Positions 1-59,624 of a stretch of DNA of 59,624 nt are shown one piece after another. Positions within the stretch are counted from its first letter, which is position 1, and every line of letters starts with the position of its first letter. Where the stretch lies: the NCBI GenBank assembly GCA_015494715.1, contig WGAT01000050.1, positions 1 to 59,624 on the forward strand, in the 5' to 3' direction. The notes under the pieces were generated by a model. The model was given only the letters and a program-made list of their open reading frames with translations, was not told where the DNA came from and did no database searches. Made by a program: the position numbers and the translations under genes. Source of the stretch: Campylobacterota bacterium (GTDB taxonomy: Bacteria > Campylobacterota > Campylobacteria > Campylobacterales > Nitratiruptoraceae).

Positions 1-297
1 AAGTTTGTGGAGTTTCTTGAATACAAATGCAAGTGGTATGGAGCAAAACTCATCAAGATAGACAAATTCTATCCAAGCTCTAAAACTTGCAATGTGTGCG
101 GATACAAACTTGATAGTTTGCCACTATCTAAAAGAGAGTGGATATGTCCATTTTGTAACGCAAGACACGATAGAGATATAAACGCAAGCAAAAATATTCT
201 CAACATTGCCTTATCAGGGCAGGGACTGCCTGTAGAGCCTGTGGAGGTGCGCCACGAGGTGACCGTTGAAGCAGGAAGCTCCCGCTATAATCTTTGA
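1..297 (+). CDS. tnpB: TnpB (OrfB) transposon-encoded RNA-guided nuclease, C-terminal part
   Basis: Only the last 98 codons are present; the reading frame is open from base 1 and the real start lies upstream of the window. The fragment shows the C-terminal zinc finger of the family (CNVC, then CPFC about 20 residues later) followed by HDRDINASKN, the third RuvC-like acidic motif (the first Asp is the expected catalytic residue). The remaining tail runs into the right end of the element and stops at TGA 295-297, inside the terminal hairpin. TnpB proteins are RNA-guided DNA nucleases that help maintain the element at its donor site (known for the family). Both zinc-finger pairs and the RuvC Asp are intact, so this end shows no sign of decay, but the rest of the gene cannot be assessed. 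Confidence 0.88.
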   Translation, partial: KFVEFLEYKCKWYGAKLIKIDKFYPSSKTCNVCGYKLDSLPLSKREWICPFCNARHDRDINASKNILNIALSGQGLPVEPVEVRHEVTVEAGSSRYNL

Positions 298-316
298 TTT
301 AGCGGGAGTGGTTCAC
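1..316 (+). mobile_element. IS200/IS605-type element, right-hand portion
   Basis: The window opens inside an insertion sequence of the IS200/IS605 type. What is visible is the 3' end of the tnpB accessory gene (1-297) and a right end with a perfect 9-bp inverted repeat (279-287 with 300-308, loop 288-299), followed by TGGTTCAC at 309-316. A subterminal hairpin next to a short cleavage motif is the known right-end architecture of this family, which transposes as single-stranded DNA without inverted terminal repeats or target duplication. I place the right boundary at 316 by analogy with related ends finishing in TTCAC. No TnpA transposase is in view, so autonomy cannot be judged. In known systems the 3' end of tnpB plus the right end also encodes the guide RNA of TnpB. 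Confidence 0.8.
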
Positions 317-940
317 AAAGTTTATGGAGTGAAAGAAAAGGCGCTTTATATCTCCAATACTTTGGGCAAGGGTTTCTTGAATATCTTGGAGCGTCACGTG
401 GGCCGTAAGCTCCTTTGCGTATTTGAAAAATTGCGGATGTGTCAAGGAGAGCTCGGCAAGAAGTATCGCGCTAAAGAGAAAAAAATAGAAGCGCTCGATC
501 TTTGAGCCTGTTTTGAAGCGTAAGAATTTTGGCAAGAGGTAAAAGCCTTTTTTACAGCAAAAATTTTTGATACCGGCTAGTGTCATAGCGTCGCCTACGA
601 TGTGGAGTACATATCCGACAAAAAATCCTATGGCTAAGAGACGAGGAAGATATTTGGCAAGGACAAGGATGGTCAGAAACATTCCGATAAAGATGATGCC
701 TTGCATCGAATGGGTAAAACCTCGGTGGTGTGTAAAAAGGCTTAAAAGATATGGGATAAAGGGGACTCTTTTGGAGATGAAAGATCTGCTATGGTCTAGA
801 TCGGGCAGCAAAGAGCCCACTGCCACCGTTGCGCCGTACAGGGCTAGGTGTTCCAAAGAGAGGGTATGGTTGAGATAAAGGTACAAGGCGGGCGGCAAAG
901 CGAGGCTTTCTGCAAAAATTATATGGGTTTTAAAAGTCAT
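299..940 (-). CDS. Inner-membrane metal-dependent hydrolase, YdjM/DUF457-like
   Basis: A 213-residue polytopic membrane protein. It carries the conserved polar motifs of the YdjM/DUF457 family of predicted membrane-bound metal-dependent hydrolases: DLDH (about residues 47-50), HHRGFTHS (71-78) and HIVGD (113-117), set between hydrophobic segments at about 12-45, 80-115 and 150-170. The substrate is unknown. I chose the ATG at 938-940 because AAGGAG lies 6 nt upstream; an upstream in-frame start at 964 would overlap the -10 box. The last five codons (VNHSR) and the TAA stop lie inside the IS right end (299-316), so the native C-terminus was replaced when the element inserted. The conserved motifs are upstream of this point, and the protein may still work. 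It faces a small membrane-protein gene divergently. Confidence 0.75.
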   Translation of the reverse strand: MTFKTHIIFAESLALPPALYLYLNHTLSLEHLALYGATVAVGSLLPDLDHSRSFISKRVPFIPYLLSLFTHHRGFTHSMQGIIFIGMFLTILVLAKYLPRLLAIGFFVGYVLHIVGDAMTLAGIKNFCCKKGFYLLPKFLRFKTGSKIERFYFFLFSAILLAELSLTHPQFFKYAKELTAHVTLQDIQETLAQSIGDIKRLFFHSINFVNHSR

Positions 941-963
941 CTCAACTCCTTTTGTTTGGTGCA

Positions 964-969
964 ATTATA
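964..969 (-). promoter_or_regulatory. -10 box for the hydrolase gene
   Basis: TATAAT on the minus strand, about 24 bp upstream of the ATG at 940, with AAGGAG between. No convincing -35 is seen, which is usual for sigma70-type promoters in this phylum. Confidence 0.5.
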
Positions 970-982
970 ACAAGGATGGGAA

Positions 983-1093
983 ATGAAAGAGGTATTCGAT
1001 ACCATAGTAACCGGGGCGTTCGTGCTTTTTATGATCTGGATCGTGGTGGGCTATCATCGTCAAAGGGGGCACCATAAGCGGGATGAAAAGTAA
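983..1093 (+). CDS. Small single-span membrane protein, 36 aa
   Basis: A short ORF too small for routine gene calling. The ATG at 983 has AAGGA 6 nt upstream. The product has one hydrophobic segment (about residues 7-23, TIVTGAFVLFMIWIVVGY) followed by a strongly basic, His-rich cytoplasmic-type tail (HRQRGHHKRDEK). The topology resembles small respiratory accessory subunits such as CcoQ, but there is no oxidase gene nearby and the resemblance is only general. It lies between the divergent hydrolase gene and glyS, which has its own -10 box starting 8 nt after the stop. Good Shine-Dalgarno placement and a clean membrane-protein composition support it as real; function is unknown. Confidence 0.5.
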   Translation: MKEVFDTIVTGAFVLFMIWIVVGYHRQRGHHKRDEK

Positions 1094-1100
1094 AATAGAT

Positions 1101-1106
1101 TACAAT
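1101..1106 (+). promoter_or_regulatory. -10 box upstream of glyS
   Basis: TACAAT on the plus strand, 22 bp before the glyS ATG, in an AT-rich stretch just after the small ORF. It probably drives the glyS-to-ABC-exporter operon. The same hexamer precedes the gene at 9991. Confidence 0.45.
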
Positions 1107-1128
1107 AGCAAGTAAAAAAGGTGCGTTC

Positions 1129-3159
1129 ATGACCCAACCGCTATTGATCGAAATCGGGGTGGAGGAGCTTCCGGCCATCCCTTTTTTGAAAGAGCTGCCA
1201 AATATCGAACCAAAGTGGCAAAAGGTACTCGAAAAGTATGGGCTTGAGAGTGAATTCGAGTTTTACTACACGCCTAGGCGGCTGGTATTGTGGCATCACG
1301 ATTTTCCTACCAAGCAGCCTACTACCTATGAGGAGTTTTTTGGAGCCCCTTTGCATATCGCTTTCAAAGATGGCGAGCCTACCTCTGCTGCGCTTGGATT
1401 TGCGAAAAAATGCGGCGTAAGCGTTGAGGAACTCTCCACTATCAAACGGGGAAAATCCGAAGTACTCTATTACAAAAAGGAGATTAAGGGCAAAGAGTCC
1501 AAAGAGATTGTGCCCCAGATGGTCGATGAGTGGCTAAAGTCTTTGGATTTTGGCAAATCGATGCGTTGGGGCAGTCTTAAAGAGGAGTTTATCCGACCCA
1601 TTCGTTGGGGTATTATCGCTTTGGACCAGCATTTCATCGAAGCCAAGCTCTATGGCATCACCACCTCCAACTCTACTTATGTGCACAGAAGCGTCTCTAC
1701 CGATCCAGTCTGTATCGATGGGCCCAAGGACTATTTTGAGCGGCTTAAAAATGGTGGTGTGATCCTTTATCCCGATGCTAGGTATGAAAAGATCGATACG
1801 GAATTTGCCCAAATGGAAAAAGAGGGGATAGTGATTGAGAGGGACGAGGAGCTGTTAGCCGAAGTAGTGGCGATCACCGAGTTTCCCACAGCACTCAAAG
1901 GGGGATTCGAGGAGCGCTTTTTGGAGCTGCCGCCTGAGGTGATTATCACGAGTATGAAAGAGCATCAGCGCTATTTCCCTCTTTTTAAAGATGGCAGACT
2001 ACAAAACGCCTTTGTCGTGGTTTCCAACGCTTTTACGGAGGATTTTAGTGTAATCGTTAAAGGAAACGAGCGTGTACTTCGGGCTAGGCTAAGCGACGCG
2101 CTCTTTTTTTGGCAAAACGATCTTAAAAGAGGGCTCGATTTCGAGGGGCTTGAAGAGGTAGTTTTTATGGACTCTTTGGGTAGCCTTTTTGACAAGGAGG
2201 TGCGAGAGCTCAAGATTGCCCAGTATCTTTTGGAAAAGTATCAAAAGCTCTTTAGCGAACCAGGTGTGGCCAAGGCTTTGATGGAGCGAGCCGTGATGCT
2301 TAGTTACGCCGATCTGCTGACTGAGATGGTCTATGAGTTTACGGAGCTTCAAGGGATCATGGGCTACTACTATGCCCTCAAGCAAGGAGAAGACGAGCAG
2401 GTGGCGTTGGCTATCAAGGAGCAGTATCTGCCAAAAGGGGAGGAGAGCGAGCTGCCAAGCACGCTTTTTAGCGCTATCGTGGCCCTTGCTAAAAAGCTCG
2501 ATACTTTGATGGCGCTTTTTAGTATCGGCAAGATCCCCACAGGATCACGAGATCCTTTTGGTTTGCGGCGTGCCGCCAACGGGGTGATACGAATCGTTTT
2601 GGAGTATGGGCTTGATTTTGATCTTGGCCAAATCTTTGAGGATCTAAAAGATGAGTACAAGCCCTTTGATATCAAAAAGCTGGAGGAGTTTTTCATCGAG
2701 CGACTCTATCAATTCTATGACCTCAACCCCTCCATTATCAAAGCGGTGGTAGAGAGCGGGGAGCGTAATCTGTTAGAGTTGGACAAAAAGATCAAAGCTT
2801 TGGCCCAGATCGTCCAAAGCAGCGATTTCAAAGAGGTCTTTACCACTTTCAAACGAGTGGCCAATATCGTCAAAGATGTGGATACCTCTCAATCGACTCC
2901 TGTGGATGAGGGACTTTTTCAAAGCGAGTATGAAAAAAATCTTTGGGAGCGTTTTAAAAAAGTGCGTCAAAAAGAGTATACAAGTTATGAAGAGCGGCTC
3001 GATGCTCTCTTTGGACTCAAGCACGATATCGATCTCTTTTTCGATCATGTTTTAGTCAATGCCGAAGATGAAAAGCTGCGGGTCAATAGAAAAAATCTTA
3101 TCGCTTCGATTTATAAGGAGTTTAAAAAGATCGCCGATATCAAAGAGATAACCTCCTAA
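1129..3159 (+). CDS. glyS: Glycine--tRNA ligase beta subunit
   Basis: Beta subunit of the alpha2beta2-type bacterial glycyl-tRNA synthetase, which charges tRNA-Gly in the cytoplasm. The 676-residue product starts with the hallmark LLIEIGVEELPA and contains further family blocks such as YTPRRLVLW (about 47-55), SMRWG, the RPIRW segment, ITSMKEHQRYFPLF (about 281-294) and GSRDPFGLRRAANG (about 471-484). Length is typical for the family. It starts at ATG 1129. The alpha subunit gene glyQ is not in the window, so the two subunits are encoded apart, as in Campylobacter. The stop codon directly abuts the ATG of the following FAD oxidoreductase, so the two are probably co-transcribed and translationally coupled. 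Confidence 0.97.
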   Translation: MTQPLLIEIGVEELPAIPFLKELPNIEPKWQKVLEKYGLESEFEFYYTPRRLVLWHHDFPTKQPTTYEEFFGAPLHIAFKDGEPTSAALGFAKKCGVSVEELSTIKRGKSEVLYYKKEIKGKESKEIVPQMVDEWLKSLDFGKSMRWGSLKEEFIRPIRWGIIALDQHFIEAKLYGITTSNSTYVHRSVSTDPVCIDGPKDYFERLKNGGVILYPDARYEKIDTEFAQMEKEGIVIERDEELLAEVVAITEFPTALKGGFEERFLELPPEVIITSMKEHQRYFPLFKDGRLQNAFVVVSNAFTEDFSVIVKGNERVLRARLSDALFFWQNDLKRGLDFEGLEEVVFMDSLGSLFDKEVRELKIAQYLLEKYQKLFSEPGVAKALMERAVMLSYADLLTEMVYEFTELQGIMGYYYALKQGEDEQVALAIKEQYLPKGEESELPSTLFSAIVALAKKLDTLMALFSIGKIPTGSRDPFGLRRAANGVIRIVLEYGLDFDLGQIFEDLKDEYKPFDIKKLEEFFIERLYQFYDLNPSIIKAVVESGERNLLELDKKIKALAQIVQSSDFKEVFTTFKRVANIVKDVDTSQSTPVDEGLFQSEYEKNLWERFKKVRQKEYTSYEERLDALFGLKHDIDLFFDHVLVNAEDEKLRVNRKNLIASIYKEFKKIADIKEITS

Positions 3160-4176
3160 ATGTATGACTTCATTGTCGTGGGTGCTGGAAGTGCCGGAGC
3201 CCACACCGCCTACTTTTTGGCTAGATATGGCGCAAAAGTGGCGGTGGTGGAGCAGTATGCAGTCGGGGCTGGAGGAAGCGGGGCGGCGGGAGCCTTTATC
3301 TCGCCTCGTATTGGCAAAGGGGGCCCCATACAGCGCTGGACCAACGAAGCTTTTCGATATTGCATCGATTTTTATAAAGACTCTCCCAACTTTTATCCTA
3401 CCGGTCTGCTGCGACTGCCAAAAGATGGTGAAGATTTTTCAAAAACGATAATGGATGTTAAATATAAGCCAAAAGATGGGGGCTTTTTCTTTCCCCAAGC
3501 AGGAGTTCTCAAAGCCAAATCCCATCTTGAGGCTTTATTAAAAGATATCGATGTGATCTATACCAAGGCTTATCCTAAGTTTGGTAACGGCGTGGTTGAG
3601 GTGGCGGGACGAAAAGCCAAGCATCTGATCCTAGCTACTGGAGCGTGGGATGAGTTGCTGGATGTGAAGTATTTGCGTATCGACAAGACCAGCGGGGTGC
3701 GGTTCGATCTGCGAAGCGATCTGGCTTTGCCCTATTCGATCCACAAAAAGGTCTCCATCTCGGCCAATCTGGATGGGATTGTCAGCATCGGGGCCACTCA
3801 CCAGCGTCTGGATAGTCCCTCCCGGCCTCAGCCGCCTTCTATGCTCTTTGAAGAGGCCAAGAAAATGGTGGGAGAGTTTTCGTACGAAATAGAGCAGATG
3901 TATTGTGGGGTACGCAGCAGCGTCAACGACCATTTACCTATCGTAGGAGAGCTTGCCAGTGAGCTGCCAAAGATAAAAAGCTTCAAAAATTTTGATTTTG
4001 GCCAAATCCCAAAAAGAAATGTCTCCATCATTGGGGGATTTGGTGGCAGGGGATTTGTCTTTGGTCCCTTTGTTGGCGATATGCTCGCAAAACACCTTAT
4101 TCATAACGAGCCGATACCCAAGGAGCTGGATGTGGATCGGTATGTAGTGCGATATCTAAAAAAAGGAAGAGTATGA
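3160..4176 (+). CDS. FAD-dependent oxidoreductase, DAO/glycine-oxidase family
   Basis: A 338-residue flavoprotein. The N-terminus has the dinucleotide-binding fingerprint DFIVVGAGSAGAHTAYFLA, followed by VAVVEQ for ribose binding (about residues 28-33). A C-terminal IIGGFGGRGFVFGPFVG (about 287-303) matches the second FAD-contacting glycine-rich motif of D-amino-acid-oxidase-type (DadA, MnmC C-domain, glycine oxidase) enzymes. The substrate is not predictable; there is no fused methyltransferase domain as in MnmC. It sits between glyS and hemH, abutting the former and overlapping the latter by 4 nt (ATGA). A second ORF in another frame at its start is a shadow. Functional candidates are an amine or amino-acid oxidase or a tRNA-modification oxidase; the family assignment is safe, the role is not. 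Confidence 0.85.
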   Translation: MYDFIVVGAGSAGAHTAYFLARYGAKVAVVEQYAVGAGGSGAAGAFISPRIGKGGPIQRWTNEAFRYCIDFYKDSPNFYPTGLLRLPKDGEDFSKTIMDVKYKPKDGGFFFPQAGVLKAKSHLEALLKDIDVIYTKAYPKFGNGVVEVAGRKAKHLILATGAWDELLDVKYLRIDKTSGVRFDLRSDLALPYSIHKKVSISANLDGIVSIGATHQRLDSPSRPQPPSMLFEEAKKMVGEFSYEIEQMYCGVRSSVNDHLPIVGELASELPKIKSFKNFDFGQIPKRNVSIIGGFGGRGFVFGPFVGDMLAKHLIHNEPIPKELDVDRYVVRYLKKGRV

Positions 4177-5102
4177 GAGGATTGGTGCTTTTGAATATGG
4201 GCGGACCAAACAACTTGGACGAAGTGGAGCTCTTTTTGAAAAATATGTTCAACGATCCCAACATCTTACCCATCAAAAACGAGCTGCTTCGACGCTTTGT
4301 GGCCTATGCCATCACCACGGGGCGCAAAAAGGGGGCCAGAAGCAACTATGAGCGCTTAGGTGGCCAAAGCCCTCTAAATTTCTACACCGATAGATTGATC
4401 CAAAAGCTCCAAAAGCGCCTACCCGATACTTTTGTCACTAAAGCGATGCGTTATACGCCGCCCTTTGCGAAAGAAGCGATCAAAGAGCTGATGGTCAGAA
4501 ACATCAAAGAGGTCCATTTGCTGCCTCTGTATCCCCACTACTCCACCACCACGACCAAATCGAGTCTGGAAGATTTTTACAATACGGCAAAGGGAGTGGG
4601 GTATCACGCCAGATTGCACGATATCGCCAATTTCTACCAAGAGCCCTTGTTCAACCAAGCGATTATCGAGCGAATCGAAGAGGCGATGGAGGGAAGAGAT
4701 CCAAAACAGTTCGATCTGATCTTTAGCGCCCACTCCTTGCCCCAAAGTATCGTCAAGCGGGGCGACCCCTATCCTTTTGAAGTGCAAGAGCATATCAAGA
4801 TACTGAAAAACATGATCGGTGAACGCTTTCGTGATGTCCATCTAGCCTACCAGTCCAAGCTAGGACCCGTGAAGTGGCTAGAGCCAAGCTTGGAGGAGAA
4901 GCTAAAGAGCCTACAAAACAAAAAGGTGCTAGTCTATCCCATCTCTTTTGTATTGGATAACTCCGAAACGGAGTTCGAGCTGCATATTGAGTACAAAGAG
5001 ATCGCCAAAAAGTTGGGCTTTGAGGAGTATATCGTAGCCAGATGTCCCAACGATAGCGATACTTTCGTGGAGGCTTTGGCCAAGATCTACCAAAGGATGT
5101 GA
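4173..5102 (+). CDS. hemH: Ferrochelatase
   Basis: Inserts Fe2+ into protoporphyrin IX, the last step of protoheme synthesis, at or near the inner membrane. The 309-residue protein opens with GLVLLNMGGPNNLDEV and has the conserved YPHYSTTTT region (about 124-132), the metal-site His in FSAHSLPQ (about 189-196), the YQSKLGPVKWLEP block, and the acidic patch NSETEFELHIEY that contains the second metal-facing Glu. Length is normal. Its ATG overlaps the preceding oxidoreductase stop by 4 nt, and the deacetylase-like gene begins 2 nt after its stop, so it belongs to the glyS transcription unit. A complete haem pathway fits a respiring organism. Confidence 0.97.
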   Translation: MRGLVLLNMGGPNNLDEVELFLKNMFNDPNILPIKNELLRRFVAYAITTGRKKGARSNYERLGGQSPLNFYTDRLIQKLQKRLPDTFVTKAMRYTPPFAKEAIKELMVRNIKEVHLLPLYPHYSTTTTKSSLEDFYNTAKGVGYHARLHDIANFYQEPLFNQAIIERIEEAMEGRDPKQFDLIFSAHSLPQSIVKRGDPYPFEVQEHIKILKNMIGERFRDVHLAYQSKLGPVKWLEPSLEEKLKSLQNKKVLVYPISFVLDNSETEFELHIEYKEIAKKLGFEEYIVARCPNDSDTFVEALAKIYQRM

Positions 5103-5103
5103 A

Positions 5104-6006
5104 ATGACGGGCTATATCTATGATCCTATCTTTACACTGCACGGCAGCGACGAACATATAGAAAACCGCTTTCGAGTAGAGCGAATCCATGAGGTGGCCC
5201 AGCACTTTCCACTTGTGCGCTATCCTATCAAAAAAGCCGGCAAAGAGGAGCTCTCCTGGATTCACGATCCAAACTATGTGGAGTGGGTAGAGCGAGCCTA
5301 TGAGGAGGGGTATCGCTTCATTCTCAACGAGGATACCTTGCTTACTCCAAGAAGCTTCGAAGTGGCCAGCTTTGCCGCAGGCTCTACGATGCCCATCATC
5401 GACGCCTTTGCAAAAGGTGAGATAAAAAACGCTTTTTTAAATATCCGTCCTCCAGGACACCACGCCGAGCGAAAGATGGGGCAGGGCTTTTGTATATTCA
5501 ACAACATAGCCCTCATGGCCAGATATGCCCAATACAAAGGCTTTACGAAAGTTTTGATCGTCGATTTCGATGTTCATCATGGCAACGGGACGCAAGATAT
5601 CTTTTATACCGACGATACGGTCTGCTATTTTAGCACCCATGAAAAGAACAACTACCCCTATTTTACAGGCAGTGTAGAAGAGATCGGCGAGGGCAGGGGC
5701 AAAGGCTACAACATCAATCGCCCTTATGGGGACTACTGCACGGACGAGGAGCTATTAGCTCTGTACGAGGATCTGCCGGGATGGTTTGATTTTGACATTA
5801 TGCTGGTGAGTGCCGGGTACGATCTGATGAAAGATGAAGCCATTTCTACGGCTCAGATCACCTTCGATGGGCTAAGGACTTTGGTGCGCCGTCTTTTGGA
5901 TTTCGCCGGCGACAAGCCTATCGCTTTTGTGCTTGAGGGTGGGTACAATCTAAATAGTTTGGCCAAAAGTGTGGAGGTGACGCTAGAGGAGCTTAGCGGT
6001 GTATGA
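5104..6006 (+). CDS. Histone-deacetylase-superfamily Zn-dependent hydrolase
   Basis: A 300-residue member of the arginase-deacetylase fold, related to AcuC, acetylpolyamine amidohydrolases and bacterial HDAC-like proteins. The catalytic His pair is in RPPGHHAER (119-120), Zn ligands are Asp156 and His158 in VDFDVHHGNGTQ, the third Zn-binding Asp is in SAGYD (about 239), and the catalytic Tyr is in EGGYN near the C-terminus. All expected active-site residues are present. Bacterial relatives remove acetyl or other acyl groups from small molecules or lysines; the substrate here is not known. It lies in a string with hemH upstream and an ABC exporter downstream, whose GTG start overlaps this stop by 8 nt. 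Confidence 0.9.
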   Translation: MTGYIYDPIFTLHGSDEHIENRFRVERIHEVAQHFPLVRYPIKKAGKEELSWIHDPNYVEWVERAYEEGYRFILNEDTLLTPRSFEVASFAAGSTMPIIDAFAKGEIKNAFLNIRPPGHHAERKMGQGFCIFNNIALMARYAQYKGFTKVLIVDFDVHHGNGTQDIFYTDDTVCYFSTHEKNNYPYFTGSVEEIGEGRGKGYNINRPYGDYCTDEELLALYEDLPGWFDFDIMLVSAGYDLMKDEAISTAQITFDGLRTLVRRLLDFAGDKPIAFVLEGGYNLNSLAKSVEVTLEELSGV

Positions 6007-7750
6007 TTGGCGAAAAATTTATCAAATGGTGATAGCCCATAGGCGAGCTTTCATCCTCGTACAGCTCTTGGCACTTTTGGCTACTATCGTCAGTATTCCC
6101 ACACCGCTTTTGATGCCGCTGCTCGTAGATGAGGTATTGCTGCACAAGCCGGGCAGACTCATCGAGACAATCCAAGCGCTTTTTGGAAACGGCACCCCCT
6201 TTTTTTATACGATGGTGGTGCTGGCTATCACTCTTTTTTTGCGGGGCACATATGTACTTTTTCAAGTACTACAAGCCAAAACTTTCCAGCAAATATCCAA
6301 AGATATCACCTATGAGATACGCAAAAAAGTGCTTAGCCATTTGCAAGGAGTCTCGATGGAGGAGTATGAGAGTCTTGGCAGTGGCAAGGTGGCCTCAAGG
6401 CTTGTCACCGATATCGATACGATTGATAACTTTTTGAGCGCTAGTATCAGCAAGCTACTCGTATCGGTGCTCACCTTGGTGGGGGTTTGTGTGGTGCTTT
6501 TGCTCATTCATTGGCAGCTGGCTCTTTTCATCATCTTTCTCAATCCTTTGGTAGTACTCTTTTCGGCTAAGATGGCCAGAGGCGTAGCAAGGCTGAAAAA
6601 AGAGCAAAATCGTTTGACGGAAGTCTTTCAAAACGCTTTGGTGGAGACTTTGGAGGTGTTCGAGCAGATCAGAGCCGCCAATAAAGAGGAGTACTTTTTG
6701 GCCAAGCTTTTGCATCTGGCAAAAGAGCTCAAGGAGCGCTCTATCGATTACGCTTACAAAAGCGATGCGGCGGCAAGAGTGAGTTTTTTGATCTTTGTGG
6801 CGGGCTTTGAAGTTTTTCGAGCGGCCGGTATTGTTACCGTAGCCTACAGCGATCTGAGTATCGGACTTATGATGGCGATTTTTGGATATTTGTGGTTTAT
6901 GATGACACCGATCCAAGAGATCATCAATATCCAGTATGCCAAAAGAAGTGCGGATGTGGCTTTGCAGCGTATTAATGAGTTATTGCGATTGCATCCAGAG
7001 CCACGATTTCCCCACGAGGCCAACCCCTTTGAGGAGGATAAGCCCATTGAGATAATAGTGGATCATCTCACTTTTGCATATCCTGCTAAAGAGCCGGTAT
7101 TAAAGGATCTTAGCCTTACTATTCCAGCAGGTAAAATAAGTGCGATTGTAGGTGCCAGCGGAAGCGGGAAAACGACGCTCGCTCGTCTTCTTGTTGGGTT
7201 TTATGCTCCTCAAGAGGGGGATATCTTGTACAACAAGATATCCTATCGACGCATAGGATTGGATGTGATCCGTCAAAATGTGGCGTTGGTATTGCAAACG
7301 CCCGTACTTTTTAACGATACGATTTTATTTAATGTAACGCTGGGGCGAGAGTATCCCAAAGAGCGTATCATCGAGGCTTTGAAAATGGCTCAGATTTATG
7401 ATTTGGTGCGGCATTTGCCAGATGGATTGCAAACGATCGTAGGAAGAAGCGGCGTGCGCTTAAGCGGAGGAGAGCGTCAGCGTATCGCAATCGCTCGTAT
7501 GATACTCCAAGACCCAAAAGTCGTTATCTTGGACGAATCTACTTCGGCTTTGGATATGGAGACGGAACGACTGCTCTTTTGCGCTTTGGAGAAGTTTTTG
7601 AGTAAACGCACGACTATCCTCATCGCCCATCGGCCCAGTACGATTGAAAAGGCTGATATACTCTTTTTTCTCAAAGAGGGTAAACTCCAAGGAGAGATGA
7701 GTTTTGAGGAGTATAAAGAAAAATCAAGGCAAAATTTGTGTATACTATAA
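5999..7750 (+). CDS. ABC exporter, fused membrane and ATPase domains (MsbA-like)
   Basis: A 583-residue half-transporter: six predicted membrane helices in the first 310 residues, then the ATPase domain. Visible motifs are Walker A GASGSGKT (about 384-391), Q-loop QTPVLF, signature LSGGERQRIAIARM (about 486-499), Walker B VVILDES (about 507-513), D-loop SALD and the switch His in IAHRP. This is the type IV exporter architecture used by MsbA, LmrA and peptide exporters. Substrate is unknown; a lipid or lipid A flippase role is possible but is not shown by the sequence. I chose GTG 5999 because GAGGAG is correctly spaced and the alternative internal ATG would cut into the conserved N-terminus. 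It overlaps the deacetylase gene by 8 nt. Confidence 0.9.
   Translation: MYDWRKIYQMVIAHRRAFILVQLLALLATIVSIPTPLLMPLLVDEVLLHKPGRLIETIQALFGNGTPFFYTMVVLAITLFLRGTYVLFQVLQAKTFQQISKDITYEIRKKVLSHLQGVSMEEYESLGSGKVASRLVTDIDTIDNFLSASISKLLVSVLTLVGVCVVLLLIHWQLALFIIFLNPLVVLFSAKMARGVARLKKEQNRLTEVFQNALVETLEVFEQIRAANKEEYFLAKLLHLAKELKERSIDYAYKSDAAARVSFLIFVAGFEVFRAAGIVTVAYSDLSIGLMMAIFGYLWFMMTPIQEIINIQYAKRSADVALQRINELLRLHPEPRFPHEANPFEEDKPIEIIVDHLTFAYPAKEPVLKDLSLTIPAGKISAIVGASGSGKTTLARLLVGFYAPQEGDILYNKISYRRIGLDVIRQNVALVLQTPVLFNDTILFNVTLGREYPKERIIEALKMAQIYDLVRHLPDGLQTIVGRSGVRLSGGERQRIAIARMILQDPKVVILDESTSALDMETERLLFCALEKFLSKRTTILIAHRPSTIEKADILFFLKEGKLQGEMSFEEYKEKSRQNLCIL
7741..7746 (+). promoter_or_regulatory. Possible -10 box within the 3' end of the ABC gene
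   Basis: TATACT preceded by TTGTG, 26 bp upstream of the acidic-protein ATG at 7773. It may give the acidic-protein gene its own transcription in addition to read-through from the exporter gene. Weak evidence. Confidence 0.25.
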
Positions 7751-7772
7751 AAAATCTCTTAAAAGGATTGCT

Positions 7773-8183
7773 ATGGAATTGCCAAAGAATATGGAAGAGC
7801 TCAAAGAGTATGTAGCCGAGAATTTTGCAAAACTCAGTGCCGAAGCGCAGTTGGAGTTAATTAAGACATTGCATAAACTGCTCAGAAATGAAGAGATAGT
7901 CAAAAAAGAGCTAGAGCTTGAGCAGCAGCTGCTCGATGAGGAGAAAGCGACGAAGATTTGCGCTATCGATGATGAGGAGGCTACGATTCAAGAGGCGATC
8001 TTGGAAGAGATCAGACAGCACAATCATATCGATGTACATATGTTTAAGGATGCCAGTGACGATCCACGGGATGAAGATGCCAAGTATGTGGATAAGACGC
8101 TTGATAAACCCATCAAAGACCCAAATGATCCTTTAGCCGAATATCTCGATGAGCTAGAGGAGCAAGAGAAGCCAGAGACGTGA
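7773..8183 (+). CDS. Acidic hypothetical protein, coiled-coil N-terminus
   Basis: I do not recognise this 136-residue protein. Start: the ATG at 7773 has AAAAGGA 5 nt upstream; the frame extends further upstream only into the exporter gene. Residues 1-55 are rich in Leu, Glu and Lys with heptad-like spacing, suggesting a helical or coiled-coil segment. The C-terminal third is strongly acidic and poor in hydrophobic residues (many Asp, Glu and Pro, with DPRDED and ELEEQE), so it is probably disordered. There is no signal peptide or membrane span, hence cytoplasmic. It lies 22 nt after the ABC exporter and ends the operon. Similar acidic helical proteins act as adaptors, but nothing here proves that. 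Confidence 0.75.
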   Translation: MELPKNMEELKEYVAENFAKLSAEAQLELIKTLHKLLRNEEIVKKELELEQQLLDEEKATKICAIDDEEATIQEAILEEIRQHNHIDVHMFKDASDDPRDEDAKYVDKTLDKPIKDPNDPLAEYLDELEEQEKPET

Positions 8184-8343
8184 GTCTTTGGCCAACGCTA
8201 CATTAATTTTTTAAAAATGAATTAATATTAAGCTAGTTTATTCTTTATGTATAACATATACAATATATGTATAACTATACAATAGTAAAATTAGAGTGGA
8301 ATTAAATTTTATTATAAGAGTAGGTTTTTAAAACGTTCAGGAG
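8184..8343. other. AT-rich intergenic spacer between the acidic-protein gene and tRNA-Glu
   Basis: This 160-bp gap lies downstream of two convergent genes. It holds an AT-only inverted repeat (8202-8208 with 8220-8226) that could end transcription weakly, and the tandem repeat array described separately at 8246-8284. I see no ORF with a ribosome-binding site. Its base composition is far more AT-rich than the flanking genes. Confidence 0.6.
8246..8284. repeat. Tandem repeat made of two GTATA/TATAC palindromes
   Basis: Two copies of a 19-20-bp unit in direct tandem (8246-8265 and 8266-8284); the second lacks one A. Each unit contains an inverted repeat: GTATA-ACA-TATAC at 8249-8261 and GTATA-AC-TATAC at 8269-8280. 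The palindromes begin 20 bp apart, about two helical turns, which is the geometry of a double operator. No promoter with a downstream gene is obvious on either side, so it may instead be a remnant or a structured RNA 3' end. Confidence 0.6.
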
Positions 8344-8418
8344 TGGCGACCCCAGGGGGACTCGAACCCCCGTCACCGCCGTGAAAGGGCGGTGTCCTAA
8401 CCGCTAGACGATGGGGCC
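8344..8418 (-). tRNA. tRNA-Glu (UUC)
   Basis: A 75-nt cloverleaf on the minus strand including an encoded CCA (8344-8346 as TGG on plus). The acceptor stem is GGCCCCA paired with TGGGGTC (one G-U pair). The anticodon stem CCGCC/GGCGG encloses the loop with TTC, giving Glu. The T-arm has the standard GGTTCGAGTCC. The D-arm contains the TCTAGCGGTTAGGA form typical of bacterial tRNA-Glu. It stands alone rather than in an rRNA or tRNA cluster. Confidence 0.97.
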
Positions 8419-8482
8419 GTCTTGATTGGTTTGTGTGAGTGAAATGATAGCAAAAAATACTTAAAATATCTTTAGGATGCCT

Positions 8483-9952
8483 ATGAAAATGATAAAGATA
8501 TGTGTGATATTTCTATTTACCCTAACCCTTTTTGCTCAAGAGCAAAATGTAAGCGATGCAAACATCTCTTGGCCCCAATACCGCTGGGTAGATCAAAATG
8601 GCGAACCTTCTTGGGAGTTGCATCTTTTGCTCAAAAAGATTGAAGAAGACGATACGCTCCTTTGTAAAGATCAACTCAACAATGAGATACAAAAGTTGGA
8701 AGAGGCGTTCGATAGCAAACAAGAAGCGTGCGTAATTGAGCGATTGGCTAATAGCATAGAGGAGAGTTACTGGCGTGTTTTAAATTGCGGCTGTTTTCCT
8801 CCTCAACGATTTTTAGAAAAAAATTTTCTCCCTCCACAAAAAACTCCTATCAAAAAAGCGTTGGATTCGCCTATTTTGACAAGGCTCTATGGAGCATTAA
8901 AAAAATATGAGAGGCTTGCTCAAGAGGTCAAAGAGTGGAAGCCGATTGAGCTAGAAGATATCGTATACCTGCTTCCTGGGGGCAGCAACGAAGCGGTAGG
9001 AAAGATACGAGAAAGATTGGCTTTGGAGGGATTTTACCACTGCCATGGAGGGGAGGAGCTCAACGCAAGTTTTTACGATAATGAGCTAGTCGAAGCGGTA
9101 AAAGATTTTCAGCGGCACCATGGATTAAAAGATGATGGAGTCGTAGGCCCTATGACTTTGGATGCGATGAATGAGCCTTTGGAGCACAAGATAGCGAGAA
9201 TAAAGATCAATATTGAGCGGGCCAGATGGTTTGTACAGCCGGACGATTTTTTCGTTTTTGTAGATATTCCGGGCTTTTTTATGCAAGTGTACGAGCATGG
9301 CAGAGCGATTTTTGAGTCTAAAGTGATCGTCGGTAGAAAAGAGCGCCCTACCCCTCAGATGCGTAATCTTATCTCTTATTGCGTACTCAATCCCTACTGG
9401 CGCGCGCCTAAGACCATTTTAAAAGAGGATATCATCCCAAGTCTTAAAAAAAGAGATTTTAGACATCTTAAAAAAGAGGGCGTGATCGCTTCTACGGACT
9501 ATTACGGCAAGGAGGTGGTTAAATTTGAGGATGTGGACTGGAAATATTTTGATGAGAAAGATATTCCCTTTACTTTTTTGCAAAAGCCCGGGCCCAACAA
9601 TTTTTTGGGATATGTGAAGTTTATGTTTCCCAATCGATTTGATGTCTATTTGCACGATACCAACGCTCGAAATCTTTTTCGATACAGCTATCGAGCTCTA
9701 AGTTCTGGATGTGTGCGGGTCAAAAAGCCCATAGAGCTTTTGCATCTGTTTCTCAATCGTCAAAAAGAGGTAGATTACCGCGATATCTTCGATCGATTGT
9801 GGACACAGCGAACCCAAAGAATTCGTATCCGTCCAAATATTCCTGTCTATTTGCTCTATTTGAGCGTATGGATGGATGAGTGCGGCGAGGTCTACTTTTA
9901 TCCCGATGTTTATGGCTTGGACAAAAAAATGCTTGCCTCCTTGCATCAATAA
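8483..9952 (+). CDS. L,D-transpeptidase with peptidoglycan-binding domain (YcbB-like)
   Basis: Periplasmic enzyme predicted to form 3-3 peptide cross-links in murein or attach proteins to it. The 489-residue product has a signal peptide (MKMIKICVIFLFTLTLFAQ), a scaffold region, a PG_binding_1 repeat (about 205-235, with FQRHHGLKDDGVVGPMTLDA) and a YkuD catalytic domain (about 255-425). The catalytic signature is HDT at about 392-394 and SSGCVRV at about 407-413 with the nucleophilic Cys. This domain order matches the YcbB/LdtD type. I start at ATG 8483, since TAGGA is 5 nt upstream; an in-frame ATG at 8477 overlaps that ribosome-binding site. It is followed by a murein-peptidase-like DUF882 gene, which suggests a shared cell-wall theme. 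Confidence 0.92.
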   Translation: MKMIKICVIFLFTLTLFAQEQNVSDANISWPQYRWVDQNGEPSWELHLLLKKIEEDDTLLCKDQLNNEIQKLEEAFDSKQEACVIERLANSIEESYWRVLNCGCFPPQRFLEKNFLPPQKTPIKKALDSPILTRLYGALKKYERLAQEVKEWKPIELEDIVYLLPGGSNEAVGKIRERLALEGFYHCHGGEELNASFYDNELVEAVKDFQRHHGLKDDGVVGPMTLDAMNEPLEHKIARIKINIERARWFVQPDDFFVFVDIPGFFMQVYEHGRAIFESKVIVGRKERPTPQMRNLISYCVLNPYWRAPKTILKEDIIPSLKKRDFRHLKKEGVIASTDYYGKEVVKFEDVDWKYFDEKDIPFTFLQKPGPNNFLGYVKFMFPNRFDVYLHDTNARNLFRYSYRALSSGCVRVKKPIELLHLFLNRQKEVDYRDIFDRLWTQRTQRIRIRPNIPVYLLYLSVWMDECGEVYFYPDVYGLDKKMLASLHQ

Positions 9953-9960
9953 AGTTGTGC

Positions 9961-9966
9961 TACAAT
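9961..9966 (+). promoter_or_regulatory. -10 box for the DUF882 gene
   Basis: TACAAT 24 bp before ATG 9991, followed by a near-perfect anti-16S site AAGGAGGTG at 9980-9988. This suggests strong, independent expression of the gene downstream. Confidence 0.5.
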
Positions 9967-9990
9967 AGATTCTTTATCTAAGGAGGTGCA

Positions 9991-10527
9991 ATGGTAAAAA
10001 GAAGAGAATTTTTGCGATTTGGATTGATGATGGGCATAGGGCTTTGTATGCCCGGCTCTTTGTTGGCCAATGTGGGAGAAAAGACTCTGTATCTGTATCA
10101 TCTGCATACGCAAGAGTATATTCAAGCCACGTTTTGGGCCGATGGAGAGTATATAGATGAAGAGATTGAGAATTTAAAATATTTTTTACGAGATTATCGA
10201 AACGATCAGATCCATGCGATCGATGTGGCTTTATTGGAGTATCTGTACGATCTTCAGTCCCTGCTCGATGCCAAAGAGATCCATATTATCTGTGGATTTC
10301 GTTCCAAGTATACCAATAATTATCTTCGGCATCATACAAAGGGCGTAGCGAAAAATAGTTATCACACCAAAGGCAAAGCCGTCGATATCAGGATACCTGA
10401 AGTGCCTCTTGCCACACTCAAATACGCCGCATTGTCTTTGCAAAGAGGAGGGGTGGGATATTATCCTCGATCGGATTTTTTGCATATTGATACGGGTGCT
10501 CCAAGATACTGGAGATTTCCGAAATAA
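9991..10527 (+). CDS. DUF882/YcbK-like M15-family murein peptidase, Tat-exported
   Basis: A 178-residue protein of the YcbK (MepK-like) group, related to peptidase M15 enzymes that cleave peptidoglycan cross-links; MepK of E. coli cuts 3-3 links. The N-terminus RREFLRFGLMMG is a twin-arginine signal, cleavable near residue 27. Zn-site motifs are HTKGKAVDIR (His and Asp about 128-135) and the C-terminal FLHIDTG (His about 166). Active-site residues appear complete. It lies directly after an L,D-transpeptidase, the enzyme class that makes 3-3 links, so the two may act as a synthesis/cleavage pair. A very strong ribosome-binding site precedes it. Its TAA overlaps the next ATG by one base. Confidence 0.88.
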   Translation: MVKRREFLRFGLMMGIGLCMPGSLLANVGEKTLYLYHLHTQEYIQATFWADGEYIDEEIENLKYFLRDYRNDQIHAIDVALLEYLYDLQSLLDAKEIHIICGFRSKYTNNYLRHHTKGVAKNSYHTKGKAVDIRIPEVPLATLKYAALSLQRGGVGYYPRSDFLHIDTGAPRYWRFPK

Positions 10528-10976
10528 TGATGGATATCGTTTTATATATTCACCTTTTGGCGGCAACGGTATGGATTGGGGGGAGCGTCTTTTTATTCGC
10601 TTTGGGTGTTTTTTTACGAGATAAAGAGGCGCAAAAAAGAGTCTATTTTCATGTAGGGCCGATCTATGGGTATGTGGAGAGCGTATGGCTGACGATTTTG
10701 ATTATTTCTGGGCTTTGGATGTTTTTCCATCTGGGGCTTGATCGAATCTTTGCCGAGGGCCATCCCCAAAGCATCGTCCACATCCTAAAAATTAAATTCT
10801 CTTTGGTGGCTTTGATCGCCGTTGCCACCGTGATCCATATGTATATCGCCTTTAAAACAAATGGCAAAGAGCGCACGCCTATGCAAAAAATGCTCTCCAG
10901 AGGGAGCAGCATGGCCATATTTTTGCTCAATCTCTTGATTTTATGGTTTGCGATGCAGCTGAGGAATTTCTTGTAG
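10527..10976 (+). CDS. CopD-like four-helix membrane protein
   Basis: A 149-residue integral membrane protein with four hydrophobic segments (about 2-27, 47-68, 86-107 and 127-147). The first helix contains HLLAATVWIGGSVF, and the second loop has HVGPIYGYVE, both typical of the CopD/DUF2269-like group in which conserved His residues in helices bind haem or copper. A further His is in the third helix (VIHMYIA). The role could be electron transfer or copper handling; no cognate partner lies next to it. It starts at the ATG whose first base is the last base of the preceding stop, so it is likely coupled to the DUF882 gene. It ends 2 bp before the convergent ugd stop. Confidence 0.7.
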   Translation: MMDIVLYIHLLAATVWIGGSVFLFALGVFLRDKEAQKRVYFHVGPIYGYVESVWLTILIISGLWMFFHLGLDRIFAEGHPQSIVHILKIKFSLVALIAVATVIHMYIAFKTNGKERTPMQKMLSRGSSMAIFLLNLLILWFAMQLRNFL

Positions 10977-10978
10977 AG

Positions 10979-12340
10979 CTAGCGCCCTACGCCAATTTGA
11001 TGGTACTCAAAACCCATCGCTTCGAGCCGCTCTTTGTTGTATTGGTTGCGACCGTCGAAGATGATAGGTGCGGTGAGGCGCTTTTTCATCTCATAGAAAT
11101 CTGGACTGCGAAACTCTTTCCACTCCGTCACTAAAATCATAGCGTCGCTGCCGTTAAGGGTGTCGTATTTGTTGTCGAAGTATTCGATATTTTCGTTATC
11201 TTTGAGCCAGTAGTTTTTTGCCTCCTCCATCGCTTTTGGGTCGTAGGCTTTGATCTTGGCTCCTCTTTTGGTGAGCTCTTGGACGATGGTGATGGAGGGG
11301 GCTTCTCGCATATCATCAGTCTCTGGTTTGAAACTTAACCCCCATAATGCAAAGGTCTTACCGCTCACATTCCCATCGAATCTGGAGAGGATTTTATTTA
11401 AAAAGTACTCTCTTTGCTCCTTGTTCACCTCTTCTACGGCTTTGACTATTTTGGGCTCCACCCCTGCGTCTTTGGCGATCTTTTCTAATGCTTTGACATC
11501 TTTTGGAAAACAGCTGCCCCCGTAGCCAACGCCCGGGTAGATGAAGCTATAACCTATACGTTTGTCGCTGCCGATCCCTACTCGCACCTTGTTGATATCG
11601 GCTCCTACCGCTTCGGCTATTTTGGCCATCTCGTTCATGAAGCTGATCTTGGTTGCCAGCATGGCGTTGGCCGCATATTTGGTCAGCTCCGCGCTTTTGA
11701 TATCCATCCCGATAAAACGCTCGTGGCTTCTGGTAAACGGAGCGTAGAGCTCTTTGAGTTTTTCCATACTTTTGGGATCGTCCGCTCCGATGACCACGCG
11801 ATCGGGCTTCAAAAAGTCGTTGACGGCGTCTCCCTCTTTGAGAAATTCCGGGTTGCTTACCACATCGAACTTCATCAGCTCTTCATACTTTTCTTGGGAG
11901 ATTTGGCCACTCTCTAGCCTCTTTTTGAGCTCCTTTTGGATGGTCTGGCGTACTTTGTCCGCAGTGCCCACGGGGACGGTGGATTTGTCCACTACGATGA
12001 GCGGATGGGTCATATACTGCCCGATCTCTTTGGCCACGGCCAGTACATATTGCAAATCCGCACTCCCATCCTCACCTTGGGGCGTTCCCACAGCGATGAA
12101 GACAATCTCGCTTTTTTCGAGTGCCTCTTTGATATCGGTAGTGAAGTGGAGTGTGCCTATCTTGAAGTTTTCCTTGACGATTTCTTCAAGCCCCGGCTCG
12201 TAGATGGGGATGATGCCTTGTTTTAGTTTTTCAATCTTTTCTTCGTCGATATCGACACAGATGACGTTGTTGCCCATCTGGGCCATACATGCCCCTGTGA
12301 CGAGACCCACATATCCCGTTCCAACTATTGCTAAATTCAC
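10979..12340 (-). CDS. ugd: UDP-glucose 6-dehydrogenase
   Basis: Oxidises UDP-glucose to UDP-glucuronate in two NAD+-dependent steps, supplying sugar for capsule, LPS or exopolysaccharide. The 453-residue protein begins with the NAD-binding fingerprint [18 protein letters not shown], has the [14 protein letters not shown] block (about 85-98) and the catalytic Cys in [10 protein letters not shown] (about 262). The C-terminal UDP-binding domain includes [17 protein letters not shown]. Length fits the family. The start is GTG 12340 with AAGGA 7 nt upstream. Its own -10 box is at 12366-12371. No glycosyltransferase cluster is adjacent, so the downstream glycan is not indicated. Confidence 0.95.
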
Positions 12341-12365
12341 GGATGGTTCCTTGTTTTTTTGTGTG

Positions 12366-12371
12366 ATTATA
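12366..12371 (-). promoter_or_regulatory. -10 box for ugd
   Basis: TATAAT on the minus strand, 25 bp before the GTG start of ugd, preceded by a run of T residues as expected for the AT-periodic promoters of this phylum. Confidence 0.55.
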
Positions 12372-12439
12372 TAAAAAAGGAGATTAAAGTTTTATTGGAG
12401 TTTCAGAAGATGACTAACCGGTTTTCTCTTCAAAATGCT

Positions 12440-12516
12440 TGGTGGGCCCGGCAGGACTCGAACCTGCGACCAACCGGTTATGAGCCGGTTGCTCTAACCA
12501 ACTGAGCTACGGGCCC
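12440..12516 (-). tRNA. tRNA-Met (CAU), elongator type; Ile2 not excluded
   Basis: A 77-nt cloverleaf with encoded CCA. The acceptor stem is GGGCCCG/CGGGCCC, the D-arm is GCTCAGTTGGTTAGAGC, the anticodon stem is ACCGG/CCGGT around CTCATAA, and the T-arm holds GGTTCGAGTCC. The anticodon is CAU. The first base pair is G-C, not the C-A mismatch of initiator tRNA, so it is not tRNA-fMet. An isoleucine tRNA whose C34 is converted to lysidine also has a CAU anticodon in the gene; elongator Met is favoured by the long D-loop, but separation needs comparison with the other CAU tRNAs of the genome. Confidence 0.93.
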
Positions 12517-12523
12517 GTAGCGA

Positions 12524-13627
12524 TTATGTATGGGTCGAATTATACAAAAATCTATATCTAAAAGCAAGCAAATGTTCAAGCAGTCCAAATAAGATCATAA
12601 AATTGACAAAGCTGCTACCTCCATGGCTAAAAAGAGGTAAAGGCACCCCCACTACGGGAGCTAGACCTATGGTCATGGCTATGTTGACGCTCATGTAGGT
12701 AAAGATGAGCAAGGCGATACCCACGGCTACGACTTGGGTGAAATAGTCCCCTTTGAGCTTAAAATAGATTCCAAAAAGATGTAAAATCAACGCCGCATAC
12801 AAACTGACCAAAATCACCGCTCCCACAAATCCAAAACGCTCGATATAATAGGCAAAAATAAAATCGCTTGTAGCGATGGGGAGAAATTTGAGTTTTGTTT
12901 GCGTGGCCTCCTCTTTTGGTTTGCCCCACATGCCTCCAGAGCCGATGGCGATGATGGATTGCTGGACGTGATAGCTTGGTTTTTCGCTTAGAAAATCTTC
13001 GATTCGTTTTCTTTGATAATCGTGTAAAAGATATTTGTATGCCAAAGGTGCCAAAAAAGCTACCAGCAAAGCGAGCGTGACCCATATTTTCCAATTGACC
13101 CCAACGACAAAGAGCACGCCGTAGCCTATGATAAGAAGTACCAAACCCGTCCCAAGGTCTGGCTCTTTTGCTATGAGAACAAAAGGCAGTAAAATATAAA
13201 AAGAGATTTTAAAAAAATCTTTCCAGCCATACCCTTCTTTGGGAGGAGGATTGTTTTGTATTAAAAAGGCCAGCATCAAGATAAAAGCTGGCTTAAAGAT
13301 TTCAGATGGTTGGATGGTTAGGTGGATAAAAGGGATCTCCAGCCACCGCTTAGCCCCCAGTCGACTGACCCCAAAAAGGTCCACGCTAAGAAGCAGCAAG
13401 ATCATAAACCAATAGATGGAGGGAATAAGCCATTTATATTCTCGCACCGGAAGCAAAAAGGTAAGAAAAAAGGCGCCAAGCCCTATAAAATAGTAAAAGA
13501 GCTGTTTCGTGGCCAATGTGGGATTGATATCGGCTATGAGATAGTATGAGAGCATCATAAAAGGGATAATGAGCCCCACCAAAATAAAATCGAAATGGGT
13601 AAGAATGCGTCTATCGATCAAATACAT
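12524..13627 (-). CDS. rodA: Rod-shape SEDS glycosyltransferase RodA
   Basis: Polymerises lipid II into glycan strands with PBP2 during cylindrical growth (SEDS family). The 367-residue protein has about ten membrane helices and family hallmarks: QPSEIFKPAFILMLA (about 105-119, the SEDS motif following helix 3), KEPDLGTGLVLL (about 155-166, with the catalytic-loop Asp) and GVPLPLFSHGGSS near the C-terminus. FtsW is similar; assignment to RodA rests on the N-terminus, length and synteny with C. jejuni mrdB as I remember it. It starts at ATG 13627, only a few bases from the predicted transcription start. Its 3' end is 8 bp from the tRNA gene. The partner PBP2 is encoded at 39336-41144. Confidence 0.92.
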   Translation of the reverse strand: MYLIDRRILTHFDFILVGLIIPFMMLSYYLIADINPTLATKQLFYYFIGLGAFFLTFLLPVREYKWLIPSIYWFMILLLLSVDLFGVSRLGAKRWLEIPFIHLTIQPSEIFKPAFILMLAFLIQNNPPPKEGYGWKDFFKISFYILLPFVLIAKEPDLGTGLVLLIIGYGVLFVVGVNWKIWVTLALLVAFLAPLAYKYLLHDYQRKRIEDFLSEKPSYHVQQSIIAIGSGGMWGKPKEEATQTKLKFLPIATSDFIFAYYIERFGFVGAVILVSLYAALILHLFGIYFKLKGDYFTQVVAVGIALLIFTYMSVNIAMTIGLAPVVGVPLPLFSHGGSSFVNFMILFGLLEHLLAFRYRFLYNSTHT

Positions 13628-13635
13628 CTTTTTCG

Positions 13636-13645
13636 TATAATTATA
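13636..13645. promoter_or_regulatory. Overlapping divergent -10 boxes (rodA and rluD)
   Basis: The palindrome TATAATTATA gives TATAAT on plus at 13636-13641 and TATAAT on minus at 13640-13645. Predicted start sites lie about 7 bp beyond each box, leaving a leader of roughly 6 nt for rodA and under 15 nt for rluD. RNA polymerase can probably occupy only one direction at a time. Confidence 0.55.
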
Positions 13646-13661
13646 TCAAAGGATGGTAGCG

Positions 13662-14672
13662 GTGCAAAAAAAAGAGTTCGTGACGCAAAAAAGCGAGCGG
13701 TTGGATAAATTTTTAACCCAACAAATGCAAGAGAGCAGAAATCAGATCGAGCGGCTTATTAAAAAAGGATATGTGCAAATAGATCAAAAAAAAGTAACCA
13801 AACCCGGATACAAATTAAAACCCAAGCAAAATGTCACGCTGCATCTTCCCCAAGCTCCTAAAAGTACAAGAGGTGCCGTAGATTTTGATGTACAAAGCGT
13901 GTATGAAGATGAGGATATTTTGGTGCTTGACAAACCACCCGGGGTAGTAGTCCATCCGGCTCCAAGCGTCAAAGAGGCCACGCTGGTGGATTGGCTAAAA
14001 CAAAAAGGGGTTTCCCTTTCGACCATTAGTGGCGAAGAGCGTCACGGGATTGTCCATCGTATCGATAAGGAGACAAGCGGGTTGTTGGTTGTGGCCAAAA
14101 ATAACGAGGCGCATCGAAAGCTCTCCGAACAACTCCAAAATAAGAGTATGGGGCGATACTATTTAGCCTTTATTGAGCCCCCTTTAAAAGAGAGCGTGAT
14201 TGTGGATAAGCCCATTGGCAGAAATCCCAAAAACAGACTTAAAATGGCGGTGGTAGAGGATGGGCGAGCCTCAAAAAGCGCTTTTGCCAAGCTTTTACTC
14301 TCAAAAAATGGGCAATACGAGCTTATAGGCGCCAAACTCTTTAGCGGCCGTACGCATCAAATACGAGTCCATTTGCACTCCTTGCATCGGCATATTTTAG
14401 GCGATAGTTTATATGGCTTTAAGAGCAAAGGCGTTACAATACCCAGAGTTTTTTTACATGCTTATATTCTGTATCTGTTCCATCCAACAAGCGGTAAGAG
14501 GATGGAATTTACGGCTTCGTTACCGCAAGATATGAAGGATTTCGCTTCACGACATTTTGATATGGAGACTTTACATGAGACGATCGATCCTCGCGGCTTT
14601 ACTTCCTATTTTGATGATGCTGAGCGGTTGTGGAGTACAGCCGCAGCCTTCCAAACCAAAAGTCGATCTTAG
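13662..14672 (+). CDS. rluD: RluD-family 23S rRNA pseudouridine synthase
   Basis: Isomerises uridines in 23S rRNA. The 336-residue protein has an N-terminal S4 RNA-binding domain (about 8-65, with ERLDKFLTQQM) and the RluA-type catalytic domain, containing HRIDKETSGLLVVAKN with the catalytic Asp (about 136) and the SGRTHQIRVHL motif (about 230-240). I place the start at GTG 13662, because AAAGG lies about 9 nt upstream and touches the alternative ATG 13653; the latter would add three residues. The last 32 codons overlap the start of the lipoprotein gene in another frame, which is unusually long for this operon. RluD versus RluC or RluA specificity cannot be fixed from sequence alone. Confidence 0.92.
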   Translation: MQKKEFVTQKSERLDKFLTQQMQESRNQIERLIKKGYVQIDQKKVTKPGYKLKPKQNVTLHLPQAPKSTRGAVDFDVQSVYEDEDILVLDKPPGVVVHPAPSVKEATLVDWLKQKGVSLSTISGEERHGIVHRIDKETSGLLVVAKNNEAHRKLSEQLQNKSMGRYYLAFIEPPLKESVIVDKPIGRNPKNRLKMAVVEDGRASKSAFAKLLLSKNGQYELIGAKLFSGRTHQIRVHLHSLHRHILGDSLYGFKSKGVTIPRVFLHAYILYLFHPTSGKRMEFTASLPQDMKDFASRHFDMETLHETIDPRGFTSYFDDAERLWSTAAAFQTKSRS

Positions 14673-15807
14673 CCTACCTACGGTCAGTAAGATTAGGACG
14701 TTAAGCGATATTAAAACGATCGCTTTGGAGTGGACTCCGGTATATGACGAGAGAATCCAAGGCTACTATCTATATAGAAAACATGGCTCTAAGCTCAAGC
14801 GTATCGCCAAAATAGAAGATCGGTATCGTTCCCACTATTTAGATACCAATCTTGTGCCAGATACGCTTTATGAATATCGTATGAGCGCGTATGACAAACG
14901 AGGCAGAGAGTCTCGGGTCAGTCAGGCGGTGCGAGCCAAAACTTTGCCCATACCCGATTCGGTATCTTTTTTGGAGGCCATCGACCATTTGCCTAAAGAG
15001 GTCAAGTTGATCTGGCGACCCCATCCCTTTGAGCGGGTTGAGTGGTATATTATCGAGCGCACCGAGCCCGCACAGGAGAAATGGGAGCGACTTGCCACTT
15101 TGAAAGGGCGGCTCAATGCGGAGTATTTGGATAAAAATCTCAAAGATAACCATATCTACTACTATCGGGTATGGGTCAAAACTTGTGATGGTATTTTGTC
15201 CAATCCAAGCAAAACGGTCAAAGCCAATACGAAACCTCGCCCGTCGGTAGTACGAGGATTGCAAGCTACAACTAATCTACCAAAAAAGATTATCGTGCGC
15301 TGGAAACCAAATCCAGAGCCCGACATCGACCATTACAATGTCTATAGAAGCATTTTTGAGCTAGGACCTTATGTGGTGGCGGCCAAAACTAAACGGACCG
15401 AGTATGTGGATCTTGTGGGTGAAGACGGGGCAAAACGCTACTATAAAGTGACGGCCGTGGATAGTGATGGGCTTGAGAGTTTCAAACAAGATGTCCCCGT
15501 AGTAGGTCAGACGCTTCCTAAACCTTTGCCTCCCATGATCAAAGAGCAGCGTTTTCATAACGGCGCTTTATATTTGCGTTGGGAGTCTCCCGATAAGAGG
15601 GCGGTAAAATATATTGTCAAAAAGATCGAGAGAAACGGCTTTTTGAGTGAAAATGTTTATACCTTTACCAACGTACAAACGACCACCTTTACCGATGCGG
15701 GATTAAAGCCCGGGTTCAAATATATCTACAGTGTTATCGCCGTGGATAAATATGGCATCAAATCCAAGCCAAGTCCAGAAATTGTGATCAAGGTACCTAA
15801 AGAGTAA
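14575..15807 (+). CDS. flpA: FN3-repeat lipoprotein, FlpA-like
   Basis: A 410-residue lipoprotein: signal peptide with lipobox LSGC (Cys about 18), then about four fibronectin type III domains (roughly 35-125, 130-220, 225-315 and 320-408). Each shows the FN3 pattern of a Trp in strand B (LEWTP, LIWRP, VRWKP, LRWES) and a Tyr-rich strand F (YEYRMSAYD, YYYRVWV, RYYKVTAVD, FKYIYSVIAVD). Order and neighbours match C. jejuni Cj1279c, known as FlpA, a fibronectin-binding adhesin. Nothing else in the window suggests a host-associated organism, so the ancestral role may be in envelope architecture. I start at ATG 14575 because it begins the lipoprotein signal; the gene overlaps rluD by 98 bp and trmB by 1 bp. 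Confidence 0.85.
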   Translation: MRRSILAALLPILMMLSGCGVQPQPSKPKVDLSLPTVSKIRTLSDIKTIALEWTPVYDERIQGYYLYRKHGSKLKRIAKIEDRYRSHYLDTNLVPDTLYEYRMSAYDKRGRESRVSQAVRAKTLPIPDSVSFLEAIDHLPKEVKLIWRPHPFERVEWYIIERTEPAQEKWERLATLKGRLNAEYLDKNLKDNHIYYYRVWVKTCDGILSNPSKTVKANTKPRPSVVRGLQATTNLPKKIIVRWKPNPEPDIDHYNVYRSIFELGPYVVAAKTKRTEYVDLVGEDGAKRYYKVTAVDSDGLESFKQDVPVVGQTLPKPLPPMIKEQRFHNGALYLRWESPDKRAVKYIVKKIERNGFLSENVYTFTNVQTTTFTDAGLKPGFKYIYSVIAVDKYGIKSKPSPEIVIKVPKE

Positions 15808-16976
15808 TGCCTCATATCGCAGCAAAAAACATACAATTACCAGCTTTTCCGATAAAACGGGGGGAGTTTGAGTATCTATGGAAAGCTCAAGCCATCTATG
15901 CAAAGGAACAGCTAGTAGCAGTACGCTATAAGGAGTTAGCGTTTTTACTAGAAATAAAGCCAAAAAAGGATCATTATATTATTAAAGCCGACAAAGTGAC
16001 CCGACCGGCTCCTACCTTTATCGTCAAAGAGGCTTTGAGCAACTTTTGCGAGGCGGCAAGATGCCAAAGGCTATATGATAATCTGAGCCAAATAAAACCC
16101 TCGCATACGCAAAAAGCTCAGGGGTTCCTCAAAGGGATTGACTATTTTATCAACGATTTTCCAAAAGATAAGGAGGTATGCATAGAGGTAGGATTTGGCA
16201 GCGGTCGGCATCTATTGTACCAAGCCAAAAATAATCCTCATATTTTATTTATAGGGATTGAGGTACACAAACCCTCTATCGAGCAGCTTTTGGGTCAGAT
16301 CGCTTTGCAAAAGCTCGATAATATTTTAGTCGTAGATTACGATGCGAGACTTTTTATGGAGTTTGTACCCTCAAATATTGTTGGTACGATTTTCGTACAC
16401 TTTCCCATTCCTTGGGATAAAAAGCCTCATAGAAGAGTCATCTCCAAACCCTTTGTACAAGAGGCTAAACGGGTCTTAAAGCCGGGAAGTATTTTGGAGT
16501 TGCGTACCGATAGTATAAATTATTTTGAGTATGCTTTGGAAGTTTTTTTGGACGAGAAAAAAGCTCAGCTTGAAGTGACCAAAAATATCGCTCCGCCCGT
16601 AAGTAGTAAATATGAGGATCGATGGGTGCGATTGGGCAAGGATATTTACGATATTAGATTGAAGAATTTAGAGAACTCCAAAGAGTTGGAATTGGAGGGG
16701 GATTTTTCTTTTCAAAGCGGTGTAAAAAAAGAGCGTTTAATTGAGCTTATGGGTCAGACAAAGGTGTATGAGGACTTTTTTATCCATTTTCAAAAGCTCT
16801 ATTCAATAGATGAAAAGCGCAATCTCGTAGAGCTCTCCTTTGGGAGTTTTGATAGACCAGAGCATAAATATCTTTTGATAGACGTCAACACCATACGCTA
16901 CTTTCCCAAACAGCCAATACCCTCTAGGGCAAATAAAAAGGCCCATATCAAGATAGAAGAGTTGTTCAATGTCTAG
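15807..16976 (+). CDS. trmB: tRNA (guanine-N7-)-methyltransferase, long epsilonproteobacterial form
   Basis: Methylates G46 in the variable loop of tRNAs using SAM. The methyltransferase core lies at about 115-275: SAM motif EVGFGSGRHLLYQAK (about 127-141), FIGIEVHKPS (acidic residue contacting SAM ribose) and HFPIPWDKKPHRR, the TrmB signature. Most bacterial TrmB proteins are about 210-240 residues; this one has 389, with an N-terminal extension of about 110 residues and a C-terminal one of about 110, as I recall for Campylobacter homologues. Their role is unknown. Its ATG overlaps the lipoprotein stop (TAATG), and it overlaps ftsE by 8 nt, so translation is tightly coupled. Confidence 0.93.
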   Translation: MPHIAAKNIQLPAFPIKRGEFEYLWKAQAIYAKEQLVAVRYKELAFLLEIKPKKDHYIIKADKVTRPAPTFIVKEALSNFCEAARCQRLYDNLSQIKPSHTQKAQGFLKGIDYFINDFPKDKEVCIEVGFGSGRHLLYQAKNNPHILFIGIEVHKPSIEQLLGQIALQKLDNILVVDYDARLFMEFVPSNIVGTIFVHFPIPWDKKPHRRVISKPFVQEAKRVLKPGSILELRTDSINYFEYALEVFLDEKKAQLEVTKNIAPPVSSKYEDRWVRLGKDIYDIRLKNLENSKELELEGDFSFQSGVKKERLIELMGQTKVYEDFFIHFQKLYSIDEKRNLVELSFGSFDRPEHKYLLIDVNTIRYFPKQPIPSRANKKAHIKIEELFNV

Positions 16977-17649
16977 AGAAAAGAATGTAATTATCGCAAA
17001 GGATCTTTATTTAGAGTATAAAAAGGATGTCCCTATTATCAAAAACTCCACTTTTAGCATTAAAAGCGGCAGTTTCGTCTTTATTACAGGTCCTAGCGGA
17101 AGCGGGAAGAGTACATTGTTAAAATCTTTTTATGGCGAGTTGAAGCCAAAAGGCGGCAGTTTGCAAATAGGCGGGGTATCGCTCAACGACATCAAATCTT
17201 CTAAATTGGCTTTTTTAAGAAAATATTTAGGGATTATTTTTCAAGATTACAAGCTGATAAAAGAGTGGACGGTGGAAAAAAACGTAATGTTGCCTTTGCT
17301 GATAGCTGGATATTCCAAAGACGTATGTGAAGCTCAGACGAAACGTTTGTTAAAACATGTGCGTTTAAGTGGGAAGGAGAACTACTATCCGTTGGAGCTA
17401 AGCGGCGGAGAACAGCAGCGAGTAGCGATGGCGAGGGCTTTAGCCCACAATCCCGTCATCATTTTGGCCGATGAGCCTACGGGTAACTTGGACGAGTACT
17501 CCTCTAGGGTTATTTGGAATTTGCTCGAGGGAGCCAACGAACAGTTAGGTACGACCGTGGTAGTAGTGACCCATAGCATTCCAAACAATCTCAAAGTCCC
17601 TTTTAAACATTTTTATATCGAAAACGGAACGGTATATGAGATCTCTTAA
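16969..17649 (+). CDS. ftsE: Cell division ABC ATPase FtsE
   Basis: Cytoplasmic ATPase of the FtsEX complex, which uses ATP hydrolysis to drive the periplasmic activation of murein hydrolases at the septum. The 226-residue product has Walker A GPSGSGKST (about 42-50), the Q-loop in IIFQDYKLI, signature LSGGEQQRVAMARA (about 144-157), Walker B VIILADEPTGNLD and the switch His in VTHS. All ATPase residues are present. It lies directly upstream of ftsX, overlapping it by 14 nt, and next comes the activator envC: the classical ftsE-ftsX-envC order of this phylum. Confidence 0.94.
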   Translation: MSREKNVIIAKDLYLEYKKDVPIIKNSTFSIKSGSFVFITGPSGSGKSTLLKSFYGELKPKGGSLQIGGVSLNDIKSSKLAFLRKYLGIIFQDYKLIKEWTVEKNVMLPLLIAGYSKDVCEAQTKRLLKHVRLSGKENYYPLELSGGEQQRVAMARALAHNPVIILADEPTGNLDEYSSRVIWNLLEGANEQLGTTVVVVTHSIPNNLKVPFKHFYIENGTVYEIS

Positions 17650-18448
17650 AAATCACATCTCTTTGATCATTCCTCTTTTTGCCATTTTATTTGCGGTGGA
17701 GTTTTATTTTATCATCTCAAAGATTATTGCCGAGTATGAGGTGAATTTGAGCAAGGACTACTCCATTATCGTCGTATCCAAAAAGCCCCTTACCCTGCCT
17801 GAGCTCAAGGCGGTCGAACCCGATATCGCTTTGATTCAAGAAATCGATAGCGATTTGATTATCAAAAGATTGAAACAAAACGGGGTAGATGTAAATTATG
17901 AAGAACTAAAAAATTTTTTGCCCCATTTTTACAAAGTCTATCTGAGCAGCTTTCCCTCGGCCGATATGCTTGAGCATATCAAGCAAGTGCTTCGCGGGGT
18001 GGACGGCGTGACGAGAGTGGAGACCTTTACGAAAGTACACGAGAAGATGTACCATTTCTTGATTTTTTTGAAAAAAATATCGAAATTTTTTCTTGGCATC
18101 ATTTTTGTGACCAGTATTATGCTGGTATTTAAACAGATCGAGATTTGGAACCTAGAGCATAGCGAGCGAATGTATATTATGGCTCTTTTTGGCGCTCCTT
18201 TATGGATGAGGAACGCCATCTTGATCAAGCTTTCGGTTATCGATACCGTTATTAGCACGATACTCGTTTATCTTATCTACTCCTATTTGCTCTCTACCAA
18301 ATATCTCAAAGAGCTTTTGGGTTTTGAAAATATTACGATCTCTGCGCAAGATCTGCTCAAAGATATGGGATGGCTTTTTGCTTTGGGGATTTTGATATCG
18401 GTAGTTAATGTACTTATCGTTTCGTGGAGGCAACCAAAGATCGCATGA
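17636..18448 (+). CDS. ftsX: Cell division permease-like protein FtsX
   Basis: Four-helix membrane partner of FtsE that passes conformational change to EnvC in the periplasm. The 270-residue protein has TM1 at about 10-30, a periplasmic domain (about 35-135, the known binding site for EnvC-type activators), then TM2-TM4 in the C-terminal half (about 145-165, 195-225 and 240-260). The ATG 17636 overlaps ftsE by 14 nt, and its TGA overlaps the envC ATG by 4 nt. Sequence conservation in FtsX is generally low; the assignment relies on topology and on this gene position. Confidence 0.9.
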   Translation: MRSLKNHISLIIPLFAILFAVEFYFIISKIIAEYEVNLSKDYSIIVVSKKPLTLPELKAVEPDIALIQEIDSDLIIKRLKQNGVDVNYEELKNFLPHFYKVYLSSFPSADMLEHIKQVLRGVDGVTRVETFTKVHEKMYHFLIFLKKISKFFLGIIFVTSIMLVFKQIEIWNLEHSERMYIMALFGAPLWMRNAILIKLSVIDTVISTILVYLIYSYLLSTKYLKELLGFENITISAQDLLKDMGWLFALGILISVVNVLIVSWRQPKIA

Positions 18449-19620
18449 AACTCTTCGTACTTTTTTTATTGTTACCGCTGTTTCTTTTAGGTTCTTCCAT
18501 CGATCAAAAGATCAAACGATCCAAAAAACAGCTCCAAACTACCCAACGCCAGATCCAAGGTCTTAATCTCAAGCTTGCCAAAATAGCGCGTACCATCAAA
18601 GCTTTGCAAAAGGATCTGCTTCAAATAACGGGGCAGCTCAAAACGCTCAATAATGATTTGGCGGTTTTGAATATGGTATACAAGGAGAAGTTGGACCGTA
18701 GCGAAGAGCTGAAAAAAAAGATCGAGGAGCTGACGCAAAAGGCGGGGAATTTAAAGCAGAGTATGGTTTTGCTCATCTCTCGCTCTTTTTCCAAAGCGTT
18801 GCTCCTCTCGTCTATGAAAAATCCGACCCAAGAGGATATTTTGCAAGAGGAGACGCTCAAAGCGATTCAATCTAATGCTCAAGATAGGCTCAAGCGTGTC
18901 AGTACGGAGTACAATCAGATCAAGGAGAATTTGGAAAAGAGCCGCAAAGAGTTAGCTGATATCCAATCCCAAATTCAGGTCCTTTTGCAAAAAAAAAGCG
19001 AGCTTGAGCGTTTGAAGCTGGTTAAGGCAAAGAAGATGGAGGAGCTCCAAAGGCTAAAGAATAAGTACCATAAAGAGCTTCAAGCTTTAGTGGATGAGCA
19101 AAAATCTTTGGCCAAAACTTTGCGGCGCCTCAAAATCCTTAAAGGTAAAGAGGTGGTGCGCAGACGCTCCTCCAAGCTTAAGGTCAAAAAGTATGGGGAA
19201 AAAAGTTATAAAAAGTTGCGCACCGTGCATTATAGAGGTCCAAAGACCATCCCTCCATTAGAAAACTTCGTGATTACCAAACGCTATGGAGTCTATAAAG
19301 ATCCTATTTACAACATCGAAATTCCAAACGAAAATATCGAACTTAAACCTTTGACGCCAAACGCGAGGGTGAGAAATGTGCTCAACGGCCGTGTTATTTT
19401 GGCCAAATGGACCCCACACCTTAAAAATGTCGTGATTGTAAAGCATCCCAACGGCCTTTATACCATTTATGCCTATTTGGATAAACTATCGCCCTATATC
19501 AAAAAGGGACGCAGGATCAAAAAGGGCTATATCATCGGACGTGTCAGTACCAAGCTCATTTTTGAGGTGACCAAAAACAGCGCTCATATCAATCCTTTGG
19601 AACTTATTCGAGTTAGATAA
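18445..19620 (+). CDS. envC: Murein hydrolase activator EnvC (coiled coil plus degenerate LytM)
   Basis: Periplasmic activator recruited by FtsEX to switch on N-acetylmuramoyl-L-alanine amidases at the septum. The 391-residue product has a signal peptide (to about residue 18), a long charged coiled coil (about 22-235) and a C-terminal M23/LytM-like domain (about 270-390). The catalytic HxxxD and HxH metal-binding residues expected in active M23 peptidases are not seen: the HxH position reads IFEV. This is the signature of activator rather than enzyme. I start at ATG 18445 (ATGA overlap with ftsX). The likely target amidase is encoded at 25078-26445 in the same cluster. Confidence 0.92.
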   Translation: MKLFVLFLLLPLFLLGSSIDQKIKRSKKQLQTTQRQIQGLNLKLAKIARTIKALQKDLLQITGQLKTLNNDLAVLNMVYKEKLDRSEELKKKIEELTQKAGNLKQSMVLLISRSFSKALLLSSMKNPTQEDILQEETLKAIQSNAQDRLKRVSTEYNQIKENLEKSRKELADIQSQIQVLLQKKSELERLKLVKAKKMEELQRLKNKYHKELQALVDEQKSLAKTLRRLKILKGKEVVRRRSSKLKVKKYGEKSYKKLRTVHYRGPKTIPPLENFVITKRYGVYKDPIYNIEIPNENIELKPLTPNARVRNVLNGRVILAKWTPHLKNVVIVKHPNGLYTIYAYLDKLSPYIKKGRRIKKGYIIGRVSTKLIFEVTKNSAHINPLELIRVR

Positions 19621-19622
19621 AA

Positions 19623-19646
19623 ATTTAATCGAGTGTTAAATCTTTT
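19623..19646 (+). terminator. Weak intrinsic terminator after envC
   Basis: An AT-only hairpin ATTTAA/TTAAAT (19623-19628 with 19636-19641) with a 7-nt loop, followed by CTTTTT. The stem is weak, so it may only attenuate transcription before the pyrH promoter. Confidence 0.3.
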
Positions 19647-19650
19647 TAGA

Positions 19651-20409
<759 letters not shown>

Positions 20410-20412
20410 TGT

Positions 20413-20628
20413 ATGAGATTGGAAAAAATTACGGCGGAAGCTTTGGAAAAGGTGGGGTATGATCGCTATTTGCTCTCCCTTGGCGTGGCGCAAAGGGCCA
20501 ACGAATTGGCTCTTGGCAAACCGCCTCTTATCGATGTGGATGTAAAAAAGTACAAATATACCGATATCGCTTTGATGGAGATAGCCCAAGGGAAGCTAAA
20601 GATCGTGCTCGATAAGAGCGAGGATTGA
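20413..20628 (+). CDS. rpoZ: RNA polymerase omega subunit
   Basis: Small subunit that chaperones the beta' subunit and, in proteobacteria, forms part of the ppGpp site. The 71-residue protein starts MRLEKITAEALEKV and keeps YLLSLGVAQRANEL and ALMEIAQGKL, matching short epsilonproteobacterial omegas. AAGGAG lies 7 nt upstream of the ATG. Its TGA shares one base with the spoT ATG, so the ppGpp-related subunit and the ppGpp synthetase/hydrolase are translationally coupled, an arrangement common in proteobacteria. Confidence 0.93.
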   Translation: MRLEKITAEALEKVGYDRYLLSLGVAQRANELALGKPPLIDVDVKKYKYTDIALMEIAQGKLKIVLDKSED

Positions 20629-22772
20629 TGCAAGAATTTGTCGAAAAAATTCGCTCTGTTCAAGATGTGCGGGAGGCCACAAAGCTACTCTACGATATGT
20701 GCCCACATAACGCCAAAATTGAGGAGGCGCTGGAATTTGCCAAAGAGGCGCATAGGGGCCAATATCGAAAAAGTGGCGAGCCTTACATCATCCATCCCAT
20801 TTTAGTAGCGGCGATTACAGCATATGTAACGGCCGAAGAGGAGATGGTCATTGCCGCTTTGTTGCACGATGTAGTAGAAGATACGAGTTTTAGTATTGAA
20901 GATATTCAAAAGCGTTTTGGACAAAATGTGGCCGATTTGGTAGAGGGGCTTACTAAAATCGTGGCTATACGAAGTGAAGAGCTCATTCCTTCTAGTTCGG
21001 ACGAGAAACTTATCACTTCGGCTCTTTCTTTTCGCAAAATGCTCATTGCCTCGATAAAAGATGTGCGAGTCCTTATCGTCAAGCTGTGTGATAGGCTGCA
21101 CAATATGCTAACTTTGGATGCTTTGGCGCCAAACAAGCAAAAGCGTATCGCCGAGGAGACTTTGGTAGTCTATGCTCCCATAGCCCATCGTTTAGGAATT
21201 GCCTCCATCAAAAATCTTTTGGAGGATTTGAGTTTTTACTATCTCTTTCCTCAAGAGTATAAAAAAATAGATCAGTTTATTAGCTCGCACAAGTTAGAGC
21301 TGCAAATGAAACTCAACGGATTTATCGATGAGGTCAAAAAGAAAATCGTCCAAAACGGGCTTCGAGCTGACGAGTTTGAGATTCTTGGTCGTATCAAACA
21401 CTACTACTCGATCTATCTAAAAATGCAACGAAAAGGGATCTCCATAGAAGAGGTGCTCGATCTTTTGGCCATTCGCATACTGGTGCGGCATAAGCTCGAT
21501 TGTTACAAAGTGCTAGGGATTGTCCATACCAATTTCAAGCCTCTTATTATGCGCTTTAAGGATTACATAGCGATCCCAAAAGAGAATGGCTATCAGACCA
21601 TCCATACCACCGTTTTTGACGATGCGAGTATCTTTGAGGTACAAATTCGCACCTTTGATATGCACCGAACCGCCGAATATGGAGTGGCGGCCCACTGGAA
21701 ATATAAGATGGGCGATACCAATGTCAATCTCAAGTGGCTGGAGAATTTGCAGTATCAAAACGACAACATTGAAGAGTTTTACGAGCTGGTCAAAAACGAT
21801 CTATTTAGCGAGGATATCTCCGTCTTTTCTCCCAAAGGGGATCTTTTTACTTTGCCAAGAGGTGCGGTGGCTTTGGATTTTGCCTATGCGATCCATACCG
21901 ATGTTGGTAACAGGGCCAAAGCGGCGTATATCAACAAACAAAAAAAAACCCTGTTAACGGAGCTAAAAAACGGGGATATCGTGCGTATAGAACTAGCCGA
22001 TGAGCCGATTTTGAGATGTAGTTGGATCGATGCGGTCAAAACTTCCAAGGCAAAAGAGCAGATGCGCTTTTTATGCCGCCAAAAGTATAAAGAGATTAGT
22101 TCCAAAGCGGCCATAAATATTCTTGCCAATGAGTTGCGCATCCATCCCGCCCAAATCAAAGAGTGGATAAAAAAGGAGGGATTGGAGAACTCCTTGCATC
22201 GTATCGCTACGGAACTCAACTATCTCAAAGAGGTAAAAAATCGCTATTTGAGCGAATATCGAAAATCTAAAAGGATGCTCTATCTACTCTCGCCAAAATA
22301 TGCGAAGCTACAAAAAAAAGAGATAGAAAATTTTGTCTTTTATACCAGCCACGCTATTTCTAAGGTGGAGTTTGATTACTGCTGTCATCCAAAGCGTGGG
22401 GATGAGATCGTAGCGTTTAGAAAAGATGGCACGGCCGTCATTCATCAAAAAATGTGTCACAAAGCCCAAAAGCTTATCGAACAAAATGAGCCGATGCTCT
22501 TTGTGGAGTGGAAAAAAGATAGTATGCCGCGCTTTAAACTTATAGCTTTGCTGCCGGATAAAAAAGGCGCTTTGGCCGACTTTTTACACCATCTGGGTAA
22601 AATGGATATCAACATCAAAACGATTGAGCTTGGTAAAAATATTGAGCAGACAAATCTGTGCGAGATGGAGTTTGAGGCTCCTTTGGACGATATGGAACTT
22701 TTAAGGAAAAAAATAGCGCAAAAAGTTAAAATTATCGAATTTATTCAAGCAGACGATGCGTACAATCAATAG
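20628..22772 (+). CDS. spoT: Bifunctional (p)ppGpp synthetase/hydrolase (SpoT/Rel)
   Basis: Controls the alarmone (p)ppGpp; epsilonproteobacteria normally have this single long RSH enzyme. The 714-residue protein has the HD hydrolase domain (about 40-190, with HRGQYRKSGEPYIIHP and the metal-binding LLHDVVEDT), the synthetase domain (about 235-350, with RIKHYYSIYLKM, KDYIAIPKENGYQTIH, and EVQIRT), TGS (about 390-450), a helical region, and a C-terminal ACT domain (about 640-710). Both active sites look intact, so both activities are expected. I start at ATG 20628, which shares a base with the rpoZ stop. Confidence 0.96.
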   Translation: MQEFVEKIRSVQDVREATKLLYDMCPHNAKIEEALEFAKEAHRGQYRKSGEPYIIHPILVAAITAYVTAEEEMVIAALLHDVVEDTSFSIEDIQKRFGQNVADLVEGLTKIVAIRSEELIPSSSDEKLITSALSFRKMLIASIKDVRVLIVKLCDRLHNMLTLDALAPNKQKRIAEETLVVYAPIAHRLGIASIKNLLEDLSFYYLFPQEYKKIDQFISSHKLELQMKLNGFIDEVKKKIVQNGLRADEFEILGRIKHYYSIYLKMQRKGISIEEVLDLLAIRILVRHKLDCYKVLGIVHTNFKPLIMRFKDYIAIPKENGYQTIHTTVFDDASIFEVQIRTFDMHRTAEYGVAAHWKYKMGDTNVNLKWLENLQYQNDNIEEFYELVKNDLFSEDISVFSPKGDLFTLPRGAVALDFAYAIHTDVGNRAKAAYINKQKKTLLTELKNGDIVRIELADEPILRCSWIDAVKTSKAKEQMRFLCRQKYKEISSKAAINILANELRIHPAQIKEWIKKEGLENSLHRIATELNYLKEVKNRYLSEYRKSKRMLYLLSPKYAKLQKKEIENFVFYTSHAISKVEFDYCCHPKRGDEIVAFRKDGTAVIHQKMCHKAQKLIEQNEPMLFVEWKKDSMPRFKLIALLPDKKGALADFLHHLGKMDINIKTIELGKNIEQTNLCEMEFEAPLDDMELLRKKIAQKVKIIEFIQADDAYNQ

Positions 22773-22780
22773 GAGGAGAG

Positions 22781-23980
22781 ATGCTACAAGAGGCCTTAGC
22801 CGAAATCAAAAGAGGAACGGCGGAAATTATAGATGAACAAAAAATCACAAAACTTTTAGAAGGCTACTTCAAAGAGGGGAAAAACTACACTGTCAAAGCC
22901 GGCTTTGATCCTACTGCTCCTGATTTGCATCTTGGTCATACGGTACTTTTACAAAAGCTTGCCGCTTTTCAAAAATATGGGGGCATTGTGCAGTTTATCA
23001 TCGGAGATTTTACCGCAATGATAGGCGATCCTACCGGCAAGAGCGAGACGAGAAAGAAGCTTGATCGCTCTACCGTTGAAAAAAATGCCCAAAGTTACAA
23101 AGAGCAGGTCTTTAAAGTCCTAGATCCAGATAAAACGCAAGTGGTTTTTAATTCCGCTTGGCTTGATGCTTTGGGGGCGAGCGGATTGGTGGAGCTCACG
23201 ACGCTGTTTAGCGTGGCAAGGATGTTGGAACGAGACGACTTTGAGAAGCGCTTCAAAGCGGGTAAATCTATTGCCATCAGCGAGTTTATCTATCCCCTGC
23301 TTCAAGGCTATGATAGCGTATATCTAAAAAGCGATATCGAAATAGGTGGAACCGACCAAAAATTCAACCTCTTGATGGGGCGCCATCTGCAAAGAAGCTA
23401 CGGCATAGGCAAAGAGCAGGCGGTTTTGATGATGCCGATCCTCGAGGGATTGGACGGGGTACAAAAGATGAGCAAATCCCTTGGCAACTATATCGGCGTG
23501 ACCGAAGCGCCCAATACGATGTTTGCCAAACTCATGAGTATTAGCGATGAACTGATGTGGCGCTACTATGAGCTGCTCAGCTCCAAGAGCCTTGAAGAGA
23601 TAGCCACGCTCAAAGAAGGAGTCGCCTCTGGGCGGTTGCATCCAAAAAGAGTCAAAGAGCTTTTGGCTATGGAGATCGTGGCGCGCTACCATAACGAAGA
23701 GGCGGCAAAAAAGGCCAAAGAGGAGTTTGACAAAATCCATAAGAAGAATGAGATCCCAAGCGACATCAAAGAGGTCTCTCTCCAAGGTCCAATCTGGATA
23801 GCCAAAGCTTTGGTAGAAGCTGGGATAGAGCCATCTACTTCGCAAGCTAGACGCGATATCCAAGCTGGGGCCGTACGCTTGAATAAGGAGAAAGTCCAAG
23901 ATATCAATTTACAGCTTCAAAGCGGAGAGTATATCGCGCAAGTGGGTAAAAGAAAATTTGCGAAATTAAAGGTAGAGTGA
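22781..23980 (+). CDS. tyrS: Tyrosine--tRNA ligase
   Basis: Class I synthetase charging tRNA-Tyr. The 399-residue protein has the HIGH-type motif PDLHLGHTVLL (about 48-58), GGTDQKFNLLMGR for tyrosine binding, and KMSKSLGNYIG (about 229-239). A C-terminal S4 RNA-binding domain (about 340-395, with ARRDIQAGAVRLN) is present. Length fits the TyrZ-like subgroup of about 400 residues. The ATG is preceded by AGGAGG, and the TGA shares one base with the next gene's ATG. Confidence 0.97.
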   Translation: MLQEALAEIKRGTAEIIDEQKITKLLEGYFKEGKNYTVKAGFDPTAPDLHLGHTVLLQKLAAFQKYGGIVQFIIGDFTAMIGDPTGKSETRKKLDRSTVEKNAQSYKEQVFKVLDPDKTQVVFNSAWLDALGASGLVELTTLFSVARMLERDDFEKRFKAGKSIAISEFIYPLLQGYDSVYLKSDIEIGGTDQKFNLLMGRHLQRSYGIGKEQAVLMMPILEGLDGVQKMSKSLGNYIGVTEAPNTMFAKLMSISDELMWRYYELLSSKSLEEIATLKEGVASGRLHPKRVKELLAMEIVARYHNEEAAKKAKEEFDKIHKKNEIPSDIKEVSLQGPIWIAKALVEAGIEPSTSQARRDIQAGAVRLNKEKVQDINLQLQSGEYIAQVGKRKFAKLKVE

Positions 23981-25074
23981 TGACGAAATTACCACCGCTA
24001 AAAATCGGGAAATATACGATTAAGTATCCTATCATTCAAGGCGGTATGGGTGTTGGGATAAGCTGGGACAAATTGGCTGGCAATGTGAGCAAAGAGGGGG
24101 GGCTTGGAGTCATCAGCTCTGTTGGTACGGGTTATTACGAAAATAAAAAGTATATTGAAAAAGAGGTGGCCGGCAGACCTTTGGAGACGGCTAATTTCTA
24201 CTCTAAAAAAGCGCTTTTTAAAATTTTTGAAAACGCCAGAAAAATATGCGGCAACGCCCCTTTGGCGGCAAATGTGCTCTATGCCATCAACGACTATGGC
24301 AGAGTGGTACGAGATAGCTGCGAGGCGGGGGCCAATATCATTATCACCGGAGCCGGGCTTCCTACCAATATGCCAGAATTTACCAAAGATTTTCCCGATG
24401 TGGCGCTTGTGCCTATCGTCTCAAGCGCCAAGGCTCTCAAAATCATCTGTAAGCGGTGGACCCAGCGATACGACAGGCTTCCTGATGCGGTGATCGTGGA
24501 GGGGCCTTTGAGCGGCGGACATCAAGGCTTTACCTATGAGCAGTGCTTTATGGAGGAGTTTCAGCTTGAGAATATTGTTCCTCAAGTTATCCAAGAGGCT
24601 AAAAAATGGGGAGATATACCGATAATAGCAGCAGGTGGGATTTGGGATCACGATGATATCGTGAAATATTTGCAAATGGGAGCCGCCGGAGTGCAAATGG
24701 GTACGAGATTTATAGGTACATATGAGTGTGACGCAAATGACAACTTTAAAAAAGTAATCTTGGAAGCAAAAAAAGAGGATATCATTTTGCTCAAGTCTCC
24801 CGTTGGCTATCCGGCTAGAGGAGTGCGTACTAAGCTCATCGAGAAAGTGGAAAAGCGAGCGGGGCCGCCCATTAAATGTATTAGCAATTGTGTGGCTCCT
24901 TGCCATAGAGGAGAAGAGGCCAAGCAGGTAGGGTATTGTATCGCCGATAGACTCAGTGACGCATATCAAGGGGATTTGGAGCTTGGTCTTTTCTTTAGCG
25001 GAGCCAATGGATATCGAGTCAAAGAGCTCATCAGCGTTCAAGAGCTGATGCATAAATTGGTTTATGGAGAGTAG
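23980..25074 (+). CDS. Nitronate monooxygenase-family flavoprotein (2-nitropropane dioxygenase/FabK-like)
   Basis: A 364-residue FMN-binding TIM-barrel protein. It shows IIQGGMGVGIS at residues 16-26, HQGFTYE (with the His common to this family, about 179), AAGGIWDHDDI and GAAGVQMGTRFIGT for phosphate binding of FMN, and a Cys-rich segment ISNCVAPCHRGEE near the C-terminus. Family members are nitronate monooxygenases or FabK-type enoyl-ACP reductases; with no fatty-acid genes nearby I cannot separate these. The same gene occupies this position in C. jejuni as I recall (Cj1270c). It overlaps tyrS by one base, and its TAG lies 3 nt before the apparent start of the amidase gene. Confidence 0.88.
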   Translation: MTKLPPLKIGKYTIKYPIIQGGMGVGISWDKLAGNVSKEGGLGVISSVGTGYYENKKYIEKEVAGRPLETANFYSKKALFKIFENARKICGNAPLAANVLYAINDYGRVVRDSCEAGANIIITGAGLPTNMPEFTKDFPDVALVPIVSSAKALKIICKRWTQRYDRLPDAVIVEGPLSGGHQGFTYEQCFMEEFQLENIVPQVIQEAKKWGDIPIIAAGGIWDHDDIVKYLQMGAAGVQMGTRFIGTYECDANDNFKKVILEAKKEDIILLKSPVGYPARGVRTKLIEKVEKRAGPPIKCISNCVAPCHRGEEAKQVGYCIADRLSDAYQGDLELGLFFSGANGYRVKELISVQELMHKLVYGE

Positions 25075-25077
25075 ACT

Positions 25078-26445
25078 ATACGCATAATCATTTTTTTATT
25101 TGTCGGACTCCTGCTTTTTGGAGGAACCGATGTACGTTTCAAGCAGGCCCACTACTACTGCTCCTCCTCCAGCAAAGCCCGTATTTTAAAAGGGCTGAAA
25201 ATCTATAAATCCTTATATGTGCAAAACAGAGCGAAAAGCTCTAAAACGAAAGCTTTGCGAGGGTTGATATATTGTTCTAAGAAGCTTGGCTTTTCTACGA
25301 AAAGATATCAAAAAGAGCTCAATCTTCTTATAGGTAAGAAGCGTCCAAAAGTATTAAAAAACTCCCTGTACAAAATTCGTTTGGGAAAGGGATATATAGA
25401 TTTTTTCTTTCGTTATCCCCTCAAGCTTTCGGATATCAAACAATGGAATTTTAAAAATCGTTCCCTTTATAAAAGGGTGTACGATATTGCGGGGATTCTC
25501 TCAATGAGAAATCGGCGCTATCGCCTCAAATCCATTAAGGGGGTGCGTGTCGCCCAGTTTAATTCCAAAACCATTCGCATAGTTTTGGAGGATATTCGTC
25601 CCGTATTGAGCAAAATTGCTGTGGAGGGGAATCGATTGAGAATCTATTTACCTCGTAAGAGTAAGTCTATGAAAAAAAGCGCCGTGAAGAGAGTGCAAAA
25701 ACAAGCCACAAGAAAAAAAATAAAAAAAAGGTTAAACACATCTTTATCCATTGCCCCTTCTTCTAAGGTGATCGTGATTGATCCCGGGCACGGAGGAAAA
25801 GATACGGGAGCTGTTGGATATAAAAGAAAAAGAGAAAAAGATATCGTTCTTGCCATTGCCAAAAGGGTCTATAAAGAGCTCAAATCCAAAGGATTTAGGG
25901 TCTATTTGACTCGACGCGGCGACTATTTTGTCACTCTGCGCAATCGCACCAAAATGGCCAACAGGGTCAAAGCCAATCTTTTTATCTCCATTCACGCCAA
26001 TGCCGCGCCTACTAAGCGGAAATATCTTTCTATGAAAGGGCTGGAGACCTTTTTCCTCTCGCCGGCACGAAGTGCTAGGGCTAAGCGTATAGCGGCTTTG
26101 GAGAATAGAGTGGATATGAAAAATCTAAGCTACTATAGCAAAAATGTCTTTTTAAATTTTATCAACAGAGAAAAGACCATTCTTTCAAACAAGTTGGCCA
26201 TCGATGTGCATCGCTCCATTCTCGCACATCTTCGTCAAAGGTATCGAGTTAGTGATGGGGGAGTACGACCGGGGCCGTTTTGGGTTTTGGTGGGGGCGCA
26301 AATGCCCTCAATCCTAGTAGAGGTGGGGTATATTACCAATCCTACCGAGGCGATGCGTCTTTCTAATCCTTTGTACCAAAAATATATCGCCAAGGGGATA
26401 GCTCAAGGGGTGCAAAACTACTTTTTCCATACCCAAACTCGCTAA
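25078..26445 (+). CDS. amiA: N-acetylmuramoyl-L-alanine amidase, apparent AUA start
   Basis: Zn amidase that cuts the glycan-peptide bond of murein, needed for daughter-cell separation. The Amidase_3 domain (about 225-450) has DPGHGGKDTGA with the first Zn His, the metal-binding Glu in KREKDI, the second His in ISIHANA and the catalytic Glu in LVEVGYI. An AMIN-like region precedes it (about 95-200). The first ATG/GTG/TTG in frame is GTG 25219, which would give a protein without a signal sequence. The frame is open upstream to TAG 25072 and encodes a good signal peptide (RIIIFLFVGLLLFGG). GGAG (25066-25069) lies 8 nt before ATA 25078, so I place the start at ATA (455 aa). EnvC/FtsEX from this cluster are the likely activators. 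Confidence 0.82.
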   Translation: MRIIIFLFVGLLLFGGTDVRFKQAHYYCSSSSKARILKGLKIYKSLYVQNRAKSSKTKALRGLIYCSKKLGFSTKRYQKELNLLIGKKRPKVLKNSLYKIRLGKGYIDFFFRYPLKLSDIKQWNFKNRSLYKRVYDIAGILSMRNRRYRLKSIKGVRVAQFNSKTIRIVLEDIRPVLSKIAVEGNRLRIYLPRKSKSMKKSAVKRVQKQATRKKIKKRLNTSLSIAPSSKVIVIDPGHGGKDTGAVGYKRKREKDIVLAIAKRVYKELKSKGFRVYLTRRGDYFVTLRNRTKMANRVKANLFISIHANAAPTKRKYLSMKGLETFFLSPARSARAKRIAALENRVDMKNLSYYSKNVFLNFINREKTILSNKLAIDVHRSILAHLRQRYRVSDGGVRPGPFWVLVGAQMPSILVEVGYITNPTEAMRLSNPLYQKYIAKGIAQGVQNYFFHTQTR

Positions 26446-26455
26446 TGCATCCCAA

Positions 26456-26475
26456 GTCGAGGAGAGCTCCCCGAC
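26456..26475. terminator. Inverted repeat between convergent amidase and ppa genes
   Basis: An imperfect palindrome, GTCG-A-GGAG...CTCC-C-CGAC (26456-26475), in the 41-bp gap between convergent genes. No T-run follows on either strand, so if it terminates transcription it is atypical. Confidence 0.35.
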
Positions 26476-26486
26476 CTAAAGGGACT

Positions 26487-27005
26487 TTATCGATAGTTGG
26501 CTATCGCCTCTTCCAAAATTTTTGTGGCTTCTTCCAGCCCTTTGTACTCTTTGACTTTGACCCATTTGTTGGGCTCGAGCATTTTATATGTTTCAAAGAA
26601 ATTTTTGATCTTGTTCAGGGTATGTTTGGGCAGATCCTCGATGGATTTGATATCGTCGTAGGTAGGGTCTACTTTGCTTACGGGTACGGCGATGAGCTTT
26701 TCGTCCATCCCTTTTTCATCTTCCATGACCAGCACGCCAATAAGCCGTGATTTGATTACGCTGCCAGGGACTACCGCATAGTCGCTTAAAACCATAATGT
26801 CTACCGGATCGCCGTCTGCCGCCAGAGTGTTGGGTACGAAGCCGTAGTTGGCCGGATAGTACATGGCGCTATACATCACTCTATCGACCCAGATGGCACC
26901 GCTCTCTTTGTCCAGCTCATATTTGATGTTGGAGCCATAAGGAATTTCTATAAGGGCATGTACCTTTTGTGGCCCCTCCCCATATCCTATTTTATCTAAA
27001 TGCAT
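26487..27005 (-). CDS. ppa: Inorganic pyrophosphatase
   Basis: Family I soluble pyrophosphatase, hydrolysing PPi to drive biosynthesis. The 172-residue protein shows YGFVPNTLAADGDPVDIMVL (about 55-74), containing the DGDPVD metal-binding signature, and the conserved KYELDKESGAI near the N-terminus. Length is typical of bacterial hexameric enzymes. AGGAGG lies 5 nt before ATG 27005. It has its own -10 box at 27043-27048 but may also be reached by transcription from the aspS-adk operon. Confidence 0.97.
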   Translation of the reverse strand: MHLDKIGYGEGPQKVHALIEIPYGSNIKYELDKESGAIWVDRVMYSAMYYPANYGFVPNTLAADGDPVDIMVLSDYAVVPGSVIKSRLIGVLVMEDEKGMDEKLIAVPVSKVDPTYDDIKSIEDLPKHTLNKIKNFFETYKMLEPNKWVKVKEYKGLEEATKILEEAIANYR

Positions 27006-27042
27006 TGTTCCTCCTTTGTATAAAATTGATGGGATTGATAAG

Positions 27043-27048
27043 ATTATA
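27043..27048 (-). promoter_or_regulatory. -10 box for ppa
   Basis: TATAAT on the minus strand, about 37 bp upstream of the ppa start and directly after the stop codon of the DUF503 gene. It gives ppa a likely independent promoter. Confidence 0.5.
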
Positions 27049-27324
27049 TTACAAAATCTCGTAGTTTATCGTAAATTCCAAATCCAAAAATTGACGCTCT
27101 AAGACTTTTTGGAGCTTTTCGATTTTATTATTGGCTTCTTGTTCGTTAGCGGCAAAAAAACATAGCGCAACTACTCCTTCTTTTGGATATTCGCCACTTA
27201 GATCCACTACGGCCATATTTTGGTTTTTGAGTCGCTCTTTGATGGAGCTTAGGATCTTTCTGCGTCCCTTGAGAGAGTGGATGTAGGGTAGATCGAGCGT
27301 GAGGAGGGCATGGACGATTAGCAC
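27049..27324 (-). CDS. DUF503 family protein
   Basis: A 91-residue ferredoxin-fold-like protein of the DUF503 (YlxP-type) family. Conserved features are LPYIHSLKGRRKILSSIKERL (here split, about residues 13-33) and the alternating beta/alpha pattern throughout. Members often lie beside rbfA, infB or truB in other bacteria, suggesting a link with ribosome maturation or RNA, but none of these is adjacent. It overlaps the cinA-like gene by 7 nt and is the last gene before the ppa promoter. No catalytic residues are known. Confidence 0.8.
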   Translation of the reverse strand: MLIVHALLTLDLPYIHSLKGRRKILSSIKERLKNQNMAVVDLSGEYPKEGVVALCFFAANEQEANNKIEKLQKVLERQFLDLEFTINYEIL

Positions 27325-28067
27325 GCTTCACCCTCTTTGTATTCAAATCCTCTTTTTTGGATATGCTCTTTTAAAAACGCCATCCACTTCTCTACCTCTT
27401 TTGGGTCTTCGGCGGCGATGGAGAGGACGTCGTAGTAGCCATCTTTGTCAAATCTTGGCAGTGATGAGAACTCTATGCTAGAGGGCAAAGCTCGCATCAG
27501 ATCCATCAGATCGTTTTCGCTGGCTTTGACACAGATGGTTTGGCGATGAAGCTTTTTGGATGGAAAATCTTTAAGCGCTTCTTCGACCATAGGATGGGCC
27601 ATTTGAGGGAATCCGGGCATAAAAAAGAAGCGATCTTGCAAAGAAAATCCCGGGACTTGATTGACAGGATTGTACAAAAGTTTTGCACCTTTGGGAAGAT
27701 GGGCCATTTGGATGCGGTGAGGATAAGCCTCTTGGCCAAAGCGCTTTTGGATGAGCTTTTTGGCCTCGGGGTGCTCGTAGAGCTTCCCGTCGCCAAAAGC
27801 TTTGGCCGCTACCGCTCTGGTGTAGTCATCGGGTGTGGCTCCGATCCCACCGAAGCTAAAGAGCACGGAGTTAGGATCTTGGGCGATCATCCGATAGACC
27901 CGCTCCATCAAAATCGGATCGTCTTCGATGATAAAACTACCTTTGAGGCGATAGCCCTTTTTGGCCAGCTCTTGGCGCAAAAAATCGAAATGGCGATCTT
28001 GGCGTCTACCAGCCAGTATCTCTGTGCCAATGATTACGGCATAAAAGTTAGGATTTAACTTTTTCAA
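27318..28067 (-). CDS. CinA N-terminal/MoaB-like domain protein
   Basis: A 249-residue protein corresponding to the N-terminal molybdopterin-binding-like (MoCF) domain of CinA. It has [17 protein letters not shown] (about 14-30), [17 protein letters not shown] (about 70-86) and MPGFPQM (about 153-159), the three loops that form the nucleotide/pterin-binding face. Full-length CinA is about 415 residues, with a C-terminal nicotinamide-nucleotide amidase domain that is absent here. The N-domain in other bacteria has ADP-ribose pyrophosphatase activity (known); activity here is only inferred. It overlaps both DUF503 (7 nt) and adk (20 nt). Confidence 0.85.
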
Positions 28068-28626
28068 GGATAAACTTCTCCATCTCCTCTACGATCTCTT
28101 CGATACTGCGCTCGCCATCGATCTTTTTGAGCAGCCCTTTGGATTCGTAGAATTTTTCGATCTGGGGAAGTGGCTCCAAAAAGACTTTCATACGGTTGTT
28201 GAAGACCTCTTCGTTATCGTCGGCTCCTCGCTGTCTGCCAAGGACTCGCTCTCTTGCGGTCTCTTCGCTCACCACCACTTCGATGACCGCTTCGAGCTTG
28301 ATATCTGGATTTTGCTTGAGCATCTCTTCTAGAGCCTCCATCTGTTCCACGCTTCTTGGGAATCCATCGATGAGGATGATCTCTTTGTCGTTGTTGAGGA
28401 TGGCGTTTTTGATAGTATCCATTACGATTTCCAGTGGTACCAATTGGCCATTGTCCACATAGCTGGCGATCGTCGCACCAAGGGGAGTGCCTTTCTTGAT
28501 CTCGGCTCGCAGTAGATCCCCTGTGGAGTAGTGGGCAATTTTATCGCTGTTTCGTTTGGCAATAAGCTCGGCATCCGTCGTCTTGCCGCTACCCGGCGCT
28601 CCAATGATTAAAAACAGGTGTTTCAT
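28048..28626 (-). CDS. adk: Adenylate kinase, short form
   Basis: Interconverts AMP, ADP and ATP. The 192-residue protein has the P-loop GAPGSGKTT (about 8-16), the AMP-binding segments STGDLLR and [12 protein letters not shown] (about 83-94) and [19 protein letters not shown] (about 125-143) spanning a short LID. The longer LID insertion with a Zn-binding Cys cluster found in many bacteria is missing, as is normal for short-form adenylate kinases. I start at ATG 28626, with AAGGAG 6 nt upstream; the open frame continues upstream only into feoA. It overlaps the downstream cinA-like gene. Confidence 0.95.
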
Positions 28627-28636
28627 TTTTTCTCCT

Positions 28637-28861
28637 TTATAATTTGCTGACATATATTTTTTGGGCTTGGCCTCTGCATAGAGCCAGCTTGGTTCCATTC
28701 ACCTCTATTTGGATCGGGCCAAAAAAGCTTTTGTTGAGGATTTTGACCACATCTCCTCGTCTAAGCCCCATGGCTTCGAGTTTGCATCGAAATTCGTCGC
28801 ACTCTTTCTCAAAGCCCTCCACCCGGACCAAATCTCCTTGTTTGGCGTCACTGAGTTTCAT
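28637..28861 (-). CDS. feoA: FeoA-domain protein
   Basis: A 74-residue SH3-like protein of the FeoA family, which in classical systems stimulates the FeoB ferrous-iron transporter. Typical features are [15 protein letters not shown] at the start, [15 protein letters not shown] in the middle and [16 protein letters not shown] at the end. I start at ATG 28861, which overlaps the aspS stop by 14 nt; a longer start at 28876 is possible but lies further into aspS. No feoB is adjacent: the gene is between aspS and adk. It could act on a distant FeoB or as an independent FeoA-like protein. Confidence 0.85.
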
Positions 28862-30617
28862 GTTTTTTCGGTTCACGAATCCTTAGATGTAGTTCTCTAA
28901 GCTGCTCGGGATCCACCGCACTTGGGGCGTTCGTGAGCAGACACTGGGCCTTTTGGGTTTTTGGAAAGGCGATCACGTCTCGGATGTTGTCCCGTTTGGT
29001 CAGCAGCATCACGAGTCTATCAAATCCCAACGCAAATCCTCCATGGGGAGGTGCTCCAAACTTCAAAGCATCGAGCAAAAAGCCAAATTTCTCTTTGGCC
29101 TCCTCTTCGCCGATGCCAAGAATCTCAAATATTCTTTGTTGGATTTGGGGTTTGTGGATCCTGATACTCCCGCCTCCTAGCTCTACGCCGTTGAGGACGA
29201 TATCGTAGGCTTGGGAGGTCATCGCCTCGTAGTCCTCCTCATCGATATTTTTTGGCATGGTAAAGGGGTGGTGGAGCGCTTTTATCTTTACCTCTCCCTC
29301 TTCGATCTCGAACATCGGAAAATCCACTATCCAGACAAACTCGTATCGATCTTTATCGATAAGCCCCATTCTTTTGGCCACCTCTTCTCTGAGACGCCCC
29401 ATATAATCAAGCACCACCTTTTTGGGTCCCGCTCCAAAAAAGATCAGATCTCCAGGCTCTACCTTGCAGCGATCTACTAGTGCCTTTTTTTCCTCATCAC
29501 TCAAAAACTTCACAATAGGGCCTTGCAGATCTTTGTCCTCTTTGACCTTGACCCATGCAAGCCCTTTTGCCCCAAATTTGGCCACGAAGTCTGTGAGAGC
29601 ATCGATGTCTTTTCGGCTGAGCGCATCGGCTCCCCTCTTGACGGGCAAGGCTTTGATGCGGTTGAGCTTTTTGTATTGGGCGATATCTCGAAAGACCTTA
29701 AGCTCGGTATTTTCAAAGATATCGATTACGTCTACGAGTTCCAAGCCGTAGCGGAGGTCTGGTTTGTCGCTGCCGTATTTTTCCATCGCCTCTTTGTAGG
29801 GCATGCGGCGAATGGGCGTGGCGACTTCGATACCCGCTTCTTTGAATATCGCTTGAATGAGCCCCTCGGCTACCGCCATCACCTCTTCTTCGGTGCAAAA
29901 GCTCATCTCCACGTCTATTTGGGTAAATTCTGGCTGGCGGTCGGCCCGCAAATCCTCATCTCGAAAACATTTGGCGATCTGAAAGTAGCGATCAAACCCA
30001 GCCACCATCAAAAGCTGCTTAAAAAGCTGGGGCGATTGGGGCAGGGCGTAAAATTCTCCCGGATAGAGGCGGCTTGGGACGAGATAGTCTCTCGCACCCT
30101 CTGGAGTCGATTTGGTGAGGATAGGGGTCTCTACCTCCAAAAAGCCGTTTTTATCCAAAAAGTTTCGTGCTGCGATGGCCACTTTGGAGCGAAGCTGGAA
30201 GGTCTCGAAGGCCTCTTTGGTCCGAAGATCTAGATAGCGGTATTTGAGACGGATCTCTTCGTTGACGTTGGTATCACCTATCAAAAAGGGTAGCGGCTCG
30301 CTCTCGTTTTCGATCTCGAGATCTTCCACCACCACTTCGATTTTACCCGTTTTGAGTTTTGGGTTCTCCAGTCCCTCGCCTCTGAGGCGCACTTTGCCTT
30401 TTGCTACGAGTACATATTCATCTCTGACACGGGAGGCTATCTTGTGTGCTTGTGGGCTATCGGCCGGATCGCAAACAAGTTGGACGATACCCGTTTTGTC
30501 TCTGAGGTCGATGAATATAACCCCTCCATGGTCTCGATAGCTGTTGGCCCATCCACATAAGACCACCTCTTTGCCTACATCTTTTTCGTCAAGTTGGGCG
30601 CAGTAATCGGTTCTCAA
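28848..30617 (-). CDS. aspS: Aspartate--tRNA ligase
   Basis: Class II synthetase charging tRNA-Asp; in bacteria that make Asn-tRNA by amidation it is often non-discriminating (not decidable here). The 589-residue protein has an OB-fold anticodon-binding domain (about 1-105), motif 2 in [18 protein letters not shown] (about 212-229), the bacterial GAD insertion (about 300-400) and motif 3 [13 protein letters not shown] (about 525-537). I choose TTG 30617: AAAGGA is 7 nt upstream and LRTDYC matches the usual beginning of relatives; an in-frame upstream extension of 10 codons runs toward the -10 box. It leads the minus-strand operon into feoA, adk and others. Confidence 0.96.
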
Positions 30618-30646
30618 CTCGCTTTCCTTTGTCAATTTTTGGCCCA

Positions 30647-30652
30647 ATTATA
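30647..30652 (-). promoter_or_regulatory. -10 box for aspS operon
   Basis: TATAAT on the minus strand, 29 bp before the aspS TTG start. It is in the short divergent region shared with nadK. Confidence 0.5.
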
Positions 30653-30673
30653 CACAAGCTAATCTTACAAAGA

Positions 30674-30679
30674 TATGAT
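30674..30679 (+). promoter_or_regulatory. -10 box for nadK operon
   Basis: TATGAT on the plus strand, 25 bp before ATG 30705. An in-frame ATG at 30675 lies inside this box, which argues against that longer start. Confidence 0.4.
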
Positions 30680-30704
30680 AAAATATGGCAAAAAAGCGAG
30701 CGGT

Positions 30705-31547
30705 ATGAAAATAGAGTGCGTGGGAGTAGTGATCAAACCCGGAGGTAGCGAGCTCAAACCCGTTTATAAAAGAATAAAAAAAGTTTTTGAAAAAGAGGGG
30801 ATCAAAGTCACGCTGGACAAGGCGAGCGCTCAGATCATCTCCGAAAGAGATGGGATGAGTTTTGACGAGATGTGTCAAAAGTGTGATCTATTGGTCTCGT
30901 TGGGCGGGGATGGTACGCTGCTCTCCGTGGCAAGACGCAGCTATCCTTATCACAAGCCAGTCCTTGGGATCAATGTGGGGCGCCTTGGCTTTTTGACCGA
31001 TATCCATCCAGACGATATGCCAGAATTTGTCAAAAGGCTCAAAAAAGAGGAGTACCGCATCGATACGAGGATGATGATAGAGGTCTCCATCCTCGGTAAA
31101 AAAGAAAAAATCGTCGCTTTTAACGATGTGGTCTTTACCCGTCCCGCAGTCTCTAAAATGATCCACATCGAAACCTTTACCAACGATACGCTTCTTAATA
31201 GCTACTATGGTGACGGACTCATCATTGCCACTCCCACAGGTTCTACCGCTTATAATCTCTCTGCCGGTGGGCCCGTGGTCTATCCTTTTTTGGAGGCTTT
31301 TATCTTCACGCCCATCTGTCCCCACTCCTTGACCCAGCGCCCACTCGTATTGCCTGCAGATTTTGAGATCAAGGTGACGACCAAAAGCAAATCGGCTCTT
31401 ATCGTGGTGGATGGCCAAGATATGTATGAGTTTACTCCCCAAGATATCGTTATCGTCAAAAAAGCCCCCGTGGGAGCCAAACTGATCCATAGGGTAGAGC
31501 GCAACTATTTTAATGTCTTAAGAGAGAAGCTTGGTTGGGGTATTTAA
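30705..31547 (+). CDS. nadK: NAD kinase
   Basis: Makes NADP from NAD and ATP. The 280-residue protein has LVSLGGDGTLLSVAR (about 66-80) with the GGDG motif and catalytic Asp, NVGRLGFLTD (about 94-103), and IATPTGSTAYNLSAGGP (about 166-182) near the C-terminal beta-sandwich. Length is normal. I use ATG 30705 because the alternative ATG 30675 falls inside the predicted -10 box; the ribosome-binding site is weak (GAGCGG). Its TAA shares one base with the recN ATG. Confidence 0.93.
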   Translation: MKIECVGVVIKPGGSELKPVYKRIKKVFEKEGIKVTLDKASAQIISERDGMSFDEMCQKCDLLVSLGGDGTLLSVARRSYPYHKPVLGINVGRLGFLTDIHPDDMPEFVKRLKKEEYRIDTRMMIEVSILGKKEKIVAFNDVVFTRPAVSKMIHIETFTNDTLLNSYYGDGLIIATPTGSTAYNLSAGGPVVYPFLEAFIFTPICPHSLTQRPLVLPADFEIKVTTKSKSALIVVDGQDMYEFTPQDIVIVKKAPVGAKLIHRVERNYFNVLREKLGWGI

Positions 31548-33073
31548 TGGTTGAGCGGCTGCTGGTACGAGAGTACTTGAGCTTTGATGAGGTGATATTG
31601 GAGTTTCGTCCGGGACTAGTGGTCTTTACGGGGCCTAGCGGAGCCGGGAAGAGTATTCTTATTGACGCTCTTTTGGCTCTTTTTGGTTTGCGTCCCCAGC
31701 AAGCAAGACTGAGTGAAATGGTCGTGTCATTGGGACTGGAGTTAGAGAGATATGGTATCCAAGAGCAAGAGGCGCAGATAGTCCGTGCGGTGAAAAAAGA
31801 GAAAGTGCGCTATTTTTTAAACGATCAGAGCATCTCCAAAAAGGCTTTGCGTACTCTTTTTGAGCCGTATGTGCGTTATCTGGGTCAAAAGGATTTAAGC
31901 TTTTTTGAGAGTGCCAATATCCTTTTGATGCTTGATGATTTTGTCCAAGATTCCCAATATCCTCAGCTTTTACAAGAGCTACAAAAGAGCTTTAAACAAT
32001 GGACGGCTAAAACAAAAGAGCTCAAAGAGCTTGAGGAAAAAGAGAAAAAATCCCAAGAGCTAAAAGAGTTTTTAGAGTTTGAGATCCATAAGATAGCTTC
32101 GGTGGAGCCCAAAAAAGGGGAGTATGAGGAGCTGATGCAAATAAAAAAAGAGCTCTCCAAAAAAGAGAAAATAGCCCAGTCTATAGCCGAGGCCGAGATG
32201 ATTTTCGAATATGAGGGGGCGGTGAGCAGGGCATTGGAGACTATAGGAGCCAATGGCGAGTTTTTTGAGTCGGCAATGAATGAGCTGCGAGAGATTTTGG
32301 GCAGCGAAAAAGATCGCCTCGAAGAGCTTGACGGGATCGATGTCAAAGAGGTCCTAGATCGATTGGAACAGCTCTCGGCTTTGAAGCGTCGGTACGGGTC
32401 GATAGAAAAAGCCTTGGAAGAGCTGGAGAGAAAACGAGCGGAGCTGGCGCGTTTGGAAAACCTCTCGTTTGAAAAAAAAGCTATACGAAAAGACGTGGAA
32501 AAGTTGGCGCAAAAATTGGAGGAGTTGGCCCGCAAAGTGAGCAAAAAGCGGCAAGAGGCGGCCAAAATCTTTGAGCAAAAGATCAACGGCTATCTTGCGC
32601 AGCTTCGCTTGCCTATGGCTTCTATCGAGCTCAAACCAGATAAGCTCACTGCACAGGGATGGGATAAGGCGGTGGTGCATCTTGGAGGCGTTGCTTTTAA
32701 AAAGATCAGCTCTGGCGAGTACAATCGTCTCAGACTTGCCTTTTTGGTCTCTTGGAGCGAGGTAAAAGCCAAAAGAGGGATTTTGATCCTTGATGAGATC
32801 GACGCCAATATCAGTGGCGAAGAGTCGATGGCGGTGGCCAAAATACTGCAAAAGTTGGCCAAAAACTATCAGGTCTTTGCCATCAGTCATCAAGCGCAAC
32901 TAGCCAGTAGGGCCGATCAGCACTTTTTGGTCACAAAAGAGAAAAATTTGAGTCGAGTAGAGGAATTGGGCTATAATAAAAGAGAAGAGGAGATAGCTAG
33001 AATTATAAGCGGTGAGACCATCGCTCAAGAGGCTAGAGATTTTGCGAAAAAATTGCTCAAGGAGAAAAGTTGA
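31547..33073 (+). CDS. recN: DNA repair SMC-like ATPase RecN
   Basis: Cohesin-like ATPase acting in double-strand-break repair. The 508-residue protein has an N-terminal Walker A, FTGPSGAGKSILIDALL (about 26-42), a long charged coiled coil (about 145-355), a signature region (KKISSGEYNRLRLAF, about 385-399) and Walker B GILILDEIDANISGEES (about 408-424). Typical RecN is about 550 residues, so the coiled-coil arms are slightly short, as in other epsilonproteobacteria. It starts at the ATG overlapping the nadK stop. The nadK-recN order is widespread in bacteria. Confidence 0.94.
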   Translation: MVERLLVREYLSFDEVILEFRPGLVVFTGPSGAGKSILIDALLALFGLRPQQARLSEMVVSLGLELERYGIQEQEAQIVRAVKKEKVRYFLNDQSISKKALRTLFEPYVRYLGQKDLSFFESANILLMLDDFVQDSQYPQLLQELQKSFKQWTAKTKELKELEEKEKKSQELKEFLEFEIHKIASVEPKKGEYEELMQIKKELSKKEKIAQSIAEAEMIFEYEGAVSRALETIGANGEFFESAMNELREILGSEKDRLEELDGIDVKEVLDRLEQLSALKRRYGSIEKALEELERKRAELARLENLSFEKKAIRKDVEKLAQKLEELARKVSKKRQEAAKIFEQKINGYLAQLRLPMASIELKPDKLTAQGWDKAVVHLGGVAFKKISSGEYNRLRLAFLVSWSEVKAKRGILILDEIDANISGEESMAVAKILQKLAKNYQVFAISHQAQLASRADQHFLVTKEKNLSRVEELGYNKREEEIARIISGETIAQEARDFAKKLLKEKS

Positions 33074-33840
33074 TCGTCGATACCCATACCCATTTAGATC
33101 ACCCAAAGTTTTACAAAGATCTTGAGGAGGTGATAGAGCGGGCAAAAAAGGCGGGAGTAGAGCGTTTTATCATTCCCGGAGCCGATGTATTGGATCTGCC
33201 AAGAGCTATGGAGCTAGCCGAGCGATACGAGGAGATCTATTTTGCCGCGGGTGTCCATCCTTACGATATTGCTAGTTACGATCGCTTGCTGATACAAGAG
33301 GCGGCCAAACATCCTAAATGCGTGGCGATAGGCGAGTGTGGGCTCGATTACTACCGATTACCCAAAGATGAAAAAGAGAAGCAAAAGACAAAAGAGCTGC
33401 AAAAAGAGGTTTTTAGGGAGCAAATAGAATTAGCCAAAGAGCTCGAGCTGCCTCTTATCGTCCATATCCGCGAGGCGAGCGCCGATGCTTTGGAGTTATT
33501 GCAAAAATATAGCGGCCCAAAAGGCGGAGTACTGCACTGCTTTAACGCCAGTCCCATACTTTTAGATCTTCAGGATCGTTTCTATTATGGTATTGGCGGG
33601 GTGTTGACTTTTAAAAACGCCAAGAAATTGGTAGAGATTTTACCCAAAATTCCAATGGAGCGAATACTCATCGAGACGGACGCTCCTTATCTTACGCCTC
33701 ATCCTTACCGGGGTAAGCGAAACGAGCCGGCTTTTACTTTGTATGTGGCTCAAAAGATTGCCGAACTTTTGGGTAGAAGTTATGATGAGGTATGCGAGCA
33801 GACTACGAAGAATGCCCACACTCTTTTTACGATACATTAA
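33070..33840 (+). CDS. tatD: TatD-family metal-dependent DNase
   Basis: A 256-residue TIM-barrel hydrolase; relatives are 3'-5' exonucleases or deoxyribonucleases with two metals. Motifs: DTHTHLDHPKF (residues 4-14, two metal-binding His), GECGLDYYR (about 92-100, metal-binding Glu), PLIVHIREAS (about 134-143), HCFNAS (about 157-162) and ETDAPYLTP (about 203-211, metal-binding Asp). All ligands are present. It starts at TTG 33070 with AAGGAG 5 nt upstream, overlapping the recN stop by 4 nt. Physiological substrate is uncertain in this phylum. Confidence 0.93.
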   Translation: MIVDTHTHLDHPKFYKDLEEVIERAKKAGVERFIIPGADVLDLPRAMELAERYEEIYFAAGVHPYDIASYDRLLIQEAAKHPKCVAIGECGLDYYRLPKDEKEKQKTKELQKEVFREQIELAKELELPLIVHIREASADALELLQKYSGPKGGVLHCFNASPILLDLQDRFYYGIGGVLTFKNAKKLVEILPKIPMERILIETDAPYLTPHPYRGKRNEPAFTLYVAQKIAELLGRSYDEVCEQTTKNAHTLFTIH

Positions 33841-33878
33841 AAAACATTAAAGATGAAGCCATAAAGGAGAAGAGAGTT

Positions 33879-35117
33879 ATGCGCTATTTTATACTTTTAT
33901 TTTGGTTGTTATTAGGTCCTGTGTTTGCCAGTTACAGCCTTAAAGATGAATACAAAATCGATCAGTATGTGGTAGATAGGCTCGATATTCCACGCTCTTT
34001 TTTACATTCGCAAAAGTTTTTACAGATGAAACGTAGATACGCAAGATATAAATACCGCAATTTTTTTAATATCAATAGGGTTCAAACATATTTTATTCCC
34101 GATCTTGTTAAGCTCATCAATGCCCAGGGCGTACCGGAAGTCTTTTTGTTTATGGCGATGGCGGAGTCCAATTTTGCCACCCATGCACGCTCAAAAAAAA
34201 GAGCCGTTGGTATTTGGCAGTTCATGAAAGGGACGGCGAAAAAGTATGGGCTGCGTGTGGATAGGTTTGTGGACGAGAGGAGAGATCCGTATAAAGCCAC
34301 CAATGCGGCTATTCAATATCTAAAAAATCTTCACGCCATGTTTGGAAAGTGGTATCTGGCAGCTTTAGCCTATAATGCGGGAGAAGGAACGGTCCAAAGA
34401 GCCATCCAGCGGGCCGGGACGGACGATGTGATGGTCCTTATAGATCCCAAAAAAAGATATTTGCCAAAAGAGAGTAGAGAGTACTTGTATAAAATCGTTA
34501 TGTTGGCCCTTATGGCAAGCGATAAAGAGTATCGGCTCAACAGCGAGCTTGCCTATATGCTCACTCGAGGTGAGGAGTATGATGTAGTGCCGGTTCAAGT
34601 AAAAGGTGGGGAGGATTTAGGCTATGTGGCTAGAAAGATTCGGGTGCAATATCACTATATCAAAGAGCTCAATCCCCATATTCGCAAGAATTTTACCCCT
34701 CCAAATGTTCCTAAATATACGATTTATATACCAAAAATGAAATTTGACGAGTTCAAAAAAAGATATACTCCCTCCAAGTACAGACCGCCCAAACAAATCA
34801 AACAAAGAGGGGCTAGAAGATTTTTGGCTTATAAAGTGCGACCCGGCGACTCTTTATATGGCATCGCTCGCCGTTTTGGTGTCAAAGTGTCCAGATTGAA
34901 AAGAGTAAACAGGCTCAAAAATCACTTGATCCATCCGGGGATTTCTCTTAAAATTCCCGTTGCCGCCAAACATCACCGGCTCTATCGGGTACGAAAAGGG
35001 GATAATTTTGTAAAAATAGCCAAACGCTTTGGCGTTGATGTTAAAAAGCTCAAATTATGGAACAATAAAAAGAATAATTTCTTAAAAATTGGAGAGCGGC
35101 TTGTGGTACTCTACTAA
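33879..35117 (+). CDS. mltD: MltD-like membrane-bound lytic transglycosylase with two LysM domains
   Basis: Cleaves murein glycan with formation of anhydro-muropeptides. The 412-residue protein has a signal peptide (to about residue 18), an SLT catalytic domain (about 75-215; catalytic Glu in MAESNFATHA about 94, then RAVGIWQFM and LAALAYNAGEGTV) and two LysM repeats (about 320-365, VRPGDSLYGIARRFGV, and 370-412, VRKGDNFVKIAKRFGV) that bind glycan. No lipobox is evident. I start at ATG 33879 after AAGGAG; the open frame upstream runs back into tatD. It overlaps rlpA by 17 nt, pairing two glycan-cleaving functions. Confidence 0.93.
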   Translation: MRYFILLFWLLLGPVFASYSLKDEYKIDQYVVDRLDIPRSFLHSQKFLQMKRRYARYKYRNFFNINRVQTYFIPDLVKLINAQGVPEVFLFMAMAESNFATHARSKKRAVGIWQFMKGTAKKYGLRVDRFVDERRDPYKATNAAIQYLKNLHAMFGKWYLAALAYNAGEGTVQRAIQRAGTDDVMVLIDPKKRYLPKESREYLYKIVMLALMASDKEYRLNSELAYMLTRGEEYDVVPVQVKGGEDLGYVARKIRVQYHYIKELNPHIRKNFTPPNVPKYTIYIPKMKFDEFKKRYTPSKYRPPKQIKQRGARRFLAYKVRPGDSLYGIARRFGVKVSRLKRVNRLKNHLIHPGISLKIPVAAKHHRLYRVRKGDNFVKIAKRFGVDVKKLKLWNNKKNNFLKIGERLVVLY

Positions 35118-35865
35118 AGCCGTAGGGATTTTTCTTCTTTTATTGATTTTGGGTGGATGCGGCTCGAAGCAGAGCGTCGTTTATGTGCCTCCACATAGTT
35201 TTGCTCATTCAAAGGGTTCTCACGCCAATAAAGCCACGATGCGGCCCTATCGGGTTAATGGCAAGACCTACCACCCTACCGTGGTGGGGGTAGGGAGTAA
35301 GTATCAAGGGATCGCCAGCTGGTATGGGCCAAATTTTCACGGCAAGCGTACTAGTAGCGGGGAGTTTTACAATATGTACGATTTGACGGCCGCTCATAAG
35401 ACGCTGCCGATGAATACGATAGTCAAAGTGACCAACCTAAAAAATGGACGCACCGCCATAGTGCGTATCAACGATAGAGGTCCTTTTGTGGAGGATAGGA
35501 TCATCGATCTTTCCTATGCGGCGGCCAAACGGCTTGGTATGATAGAGACGGGAACGGCGCCAGTGGAGCTGGAGGTTTTGGGTTTTGGCTCTACGATAGA
35601 GACGCTTAGCAGTCAAAGCCAAAAAGAGGTGGTACTTGGCAATTTTGCCGTACAAATAGGCTCTTTTCATAGATATGAAGGGGCAAAAATCACGCAAGAA
35701 AAAAATGCGCTCGTGCAAGGTCGCTATAAAGCAGTAATCAAAAAAATGATCGTGAGGGGCGAGCCTTTGTATCGCGTCTGGCTTACGGGGTTTCAAAGTG
35801 AGGCCGAAGCGAGAGATTTTATCAAACAGGGGCGTTATGTGGGGGCCTTTGTTATAAGGAAGTAA
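35101..35865 (+). CDS. rlpA: RlpA septal-ring lytic transglycosylase lipoprotein
   Basis: Outer-membrane lipoprotein that digests glycan strands lacking stem peptides at the septum (shown in Pseudomonas). The 254-residue product has a lipobox LGGC (Cys about 17), a double-psi beta-barrel (about 75-165; IASWYGPNFHGKRTSSGE and NDRGPF with the catalytic Asp) and a C-terminal SPOR domain (about 180-253) that binds denuded septal glycan. Start: TTG 35101, placed by GGAG 6 nt upstream; TTG 35089 is an alternative adding four residues. It overlaps mltD. It acts on the product of amidases such as the one at 25078. Confidence 0.92.
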   Translation: MWYSTKAVGIFLLLLILGGCGSKQSVVYVPPHSFAHSKGSHANKATMRPYRVNGKTYHPTVVGVGSKYQGIASWYGPNFHGKRTSSGEFYNMYDLTAAHKTLPMNTIVKVTNLKNGRTAIVRINDRGPFVEDRIIDLSYAAAKRLGMIETGTAPVELEVLGFGSTIETLSSQSQKEVVLGNFAVQIGSFHRYEGAKITQEKNALVQGRYKAVIKKMIVRGEPLYRVWLTGFQSEAEARDFIKQGRYVGAFVIRK

Positions 35866-35866
35866 A

Positions 35867-36439
35867 ATGGTAGAGATTAAAAGAGTAACCAAAGAGACCG
35901 ATATTATGGTGCGGCTTAATATAGATGGCAAAGGTCAAAGCAAGATCGATACGGGAATTGGATTTTTTGACCATATGCTCCAAGCTTTGGCCAAACATGC
36001 CAGATTCGATCTTGAAGTAGTATGCAAAGGGGATATCCACATCGATTTTCACCATAGCGTCGAGGATGTGGGGATCGTTTTGGGTGAGGCGCTGTACAAG
36101 GCGGCTTTTCCCCCAAAAAACAGGGAGCGTTTTGGCGATGGCGTAGTGGTGATGGACGAGGCGGCGATCCAGTGCGCTTTGGATCTTTCCAATCGTCCTT
36201 TTTTGGTGTATGAGGTGCCTTTGGAGGGGAAAGTAGGAGCGTTTGACTGCGAACTTTTTGAGGAATTTTTTAAAGCTTTTGTCTTCAACGCCCGTATGAC
36301 CTGCCACATAAGCAAACTTCGTGGTAAAAACAAACACCATATCGCCGAGGCCTCTTTTAAGGCTTTGGCCGTGGCTTTGCGCCGGGCTTTGCGAAGAGAT
36401 GAGCGAGCCGGACTTCCTAGTACCAAAGGGATATTATGA
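35867..36439 (+). CDS. hisB: Imidazoleglycerol-phosphate dehydratase
   Basis: Histidine biosynthesis step 6: IGP to imidazole acetol phosphate, Mn-dependent. The 190-residue monofunctional enzyme shows GIGFFDHMLQALAKHA (about 26-41), IDFHHSVEDVGIVLG (about 58-72) and the C-terminal repeat FNARMTCHISKLRGKNKHH with AEASFKALA. Metal-binding His and Glu residues are in place. It has no HolPase domain (as in E. coli HisB). It is the only histidine gene here, set between rlpA and kdsC and overlapping kdsC by 4 nt, so the pathway genes are scattered. Confidence 0.96.
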   Translation: MVEIKRVTKETDIMVRLNIDGKGQSKIDTGIGFFDHMLQALAKHARFDLEVVCKGDIHIDFHHSVEDVGIVLGEALYKAAFPPKNRERFGDGVVVMDEAAIQCALDLSNRPFLVYEVPLEGKVGAFDCELFEEFFKAFVFNARMTCHISKLRGKNKHHIAEASFKALAVALRRALRRDERAGLPSTKGIL

Positions 36440-36936
36440 TAGAGCTTATCGTACTAGATGTAGATGGCTGTATGACCGACGGGCGGATCACGTACACTAG
36501 CAGTGGCGAGGAGCTGAAAAGTTTTCATGTCAAAGACGGCTTTGCCATCGTGCAATGGCTGCGTTTGGGCAATAAAGCCGCCATTATAACGGGCAGAAGT
36601 TCAAGTATCGTAGAGTATAGAGCCAAAGAACTGGGTATTTCGTATCTGTATCAAAATGTTAAGGATAAAAAAGAGGCGCTTTTGGATGTAAGCCAAAAAA
36701 GCGGCGTGCCCTTGGAGAATATAGCGGCTATTGGAGATGATCTGAATGATTTTCGTTTGCTGCAAAGCGTTGGCTACTCTTTTGCTCCAGCTGATGCGGT
36801 AGAGTATGTGCGCAATCGTGTAGAGTATCTCTTACGATCCAAGGGCGGCGAGGGGGCGGTGCGGGAGATGATAGAGCTGCTGCTTGCCAAAAACGGCCAA
36901 TATCAGCGTTATTTAGAGTTGTGGACCGGTGAGTGA
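36436..36936 (+). CDS. kdsC: 3-deoxy-D-manno-octulosonate 8-phosphate phosphatase
   Basis: HAD phosphatase that makes Kdo for lipid A. The 166-residue tetramer-type enzyme has IVLDVDGCMTDG (about 5-16, nucleophile and acid/base Asp), IITGRSSSIVEYRAKELGI (about 53-71) and AAIGDDLNDFRLL (about 97-109, Mg-binding). This is the C0-type cap-less HAD typical for KdsC. It overlaps hisB and lptC by 4 nt each, and the lptC-lptA genes follow, a conserved LPS supply unit known from E. coli (kdsC-lptC-lptA-lptB). lptB is not next here. Confidence 0.95.
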   Translation: MIELIVLDVDGCMTDGRITYTSSGEELKSFHVKDGFAIVQWLRLGNKAAIITGRSSSIVEYRAKELGISYLYQNVKDKKEALLDVSQKSGVPLENIAAIGDDLNDFRLLQSVGYSFAPADAVEYVRNRVEYLLRSKGGEGAVREMIELLLAKNGQYQRYLELWTGE

Positions 36937-37424
36937 GAAGTTATCTACTCTTAGCGGCGCTTTTTCTATTTATTTTTGGGTGGCTTTTTTTCTTGCATCC
37001 TGTTGAGGTGAGCGTGCAAAATGTCAACGTCCCCCAATTGCAGATAAAAAAGTTTGTATTTACCCTTCTTACGCCCCAAGGAGAAGAGTTTTGGCTCAAG
37101 GCGCAAAAGGGTATCAAAAGGGGTAGATTGCTTAAGATTTGGAAAATGGAGGCAAAGTATCAAGACGAGCGCTTTCTCGCTCAAGAGGGGCGTTACAGCG
37201 GGAAACTTTTGCGATTGCGGCACAATGTACGCTTTTATAGAAAAGATATGGCGTTTCATTGCGAGTATGCTTTGTACAATATCTCCCAAAAGATACTCAA
37301 AGTACCTCTGTTTTTTGATTTGCATACATCGACTATGGACATAGTCGGATATGAATTATTTTATAATCAAAAAACTGGTACAATACGAGCAAGAAACATC
37401 ATCGCTTTGATAAAGAGTCTATAA
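36933..37424 (+). CDS. lptC: LPS transport periplasmic protein LptC
   Basis: Inner-membrane-anchored bridge component of the LPS transport machine. The 163-residue protein has one N-terminal membrane anchor (about 4-22) followed by beta-jellyroll-type sequence (alternating strands from about 35), including KGRLLKIWKMEAKY and GRYSGKLLRLRHNVRFYRKD. Sequence conservation is low in this family; position between kdsC and lptA and the topology make the call. GTG 36933 is the start (GTGA overlap with kdsC). The lptA ATG follows directly after the stop. Confidence 0.85.
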   Translation: MRSYLLLAALFLFIFGWLFFLHPVEVSVQNVNVPQLQIKKFVFTLLTPQGEEFWLKAQKGIKRGRLLKIWKMEAKYQDERFLAQEGRYSGKLLRLRHNVRFYRKDMAFHCEYALYNISQKILKVPLFFDLHTSTMDIVGYELFYNQKTGTIRARNIIALIKSL

Positions 37425-37883
37425 ATGAAAAAGATTGTCTATTTGTGTTTGATGGCTATGGTTTTGAGTGCGGGCGAGGTGCAGATCCAAGCCGATAGGT
37501 TCGAGGCCAATCAGCAAAGGTTTTTTACCCAGTTTATCGGTCACGTCATTTTGACCAAGGGTAAAAACGTCATCAAAGCCGATCGGGTCTATATCTATTT
37601 TAATAAGGCTAAAAAGCCGATAAAAATAGACGCCGTGGGTCACGTTACTTTCAAAATTTACGATAAAAAAGGTAAATATTACGAGGGAAAAGCGGGTAAA
37701 ATCGTCTACTTCCCGAAAAAAAAGGAGTATTTGCTCAGTAAAAATGTGCAAGTCGTCCAATATCCCGATCAAAAAAAGATTTATGCCCAACTTGTCGTTA
37801 TCGATCTGATCGCTTCTAAAATAGAGGTCAAGGGTAATGAAAATAAACCCGTAAAAATGATACTCAAGATCGAGGAGCAATGA
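37425..37883 (+). CDS. lptA: LPS transport periplasmic protein LptA
   Basis: Periplasmic jellyroll protein forming the LPS bridge between LptC and LptD. The 152-residue product has a signal peptide (to about residue 18) and the OstA-like domain with VQIQADRFEANQQ, GHVILTKGKNVIKADRVYI and GKIVYFPKKKEYLL, the repeated G-x-V strand pattern of the family. It lies between lptC and engB; the stop overlaps the engB ATG by 4 nt. Together with KdsC and LptC it supports a complete LPS-producing outer membrane. Confidence 0.9.
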   Translation: MKKIVYLCLMAMVLSAGEVQIQADRFEANQQRFFTQFIGHVILTKGKNVIKADRVYIYFNKAKKPIKIDAVGHVTFKIYDKKGKYYEGKAGKIVYFPKKKEYLLSKNVQVVQYPDQKKIYAQLVVIDLIASKIEVKGNENKPVKMILKIEEQ

Positions 37884-38503
37884 TTAGAGCGGCAGAGGCA
37901 AAGTTTGTTACTTCCGCTCCAAGTATCAAGCAAGCCCCGCCTCAAGATAGAAGCGAGGTGGCTTTTATGGGTAGGAGCAATGTCGGAAAGAGTAGTTTGC
38001 TCAACGCCCTTGTCGATAGAAAGGGTTTGGCGAAAAGCTCGGCTATGCCGGGGAAGACCAAGCTGATCAATTTTTTTGATGTGAGTTACAAAATAGGACA
38101 AGAGCGCTATCCGCTGCGGTTTGTGGATTTGCCCGGTTACGGGTATGCCAAGACGAGTAAAACACTTAAAAACGAGTGGCAGCGCAATCTTACGCATTTC
38201 GTGGCCAATCGTGATGCCATACGGGTCTTTGTCCATCTACGGGACGCGAGACATCCAAACCTCCCAATAGACGAGGAGACCAAAAGGTTTTTAGAGAGTA
38301 TAAAAAGAGGCGATCAAATGATTTTGGAGGTGTATACAAAAGCCGATAAACTCAAACAGAGCGACATCGCCAAAATCAAAAATAAAAATCCCAAGGCTTT
38401 ACTGGTTTCAAGTGTGCAAAAAAGGGGGATCGAAGAGCTGAAACGAAAGATATTGGAGCATATTTTTGGAGCAGATATTATACAAAAAGCCGATACTCAC
38501 TGA
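37880..38503 (+). CDS. engB: YihA/EngB-type ribosome-biogenesis GTPase
   Basis: Small GTPase needed for 50S subunit assembly. The 207-residue protein has G1 GRSNVGKSSLLNAL (about 34-47), G3 DLPGYGYAK (about 82-90) and G4 TKADKL (about 153-158). The ribosome-binding YihA family is recognised by this compact single G domain and by the first motif context EVAFMGRSNVGKS. Start: ATG 37880 overlapping lptA. The 3' end overlaps the following acetyltransferase start by 38 nt. Confidence 0.94.
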   Translation: MIRAAEAKFVTSAPSIKQAPPQDRSEVAFMGRSNVGKSSLLNALVDRKGLAKSSAMPGKTKLINFFDVSYKIGQERYPLRFVDLPGYGYAKTSKTLKNEWQRNLTHFVANRDAIRVFVHLRDARHPNLPIDEETKRFLESIKRGDQMILEVYTKADKLKQSDIAKIKNKNPKALLVSSVQKRGIEELKRKILEHIFGADIIQKADTH

Positions 38504-38933
38504 TATCCCCCAAATGCAAGAGATTATCAAAAAGTATGTGGAAAATGGTATAATCTTGCCGCGAAGCGATGATGAGATCGCCACGAATATCCGATCTTAT
38601 ATCGTAGCCAAGATGGGCGGGCAAATCGTTGGGTATGTGGCGTTGCATATTCATAGTATCGCTTTGGCCGAGATCAGAAGTCTTATCGTAGATGAGAGGT
38701 ATCAAGGCAAGGGCATTGGTAAGGAGTTGGTGCAAAGAGCTTTAGAGGAGGGTAGAGCCCTCGCCGTTCAAGAGGTGCTCTCTTTGACATATAATAAAGA
38801 ATTTTTTGAAAAATTAGGATTTGATGAGATACAAAAAGAGAATATCCCCGAACATAAAATTTGGCAAGACTGCATAAAATGCAAACATTTTCCTATCTGC
38901 AACGAAGTGGCCATGATGAAAAAAATTTCCTAA
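38466..38933 (+). CDS. GNAT N-acetyltransferase, ArgA/ArgO-like
   Basis: A 155-residue single-domain GNAT. The acetyl-CoA pyrophosphate-binding loop is YQGKGIGKELVQRAL (about 80-94), and the middle strand has AEIRSLIVDE. Short ArgA-like GNATs that make N-acetylglutamate occur in bacteria without classical ArgA, and the residues LPRSDDEIATNIRSYIVA (about 32-49) resemble that group; this is a suggestion rather than proof. The C-terminus has CIKCKHFPIC, a possible metal-binding Cys pair. The start is TTG 38466, with GGAG 7 nt upstream. The gene overlaps engB and the MreD-like gene. Confidence 0.85.
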   Translation: MEQILYKKPILTDIPQMQEIIKKYVENGIILPRSDDEIATNIRSYIVAKMGGQIVGYVALHIHSIALAEIRSLIVDERYQGKGIGKELVQRALEEGRALAVQEVLSLTYNKEFFEKLGFDEIQKENIPEHKIWQDCIKCKHFPICNEVAMMKKIS

Positions 38934-39343
38934 AAGGTTTTTTATTTGCCATGGCTCTTTGGCTGTACGAGCCTTTGACGACAATCTATCCCTATTTGCC
39001 TATATTTTTGGGCGTGGCTTTTTGGAGGCTTTTTATCGCTTCTTCTTTTAAAGAGAAAGCGATGTGGCTCTTGTATCTGTATTTTTTTCAGATTGATCAT
39101 ACCATTCCTCTTGTAGTTTTGATTGTTGCCGTTGTTGGAAGCTACTATTTATTGCGCCGGCTTTTATCCTATTTGATATGCGGGATTTGTATCAGGCTTT
39201 TGGGTGTCCTGCTAGTCTATACCTTTTTTATGCTGGCTCTTATTGGCTTTTTTTGGATGCTCCAAATCCCGTGGCATCCTAGGTGGGAGATATTTTGGCT
39301 CTATCTTGTCGTCGATATGGTAATAGTGGGGCTGTATGCGTAG
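38879..39343 (+). CDS. MreD-like small membrane protein
   Basis: A membrane protein of about 154 residues with five or six hydrophobic segments and few polar residues. Position just before the PBP2 gene (8-nt overlap) is that of mreD in many bacteria (mreC-mreD-mrdA), and the size fits MreD, which helps organise the elongasome. Sequence alone does not prove it, and mreB/mreC are not here. Start is uncertain: ATG 38879 keeps a complete first helix (KNFLKGFLFAMALW) but has no ribosome-binding site; ATG 38951 has AAAGG about 12 nt upstream. The first option overlaps the acetyltransferase gene by 55 nt. Confidence 0.65.
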   Translation: MQTFSYLQRSGHDEKNFLKGFLFAMALWLYEPLTTIYPYLPIFLGVAFWRLFIASSFKEKAMWLLYLYFFQIDHTIPLVVLIVAVVGSYYLLRRLLSYLICGICIRLLGVLLVYTFFMLALIGFFWMLQIPWHPRWEIFWLYLVVDMVIVGLYA

Positions 39344-41144
39344 TAAACTACTTTTTGCTTTCTTTTTTTTAATCTGGTTGATACTTTTGAGTCGGGTTTA
39401 TTATATCTCTATCAAATCCAACAACTACTACGAGGCTTTGGCCAAGCAAAATATGATTAAAAAGGAGTGGATAGCTCCTATTCGAGGAGAGATTTTTGAT
39501 CGCAATGGTATCCCGTTAGCCGTCAATAATATAGGTTTTAAAATCAAGTTGGCGCCCGGTTTGAGGAACAAGCAGGATTTGGATAAGATGATAGAGATTT
39601 TGGTTAAAGATTTTTCCGATCTCAACGCCTCTAAATTGCGGCGCCGATATCTCAAAAAGGACTCTGTGTACAATCACCACTTCATCGAAGTGGTCCCTTT
39701 CGTGCAGTATGAGAAGATGCTCCCCTTTTATACGCAACTCTCTCTTGTGCCCCTTGTTAAAATCGAGCCTACTTTTAAACGATACTATCCAAACAAAAGC
39801 GTTGCCTCGCATGTGATAGGGTATGTCTCTCGTACCAATAAGTTGGAGGCTAAGAAAGATCAGGTGGCTAAAATTACCGGAATAACGGGTAAAAGCGGGA
39901 TAGAACGCTACTATAATCACTATCTTGAAGGAGGTCTTGGATACAAAAAACTTAAAGTGACCGCTTTTAACAAAGTCATTGACGTATTAGAGCAAGTACC
40001 CCCAAAGCAAAATCACCATCTTTACCTTACTTTAGATCTAAGATTACAGCGTTTTATCCAAGATTTGTTCAAAGATAAAGCAGGCGTGGCCATCGTGATG
40101 AAGACCAACGGGGAGATTTTAGCGGCGGGGAGCTTTCCTGAGTATGATTTGAATATGTTTGTGAGTGGAATTTCTCGCCAACAATGGAGAGCTCTTATTA
40201 CCGATCTAAATCACCCCTTTACCAATAAGCTCGTTAATGGACTCTATCCCCCCGGATCGACGATCAAGATGGGTGTGGGACTCTCCTTTTTAGACTCTCG
40301 CAGGATTACTCCTTATACCCCTTTTTACTGCAATGGGGCGATCAAATTGGGAACGAGAAAATTTCGCTGTTGGAAAACGAGGGGGCATGGCGAAGTTGAG
40401 CTGGTAAAAGCGATTCGGGAGAGTTGTGACGTCTACTTTTACGAGGGGAGCTTGAAAGTTGGCATCGACAAGATTGCCAAGGATTTGCGAAGAATGGGGT
40501 TTGGTCGAAAAAGTGGTATCGATTTGCCCAACGAGTTTCTTGGGGTAATCCCAGATAAAGAGTGGAAGATGAAAAAGTATGGCCAGCCGTGGTATCAAGG
40601 AGAGACCGTGGTTTCGGCTATTGGGCAAGGGTATGATTTGGTCACCCCTATACAGATGAGCCGTTATACCGCTCTTTTGGCGACGGGCAAACTTCCTACT
40701 CCCCACTTTGCCAAAAGTTTTATAGACAAGGATGTCCAACCAAAATACAAAGATGTTTTGACGCCCATTCAAAAGCAGATGCTCCCCTTTATCCAAAAAG
40801 GGATGTACGAGGTGTGTAACCATCCCAAAGGGACGGCTTTTTATCGTCTGCATCGCTCAAAGGTAAAAGTAGCCGGAAAAACGGGAACGGCGCAAGTGAT
40901 TAGCATACCCCAAAACGAAAAGCGAAGAATGAAAGAAAACGAGCTACAATACTACAGCCGATCCCATGCATGGCTGACCACCTACGCTCCTGTTAATCAA
41001 CCAAAGTTTGTGGTCACGGTGCTTGTGGAGCATGGGGGGCATGGAGGGAGCGCCGCTGGCCCCATCGTCGCTAAAATCTATGAAAAGCTCATAGAGCTTG
41101 GCTATTTCAAGGAATATGGTTTAGAGCAAAAACGGCCAAAGTAA
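39336..41144 (+). CDS. mrdA: Penicillin-binding protein 2, elongation transpeptidase
   Basis: Class B PBP cross-linking murein during elongation, partner of RodA. The 602-residue protein has a membrane anchor (about 5-22), the pedestal domain (about 45-220) and a transpeptidase domain (about 240-595) with SxxK in PPGSTIKMG (Ser about 312), SxN as SCD (about 365) and KTG in VAGKTGTAQ (about 512). GRGEI-type juxtamembrane motif appears as APIRGEIFDRNG (about 47-58), typical of PBP2. The gene overlaps the MreD-like gene by 8 nt, and its 3' end overlaps the convergent exchanger gene by 38 nt. Confidence 0.95.
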   Translation: MRSKLLFAFFFLIWLILLSRVYYISIKSNNYYEALAKQNMIKKEWIAPIRGEIFDRNGIPLAVNNIGFKIKLAPGLRNKQDLDKMIEILVKDFSDLNASKLRRRYLKKDSVYNHHFIEVVPFVQYEKMLPFYTQLSLVPLVKIEPTFKRYYPNKSVASHVIGYVSRTNKLEAKKDQVAKITGITGKSGIERYYNHYLEGGLGYKKLKVTAFNKVIDVLEQVPPKQNHHLYLTLDLRLQRFIQDLFKDKAGVAIVMKTNGEILAAGSFPEYDLNMFVSGISRQQWRALITDLNHPFTNKLVNGLYPPGSTIKMGVGLSFLDSRRITPYTPFYCNGAIKLGTRKFRCWKTRGHGEVELVKAIRESCDVYFYEGSLKVGIDKIAKDLRRMGFGRKSGIDLPNEFLGVIPDKEWKMKKYGQPWYQGETVVSAIGQGYDLVTPIQMSRYTALLATGKLPTPHFAKSFIDKDVQPKYKDVLTPIQKQMLPFIQKGMYEVCNHPKGTAFYRLHRSKVKVAGKTGTAQVISIPQNEKRRMKENELQYYSRSHAWLTTYAPVNQPKFVVTVLVEHGGHGGSAAGPIVAKIYEKLIELGYFKEYGLEQKRPK

Positions 41145-42033
41145 CCATCAAAGCGATACCGGCTGATTTGTTGTAGAGTTTATTGGCGGTAATGAAAACC
41201 AGCATCACCGAGACCACTAACGCCGTAGCGATATCAAAGCCGTAGGTGCCAAAGTCTACTTTTAATGGATTGATCAAAGAGGCGGAGCCCAAAACTACAC
41301 TGAAATTGGCCACATTAGAGCCAATGATGTTGCCAATACTCATATCCGCCTTTTTGTTCATGGCGGCGACGACGCTGACGACGAGTTCTGGCAAACTGGT
41401 ACCAAAAGCCACCAAAAAAAGTCCGATGATCCACTCGCTCACTCCAAGACTTCGAGCAATATTACTCGCACTCTTGATGGCAAAATCGGCACCATAGACT
41501 ACCATCACAAATCCAATCAGTAGCATAGCAAGCGTTGGAGGCCAATTGAACTTCTTTTTGAGTAGCTCCTCTTCCACCTCACCTGCTACAATAGCGGGCT
41601 CGTTGGCCAAAAAGAGCAGATATCCAGCCATCAACAAAAGAAAGAAAAAGCCCTCCAAACGGCTGATGATCCCATCGTAGGATACGAGCAAAAAGAGCAA
41701 GATGGGAAAGAGCGCCCATGCGCTGTCTTTGCCAAAGATATCTCGTCTTGGATGGATCTCTTTGGCTATTAAAAAGACTAGACCTAGCACCAAGGTGATA
41801 TTGAGTATCACGCTGCCTATGACATTGGAGACGGCTAGATCGCTTTTGTGGTGATAGCTGGCCATCACGCTTGCGGCCATCTCTGGCAAACTAGTACCTA
41901 ACGCTATGAGCGTAGCCCCGATGACAAACTCGCTAATACCAAAGTGTAAAGCGATCCGCTCGGACTCTTTGATAATAAAATCGGCCCCTTTGATCAGGGC
42001 GGCCATAGAGAGGATAAAAATGATGTACTCCAC
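41107..42033 (-). CDS. CaCA-family Na+/Ca2+-type exchanger (YrbG-like)
   Basis: A 308-residue transporter with ten membrane helices in two inverted halves. Each half has the alpha-repeat signature of the Ca2+/cation antiporter superfamily: GATLIALGTSLPEMAASV (about 39-56) and GLFLVAFGTSLPELVVSV (about 198-215), followed by SNVIGSVILN and GNIIGSNVANF. The acidic ion-binding Glu of each repeat is present. Expected to exchange Ca2+ for Na+ or H+ at the inner membrane. It starts at GTG 42033, overlapping the ybeY stop by one base, with AAGGAAT upstream. A second exchanger (ChaA-type) is at 48880. Confidence 0.92.
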   Translation of the reverse strand: MEYIIFILSMAALIKGADFIIKESERIALHFGISEFVIGATLIALGTSLPEMAASVMASYHHKSDLAVSNVIGSVILNITLVLGLVFLIAKEIHPRRDIFGKDSAWALFPILLFLLVSYDGIISRLEGFFFLLLMAGYLLFLANEPAIVAGEVEEELLKKKFNWPPTLAMLLIGFVMVVYGADFAIKSASNIARSLGVSEWIIGLFLVAFGTSLPELVVSVVAAMNKKADMSIGNIIGSNVANFSVVLGSASLINPLKVDFGTYGFDIATALVVSVMLVFITANKLYNKSAGIALMVTLAVFALNHIP

Positions 42034-42449
42034 TAGCTATTCCTTATGATTAAGCTTTTAGGAAGAGCGAACTTTTTAATCAGCTCCTCCTCTTTTTTTC
42101 TCATCTCTCCATTATCGGTTTCGTGATCAAATCCTAAAAGGTGTAAAAGCCCGTGGATGTATAAAAGCGCAAGCTCCTCTTGGGGGGTATGACCCAACTC
42201 TTTGGCGGCCTCTTGGACTTTATCGGCGCTTATGACGATGCTGCCGAGCATATTGGCAGGATTGTTTGCTAGAGGGAAACTTAAAACATCGGTGGGTCGA
42301 TCGATACCTCTGTGCTCTTTATTGAGCTCTTGGATCGTTTTGTTGTCTACGATGAGCAGTTCTACATCTTTTTGTGTTAAAAGATCGGTGATTTTATCGA
42401 TAATATGCCTATCAAAAATGAGTGGGGTAGAATTTTCTATTTCAACCAT
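42033..42449 (-). CDS. ybeY: Endoribonuclease YbeY
   Basis: Metal-dependent endonuclease involved in 16S rRNA 3' end maturation and 70S quality control. The 138-residue protein has the Zn-binding [11 protein letters not shown] motif (about 105-115, H-x3-H-x5-H) and [10 protein letters not shown] (about 51-60), the two hallmarks of the UPF0054 family. I start at ATG 42449; the reading frame extends another 30 codons upstream, but that part runs through the divergent promoter region and is not conserved-looking. The weak ribosome-binding site GGCGGG leaves some doubt about the exact start. Translation is coupled to the exchanger gene. Confidence 0.93.
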
Positions 42450-42467
42450 ATATCCCGCCGTTTTTCG

Positions 42468-42477
42468 TGTAATTGTA
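42468..42477. promoter_or_regulatory. Overlapping divergent -10 boxes (ybeY and chemoreceptor)
   Basis: TGTAAT on plus (42468-42473) and TACAAT on minus (42472-42477) share bases, 26 bp before the chemoreceptor ATG and 23 bp before ybeY. This repeats the arrangement seen between rodA and rluD. Confidence 0.4.
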
Positions 42478-42498
42478 ACACAATTGAGGAGATTGGAT

Positions 42499-44484
42499 AT
42501 GTTTTCGAGTATTCGGGCTAAGCTGACTCTTTTAATCACTTTTTTTATACTCTATATCGTTTTGCTCTCGGCGAAAATTATCTATACCGATTATCGCGCC
42601 TATCGAGAGGATCAGATCTTAAAAAATTCCTTGGAGCTCTCCGTAGCCATATCCAATCTCGTACACGAATTGCAAAAGGAGCGGGGGCGTACCGCTGGGT
42701 TTTTGGGCTCTAGAGGCGAAAGATTTGCCTCTCAGATAAGGGCACAATGGCGTTTGAGCGATCAAAAAATTATCGATTTGCAAAAGATTTTTCAATCATT
42801 GGATGAGGGGAGTGTCGATCCGGTCGTACTTGAGCGTTTACAAAAGAGTTTACAGATGATAAGTAAAATTTCCTCTCTGAGGAGCAAAGTCCGTACCCTT
42901 TCCATATCTACTCCCAAAGCCATCTCTTTTTATACCAAACTCAACGCCTACTTTATCGATACGATTGCCCTTATCTCCAAAAGAGCCTCAAATCCCGTCA
43001 TTGTAAGGGAGTTGATCGCTTATACCGATTTTTTGTTGGCTAAAGAGCGGGCGGGGATAGAGCGGGCGGTGCTTTCTAATGCTTTTGCAAAAGATAGTTT
43101 TTTGCCGGGCTTTTTTGTCAAATTCATTCGGCTCGTAAGTCAGCAAGAGGCCTTTCTAAAAGCCTTTGAAGAGGCGGCGCCCGATAAATTTGTCTCTTTT
43201 TATAAAAAGACGATACGAGGCCCAATAATTGAAGAGGTAAAAAGAATGGAAAATGTTGCCATAACCAACGCCCAAAATGGCGGTTTTGGCATCGATCCAT
43301 CCCACTGGTTTGATACCATCACCAAAAAGATCAATCTGCTCAAAAAAGTAGAAAATTTTATGGCTAAGACTATTTTGGAAGATATTCAAAAAAGCCTAAC
43401 GGCTAAAAAAAGAGAGCTTATGCTTATTAGTCTCCTCTCCTTGATTGGTATCGCTTTTGCTCTTTTTATGGGGTATCTTATCGCCTATCGTAGTATCAAC
43501 ATCCCTATTCAAAAGATGAAGCAAGCGTTGCGTACCATCGTCCAAGAGAGGGATTTTTCTACACAGATGCAAATAGAGGGCAACGATGAGATAGCCGATA
43601 TCGCAAAAAATGTGGATCGGCTTATAAATTTTTCCAAAGACGCTATTCTAAGTGCTAAACAATCAAATCATCACAACTCTAAAGTGGCAAAAGAGCTCTT
43701 TTCTACCGTCAACGAGATAGGAAACAATATGGAAAAAGAGGTCTATTTCGTCTCCAATACCGCCCAAAACGCTTTAAAGCTCAAAGAGCCTTTGGAGCGC
43801 TCTACGACTTTGATGCAAAAGTCCCAACAAGAGATCCTTCGGGCAAATTCCCAACTCCAAAAAGCCAAACGCTCTATTATCCGTTTGTTGGGGATCGTTG
43901 AGCAAAGTTCCAATCAAGAAGCGGTCATAGTCCAAGAGTTGCAAGATTTGGCCAAAGCCGCCGATAGAAGCAAAGAGGTGTTAGGGCTTATTGAAGATAT
44001 CTCCAACCAGACCAACCTCTTAGCCCTAAATGCTGCGATAGAGGCGGCAAGGGCGGGCGAGCATGGTAAAGGTTTTGCGGTAGTGGCCGATGAGGTAAGG
44101 GGATTGGCGGAGAAATCAAGAAAGCATGTCGATACGGTCTTTGAGACGATTACGCAGTTGCTTCAAAGAATCGATTTTATCAATGAGAAGATATCCGAAA
44201 ACGCCAAAAAGATAGCCAAACTTTCCCAAGAGTCCAAACCGATCGCCCAAGATATCGAACAAATATCCAAAGTAATGAACGATACGGTCCAAAGCTCTTC
44301 GCACACTTCCGAGAGTATTAAAAAGATTATTGGCGATATAGAGCATATCATTGACGAAGTGGACAAGATCAATGAGATCACCTCCATAAATGCTCGAAAT
44401 GTGGAAGAGATTGCTCAGGCTACAGAGAATCTTTATCGTCAAATAGAAAAACTCAATCAAAAACTTGCCCAGTATAGGACATAA
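42499..44484 (+). CDS. Methyl-accepting chemotaxis protein with NIT sensor domain
   Basis: A 661-residue chemoreceptor. Layout: TM1 (about 8-28), a periplasmic NIT (nitrate/nitrite-sensing type) domain (about 35-290) marked by [20 protein letters not shown] (about 53-72), TM2 (about 312-335), HAMP (about 337-390) and the cytoplasmic signalling domain with the hairpin tip [20 protein letters not shown] (about 504-523) that contacts CheA and CheW. NIT domains sense nitrate or nitrite in characterised proteins; the ligand here is inferred. AGGAG lies 7 nt before ATG 42499. The next gene, 1 nt downstream, is cheR, so receptor and methyltransferase are coexpressed. Confidence 0.93.
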
Positions 44485-44485
44485 A

Positions 44486-45301
44486 ATGACAAAAGGGTGT
44501 ATGGAGCGGGTCATCTCTTTTTTTACGGCAACTACGGGGATTACTTTTGAGAGAAAAAGAGAGGTTTTCATAGATAAGGTTTTGGATGTGATGCGCCAAA
44601 GAAATCTTCAAGAGTGCGAGGAGCTCTATTTTCACCTTCTCAATAAAGAGAGGTTGTACTATGCCTTGCTCGAAGAGCTGCTGGTTTCGCAAAGTTTTTT
44701 TTATAGGGAAAGAGTTGATATCGATATTTTGATAGAGTTTTTGCGACAAAGAGGAGGGGCTCGTATCTCTTTGCTCTCTTTGCCTTGTGCCAATGGGGAG
44801 GAGCCTTATACCATTGCCATGGAGTTGATAGAGCAAGGGATAGAAAATTTTAATATTTTAGCGATGGACCTCAATCCTAAAGCTATCCAAAGGGCGAAAG
44901 CCGGATATTATCAAGCACGGGATCTACGCAATGTCCCCCCCTCGATTTTAGCCAAATATTTTCATAAAAGTGGGGAGTGGTATGAGATTAAAGAGCAGGT
45001 AAAACAAAAGGTTACGTTTGTGTGTGGTAATCTTTTTGAGCACAAAGAGACCCCTTTTGTTTTTGATGCTATTTTTTGTAAAAATCTTTTTATCTATTTG
45101 GACGATTCGTATAAGATGAAAGCCTTACATATTTTTAGCCGTTGGCTCAAAAATGAGGGGTTGCTCTTTTTGAGTTTTTCAGACTACTTCAAAGCACATC
45201 CTTGTTTTGATAGAATTTCAAACGAGTACCGCTCAATCTATAAAAAAGTGGGATGCACTCAACTACCTTCCCACAAACTAGGAGGTTTGGAGGTATGCTA
45301 A
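44486..45301 (+). CDS. cheR: CheR-type protein-glutamate methyltransferase
   Basis: Methylates glutamates on chemoreceptors with SAM for adaptation. The 271-residue protein has an N-terminal all-alpha domain (about 1-65), the substrate-proximal SQSFFYRE (about 72-79), the SAM motif LSLPCANGEEPYTIAMEL (about 96-113), ILAMDLNPKAIQRAKAGYY (about 124-142) and FDAIFCKNLFIYLD (about 190-203). Length fits CheR. It directly follows a NIT chemoreceptor; no CheB methylesterase lies next to it. I start at ATG 44486, one base after the receptor stop; the frame upstream overlaps the receptor gene. After its stop comes a structured 253-bp intergenic region. Confidence 0.94.
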   Translation: MTKGCMERVISFFTATTGITFERKREVFIDKVLDVMRQRNLQECEELYFHLLNKERLYYALLEELLVSQSFFYRERVDIDILIEFLRQRGGARISLLSLPCANGEEPYTIAMELIEQGIENFNILAMDLNPKAIQRAKAGYYQARDLRNVPPSILAKYFHKSGEWYEIKEQVKQKVTFVCGNLFEHKETPFVFDAIFCKNLFIYLDDSYKMKALHIFSRWLKNEGLLFLSFSDYFKAHPCFDRISNEYRSIYKKVGCTQLPSHKLGGLEVC

Positions 45302-45302
45302 G

Positions 45303-45463
45303 CGACTAAATTGCTTAGCCTTAACCTCTGTGGATGGTTGACGCACCCGTAAAGGGTAGCATAAAGAGCTTCGAGCGCATTTCGCAGCCCGTTGCCTTGC
45401 TCCTCCAATTAGTATCGACGGATAAAGAGTGTTGATAGACGGCAAAGCCGCTCCGCCGATAGT
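45303..45463 (-). ncRNA. Candidate structured minus-strand RNA (about 160 nt) between cheR and queC
   Basis: On the minus strand a TATAAT (45470-45475) would start a transcript near 45463. The RNA could form several hairpins: a 9-bp stem 45461-45453 with 45421-45413, enclosing a GCGGC/GCCGT hairpin; a GAGC/GCTC stem around 45405-45367; ACCC/GGGT with a 5-nt loop; and GCTAAGC/GCTTAGC at the 3' side (about 45298-45320). In the first two stems a G-U pair holds on the minus strand where the plus strand would have A-C mismatches, so the minus strand is the better folder. I recognise no Rfam family: 6S, SRP, tmRNA and RNase P signatures are absent. It could also be a decayed transposon end. Confidence 0.4.
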
Positions 45464-45469
45464 AGTTGT

Positions 45470-45475
45470 ATTATA
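45470..45475 (-). promoter_or_regulatory. -10 box of the candidate minus-strand RNA
   Basis: TATAAT on the minus strand. The overlapping plus-strand sequence (TATTAT at 45469-45474) could serve as a -10 for queC, so this is another possible divergent promoter pair with shared bases. Confidence 0.4.
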
Positions 45476-45481
45476 TCAAAT

Positions 45482-45554
45482 TCTACGAAAGGAGATAAGT
45501 AGGCGCTTTTCTCCCCGCCTTAGGAGGCAGGTTTGCGAGCGCTGAAACTTACTG
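45482..45554 (+). promoter_or_regulatory. Structured 5' leader of queC
   Basis: The 70-nt leader can pair GCCT (45517-45520) or CTCC (45511-45514) with the Shine-Dalgarno core AGGAGG (45522-45527), hiding it; AGTAGGCGCT (about 45498-45507) can pair with AGCGCT (45538-45543) and TACT (45550-45553). There is no ribosome-binding site directly before the queC ATG. A TTG at 45533 is 5 nt after AGGAGG and opens a 20-residue ORF to 45595 that overlaps the queC start. Either a coupled leader peptide or a folded riboswitch-like element is possible. It does not match the preQ1-I consensus. Confidence 0.35.
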
Positions 45555-46217
45555 ATGAAAAAAGCCGTCTGTATTTTAAGTGGAGGAATGGATAGCGCCG
45601 TCGCTTCGTATATCGCCAAAAAAGATGGGTATGAGATCGTAGCGCTCCATTTCAATTATGGCCAGCGTACAGAAGCAAAAGAGTTAGAGGCTTTTCGAGC
45701 TATTGCAAAAAGCCTAGATGCCAAAACTTATGCGATCGATCTGCCTTTTTTCAAACAGATTGGGGCTTCGGCGCTTGTAGATGAGAGTATCGCAGTACCC
45801 ACAGATGGAATTAAACCGGGTATTCCTATCACCTACGTCCCTTTTCGCAACGGGATATTTTTGAGCATCGCTGCAGCCATTGCGGAAAAGGAGGGAGCCG
45901 GGGCTATCTATATCGGCGTGGTGGAAGAAGATAGTAGCGGTTATCCAGATTGTAGGGAAGATTTTATACGAAAAATGCAAGAGGCGATCAATGCGGGCAC
46001 GAAGCCAGAAACTATTATAGGGATAAAAACACCCCTCATCCATCTCAAAAAGGAGGATATTGTTGAGGTGGGAGCCAAACTTGGCGTACCTCTGGAGCTG
46101 ACTTGGAGCTGCTACCAAGATAATGAGAGAGCGTGCGGCGTATGCGATAGTTGCCGCTTGCGTCTCAAAGGTTTTGAAAAAGCGGGACTGGAGGACAAAA
46201 TCCCCTATCGCTCATAA
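45555..46217 (+). CDS. queC: 7-cyano-7-deazaguanine synthase
   Basis: Makes preQ0 from 7-carboxy-7-deazaguanine with ammonia and ATP, for queuosine in tRNA. The 220-residue protein has the PP-loop [11 protein letters not shown] (about 7-17), [18 protein letters not shown] (about 95-112) and a C-terminal Zn site: Cys in ELTWSCYQ, then CGVCDSC. All four Cys are present. It starts at ATG 45555, confirmed by the family N-terminus [11 protein letters not shown]. The other queuosine genes are not in this window. It overlaps the convergent permease gene by 6 nt. The unusual leader is described separately. Confidence 0.96.
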
Positions 46218-47789
46218 TTTGATCTTTTGGCTATTTTGGGGAAGCTGCTCTTTTTGTTTGGGTGTGAGGAGATGCAGATGCACGAATTTCTCACTTTTGT
46301 GCTTGAGGGCTTTATTGAGGTGGTCAAAAAACTCTTTTTTAATCCGCTTGTGGTTGCCCTCGCTCACTAAGTAAAGATCGATACTGCTGGTACGGACCAC
46401 TTTGTAGGCTTCTAGATCTTTGAACATATTTTTAAGGATTTTGAGGACTGGCCGTAAAAAAATATGGTGGGCTCGCATAAATTTTTCCCGTACTTTGAGT
46501 CTTGGATCGATATGGCTTTGGAGGCGTACGGAGCTTATGCTGCGATACACAAGCTCAAATAAAAAGGTCAAGACCAAAACCACCAAAGAGGAGTGAAGAT
46601 TTTGGGGATCGTGCTGGGCGTTGTAGCCAATAAGTACGGCGATGGAGAAAAGGCAGAGTAAAAAAGCCAAAAAACTGATCCAGCGGTTGGATCTGGTCTC
46701 CTTATAGAGGCGAAAATTGACGTAGTTGACGGCGGCGAAGATGATCAAAAAGCCAAGACTTCCTGCTATCGAGATATTTTGGATGTTGTAGACGATAGCG
46801 AAAATCATAGAGACCACACCCAAAATTAAAAGCCCCTCGGTGCCGTTCTTCCAGATTTTACGGCTAAACTCTTGGGGTAAAGCACCCGTCTTGGCCACGA
46901 GGTAGCTCACTCTCGCTCCTCCATACAAAGTGGCGTTGATGGCCGAGGAGGTGGAGAGCAAGGCGGCGATGCCTATAAGAATGAAGCCAAAATCGCCCAA
47001 AAAGGGTTTCGCCGCTACGGCTAGGGCGTAATCGCTATATTTGACTACTTGCTCATAGGTGAGATTGGCCACGGCTACGGCGGCGACGAGTACATAAATA
47101 AAGATTGTGGTCAGCACCGCCGCATAGTAGGCTCGTGGGAGATTTTTCTCCGGATTTTCGATGTCGGCTGCGGTGTTGGCGATGAGCTCAAATCCCTCAT
47201 ACGCCAAAAAGATGATGAGGCCGCCTGTTAAAATTTTAATAAGACTCTCGTAATGCTCGGGGGAGAGCTTGGAAAAATCGCCGGTAAAAAATCCCAAGAT
47301 CGAAAAAAGCAGCAAGATCGCCACTTTCAAAAAGACCATAATATCTTCGGTCTTGCCGCTGATGTAGGCGCCGAGAAAGTTAAGAAAAGTAAAAAAAGCC
47401 AAAACGAAAGCTATGAAGATTTTTTTGTACAGCTCTATCTCGTGGCCAAAAATCATAGCGCTGGCGTAGCTGCCAAAGGCGTAGGAATAAAGAGCCAACA
47501 TGATCACGTAGCTGGCCAGCAGCAAAGTGTTGAGATAGGCGCTAAAAAGATTGTTGCCAAGGCCTTGGACCAAAAACTCCACCGTCCCCCCTTCGCTAGG
47601 GTAGCGTACCGAGAGCTTGGCGTAGGAGTAGGAGGTAAGCAAGGCGATAAATCCCGCAAATAAGAAAGCCAAAGGGGCCGCCCCTTTGGCTAGCTCAATG
47701 GTCAGACCCAAAACGGCAAAGATTCCCCCGCCGATCATCCCGCCCACTCCTATGGAGTAGGCTTCCCAAAATCCTATCTTCTTATCCAT
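46212..47789 (-). CDS. APC-superfamily amino acid/amine permease with C-terminal cytosolic domain
   Basis: A 525-residue transporter. About twelve membrane helices occupy residues 8-420, opening with the first-helix motif [17 protein letters not shown] of the APC fold (unwound TM1). [23 protein letters not shown] (here split, about 198-220) is the conserved TM6-loop of the family. The last roughly 110 residues are hydrophilic and basic, probably a cytoplasmic tail with an alpha/beta pattern ([22 protein letters not shown]). Substrate unknown. The neighbouring TRAP-binding-protein gene overlaps its start by 8 nt, so the two may be coexpressed. Confidence 0.88.
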
Positions 47790-48870
47790 CTCGCATCTCC
47801 AAAAAGTTTTTCAGTCCCAAGGCGCTCCAAGCTCTATTTTGCATCCAGTACGGCTCTATTATACTCCAAACCCTTTTAAAATCCTCGCTTTTGGCACTTT
47901 GCTCTTCCATCACTTGCATTAAAGCCTTTTTAGCCGCCTCTACGATCTGGGGTGGCCACTTTTCTAAGTGCACGCCAAGCTTTTTGAGCTTTTGCAAAGC
48001 CTTGGCATTTTTATCTTGGAAATCATAGACCATCGTGGCGTTGAGCTCGTTGGAGCAGCTGGTGATAATTTGTTGGATATCTTTTGGCAGGTTCTCCCAA
48101 AATTTTTTATTGAATGTAAGCTCTAAGACGCTGCCGGGCTCGTGAAATCCGCTGTAGTAGTATTTGGCCACTTTATAAAAGCCCATCTTGATATCGAGTG
48201 CCGGCCCCACCCACTCGGTGGCGTCGATGGTGCCCCGATCCAAAGCCGTGTAGATTTCACCGGCTGGCAGCAATATCGGATTGACCCCAAGTTTTGCCAT
48301 CACCTCTCCGCCAAGCCCGGGAATGCGCATCTTGAGCCCTTTGAGATCCTCTAGACTCGTGATCTTTTTGCGAAACCACCCGCCCATTTGCACATCTGTG
48401 TTGCCACCAAGCAAAGGGTAGAGGTTGTATCTGGCGTAGAGTTCTCGCCATAGCTCTATCCCTCCTCCAAAGAGCATCCAGGCCCCCATCTCGTTGGAGG
48501 TAAAGCCAAAAGGAAAGCCGCCAAAAAGGGCGAATGCGGGATTTTTGCCCTTCCAATAATATGGACCCGAGTGGAAAGCATCGATCTGTCCGGCGCTACA
48601 AGCGTCAAAGACTTGCAAAGCGGGCACCAAAAGATTTTTGGCAAATACTTTAATCTGCACGTCCCCATCGGTAGCCTTGGCTACCTTTTGGGCGAAGCGA
48701 TCCACCCCCTCGCCCATAATGGGAAAATTGGCGGGCCAGCTTGTGGCCAGCTTGATAGTGATCTTTTTTCTTTTGGAGATGGAGAAGTTGGTCTTTTCCT
48801 CTCTTTTGCATCCGCCAAGCAGTGCGGCGCCGGCGAGTGCGGAAGAGGTCAAAAAGGTGCGGCGTTTCAT
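47782..48870 (-). CDS. TRAP transporter substrate-binding protein, DctP/TakP-like, orphan
   Basis: A 362-residue periplasmic solute receptor. The N-terminus combines a twin-arginine motif (RRTFLTSSA) with a lipobox (LLGGC, Cys about 21), so it is probably a Tat-exported lipoprotein. Family landmarks are IKLATSWPANFPIMGEGVDRFA (split, about 40-61), KMRIPGLGGEVMAKLGVNP with the conserved Arg that binds carboxylate (about 172), and DRGTIDATEWVGPALD (about 206-221) as in TakP-type receptors for 2-oxo acids. No DctQ/DctM membrane genes are adjacent: neighbours are an APC permease and a Ca2+/H+ exchanger. It starts at ATG 48870 with AGGAG upstream. Confidence 0.9.
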   Translation of the reverse strand: MKRRTFLTSSALAGAALLGGCKREEKTNFSISKRKKITIKLATSWPANFPIMGEGVDRFAQKVAKATDGDVQIKVFAKNLLVPALQVFDACSAGQIDAFHSGPYYWKGKNPAFALFGGFPFGFTSNEMGAWMLFGGGIELWRELYARYNLYPLLGGNTDVQMGGWFRKKITSLEDLKGLKMRIPGLGGEVMAKLGVNPILLPAGEIYTALDRGTIDATEWVGPALDIKMGFYKVAKYYYSGFHEPGSVLELTFNKKFWENLPKDIQQIITSCSNELNATMVYDFQDKNAKALQKLKKLGVHLEKWPPQIVEAAKKALMQVMEEQSAKSEDFKRVWSIIEPYWMQNRAWSALGLKNFLEMRDG

Positions 48871-48879
48871 AATGGCTCC

Positions 48880-50031
48880 TTAGTAGAAAGCTGCGATAAC
48901 GGCAAAACAGGCAAAAAACATCAAGTGAGAGATCCCCTCTATATAGTTGGTCTCTCCATTGTCGGTGGTTTTCCAAGCTAAAATGACCGTGAGCAAAAGT
49001 GCGCCGATCTGTAAGGCGTTGAAATTAAGGGTAAAAGGGATATGATTGAAGTAGGCCAAAGCCATGAGAATGGGAACGGTGAGCAAAATAGAGACGGTCG
49101 AAGCTCCCATGGCGATATTGATCACCCGCTGAATCTGATCGTTTTTGGCCGCCTTGACGGCAGTGATAAGTTCGGGTGAGACACTGATGATAGCGATGAC
49201 AAGTCCGGCGAGGCCCGCGGAGATTCCTAAGGATTTAAAGACCGCTTGAGAGTCGTGGGCAAAGATCTCGGCCATAAGGCCTACTAAAAATATAAGGAAA
49301 AAAATAGCCGCCAAATTGACCCAATTGGGCAGTTTTTCAAAAAGGTAGTCATCTTCGTGCTCCTCATCTTCTGCGAGCCCTTTTCTTTTTTTGAGCCGTA
49401 AAATTCTGCTCCTGGCGGTGGATTTGAAAAAGTGGGAGTGGGTTTTGGTTTGGAAGATATAGATGACAAGATAGTATAAAAAGAGCATCACGGAGATGAT
49501 GATACTGGCTTTTAAAAGTTTGCTTTGGCCATCTGGAGTATAGACTAAAAGGCTTGGGACAAGCAAGGCTATCGAAGAGATAAACAAGATGGTGGTATAG
49601 GTGCTTGAGGTATCCTCATTGTGTTCTTGTTCGGCAAAGGCGAGTCCGCCCACAAAGACGGCAAGTCCTAGTAAAACGTTCATATCTACGATTACGGCCG
49701 AGATGATACCGCTTTTGACTGTCTCCAAGGCCTCTTTGGCGTTTTCGCCAGCAAGCATGATCATAAAAAGCAAGATAATCTCCACCGCTACGGCGCTAAA
49801 GGTAAGGACGAAACTTCCGTATGGCTCCCCCAGGCGTTCGGCAAGAATTTCGGCCACTTCGCTCACCGTCACAGAAAGAGCTACGATGGAGATAGCCGCA
49901 AAGATCGTAGAGAAATGGGAGAGGTGTTGGGCATGGAAAAAGTAGGCGAGCATGCCAAAAAATACTCCGGCGAAAATATCCCAGTAATCTTCTATGAAGT
50001 CTTGAATCGTCGATGGGGTTGCACTTTGCAA
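48880..50031 (-). CDS. chaA: ChaA-type Ca2+/H+ (cation/proton) antiporter
   Basis: A 383-residue CaCA-superfamily exchanger with about eleven helices. The first alpha-repeat is ALSVTVSEVAEILAERLGEP with the ion-binding Glu (about 58), and the second is ISVSPELITAVKAAKNDQI (about 295-313). An acidic cytoplasmic linker DEEHEDDY (about 222-229) separates the halves. ChaA of E. coli extrudes Ca2+, Na+ and K+ at alkaline pH. I start at TTG 50031, with AGGAT 8 nt upstream. It is the second cation exchanger in the window after the CaCA gene at 41107; no sequence signs of transfer. Confidence 0.9.
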   Translation of the reverse strand: MQSATPSTIQDFIEDYWDIFAGVFFGMLAYFFHAQHLSHFSTIFAAISIVALSVTVSEVAEILAERLGEPYGSFVLTFSAVAVEIILLFMIMLAGENAKEALETVKSGIISAVIVDMNVLLGLAVFVGGLAFAEQEHNEDTSSTYTTILFISSIALLVPSLLVYTPDGQSKLLKASIIISVMLFLYYLVIYIFQTKTHSHFFKSTARSRILRLKKRKGLAEDEEHEDDYLFEKLPNWVNLAAIFFLIFLVGLMAEIFAHDSQAVFKSLGISAGLAGLVIAIISVSPELITAVKAAKNDQIQRVINIAMGASTVSILLTVPILMALAYFNHIPFTLNFNALQIGALLLTVILAWKTTDNGETNYIEGISHLMFFACFAVIAAFY

Positions 50032-50043
50032 GCGGTTGATCCT

Positions 50044-50997
50044 TTAAAAAAAAGTTTGTTCGCGCCTTGGGCGTTCTAGCGTAGCGATATCTAGGTTTTG
50101 GCTGTGAATGAGCGCGAAGTTAAATTGGGTATTATACAAAATTTCCTTAAGCTCATCAATTGACGAATAATATCCTACATTGGGTAGTTTTTCAGAAGAG
50201 AGAAAGAGAAGTTTTGCCCAAGAGGCTTTGGATTGAAGATAGTTTCGCTCCATCTGTACAAGCTGCTCGTTAGGTTCTAGGATAAGCACTTTTTCGCTTT
50301 TGCCAAATTCTACGGGTTTAAAAGTGTGATTGACAAAAAAGGGTTTGAAATGGCTAAAGGATTCAAGCGAGCCAAATTGTGGCTCAAATCCATACTTTTT
50401 GGCTATGCTCAAGAGCTTTTGCAGGGCGGGTAGAAAGATTTTGGGGAGCCGGATCCGTTCATAGAGACGATCCTCAAAGATAAAAGAGCTCTCAAAAAGA
50501 TAGCTTTGGGTCAGATGGATGTGGACGGCGGGGAGTAAAGGGGTATTGAGGTGGAGGGCTTCGAGGTGGGCGGGGTAGAGGAGCAGTGTGGCTCTTCGCT
50601 CTTGAAGAGTGTGGAGCGTGGTAAAAGGGTCGGTAAAAATATGGAATTTTTTATCGTGAAAGAGCGCTTTGGCCAAATCCAATTCTAAAGGCGTTACGCC
50701 TATGGCCGGTATTTGGGATTGTAAGAGTAAAAATCGTACGAGGCGAAGAGCCGCCGTTTGGAGGTTGGGGACTTTGATCCATGCGATCTCTTTGTCTTTT
50801 ATCGTAAGGGGTGTATCGTAGACGAGGGCATAGGCTCCAGCTTTGATGGCCTCGTCTATTTGGGATTGGTCTTGGACTAAAAAGAGGCTTCCTCTGCGTA
50901 CTTGTTGGGGGCGAAAACTAAATGAACAAATTTGAGTGATGGAGGGATTGTTTTGGAGTTCGCCCCCGATCAAAGAGACGAGGTTGTCGAGTCTCAT
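50044..50997 (-). CDS. MurE/MurF N-terminal-domain-like protein of unknown function
   Basis: A 317-residue cytoplasmic protein. Residues 1-95 resemble the N-terminal UDP-binding domain of Mur ligases: LDNLVSLIGGELQNN, then FSFRPQQVRRGSLFLV (compare S-x-x-V-x-x-G-x-L-F) and EAIKAGAYALVYD. The following part lacks the Mur ligase ATP-binding GTNGKTT loop: the expected place reads IPAIGVTPLELDLAKALF (about 94-111). It therefore cannot be a normal ligase. The rest is not recognised and is rich in Phe, Leu and Tyr. It overlaps metG by 4 nt and lies in the position of C. jejuni Cj0837c as I recall. Possible roles: murein precursor binding or regulation, or a degenerate enzyme. Confidence 0.7.
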   Translation of the reverse strand: MRLDNLVSLIGGELQNNPSITQICSFSFRPQQVRRGSLFLVQDQSQIDEAIKAGAYALVYDTPLTIKDKEIAWIKVPNLQTAALRLVRFLLLQSQIPAIGVTPLELDLAKALFHDKKFHIFTDPFTTLHTLQERRATLLLYPAHLEALHLNTPLLPAVHIHLTQSYLFESSFIFEDRLYERIRLPKIFLPALQKLLSIAKKYGFEPQFGSLESFSHFKPFFVNHTFKPVEFGKSEKVLILEPNEQLVQMERNYLQSKASWAKLLFLSSEKLPNVGYYSSIDELKEILYNTQFNFALIHSQNLDIATLERPRREQTFF

Positions 50998-52895
50998 TTG
51001 ACGGGTGTACCCTCTTTTGTACGGGTTTTAGGAGTGACAAGCGTAAGGCCGTTTTCATCTTTGGCCGCTAAGATCATCCCCTCGCTTATGTGTCCCATCA
51101 ATTTGGCGGGCTTGAGGTTGGCGACGACACAGACCTGCTCGCCAACGAGTTGTTCGGGGGTATAATACTCTTTAATGCCGGCGATAATCTGGCGGGGACG
51201 CTCCTCTCCCAAGTCCACTAAAAGCTTGAGCAGTTTTTTGCTTTTTGGCAGTTCCTTAGCCTCTTGTATGGTGCCTACTTTGATTTGCGTTTTGAAAAAT
51301 TCGTCGATTGTGATGAGAGGCTCCTCTTTTTTGGCCTTCTTGGGCGGTTCTTTTTTCTCCACCATCACAGGCTCTTCGATTTTTGGAAACAAAGGGGGGA
51401 CTTTTTGAATGTGAAAATTCTCTAAGAGCTGCGATTGATCGATATATTTGGCAAAACTTTCTGGATTGATCCTAAATCCCAAAGCTTGGGCTATTGTTTG
51501 GGTCGTTTTTGGCATTACGGGATGGAGCATCAGCGCCACTTTGGCCAAGATATTGGCCACCAATGCCACAAGAGCCATCGCTTCGTCCTCTTTGCCCTCT
51601 TTCATTTTGTTCCAAGGTGTATGGCAGTCGATCGCTTTGTTGGCCACGGCGAGGGCCTGCCACAGCTCTTCAAGGAATTTATGCCATTTCATATCTTCGA
51701 TAAGGGGGGGAAGAGCTTGTAAGATTGCATCCACCTCTTCGAGCTCTTTTTGATACAATTTGGCTACATCGTGACTTTGGATCGCATAACCAAAATATTT
51801 GCCGCTCATGCCGATGATACGGTTGAGTAGGTTGCCTAGATCATTGCCTAAATCGTTGTTGATGCGGTCGATCAGCGCCTTTTGGCTAAAGTCGCCGTCT
51901 TGACCAAAAGGGACTTCACGGAGCAAAAAGTAGCGAAAATTCTCTACGCCATAGGCATCCGCCACCGCTTTTGGATCGATCACGTTGCCTTTGGATTTGC
52001 TCATCTTCTGCCCGTTTCTGGTCCACCAGCCATGGGTTGCGATATGTTTAGGCATGGGGAGCTCCAGGCTCATCAAAAAGGCCGGCCAGTAGACGGCATG
52101 GAAGCGCAAAATATCCTTGCCTACCAGATGGTAGTCTGCTGGCCAGTAGTGCATGAGCCGCTCGTCGGTGCCGTAGCCAAGGGCGGTGATGTAGTTGAGC
52201 AAGGCGTCAAGCCACACATACATGACATGTTTGGGATCGTTGATGGATGGAGGCAGTTTGATCCCCCAGTCGAAGCTGGTACGGGTGATGGAGAGGTCTT
52301 GTAATCCAGATTCGACGAAACGGATCACCTCGTTCTTTTTGGATTTTGGCAGGACAAACTTCTCCTCTTTTTGGTAGAGCTCAAGCAGTCTGTCTTGATA
52401 TTTGGAGAGGCGAAAGAAGTAGCTCTCTTCCTTGACGATACCGGTCTGCTTGCCGCAATCTGGGCAAAATTCCTCGTCGATAAGCTGGGACTGGGGAAAG
52501 AAAGCTTCGCAGCTGATGCAATAATGCCCCTCGTAAACCCCTTTGTAAATGTCCCCTTTTTGGTACATTTTCTCAAAAGCCTTTTGTACTCCGGCGATGT
52601 GCTCTGGGTCTGTAGTGCGGATGAACTTGTCGTAACTGATCTCGAACTCGTCCCACAAGGCTTTGAATTTGGCGCTGATTTCGTCTGCGTACTCTTTTGG
52701 CGTTTTGCCTCGCTTTTTGGCGGCCTCTTCGATCTTTTGTCCATGCTCGTCGGTGCCTGTGAGGAAGAAAGTATCAAAGCCTTTAAGCCTAAAATATCTC
52801 GCGGCGCTATCGGCGATGATGGTGGTGTAGGCGTGCCCGATATGGGGTACGTCGTTGACGTAGTAAATAGGCGTGGTGATATATCGTTTTTTCAT
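50994..52895 (-). CDS. metG: Methionine--tRNA ligase
   Basis: Class I synthetase for initiator and elongator tRNA-Met. The 633-residue protein has the HIGH motif in YYVNDVPHIGHAYT (about 11-24), a Zn knuckle (CISC about 127-130 and CPDC about 144-147), KMSKSKGN (about 297-304), an anticodon-binding helical domain and a C-terminal tRNA-binding OB domain (about 530-630, with IKVGTIQEAKELPKSKKLLKL), which is fused as in many bacteria. The linker (EKKEPPKKAKKEEP) is Lys/Glu-rich. ATG 52895 follows AAGGAG. It leads into the MurF-N-like gene with an ATGA overlap. Confidence 0.96.
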   Translation of the reverse strand: MKKRYITTPIYYVNDVPHIGHAYTTIIADSAARYFRLKGFDTFFLTGTDEHGQKIEEAAKKRGKTPKEYADEISAKFKALWDEFEISYDKFIRTTDPEHIAGVQKAFEKMYQKGDIYKGVYEGHYCISCEAFFPQSQLIDEEFCPDCGKQTGIVKEESYFFRLSKYQDRLLELYQKEEKFVLPKSKKNEVIRFVESGLQDLSITRTSFDWGIKLPPSINDPKHVMYVWLDALLNYITALGYGTDERLMHYWPADYHLVGKDILRFHAVYWPAFLMSLELPMPKHIATHGWWTRNGQKMSKSKGNVIDPKAVADAYGVENFRYFLLREVPFGQDGDFSQKALIDRINNDLGNDLGNLLNRIIGMSGKYFGYAIQSHDVAKLYQKELEEVDAILQALPPLIEDMKWHKFLEELWQALAVANKAIDCHTPWNKMKEGKEDEAMALVALVANILAKVALMLHPVMPKTTQTIAQALGFRINPESFAKYIDQSQLLENFHIQKVPPLFPKIEEPVMVEKKEPPKKAKKEEPLITIDEFFKTQIKVGTIQEAKELPKSKKLLKLLVDLGEERPRQIIAGIKEYYTPEQLVGEQVCVVANLKPAKLMGHISEGMILAAKDENGLTLVTPKTRTKEGTPVK

Positions 52896-52904
52896 CTACT
52901 CTCC

Positions 52905-53096
52905 TTAAAATTCAAATCCGCCCCCTTGGCCTTTGTTCATGCTCTCATAGACCGCTTTGACATAATTTTGGCGTACTTGGCAGCCTATGATTTTTGGGCA
53001 TTTCAGGCAGCTTTTGAGATTTCTTTGTTTTTGGCACTCTTTAAGCCTCTCAAGAGCTTCTTGGAGCGCGGCTTCGTAGCGCTCAAGCTTGTCCAT
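52905..53096 (-). CDS. Small Cys-motif protein (63 aa)
   Basis: A 63-residue soluble protein: a charged helical N-terminal half ([18 protein letters not shown]), then [19 protein letters not shown] with four Cys (C-x8-C-x2-C-x5-C), suitable for binding a metal such as Zn or an iron-sulfur cluster, and a Gly-rich end (GQGGGFEF). Start: ATG 53096, overlapping the fbp 3' end by 14 nt; the frame upstream runs into fbp. A small gene in the same place occurs in C. jejuni (Cj0839c) as I recall, so it is likely a true conserved gene. Function unknown. Confidence 0.75.
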
Positions 53097-53925
53097 AATA
53101 CTCTTTGACCTTTTGGATCTCGTAGCTGGAGCCAAAAAAGCAAGGCGTGGTCTCGTGTACCTCGTGCGCGGGCAGCTCCAGCAGCCTTCTGCCAAGATCG
53201 TCTATGGCGTTTCCACCCGCCTTTTCGTATATATTGGCAAAAGGAAAGACCTCAAAGACCTTGCGAAGCTTGCCAGAGGGCTTGTCCGTGGTCCCGGGAT
53301 AGCTAAAAAGTCCTCCACCTTTGACGAGGATCTGATGCAGATCTGGTACCATCCCGCCCGAATAACGCAGGCGATACCCCTCCTCAAAAAGGCTTTGGAT
53401 CAGTTTTTTGTGATGAGGATACCAGTGCTTTTGGGTGCCTCCGGGAGCATTGATTTTGCCTTTATCTTTGAGGGCCAGCTCTTGGAGATAGACAAAATCA
53501 TCCCCTTGCAAGATGAAGCGCTCCGCTTTGATCGTGGCGGTGACCAGCTCCACCCTTGGTCCATAGACCACATAAGCCGAAGCAAGAAGATCGGGCCCAT
53601 TAAAACTCTTTTCGTAGATCCCAAAAATCGAGCCTACGCTGAGGTTTGTATCTACAAGACTGCTTCCATCCAGCGGGTCGTAGCCTACGAGATATCTCCC
53701 CTCTTCGTTGATGGTGATCGGGTCACTCTTTTCTTCACTGGCGAGAAGCTTAATGGAGGAGACTTGAGCAAGCTCCTCTTCGATGATCAGATCGCTTCTG
53801 ACATCGAGCTTGAGCTGCTGTTCGCCAGATTCGTTCGTTCCTTCGTGGTAACCAAAGTCCGTGGTTTGGATCTCTTGGGCTATGCGTTTTGCGCTTCGTT
53901 TGATCGCTTCGATGATTTCTGTCAT
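53083..53925 (-). CDS. fbp: Fructose-1,6-bisphosphatase, class I
   Basis: Gluconeogenic step from fructose 1,6-bisphosphate to fructose 6-phosphate; in an autotrophic epsilonproteobacterium it would serve sugar synthesis from reductive-TCA products (inference). The 280-residue protein has [21 protein letters not shown] (split, about 99-119; metal-binding DPLDGSS), YVVYGP and the substrate-binding [13 protein letters not shown] (about 196-208). Family members are usually about 330 residues; here the N-terminal allosteric region is short. I choose ATG 53925; the frame upstream continues into the mobB region. It is followed by the small Cys gene. Confidence 0.93.
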
Positions 53926-53926
53926 A

Positions 53927-54412
53927 TTACACCTCTTTTGCGTTTTGGAATATCCATTGGATGATTTGATCGGGATCATTGAGATCGAGTATGGCGATAT
54001 GCTTTGGGATCTGGTTTTTATCTACGCTTTGGTCTATGGCCACGGCCTGGACAAACTCCAGATAGCTTGGATCGATCGCTCCTCGAAAGACTCCGATGCG
54101 AGGCAGTGGCAGGTATTTGAGCCCCTCTACCATCAAAAGATCGAAAGAGCCCAGCATCTGTATGATCTCGTCGATCTCCTTAGAGCGGTGGGAGAAGTAG
54201 GTGGTGCGAGTAGGGGAGGTGACCACCACTTCGGCTCCCGTTTGGAAAAAGCGGTAGCTGTCTTTGCCCTCTATGTCAAACGTGGCTTTATCTTTGGGGT
54301 CATGTTTGATAATGGCTACGTGATATTTTGGAATGAGGCGTTTGGCTATTTTTTCTATGATTGTGGTCTTGCCGCTGTTGGATGGTCCCGTAAAAGCCAC
54401 TGCTCTTCTCAC
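53927..54412 (-). CDS. mobB: Molybdopterin-guanine dinucleotide biosynthesis adaptor MobB
   Basis: GTP-binding accessory protein of the bis-MGD pathway, which supplies molybdoenzymes such as periplasmic nitrate reductase. The 161-residue product has a P-loop [11 protein letters not shown] (about 7-17), [20 protein letters not shown] (about 34-53) with the His/Asp residues of the family, and [20 protein letters not shown] (about 90-109). The start is GTG 54412. It sits upstream of fbp with only a 1-bp gap, a metabolic oddity conserved in Campylobacter as I recall. The NIT chemoreceptor in this window fits a nitrate-respiring lifestyle, without proving it. Confidence 0.92.
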
Positions 54413-54421
54413 TGCACCCCT

Positions 54422-54450
54422 TTTTTATTGGTTATTTTATCCAATAAAAA
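54422..54450. repeat. 10-bp perfect inverted repeat between mobB and the lipoprotein gene
   Basis: TTTTTATTGG (54422-54431) and CCAATAAAAA (54441-54450) around a 9-bp AT-only spacer, lying between divergent starts and just upstream of the plus-strand -10 box. It could be an operator or overlap the -35 regions of both promoters. Confidence 0.7.
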
Positions 54451-54462
54451 GTTAAGACTAGC

Positions 54463-54468
54463 TATAAT
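54463..54468 (+). promoter_or_regulatory. -10 box for the lipoprotein gene
   Basis: TATAAT 22 bp before ATG 54491. The inverted repeat at 54422-54450 covers the region where a -35 would sit. Confidence 0.5.
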
Positions 54469-54490
54469 CAAAAACAAAAACGGGGATGCC

Positions 54491-54979
54491 ATGAGAAAAA
54501 TTTGGATACTGCTTTTGCTCTTGCCCTTTTTAGCCGGATGCGCTCATAAAGAGGAGCTTCGAGTCTTTAGTGTGGATAAATCGTATGTGGAGGCGTTGCG
54601 TTATACCAAAAAGGGCGATATCGCCATCTCTTTGGAAAACAAGGCTCTATGCATCGCTACATATCTCAATCCGTTGCATCGATGCGATAAGGATAAAGAG
54701 TGTTTTTTTGTGCGTGTTTATATCGATAATGATTTTGACGACCCCAAAAAAGCGGGGCTTTTCCATCCGGGCTATAGCCTAAGGCTCGACGGCCACGAAC
54801 CCCTTGCGGTTAAAGAGCTGGATAAAGAGGATCTGCTTGTAAAACAGATGCCTTTGTGCGAACCTTGGTACCATTTTTATCTCGTTACCTTTCCTGCACT
54901 CAAAGAGTCCAAACTTACGCTCATCTTTTCCCATAAAGTCTACGGCTCAACGGCGCTAGTCTTTTCAAAAGAGGAGTAA
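54491..54979 (+). CDS. Small lipoprotein of unknown function
   Basis: A 162-residue protein with a lipoprotein signal (MRKIWILLLLLPFLAGCAH; Cys about 17), thus anchored to the inner or outer membrane. The mature part is probably mostly beta-strand (for example IAISLENKALCIATYL, FFVRVYIDNDF, YHFYLVTFPAL) and has four Cys (LCIA, HRCDKDKECF, PLCEP) which could form disulfides in the periplasm. I do not recognise the family; C. jejuni has a hypothetical gene (Cj0842) at the equivalent place as I recall. The ATG at 54491 has GGGATG just upstream, a weak ribosome-binding site. Its 3' end overlaps the convergent slt gene by 59 bp. Confidence 0.82.
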   Translation: MRKIWILLLLLPFLAGCAHKEELRVFSVDKSYVEALRYTKKGDIAISLENKALCIATYLNPLHRCDKDKECFFVRVYIDNDFDDPKKAGLFHPGYSLRLDGHEPLAVKELDKEDLLVKQMPLCEPWYHFYLVTFPALKESKLTLIFSHKVYGSTALVFSKEE

Positions 54980-56486
54980 GGGCGATGGGCTGGCCTAAAA
55001 TTTTGCGATAGATGATGTAGTTGGCCAGCACCTTTTTGCCATACTCTTTAGTCTCTGGGTAGTTGACCAGCTCCATAGCCAATAAAGGGTCGTATTTCGT
55101 AAAGAGTGGGACGACCCGTTTTTTGACATAGCCGATGCCTCCATTGTAGGCGTAGGCGATCAAAAGGGGATGGTGCAGTCTGGATTGGAGATAGCGGATA
55201 TGATCTTTGGCAAAACCTACGGCTATGGATTCTTTGAACATCCAATCAAGATCAAAATGCGAAATACCTAGCTTTTTGGCGGTATGTTTTGCCAAAAAAG
55301 GCATAAATTGCAAAGGTCCCAAGGCAAAAGAGCGTGAAATTGATCCGGGCACGAAGCGGCTCTCTTGACGGGCCAGAGCGTGGATTAACGCTTTTTGGGA
55401 GATTGGTTGATCGGCTAGGTAGGGTGTGTAGGGGAGAATAAAAGGGTGGCGATGGAAATTGGATTCCTTTTCTAGCACCAAAGCGTACAGGCTTTGGGTG
55501 TTGCGGTAGGCCACTAGATTTTTGGGAGGGAGATTTCTTCGCAATCTCTCAGCCACGAAAGGGTCGCTCAAATCAATGGAGGTACGCCCTTTGAGCTTTG
55601 GGACGAAGTAGTTGGTAAAGGGTGTATGGGCCCACTCATATGCGAGTAGTACATATAGGTTAAGATCCCATGAGTGCAGCACTTTATCAAGATACTTTTT
55701 TTTGTGGGTTAGTCTGTACAGCCACAGATTGGCCCTGTCTTTGTGGGATTGGTAGTAGCTCTTTTTTTCCGAGTTTTGTAAAAATGCAAGTGCGGCGTGG
55801 GGTAATCCTCTCTTGATCGCCTCGATAGCGAGAAAAAAGCTGCTTTGCGCGTCCAGCTTATTGGCACGAAATCGTAACAAGGATTTAATAGGTCTTTCTA
55901 GCCTTTCACTAAGGCAGTAGCGTACGAATCTTGGAAAACTCTTAGATTTTGTAAGTTTGGCGATAAAGGATTTGGAGAGAGGGCGATTAAAAAATTTCGC
56001 TCTGTTTTTTTTGCCCGAGAGGAAAAATATCCGTAGAAATTGGTGTGGGTTGCTTGTGCTGGCTTTATAGGGATCGCTGGACCAAAAAGGGCCATACTTT
56101 TTGCGTACCTTGGGAAAGGGGGCGAGCTTGGCAAAGAGCTCTTTTTTTTGGGTTGGGGAGAGGCGAAGAAGTTTCGATCCGCTTACTCCCAAAGCCGCAC
56201 ACTCCGCGTCTACTTGTAAAAGTTTGTACGAAGGGGTCCCAAGACAGCGTACAATCTTTGTAAGGTGTGGGTTTTGGCTTTTGAGGATATAGCGCCGAAG
56301 GATTTTGTAGTTGACGCGTTGTGTCAGCTCCAAGGCCCGCTGCGCCTCTTTGGGGGTGATTTTTTGATCCAAAAAGCGCCAAATATAGTAATCCTTGGCT
56401 AGGCCTCTTGGTTTGGATTCCAAAAATTGCAGCGTGATCTCTTTGGCCAAAAGAGCCAAAGGGAGTAAAAGCCAAAGAAACCTCAA
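54921..56486 (-). CDS. slt: Soluble lytic transglycosylase (Slt-like)
   Basis: Periplasmic murein lyase. The 521-residue product has a signal peptide (to about 15), a long alpha-superhelical scaffold (about 30-350) as in E. coli Slt70, and a C-terminal SLT domain (about 360-500) with ALARQESRFVPGSIS (catalytic Glu about 370), ALGPLQFMPFLA and AYAYNGGIGYVKKRV. Length is shorter than the 618-residue mature E. coli enzyme, within the scaffold. It starts at TTG 56486, overlapping the yggT stop by 4 nt. It is the third glycan-cleaving enzyme in the window, after MltD and RlpA. Confidence 0.92.
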   Translation of the reverse strand: MRFLWLLLPLALLAKEITLQFLESKPRGLAKDYYIWRFLDQKITPKEAQRALELTQRVNYKILRRYILKSQNPHLTKIVRCLGTPSYKLLQVDAECAALGVSGSKLLRLSPTQKKELFAKLAPFPKVRKKYGPFWSSDPYKASTSNPHQFLRIFFLSGKKNRAKFFNRPLSKSFIAKLTKSKSFPRFVRYCLSERLERPIKSLLRFRANKLDAQSSFFLAIEAIKRGLPHAALAFLQNSEKKSYYQSHKDRANLWLYRLTHKKKYLDKVLHSWDLNLYVLLAYEWAHTPFTNYFVPKLKGRTSIDLSDPFVAERLRRNLPPKNLVAYRNTQSLYALVLEKESNFHRHPFILPYTPYLADQPISQKALIHALARQESRFVPGSISRSFALGPLQFMPFLAKHTAKKLGISHFDLDWMFKESIAVGFAKDHIRYLQSRLHHPLLIAYAYNGGIGYVKKRVVPLFTKYDPLLAMELVNYPETKEYGKKVLANYIIYRKILGQPIALTPLLKRLAPLSRRLYGKR

Positions 56487-56785
56487 GCACCCAACCTATA
56501 GGCCAAATGCATAAGCAGCCGTACGAAGAAAAGATCTATAAACTGCAGCGCCAAAATGATAATAAGAGGCGCTAGATCGATGCCTCCGATCACCGTGGGA
56601 ATATAGCGGCGTACGAGGGCATATACGGGCTCGGTCAAACGATACAGGGTTTGGACGATTGGATTGTACGGATCGGGGCGTACCCAAGTAATCAGAGCCG
56701 CAATGATCACGATCCAGATGTAGATGTTGATCACCATATGTAAAATCTGTGCCAACGCTTGCAAAAGTGTGCCTATGACTATCAT
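56483..56785 (-). CDS. yggT: YggT-family membrane protein
   Basis: A 100-residue membrane protein of the YggT (YlmG) family with two main hydrophobic segments (about 3-35 and 68-95). Landmarks are ITWVRPDPYNPIVQTLYRLTEPV (split, about 32-54) and GGIDLAPLIIILALQFI. YlmG proteins are linked to cell division and envelope organisation or osmotic stress in other bacteria and plastids, without a defined molecular function. It lies between gltX and slt, overlapping both by 4 nt, matching C. jejuni Cj0844c as I recall. Confidence 0.9.
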   Translation of the reverse strand: MIVIGTLLQALAQILHMVINIYIWIVIIAALITWVRPDPYNPIVQTLYRLTEPVYALVRRYIPTVIGGIDLAPLIIILALQFIDLFFVRLLMHLAYRLGA

Positions 56786-58074
56786 TGTACAATTCCTTTG
56801 ATATGGTCTTTAAGTAACGGATAGAGTTGAGATATCTCTGGCCCATGGGGCGCTCCGGTGAGCAGTAGCCGAAGAGGTTTGAAAAATCTTTTTCCTCTCA
56901 GACCGCTTTTTGCCATCAACTCCTTTTTAAAACTCTCAAAACTTTGCGGCAGCTCCATGGCGAGGATATGTTCTTTAAGAATCTTTGCCTCCTTTTCAAA
57001 TTCCCCAAAATCTTTTTGGCCAAAAATGGCGTCCAGTTTGGTTTTAAGCTCTTTGAGGGTACTCGCCTCTTCAAGATAGAGTTTGGCCAATGCTCCTAGA
57101 CTCTCGTGGATGCCAAGCTTTTGGGCGAGCTCTTGTGGTGTGAGTTTTTCAAGATGGGCTCTATTGATAAAGCGTAATTTTTCCATATCAAATCGAGCCG
57201 GAGCTTTGGAGAGGGCGCTAAGATCAAACCACTCTATTGCCTCTTGGAGCGTAAAGACCTCTTTGGGGGTTTTGTTGCCAAGCAAAATAAGATAATTGGC
57301 GATGGCTTGAGGCAAAAAGCCCTCTTCTAAAAGCCATTTGACGCTGGAGGCGCTCTCTCGTTTGCTCATCTTTTTGCCCTCGCTATTGAGGATGATGGGC
57401 AAGTGGGCGTACTCTATTTTTTTATCGTATCCTAGCGCTCTTTGGACATGGATCTGTTTTGGGGTGTTGCTGACGTGGTCCTCGCCTCGAATTACAAGGC
57501 TGATGTCATAGAGCATATCGTCGATGGCGCAGGCGAAATTGTAGGTGGGGCGGCCGTCAGCTCGTAAAATAACGAAGCTGTCCACCTCTTTGGGTTCAAA
57601 ATGAAGATCGCCTTTGATGAGGTCGTAAAACGCAATGGGGCCTTGAGGTTTTTTAATACGTACCACGAAAGGCTCTTTTTTTTGGGCGGCCTCTTCAAGG
57701 GTGCTATTTTCACATTTGCCGCTATAGCGGTAGGGTCGTTTTTGCTCTTTTGCTTTTTGCCGCTGGGCTTGGAGCTCTTCGGGGGTGCAAAAGCAAGGAA
57801 AGGCTTTATGCTCTTGTAAAAGCTTCTTGGCAAAGTTTTGATGGAACGAGAAGTTTTGGCTTTGGTAGACGACGTCGTCGTATTCTAAACCAAACTTTTG
57901 TAAAATTTCTAAAATCTCTTGATCTTTCCCCTCGATATTTCGCTGCGTATCGGTATCTTCTATCCGAATTAAAAAGCGTTCGCCCCGCTGTTTGGCGACG
58001 AGGTAGTTTAATATCGCCACACGAAGATTGCCAATATGCATATCCCCGGTGGGACTTGGTGCAAAACGTAGCAT
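56782..58074 (-). CDS. gltX: Glutamate--tRNA ligase
   Basis: Class I synthetase for tRNA-Glu. The 430-residue protein has the HIGH-type motif FAPSPTGDMHIGNLRVA (residues 4-20), a Cys pair CFC (about 92-94) and KKMSKRESASS (about 235-245). Epsilonproteobacteria commonly have two GltX paralogues, one of which aminoacylates tRNA-Gln as in Helicobacter; which one this is cannot be decided without the second. It is shorter than the roughly 470-residue family average, with a compact C-terminal anticodon-binding part. I start at ATG 58074 with AAGGAG 5 nt upstream; the frame upstream is non-coding promoter DNA. Confidence 0.94.
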   Translation of the reverse strand: MLRFAPSPTGDMHIGNLRVAILNYLVAKQRGERFLIRIEDTDTQRNIEGKDQEILEILQKFGLEYDDVVYQSQNFSFHQNFAKKLLQEHKAFPCFCTPEELQAQRQKAKEQKRPYRYSGKCENSTLEEAAQKKEPFVVRIKKPQGPIAFYDLIKGDLHFEPKEVDSFVILRADGRPTYNFACAIDDMLYDISLVIRGEDHVSNTPKQIHVQRALGYDKKIEYAHLPIILNSEGKKMSKRESASSVKWLLEEGFLPQAIANYLILLGNKTPKEVFTLQEAIEWFDLSALSKAPARFDMEKLRFINRAHLEKLTPQELAQKLGIHESLGALAKLYLEEASTLKELKTKLDAIFGQKDFGEFEKEAKILKEHILAMELPQSFESFKKELMAKSGLRGKRFFKPLRLLLTGAPHGPEISQLYPLLKDHIKGIVQ

Positions 58075-58094
58075 TTTTCTCCTTGGAATTTTGT

Positions 58095-58127
58095 CAAATT
58101 TTTGTCTGAGTATATACAAATTTTTGT
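58095..58127. repeat. Direct repeats CAAATTTTTGT, 22 bp apart
   Basis: CAAATTTTTGT occurs at 58095-58105 and 58117-58127; each is nearly palindromic (ACAAA-TT-TTTGT in the second). They lie between the divergent gltX and psd genes, directly upstream of the psd -10 box. The 22-bp period equals two helical turns. It may be a regulator site or an extreme case of the periodic T tracts that replace the -35 in this phylum. Confidence 0.6.
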
Positions 58128-58133
58128 TAAAAT
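58128..58133 (+). promoter_or_regulatory. -10 box for psd
   Basis: TAAAAT 21 bp before the TTG start of psd, directly after the second CAAATTTTTGT repeat. Confidence 0.4.
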
Positions 58134-58154
58134 TCAAAGCAAAAAAGGAAACGC

Positions 58155-58958
58155 TTGAAAAAAAGAGTAGTGACCAATATCCTCTCACGGGGTTTTGGTA
58201 AATTTGCCGCTCACCGTTTCCATCCTTTTATACAAAGATTTATAAACTATTCGTATGTGAAGCTCCTAAATTTGGATATGGAGGAGTTTAAGCATCCAAG
58301 CGCCTACCAAAGTCTCAACGAGCTTTTTACCAGAAGTTTGCAAAAGCAGCGAAAACTACAAGAAGGGGTGATATCCCCTACCGATTCGCTCGTCACGGAG
58401 TGCGGTAGACTCCATCAGAATAAGGCTTTGCAGATAAAAGGGATGGAGTACAATGTATGCGATCTGTTCAAAGAGTGCGATTGTTCCAAGATAATTGACG
58501 GAGCGTTTATAAACTTCTATCTCTCTCCAAGAGATTACCACCGCTATCATGTGCCTTATGACTTGCAAGTGCGGCGCGTAGTACATATACCCGGGTGTCT
58601 CTATCCGGTAAATTTACGATTTTTGCGCAAAAAGCCCAATCTGTTCATCGAAAACGAGCGGGTGATCTTAGAGTGTAGCACGCCTCAAGGGTATACGCTT
58701 TTTATCGTGCTTGTGGGGGCTTTGAACGTAGGGAAGATGACGCTGGTGTTTGAGAAGCGTATAGAGACCAATCATCCCAAAGAGATCGATATTTTTGAAT
58801 ATGAAAATCTATGGCTAAAAAAAGGGGAGCTTTTGGGGTATTTCAAGATGGGTTCTACCGTTTTGCTTTTTTTTGAGCGAGATAGAGCCGATCTTTTGGT
58901 ACAATCTGGGCAGTATGTACATTTTGGTCAAAGTGTGGCCAAGCTAAAGGAGGCGTGA
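58155..58958 (+). CDS. psd: Phosphatidylserine decarboxylase proenzyme
   Basis: Converts phosphatidylserine to phosphatidylethanolamine at the inner membrane. The 267-residue proenzyme has NELFTRSL (about 55-62), INFYLSPRDYHRYHVP (about 119-134, with catalytic Asp-His residues) and the autocleavage site GYFKMGSTVLLFF (about 234-246): cleavage between Gly and Ser leaves the pyruvoyl cofactor on the small subunit. The final Ser-Thr variant is common in the bacterial family. Start TTG 58155 has AAGGAA 4 nt upstream. It overlaps the following gene by one base. Confidence 0.94.
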   Translation: MKKRVVTNILSRGFGKFAAHRFHPFIQRFINYSYVKLLNLDMEEFKHPSAYQSLNELFTRSLQKQRKLQEGVISPTDSLVTECGRLHQNKALQIKGMEYNVCDLFKECDCSKIIDGAFINFYLSPRDYHRYHVPYDLQVRRVVHIPGCLYPVNLRFLRKKPNLFIENERVILECSTPQGYTLFIVLVGALNVGKMTLVFEKRIETNHPKEIDIFEYENLWLKKGELLGYFKMGSTVLLFFERDRADLLVQSGQYVHFGQSVAKLKEA

Positions 58959-59233
58959 TGCAAGAGCAAGATATTTTGATTATCGAGACGGAGATTATCC
59001 CTAATGGTATGGGCGGATGGCTGTTGCGATGCCATAATACCGAGACTGGTGAAGAGCGTATTTGTCAATCGATTGAGGAGTACAACGCCTATCTTAATGA
59101 GTGCGCTTTTCATACGGCAAAGAGCGACTTTAAAGTAGAGTGGCTCGAATCGCCAAAGGCTACTCCGGCAATGATTGCCGATGTGCGGAAGCAATTGATG
59201 GATCATTATAAAAAATTAGAGGAGATGGGCTAA
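58958..59233 (+). CDS. Conserved-looking hypothetical protein, 91 aa
   Basis: I do not recognise this 91-residue protein. The ATG 58958 shares a base with the psd TGA and has GGAGG 4 nt upstream, so coupled translation is likely. It is acidic overall with a mixed alpha/beta look: DILIIETEIIPNGMGGWLLRC (split) reads as a beta-hairpin, then SIEEYNAYLNEC, and a C-terminal helix (MIADVRKQLMDHYKKLEEM). No signal peptide, so cytoplasmic. Two Cys lie at about 24 and 49. It is the last gene before a hairpin and the convergent gpmA. Confidence 0.75.
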   Translation: MQEQDILIIETEIIPNGMGGWLLRCHNTETGEERICQSIEEYNAYLNECAFHTAKSDFKVEWLESPKATPAMIADVRKQLMDHYKKLEEMG

Positions 59234-59255
59234 AAGGGCCTTTGGTAAGATTATG

Positions 59256-59274
59256 GAGGGATCGGCCCTCCACT
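59256..59274. terminator. Hairpin between convergent genes (likely bidirectional terminator)
   Basis: A perfect 7-bp GC-rich stem TGGAGGG/CCCTCCA (59256-59262 with 59268-59274) with a 5-nt loop, immediately after the psd-hypothetical unit and abutting the gpmA stop. On plus it is followed by CTTTAG; there is only a weak U-tract. Confidence 0.5.
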
Positions 59275-59624
59275 TTAGTGGGTGTAGACGATTTTGTCTT
59301 TGATTTTGAGCTCTTTGGTGAGCTCATAGACGATCGGCGTGCCGGTGGGAACTTCGATGGTACGCACATCCTCTGGAGCGATCTCTTCCAAAAACATGAT
59401 GAGTGCCCGCAAAGAGTTGCCGTGGGCTGCGATCATCACGGTCTCATATACCAAAAGCGAGGGAACGATCTCCTCGTAAAAATACTCCATCACCCGCTCT
59501 CTGGTATCTTTGAGCGACTCGCTTTTTGGTCGGTAGGGAAGATCCTCATATTTAGGATCTTTGGGGTAGCGCTCATCAAAATCGGGCTCGCTCTCCTCGA
59601 TAGGAGGCGGGGGCGTATCGTATC
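59275..59624 (-). CDS. gpmA: 2,3-bisphosphoglycerate-dependent phosphoglycerate mutase, C-terminal part
   Basis: Interconverts 3- and 2-phosphoglycerate. The window ends inside the gene; the visible 116 codons are the C-terminal half. They include YAPPPP, then the proline/acidic segment ERYPKDPKYEDLP, ESLKDTRERVMEYF and the second catalytic His in IAAHGNSLRALI. The N-terminal phosphohistidine motif RHG lies beyond the window. The sequence fits the dPGM family (GpmA) rather than the cofactor-independent enzyme. The stop is the TAA at 59275-59277 on minus, beside the bidirectional hairpin. Confidence 0.93.
   Translation of the reverse strand, partial: YDTPPPPIEESEPDFDERYPKDPKYEDLPYRPKSESLKDTRERVMEYFYEEIVPSLLVYETVMIAAHGNSLRALIMFLEEIAPEDVRTIEVPTGTPIVYELTKELKIKDKIVYTH

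Follow-up and report, generated by a model that had tools for sequence, protein, structure and literature searches.

The gap between cheR and queC in the window (59,624 nucleotides from a Nitratiruptoraceae genome, contig WGAT01000050.1) holds one of the copies of a dispersed mobile element and not a unique intergenic RNA. Positions 45258-45554 almost certainly represent a PATE/MITE-like copy, without tnpB, of a TnpB element of the IS200/IS605 group. The joint explanation that we favour, and consider probable, is that the element inserted directly 5' of the queC ATG and retained its scaffold, from which a guide RNA usable by TnpB in trans could be made. An apparent new RNA thereby becomes a case of known biology, and candidate non-coding RNAs in gaps should be checked for copies of mobile elements before covariation tests are run.

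The sequence-only reading had proposed a novel, structured minus-strand RNA at 45303-45475, in what it took for the largest non-coding gap in the window. That span was too narrow, the homologous unit being 45258-45554, and among the gaps between ORFs of 80 aa or more this one, with 253 bp, ranks second in size, after a gap (8184-8476) that contains a tRNA. The following features were assigned:

44486 to 45301, plus strand: cheR ORF (CheR Pfam match)
45555 to 46217, plus strand: queC (QueC Pfam and NCBIfam matches), its ATG directly adjoining the element
45258 to 45554, minus strand (tnpB sense): whole element, 297 bp, with little doubt a tnpB-less PATE/MITE-like derivative (repeat copies and empty sites)
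45555 to 45559, minus strand: transposon-adjacent motif (TAM) TTCAT, reverse complement of the queC start ATGAA (empty sites, most left-end flanks)
45469 to 45554, minus strand: left end (LE), with a hairpin at 45502-45507/45538-45543 and a conserved AAAGGAG (plus strand, 45488-45494)
45470 to 45475, minus strand: TATAAT, matching in sequence comparison the TATAAT that overlaps the tnpB start in full-length copies
45399 to 45468, strand not assigned: internal segment of about 70 bp, present only in the window copy and the tnpB-less copies C9, C72 and C46
45301 to 45399, minus strand: tnpB C-terminal remnant (residues 405-437, 76% identity in sequence comparison), lacking a start codon
45258 to 45398, minus strand: right end, consisting of the tnpB 3' part and RE, predicted wRNA/reRNA scaffold (R1 covariance model, DNA identity)
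45297 to 45319, minus strand: hairpin GCTAAGC/GCTTAGC, with shorter GCTA..TAGC variants in other copies
45266 to 45285, minus strand: RE terminal hairpin, imperfect in the window copy (CCTCCTAGTTTGTGGGAAGG versus CCTCCCCGTTTACGGGGAGG)
45238 to 45257, minus strand: expected guide segment TGCATCCCACTTTTTTATAG, the 20 nt that follow RE and are complementary to the cheR end (by analogy with ISDra2)

Copies and TnpB-bearing relatives

With positions 45290-45560 as query, BLASTN detected another, nearly complete copy in the window's own genome (81% identity, E = 1.3e-64), along with many further partial copies. Among the 60 relatives searched, clear copies were obtained in three, all of the same genus (E < 1e-20 in G015 and G004, 1.3e-6 in G014); the G015 and G004 records are Nitratiruptor MAGs of two other species. 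Two terminal modules recur among the copies. On contigs G015:C139 and G004:C68, with about 1.3 kb between them, they bracket an intact minus-strand ORF of 437 aa, which scores 176.5 bits against NF040570 guided_TnpB (cut-off 100) and passes the Pfam models OrfB_IS605 (PF01385) and Cas12f1-like_TNB (PF07282). On these profile matches, the full-length relatives of the element encode TnpB, as is expected of the IS200/IS605 group; subterminal hairpins, likewise expected of this group, are present at both LE and RE. Between the window and the TnpB-bearing copies, the right-end module is 79-85% identical at the DNA level.

Besides the window copy, at least four others in the same genome (C9, C72, C46, C98) lack tnpB, so that both ends are retained and the transposon genes gone at several loci, which is the PATE/MITE-like arrangement. 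C98 is another short copy, located between a TolC-like and a membrane-fusion-like gene (names from translations only). For the internal segment of about 70 bp, no match was found in the TnpB-bearing full-length copy tested, nor was a source found. The genome also contains pieces of TnpB of the element's family, the longest covering residues 30-437 at 89% identity; the tnpB-bearing copies of this genome, including the one with this longest piece, end at contig edges. A second repeat, TATATCCACCTCCTGAAAGAGGTGG.., is contained in the C46 copy; in C23 it directly adjoins the left end (L018, ~1180-1250; L026, from ~290).

The PATE layout is already on record, and the element belongs to this known kind: a PATE-like IS605 derivative of Halanaerobium hydrogeniformans consists of the last 58 nt of tnpB and a complete RE (PMC7290912). 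The two agree in their size class (about 271 bp in H. hydrogeniformans), short LE, lack of tnpA, and combination of tnpB end and RE. They differ in that the former occurs as one copy, and its host genome has 22 tnpA-carrying IS605 elements, whereas here we find at least five tnpB-less copies in one genome, four of them with the non-tnpB segment of about 70 bp, and insertion at start codons.

Empty sites and insertion point

The window locus is empty in the sister species G004 (..AAAAAAGTGGGATGTC|ATGAAAAGAGCC..) and G009 (..AAAAAAGTGGAGTGTG|ATGAAAAGAGCC..) at the position of the window element. Empty counterparts were also obtained for the C9 copy, in G009, and for the G004:C68 copy, in G000, G009, G010 and G012; both of these insertions are located exactly before an ATG. 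Ahead of TCAAC, the filled sites of the window and G004:C68 are one base longer than every empty site in the comparison, and that of C9 is one base longer than the single empty site that matches it closely; the element was therefore taken as 45258-45554. Its ends, LE at 45554 and RE at 45258, are thus placed to about 1 nt by the empty sites of the sister species, and in an extended comparison the homology among copies begins at window position 45259 and extends to the queC start. In the window, the insertion lies directly 5' of the queC ATG, after minus-strand TTCAT. The empty sites at the three loci reveal no target duplication and a short fixed motif adjacent to the element, and insertion of this type agrees with IS200/IS605.

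The motif next to LE is mostly TTCAT, with a few cases of CTCAT, GTCAT or others ending in AT. The motif accounts for the orientation of the copies: LE mostly follows TTCAT, the reverse complement of ATGAA. At 13 of 14 left ends, an ORF of 110 aa or more has its ATG 5-11 nt beyond the conserved LE core, the sole exception adjoining another repeat. As a baseline, 3 of the 113 ATGAA sites in the window are predicted gene starts; with restriction to sites that break no gene, and with small start-call errors allowed, this becomes 7/15, against which 13/14 gives P ~4e-4, a value to be read with the small size of this baseline and the incomplete independence of the copies in mind. A TAM equal to ATGAA in reverse complement, combined with the loss of gene-breaking insertions, accounts for the placement at start codons. 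The unusual points of the family are this position exactly before start codons and the spread of scaffold-only copies. A literature search found no paper that links TnpB to TTCAT or to start codons, and a prior report may still exist.

At its other end, the element overlaps the 3' end of the called cheR ORF by 44 bp (45258-45301), and in the sister species G004 and G009 the cheR homology stops at residue 259. By this comparison, the window cheR codons from 45258 onward are element-supplied, and part of the predicted CheR C-terminus is transposon-derived. The earlier suggestion that the region could affect the end of cheR is borne out in the sense that the last codons of cheR have been replaced by the element.

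Folding, strand and state of the scaffold

The minus-strand TATAAT was confirmed at 45475-45470, and the sequence that follows it can fold. For the 173-nt minus strand the folding energy is -51.8 kcal/mol (z -2.30; 5/200 shuffles as good), and 159 nt of a full-length copy reach z -5.89 (0/200). Minus-strand specificity, previously proposed on the basis of G-U pairs, was not upheld, as the plus strand folds as well or better: the 141-nt core of the window copy yields z -3.43 (plus) versus -2.35 (minus), and three better-preserved copies -7.2, -6.1 and -5.3 (plus) versus -6.3, -5.6 and -2.8 (minus). With both strands able to fold, choosing the strand by folding was ruled out, and the count of 48 G-U versus 24 A-C is biased, the structure having been derived from the minus-strand fold. 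The minus strand is instead assigned to the RNA because of the orientation of tnpB in the relatives; given this orientation, a structured minus-strand RNA at 45398-45258 is plausible.

Over 14 copies, 92.0% of the cells are paired, versus 37-46% in slid controls. Changes on both sides occur in 4 pairs, within the range of the shuffles, and covariation is weak. As one of these same sequences supplied the structure, the pairing result supports retention more than covariation. The combination of a tnpB 3' end with RE sequence and of pairing kept in 14 copies is what is expected of a wRNA/reRNA scaffold. As the orthologous cheR–queC regions are empty, a covariation test on these could not work, and the paralogous copies are the right comparison.

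An Rfam scan of the gap gave no family at gathering score, in agreement with the initial impression, gained by eye, that none of the abundant RNA families matches, and nothing useful at a relaxed E-value; full-length copies had sub-threshold matches only. Sub-threshold matches to HEARO, sot0042 and HgcC were rejected because they fall on the opposite strand or lie largely beyond the element. A consensus scan for sigma-70-like promoters on the minus strand yielded no convincing candidate.

The window scaffold scores 132.8 bits (E 1.1e-30) with the R1 covariance model, whose training set includes the window row. The tnpB-linked copies C12, C14, C28, G015:C139 and G004:C68 score 151-166 bits, those of the window's own genome 157-163 versus the 132.8 of the window copy, and among the copies of that genome only C72 and a fragment on its C68 do not exceed the latter. 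The top score of all (170.3 bits; z -6.30) belongs to C9, which itself lacks tnpB; scaffold decay and loss of tnpB are therefore separable. The window copy is partly decayed, namely in the terminal RE hairpin and in one scaffold stem, and the first base of its RE is C, versus G in the other 13 right-end copies. In G014, a 98% complete genome, four scaffold matches (L127, L131, L134, L138) are orphan scaffolds, with no TnpB of the element's family at E 1e-10.

Possible guide RNA and alternative explanations

In ISDra2 of Deinococcus radiodurans, the reRNA comprises the tnpB 3' end and RE, with the last ~16 nt from the flank; guiding by the RE flank and TAM-adjacent cutting have been shown, and cutting of the donor joint has been proposed (PMC8612924). 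The present family shares a predicted RNA region formed by the tnpB 3' end and RE, a presumed guide from the flank and a short adjacent TAM. It differs in the TAM itself (TTGAT in ISDra2, mostly TTCAT here), in a Gly at the position of the RuvC-II Glu, in the missing zinc-ribbon Cys and in the deletion of tnpB from the window copy. By analogy, a transcript starting at the left end and running in tnpB sense would contain the scaffold 45398-45258 and end in a flank-derived guide (45257-45238) inside cheR. TnpB from other copies in the genome could load this RNA in trans and, once the element has been excised or when another chromosome enters the cell, cut the empty cheR–queC site, which is recognized by TTCAT and the guide match; the element would then be restored by repair that uses the filled copy. 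If scaffold-only copies are served in this way, a non-autonomous element could gain TnpB-driven retention without encoding a nuclease. In a search of five genomes, the guide matched its own site, the empty site of G004 (2/20 mismatches) and three places with 2-3 mismatches. Mobilisation would require a Y1 TnpA in trans. The three Y1 TnpA genes of the genome (L036, L037, L038) sit in another IS200/IS605-type IS, whose ends (CCCGCCGTAAAGCCCC..) have no DNA similarity to the element, and a transposase matching the ends of the element was not identified among them.

That the window copy itself makes a functional guide RNA is doubtful, because this copy is partly decayed. It has roughly an even chance of being an inert relic, with no RNA function and with only passive effects, i.e. 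a changed CheR tail and a longer queC leader. The hairpin mismatches, the deviating first base of RE, the low model score and the outcome of the promoter scan agree with such a relic, whereas most of the scaffold and the TATAAT have been retained, and the state of C9 illustrates that loss of tnpB alone does not entail decay. At the other extreme, the tnpB-less copies might be dispersed guide-RNA genes, each located at a start codon with a guide to the start of that gene, and programming TnpB in trans (or, in G014, another partner) for multi-site retention or regulation; we consider this unlikely.

An action in cis, in which AAAGGAG and the hairpin of LE would provide a ribosome site for the downstream start, or a three-way junction at the cheR end would stabilise or end the cheR mRNA, is improbable too, if less so than such a network of guide-RNA genes. 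AAAGGAG is present in 13/13 left ends examined, 57-64 nt upstream of the ATG, the window fold brings it to 4 nt from the ATG, and the plus strand folds well. Yet in most of the 13 copies the folded SD-ATG distance is not below that of shuffles, such that bridging of SD and ATG by the hairpin is not supported as a general property, and no terminator-like site was found. The original proposal of a novel stand-alone RNA with a function of its own draws on the foldability of the 173-nt minus strand and the lack of an Rfam match; with tnpB-bearing relatives of what is a mobile-element copy, and with the same locus empty in sister species, it is extremely improbable. What stands of it is a structured minus-strand element; it is neither a new class nor stand-alone nor fixed at cheR–queC, given the empty sites and the copies before many other genes. 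We thus retain the tnpB-less element with a scaffold usable in trans as the preferred explanation.

TnpB protein of the family

In the family TnpB, the canonical RuvC-II Glu is replaced by Gly298 (IVLGDFSG), which aligns to the Glu of a solved relative, and the zinc-ribbon Cys are missing. TnpBs of the family with Gly at RuvC-II were observed at L009 (1502-2815, minus strand) and L010 (1509-2822, minus strand). E345 precedes the position of the first zinc-finger Cys by six residues (EESYTSKA). An alternative RuvC-II glutamate has been described for Fanzor-related TnpBs (PMC10711439), and E345 would agree with this alternative catalytic position. The family shares with these TnpBs the position of E345 and the absence of the canonical Glu, and differs from them in its RuvC-I motif, which is DFG and not DPG, and in its host, Nitratiruptor and not a cyanobacterium.
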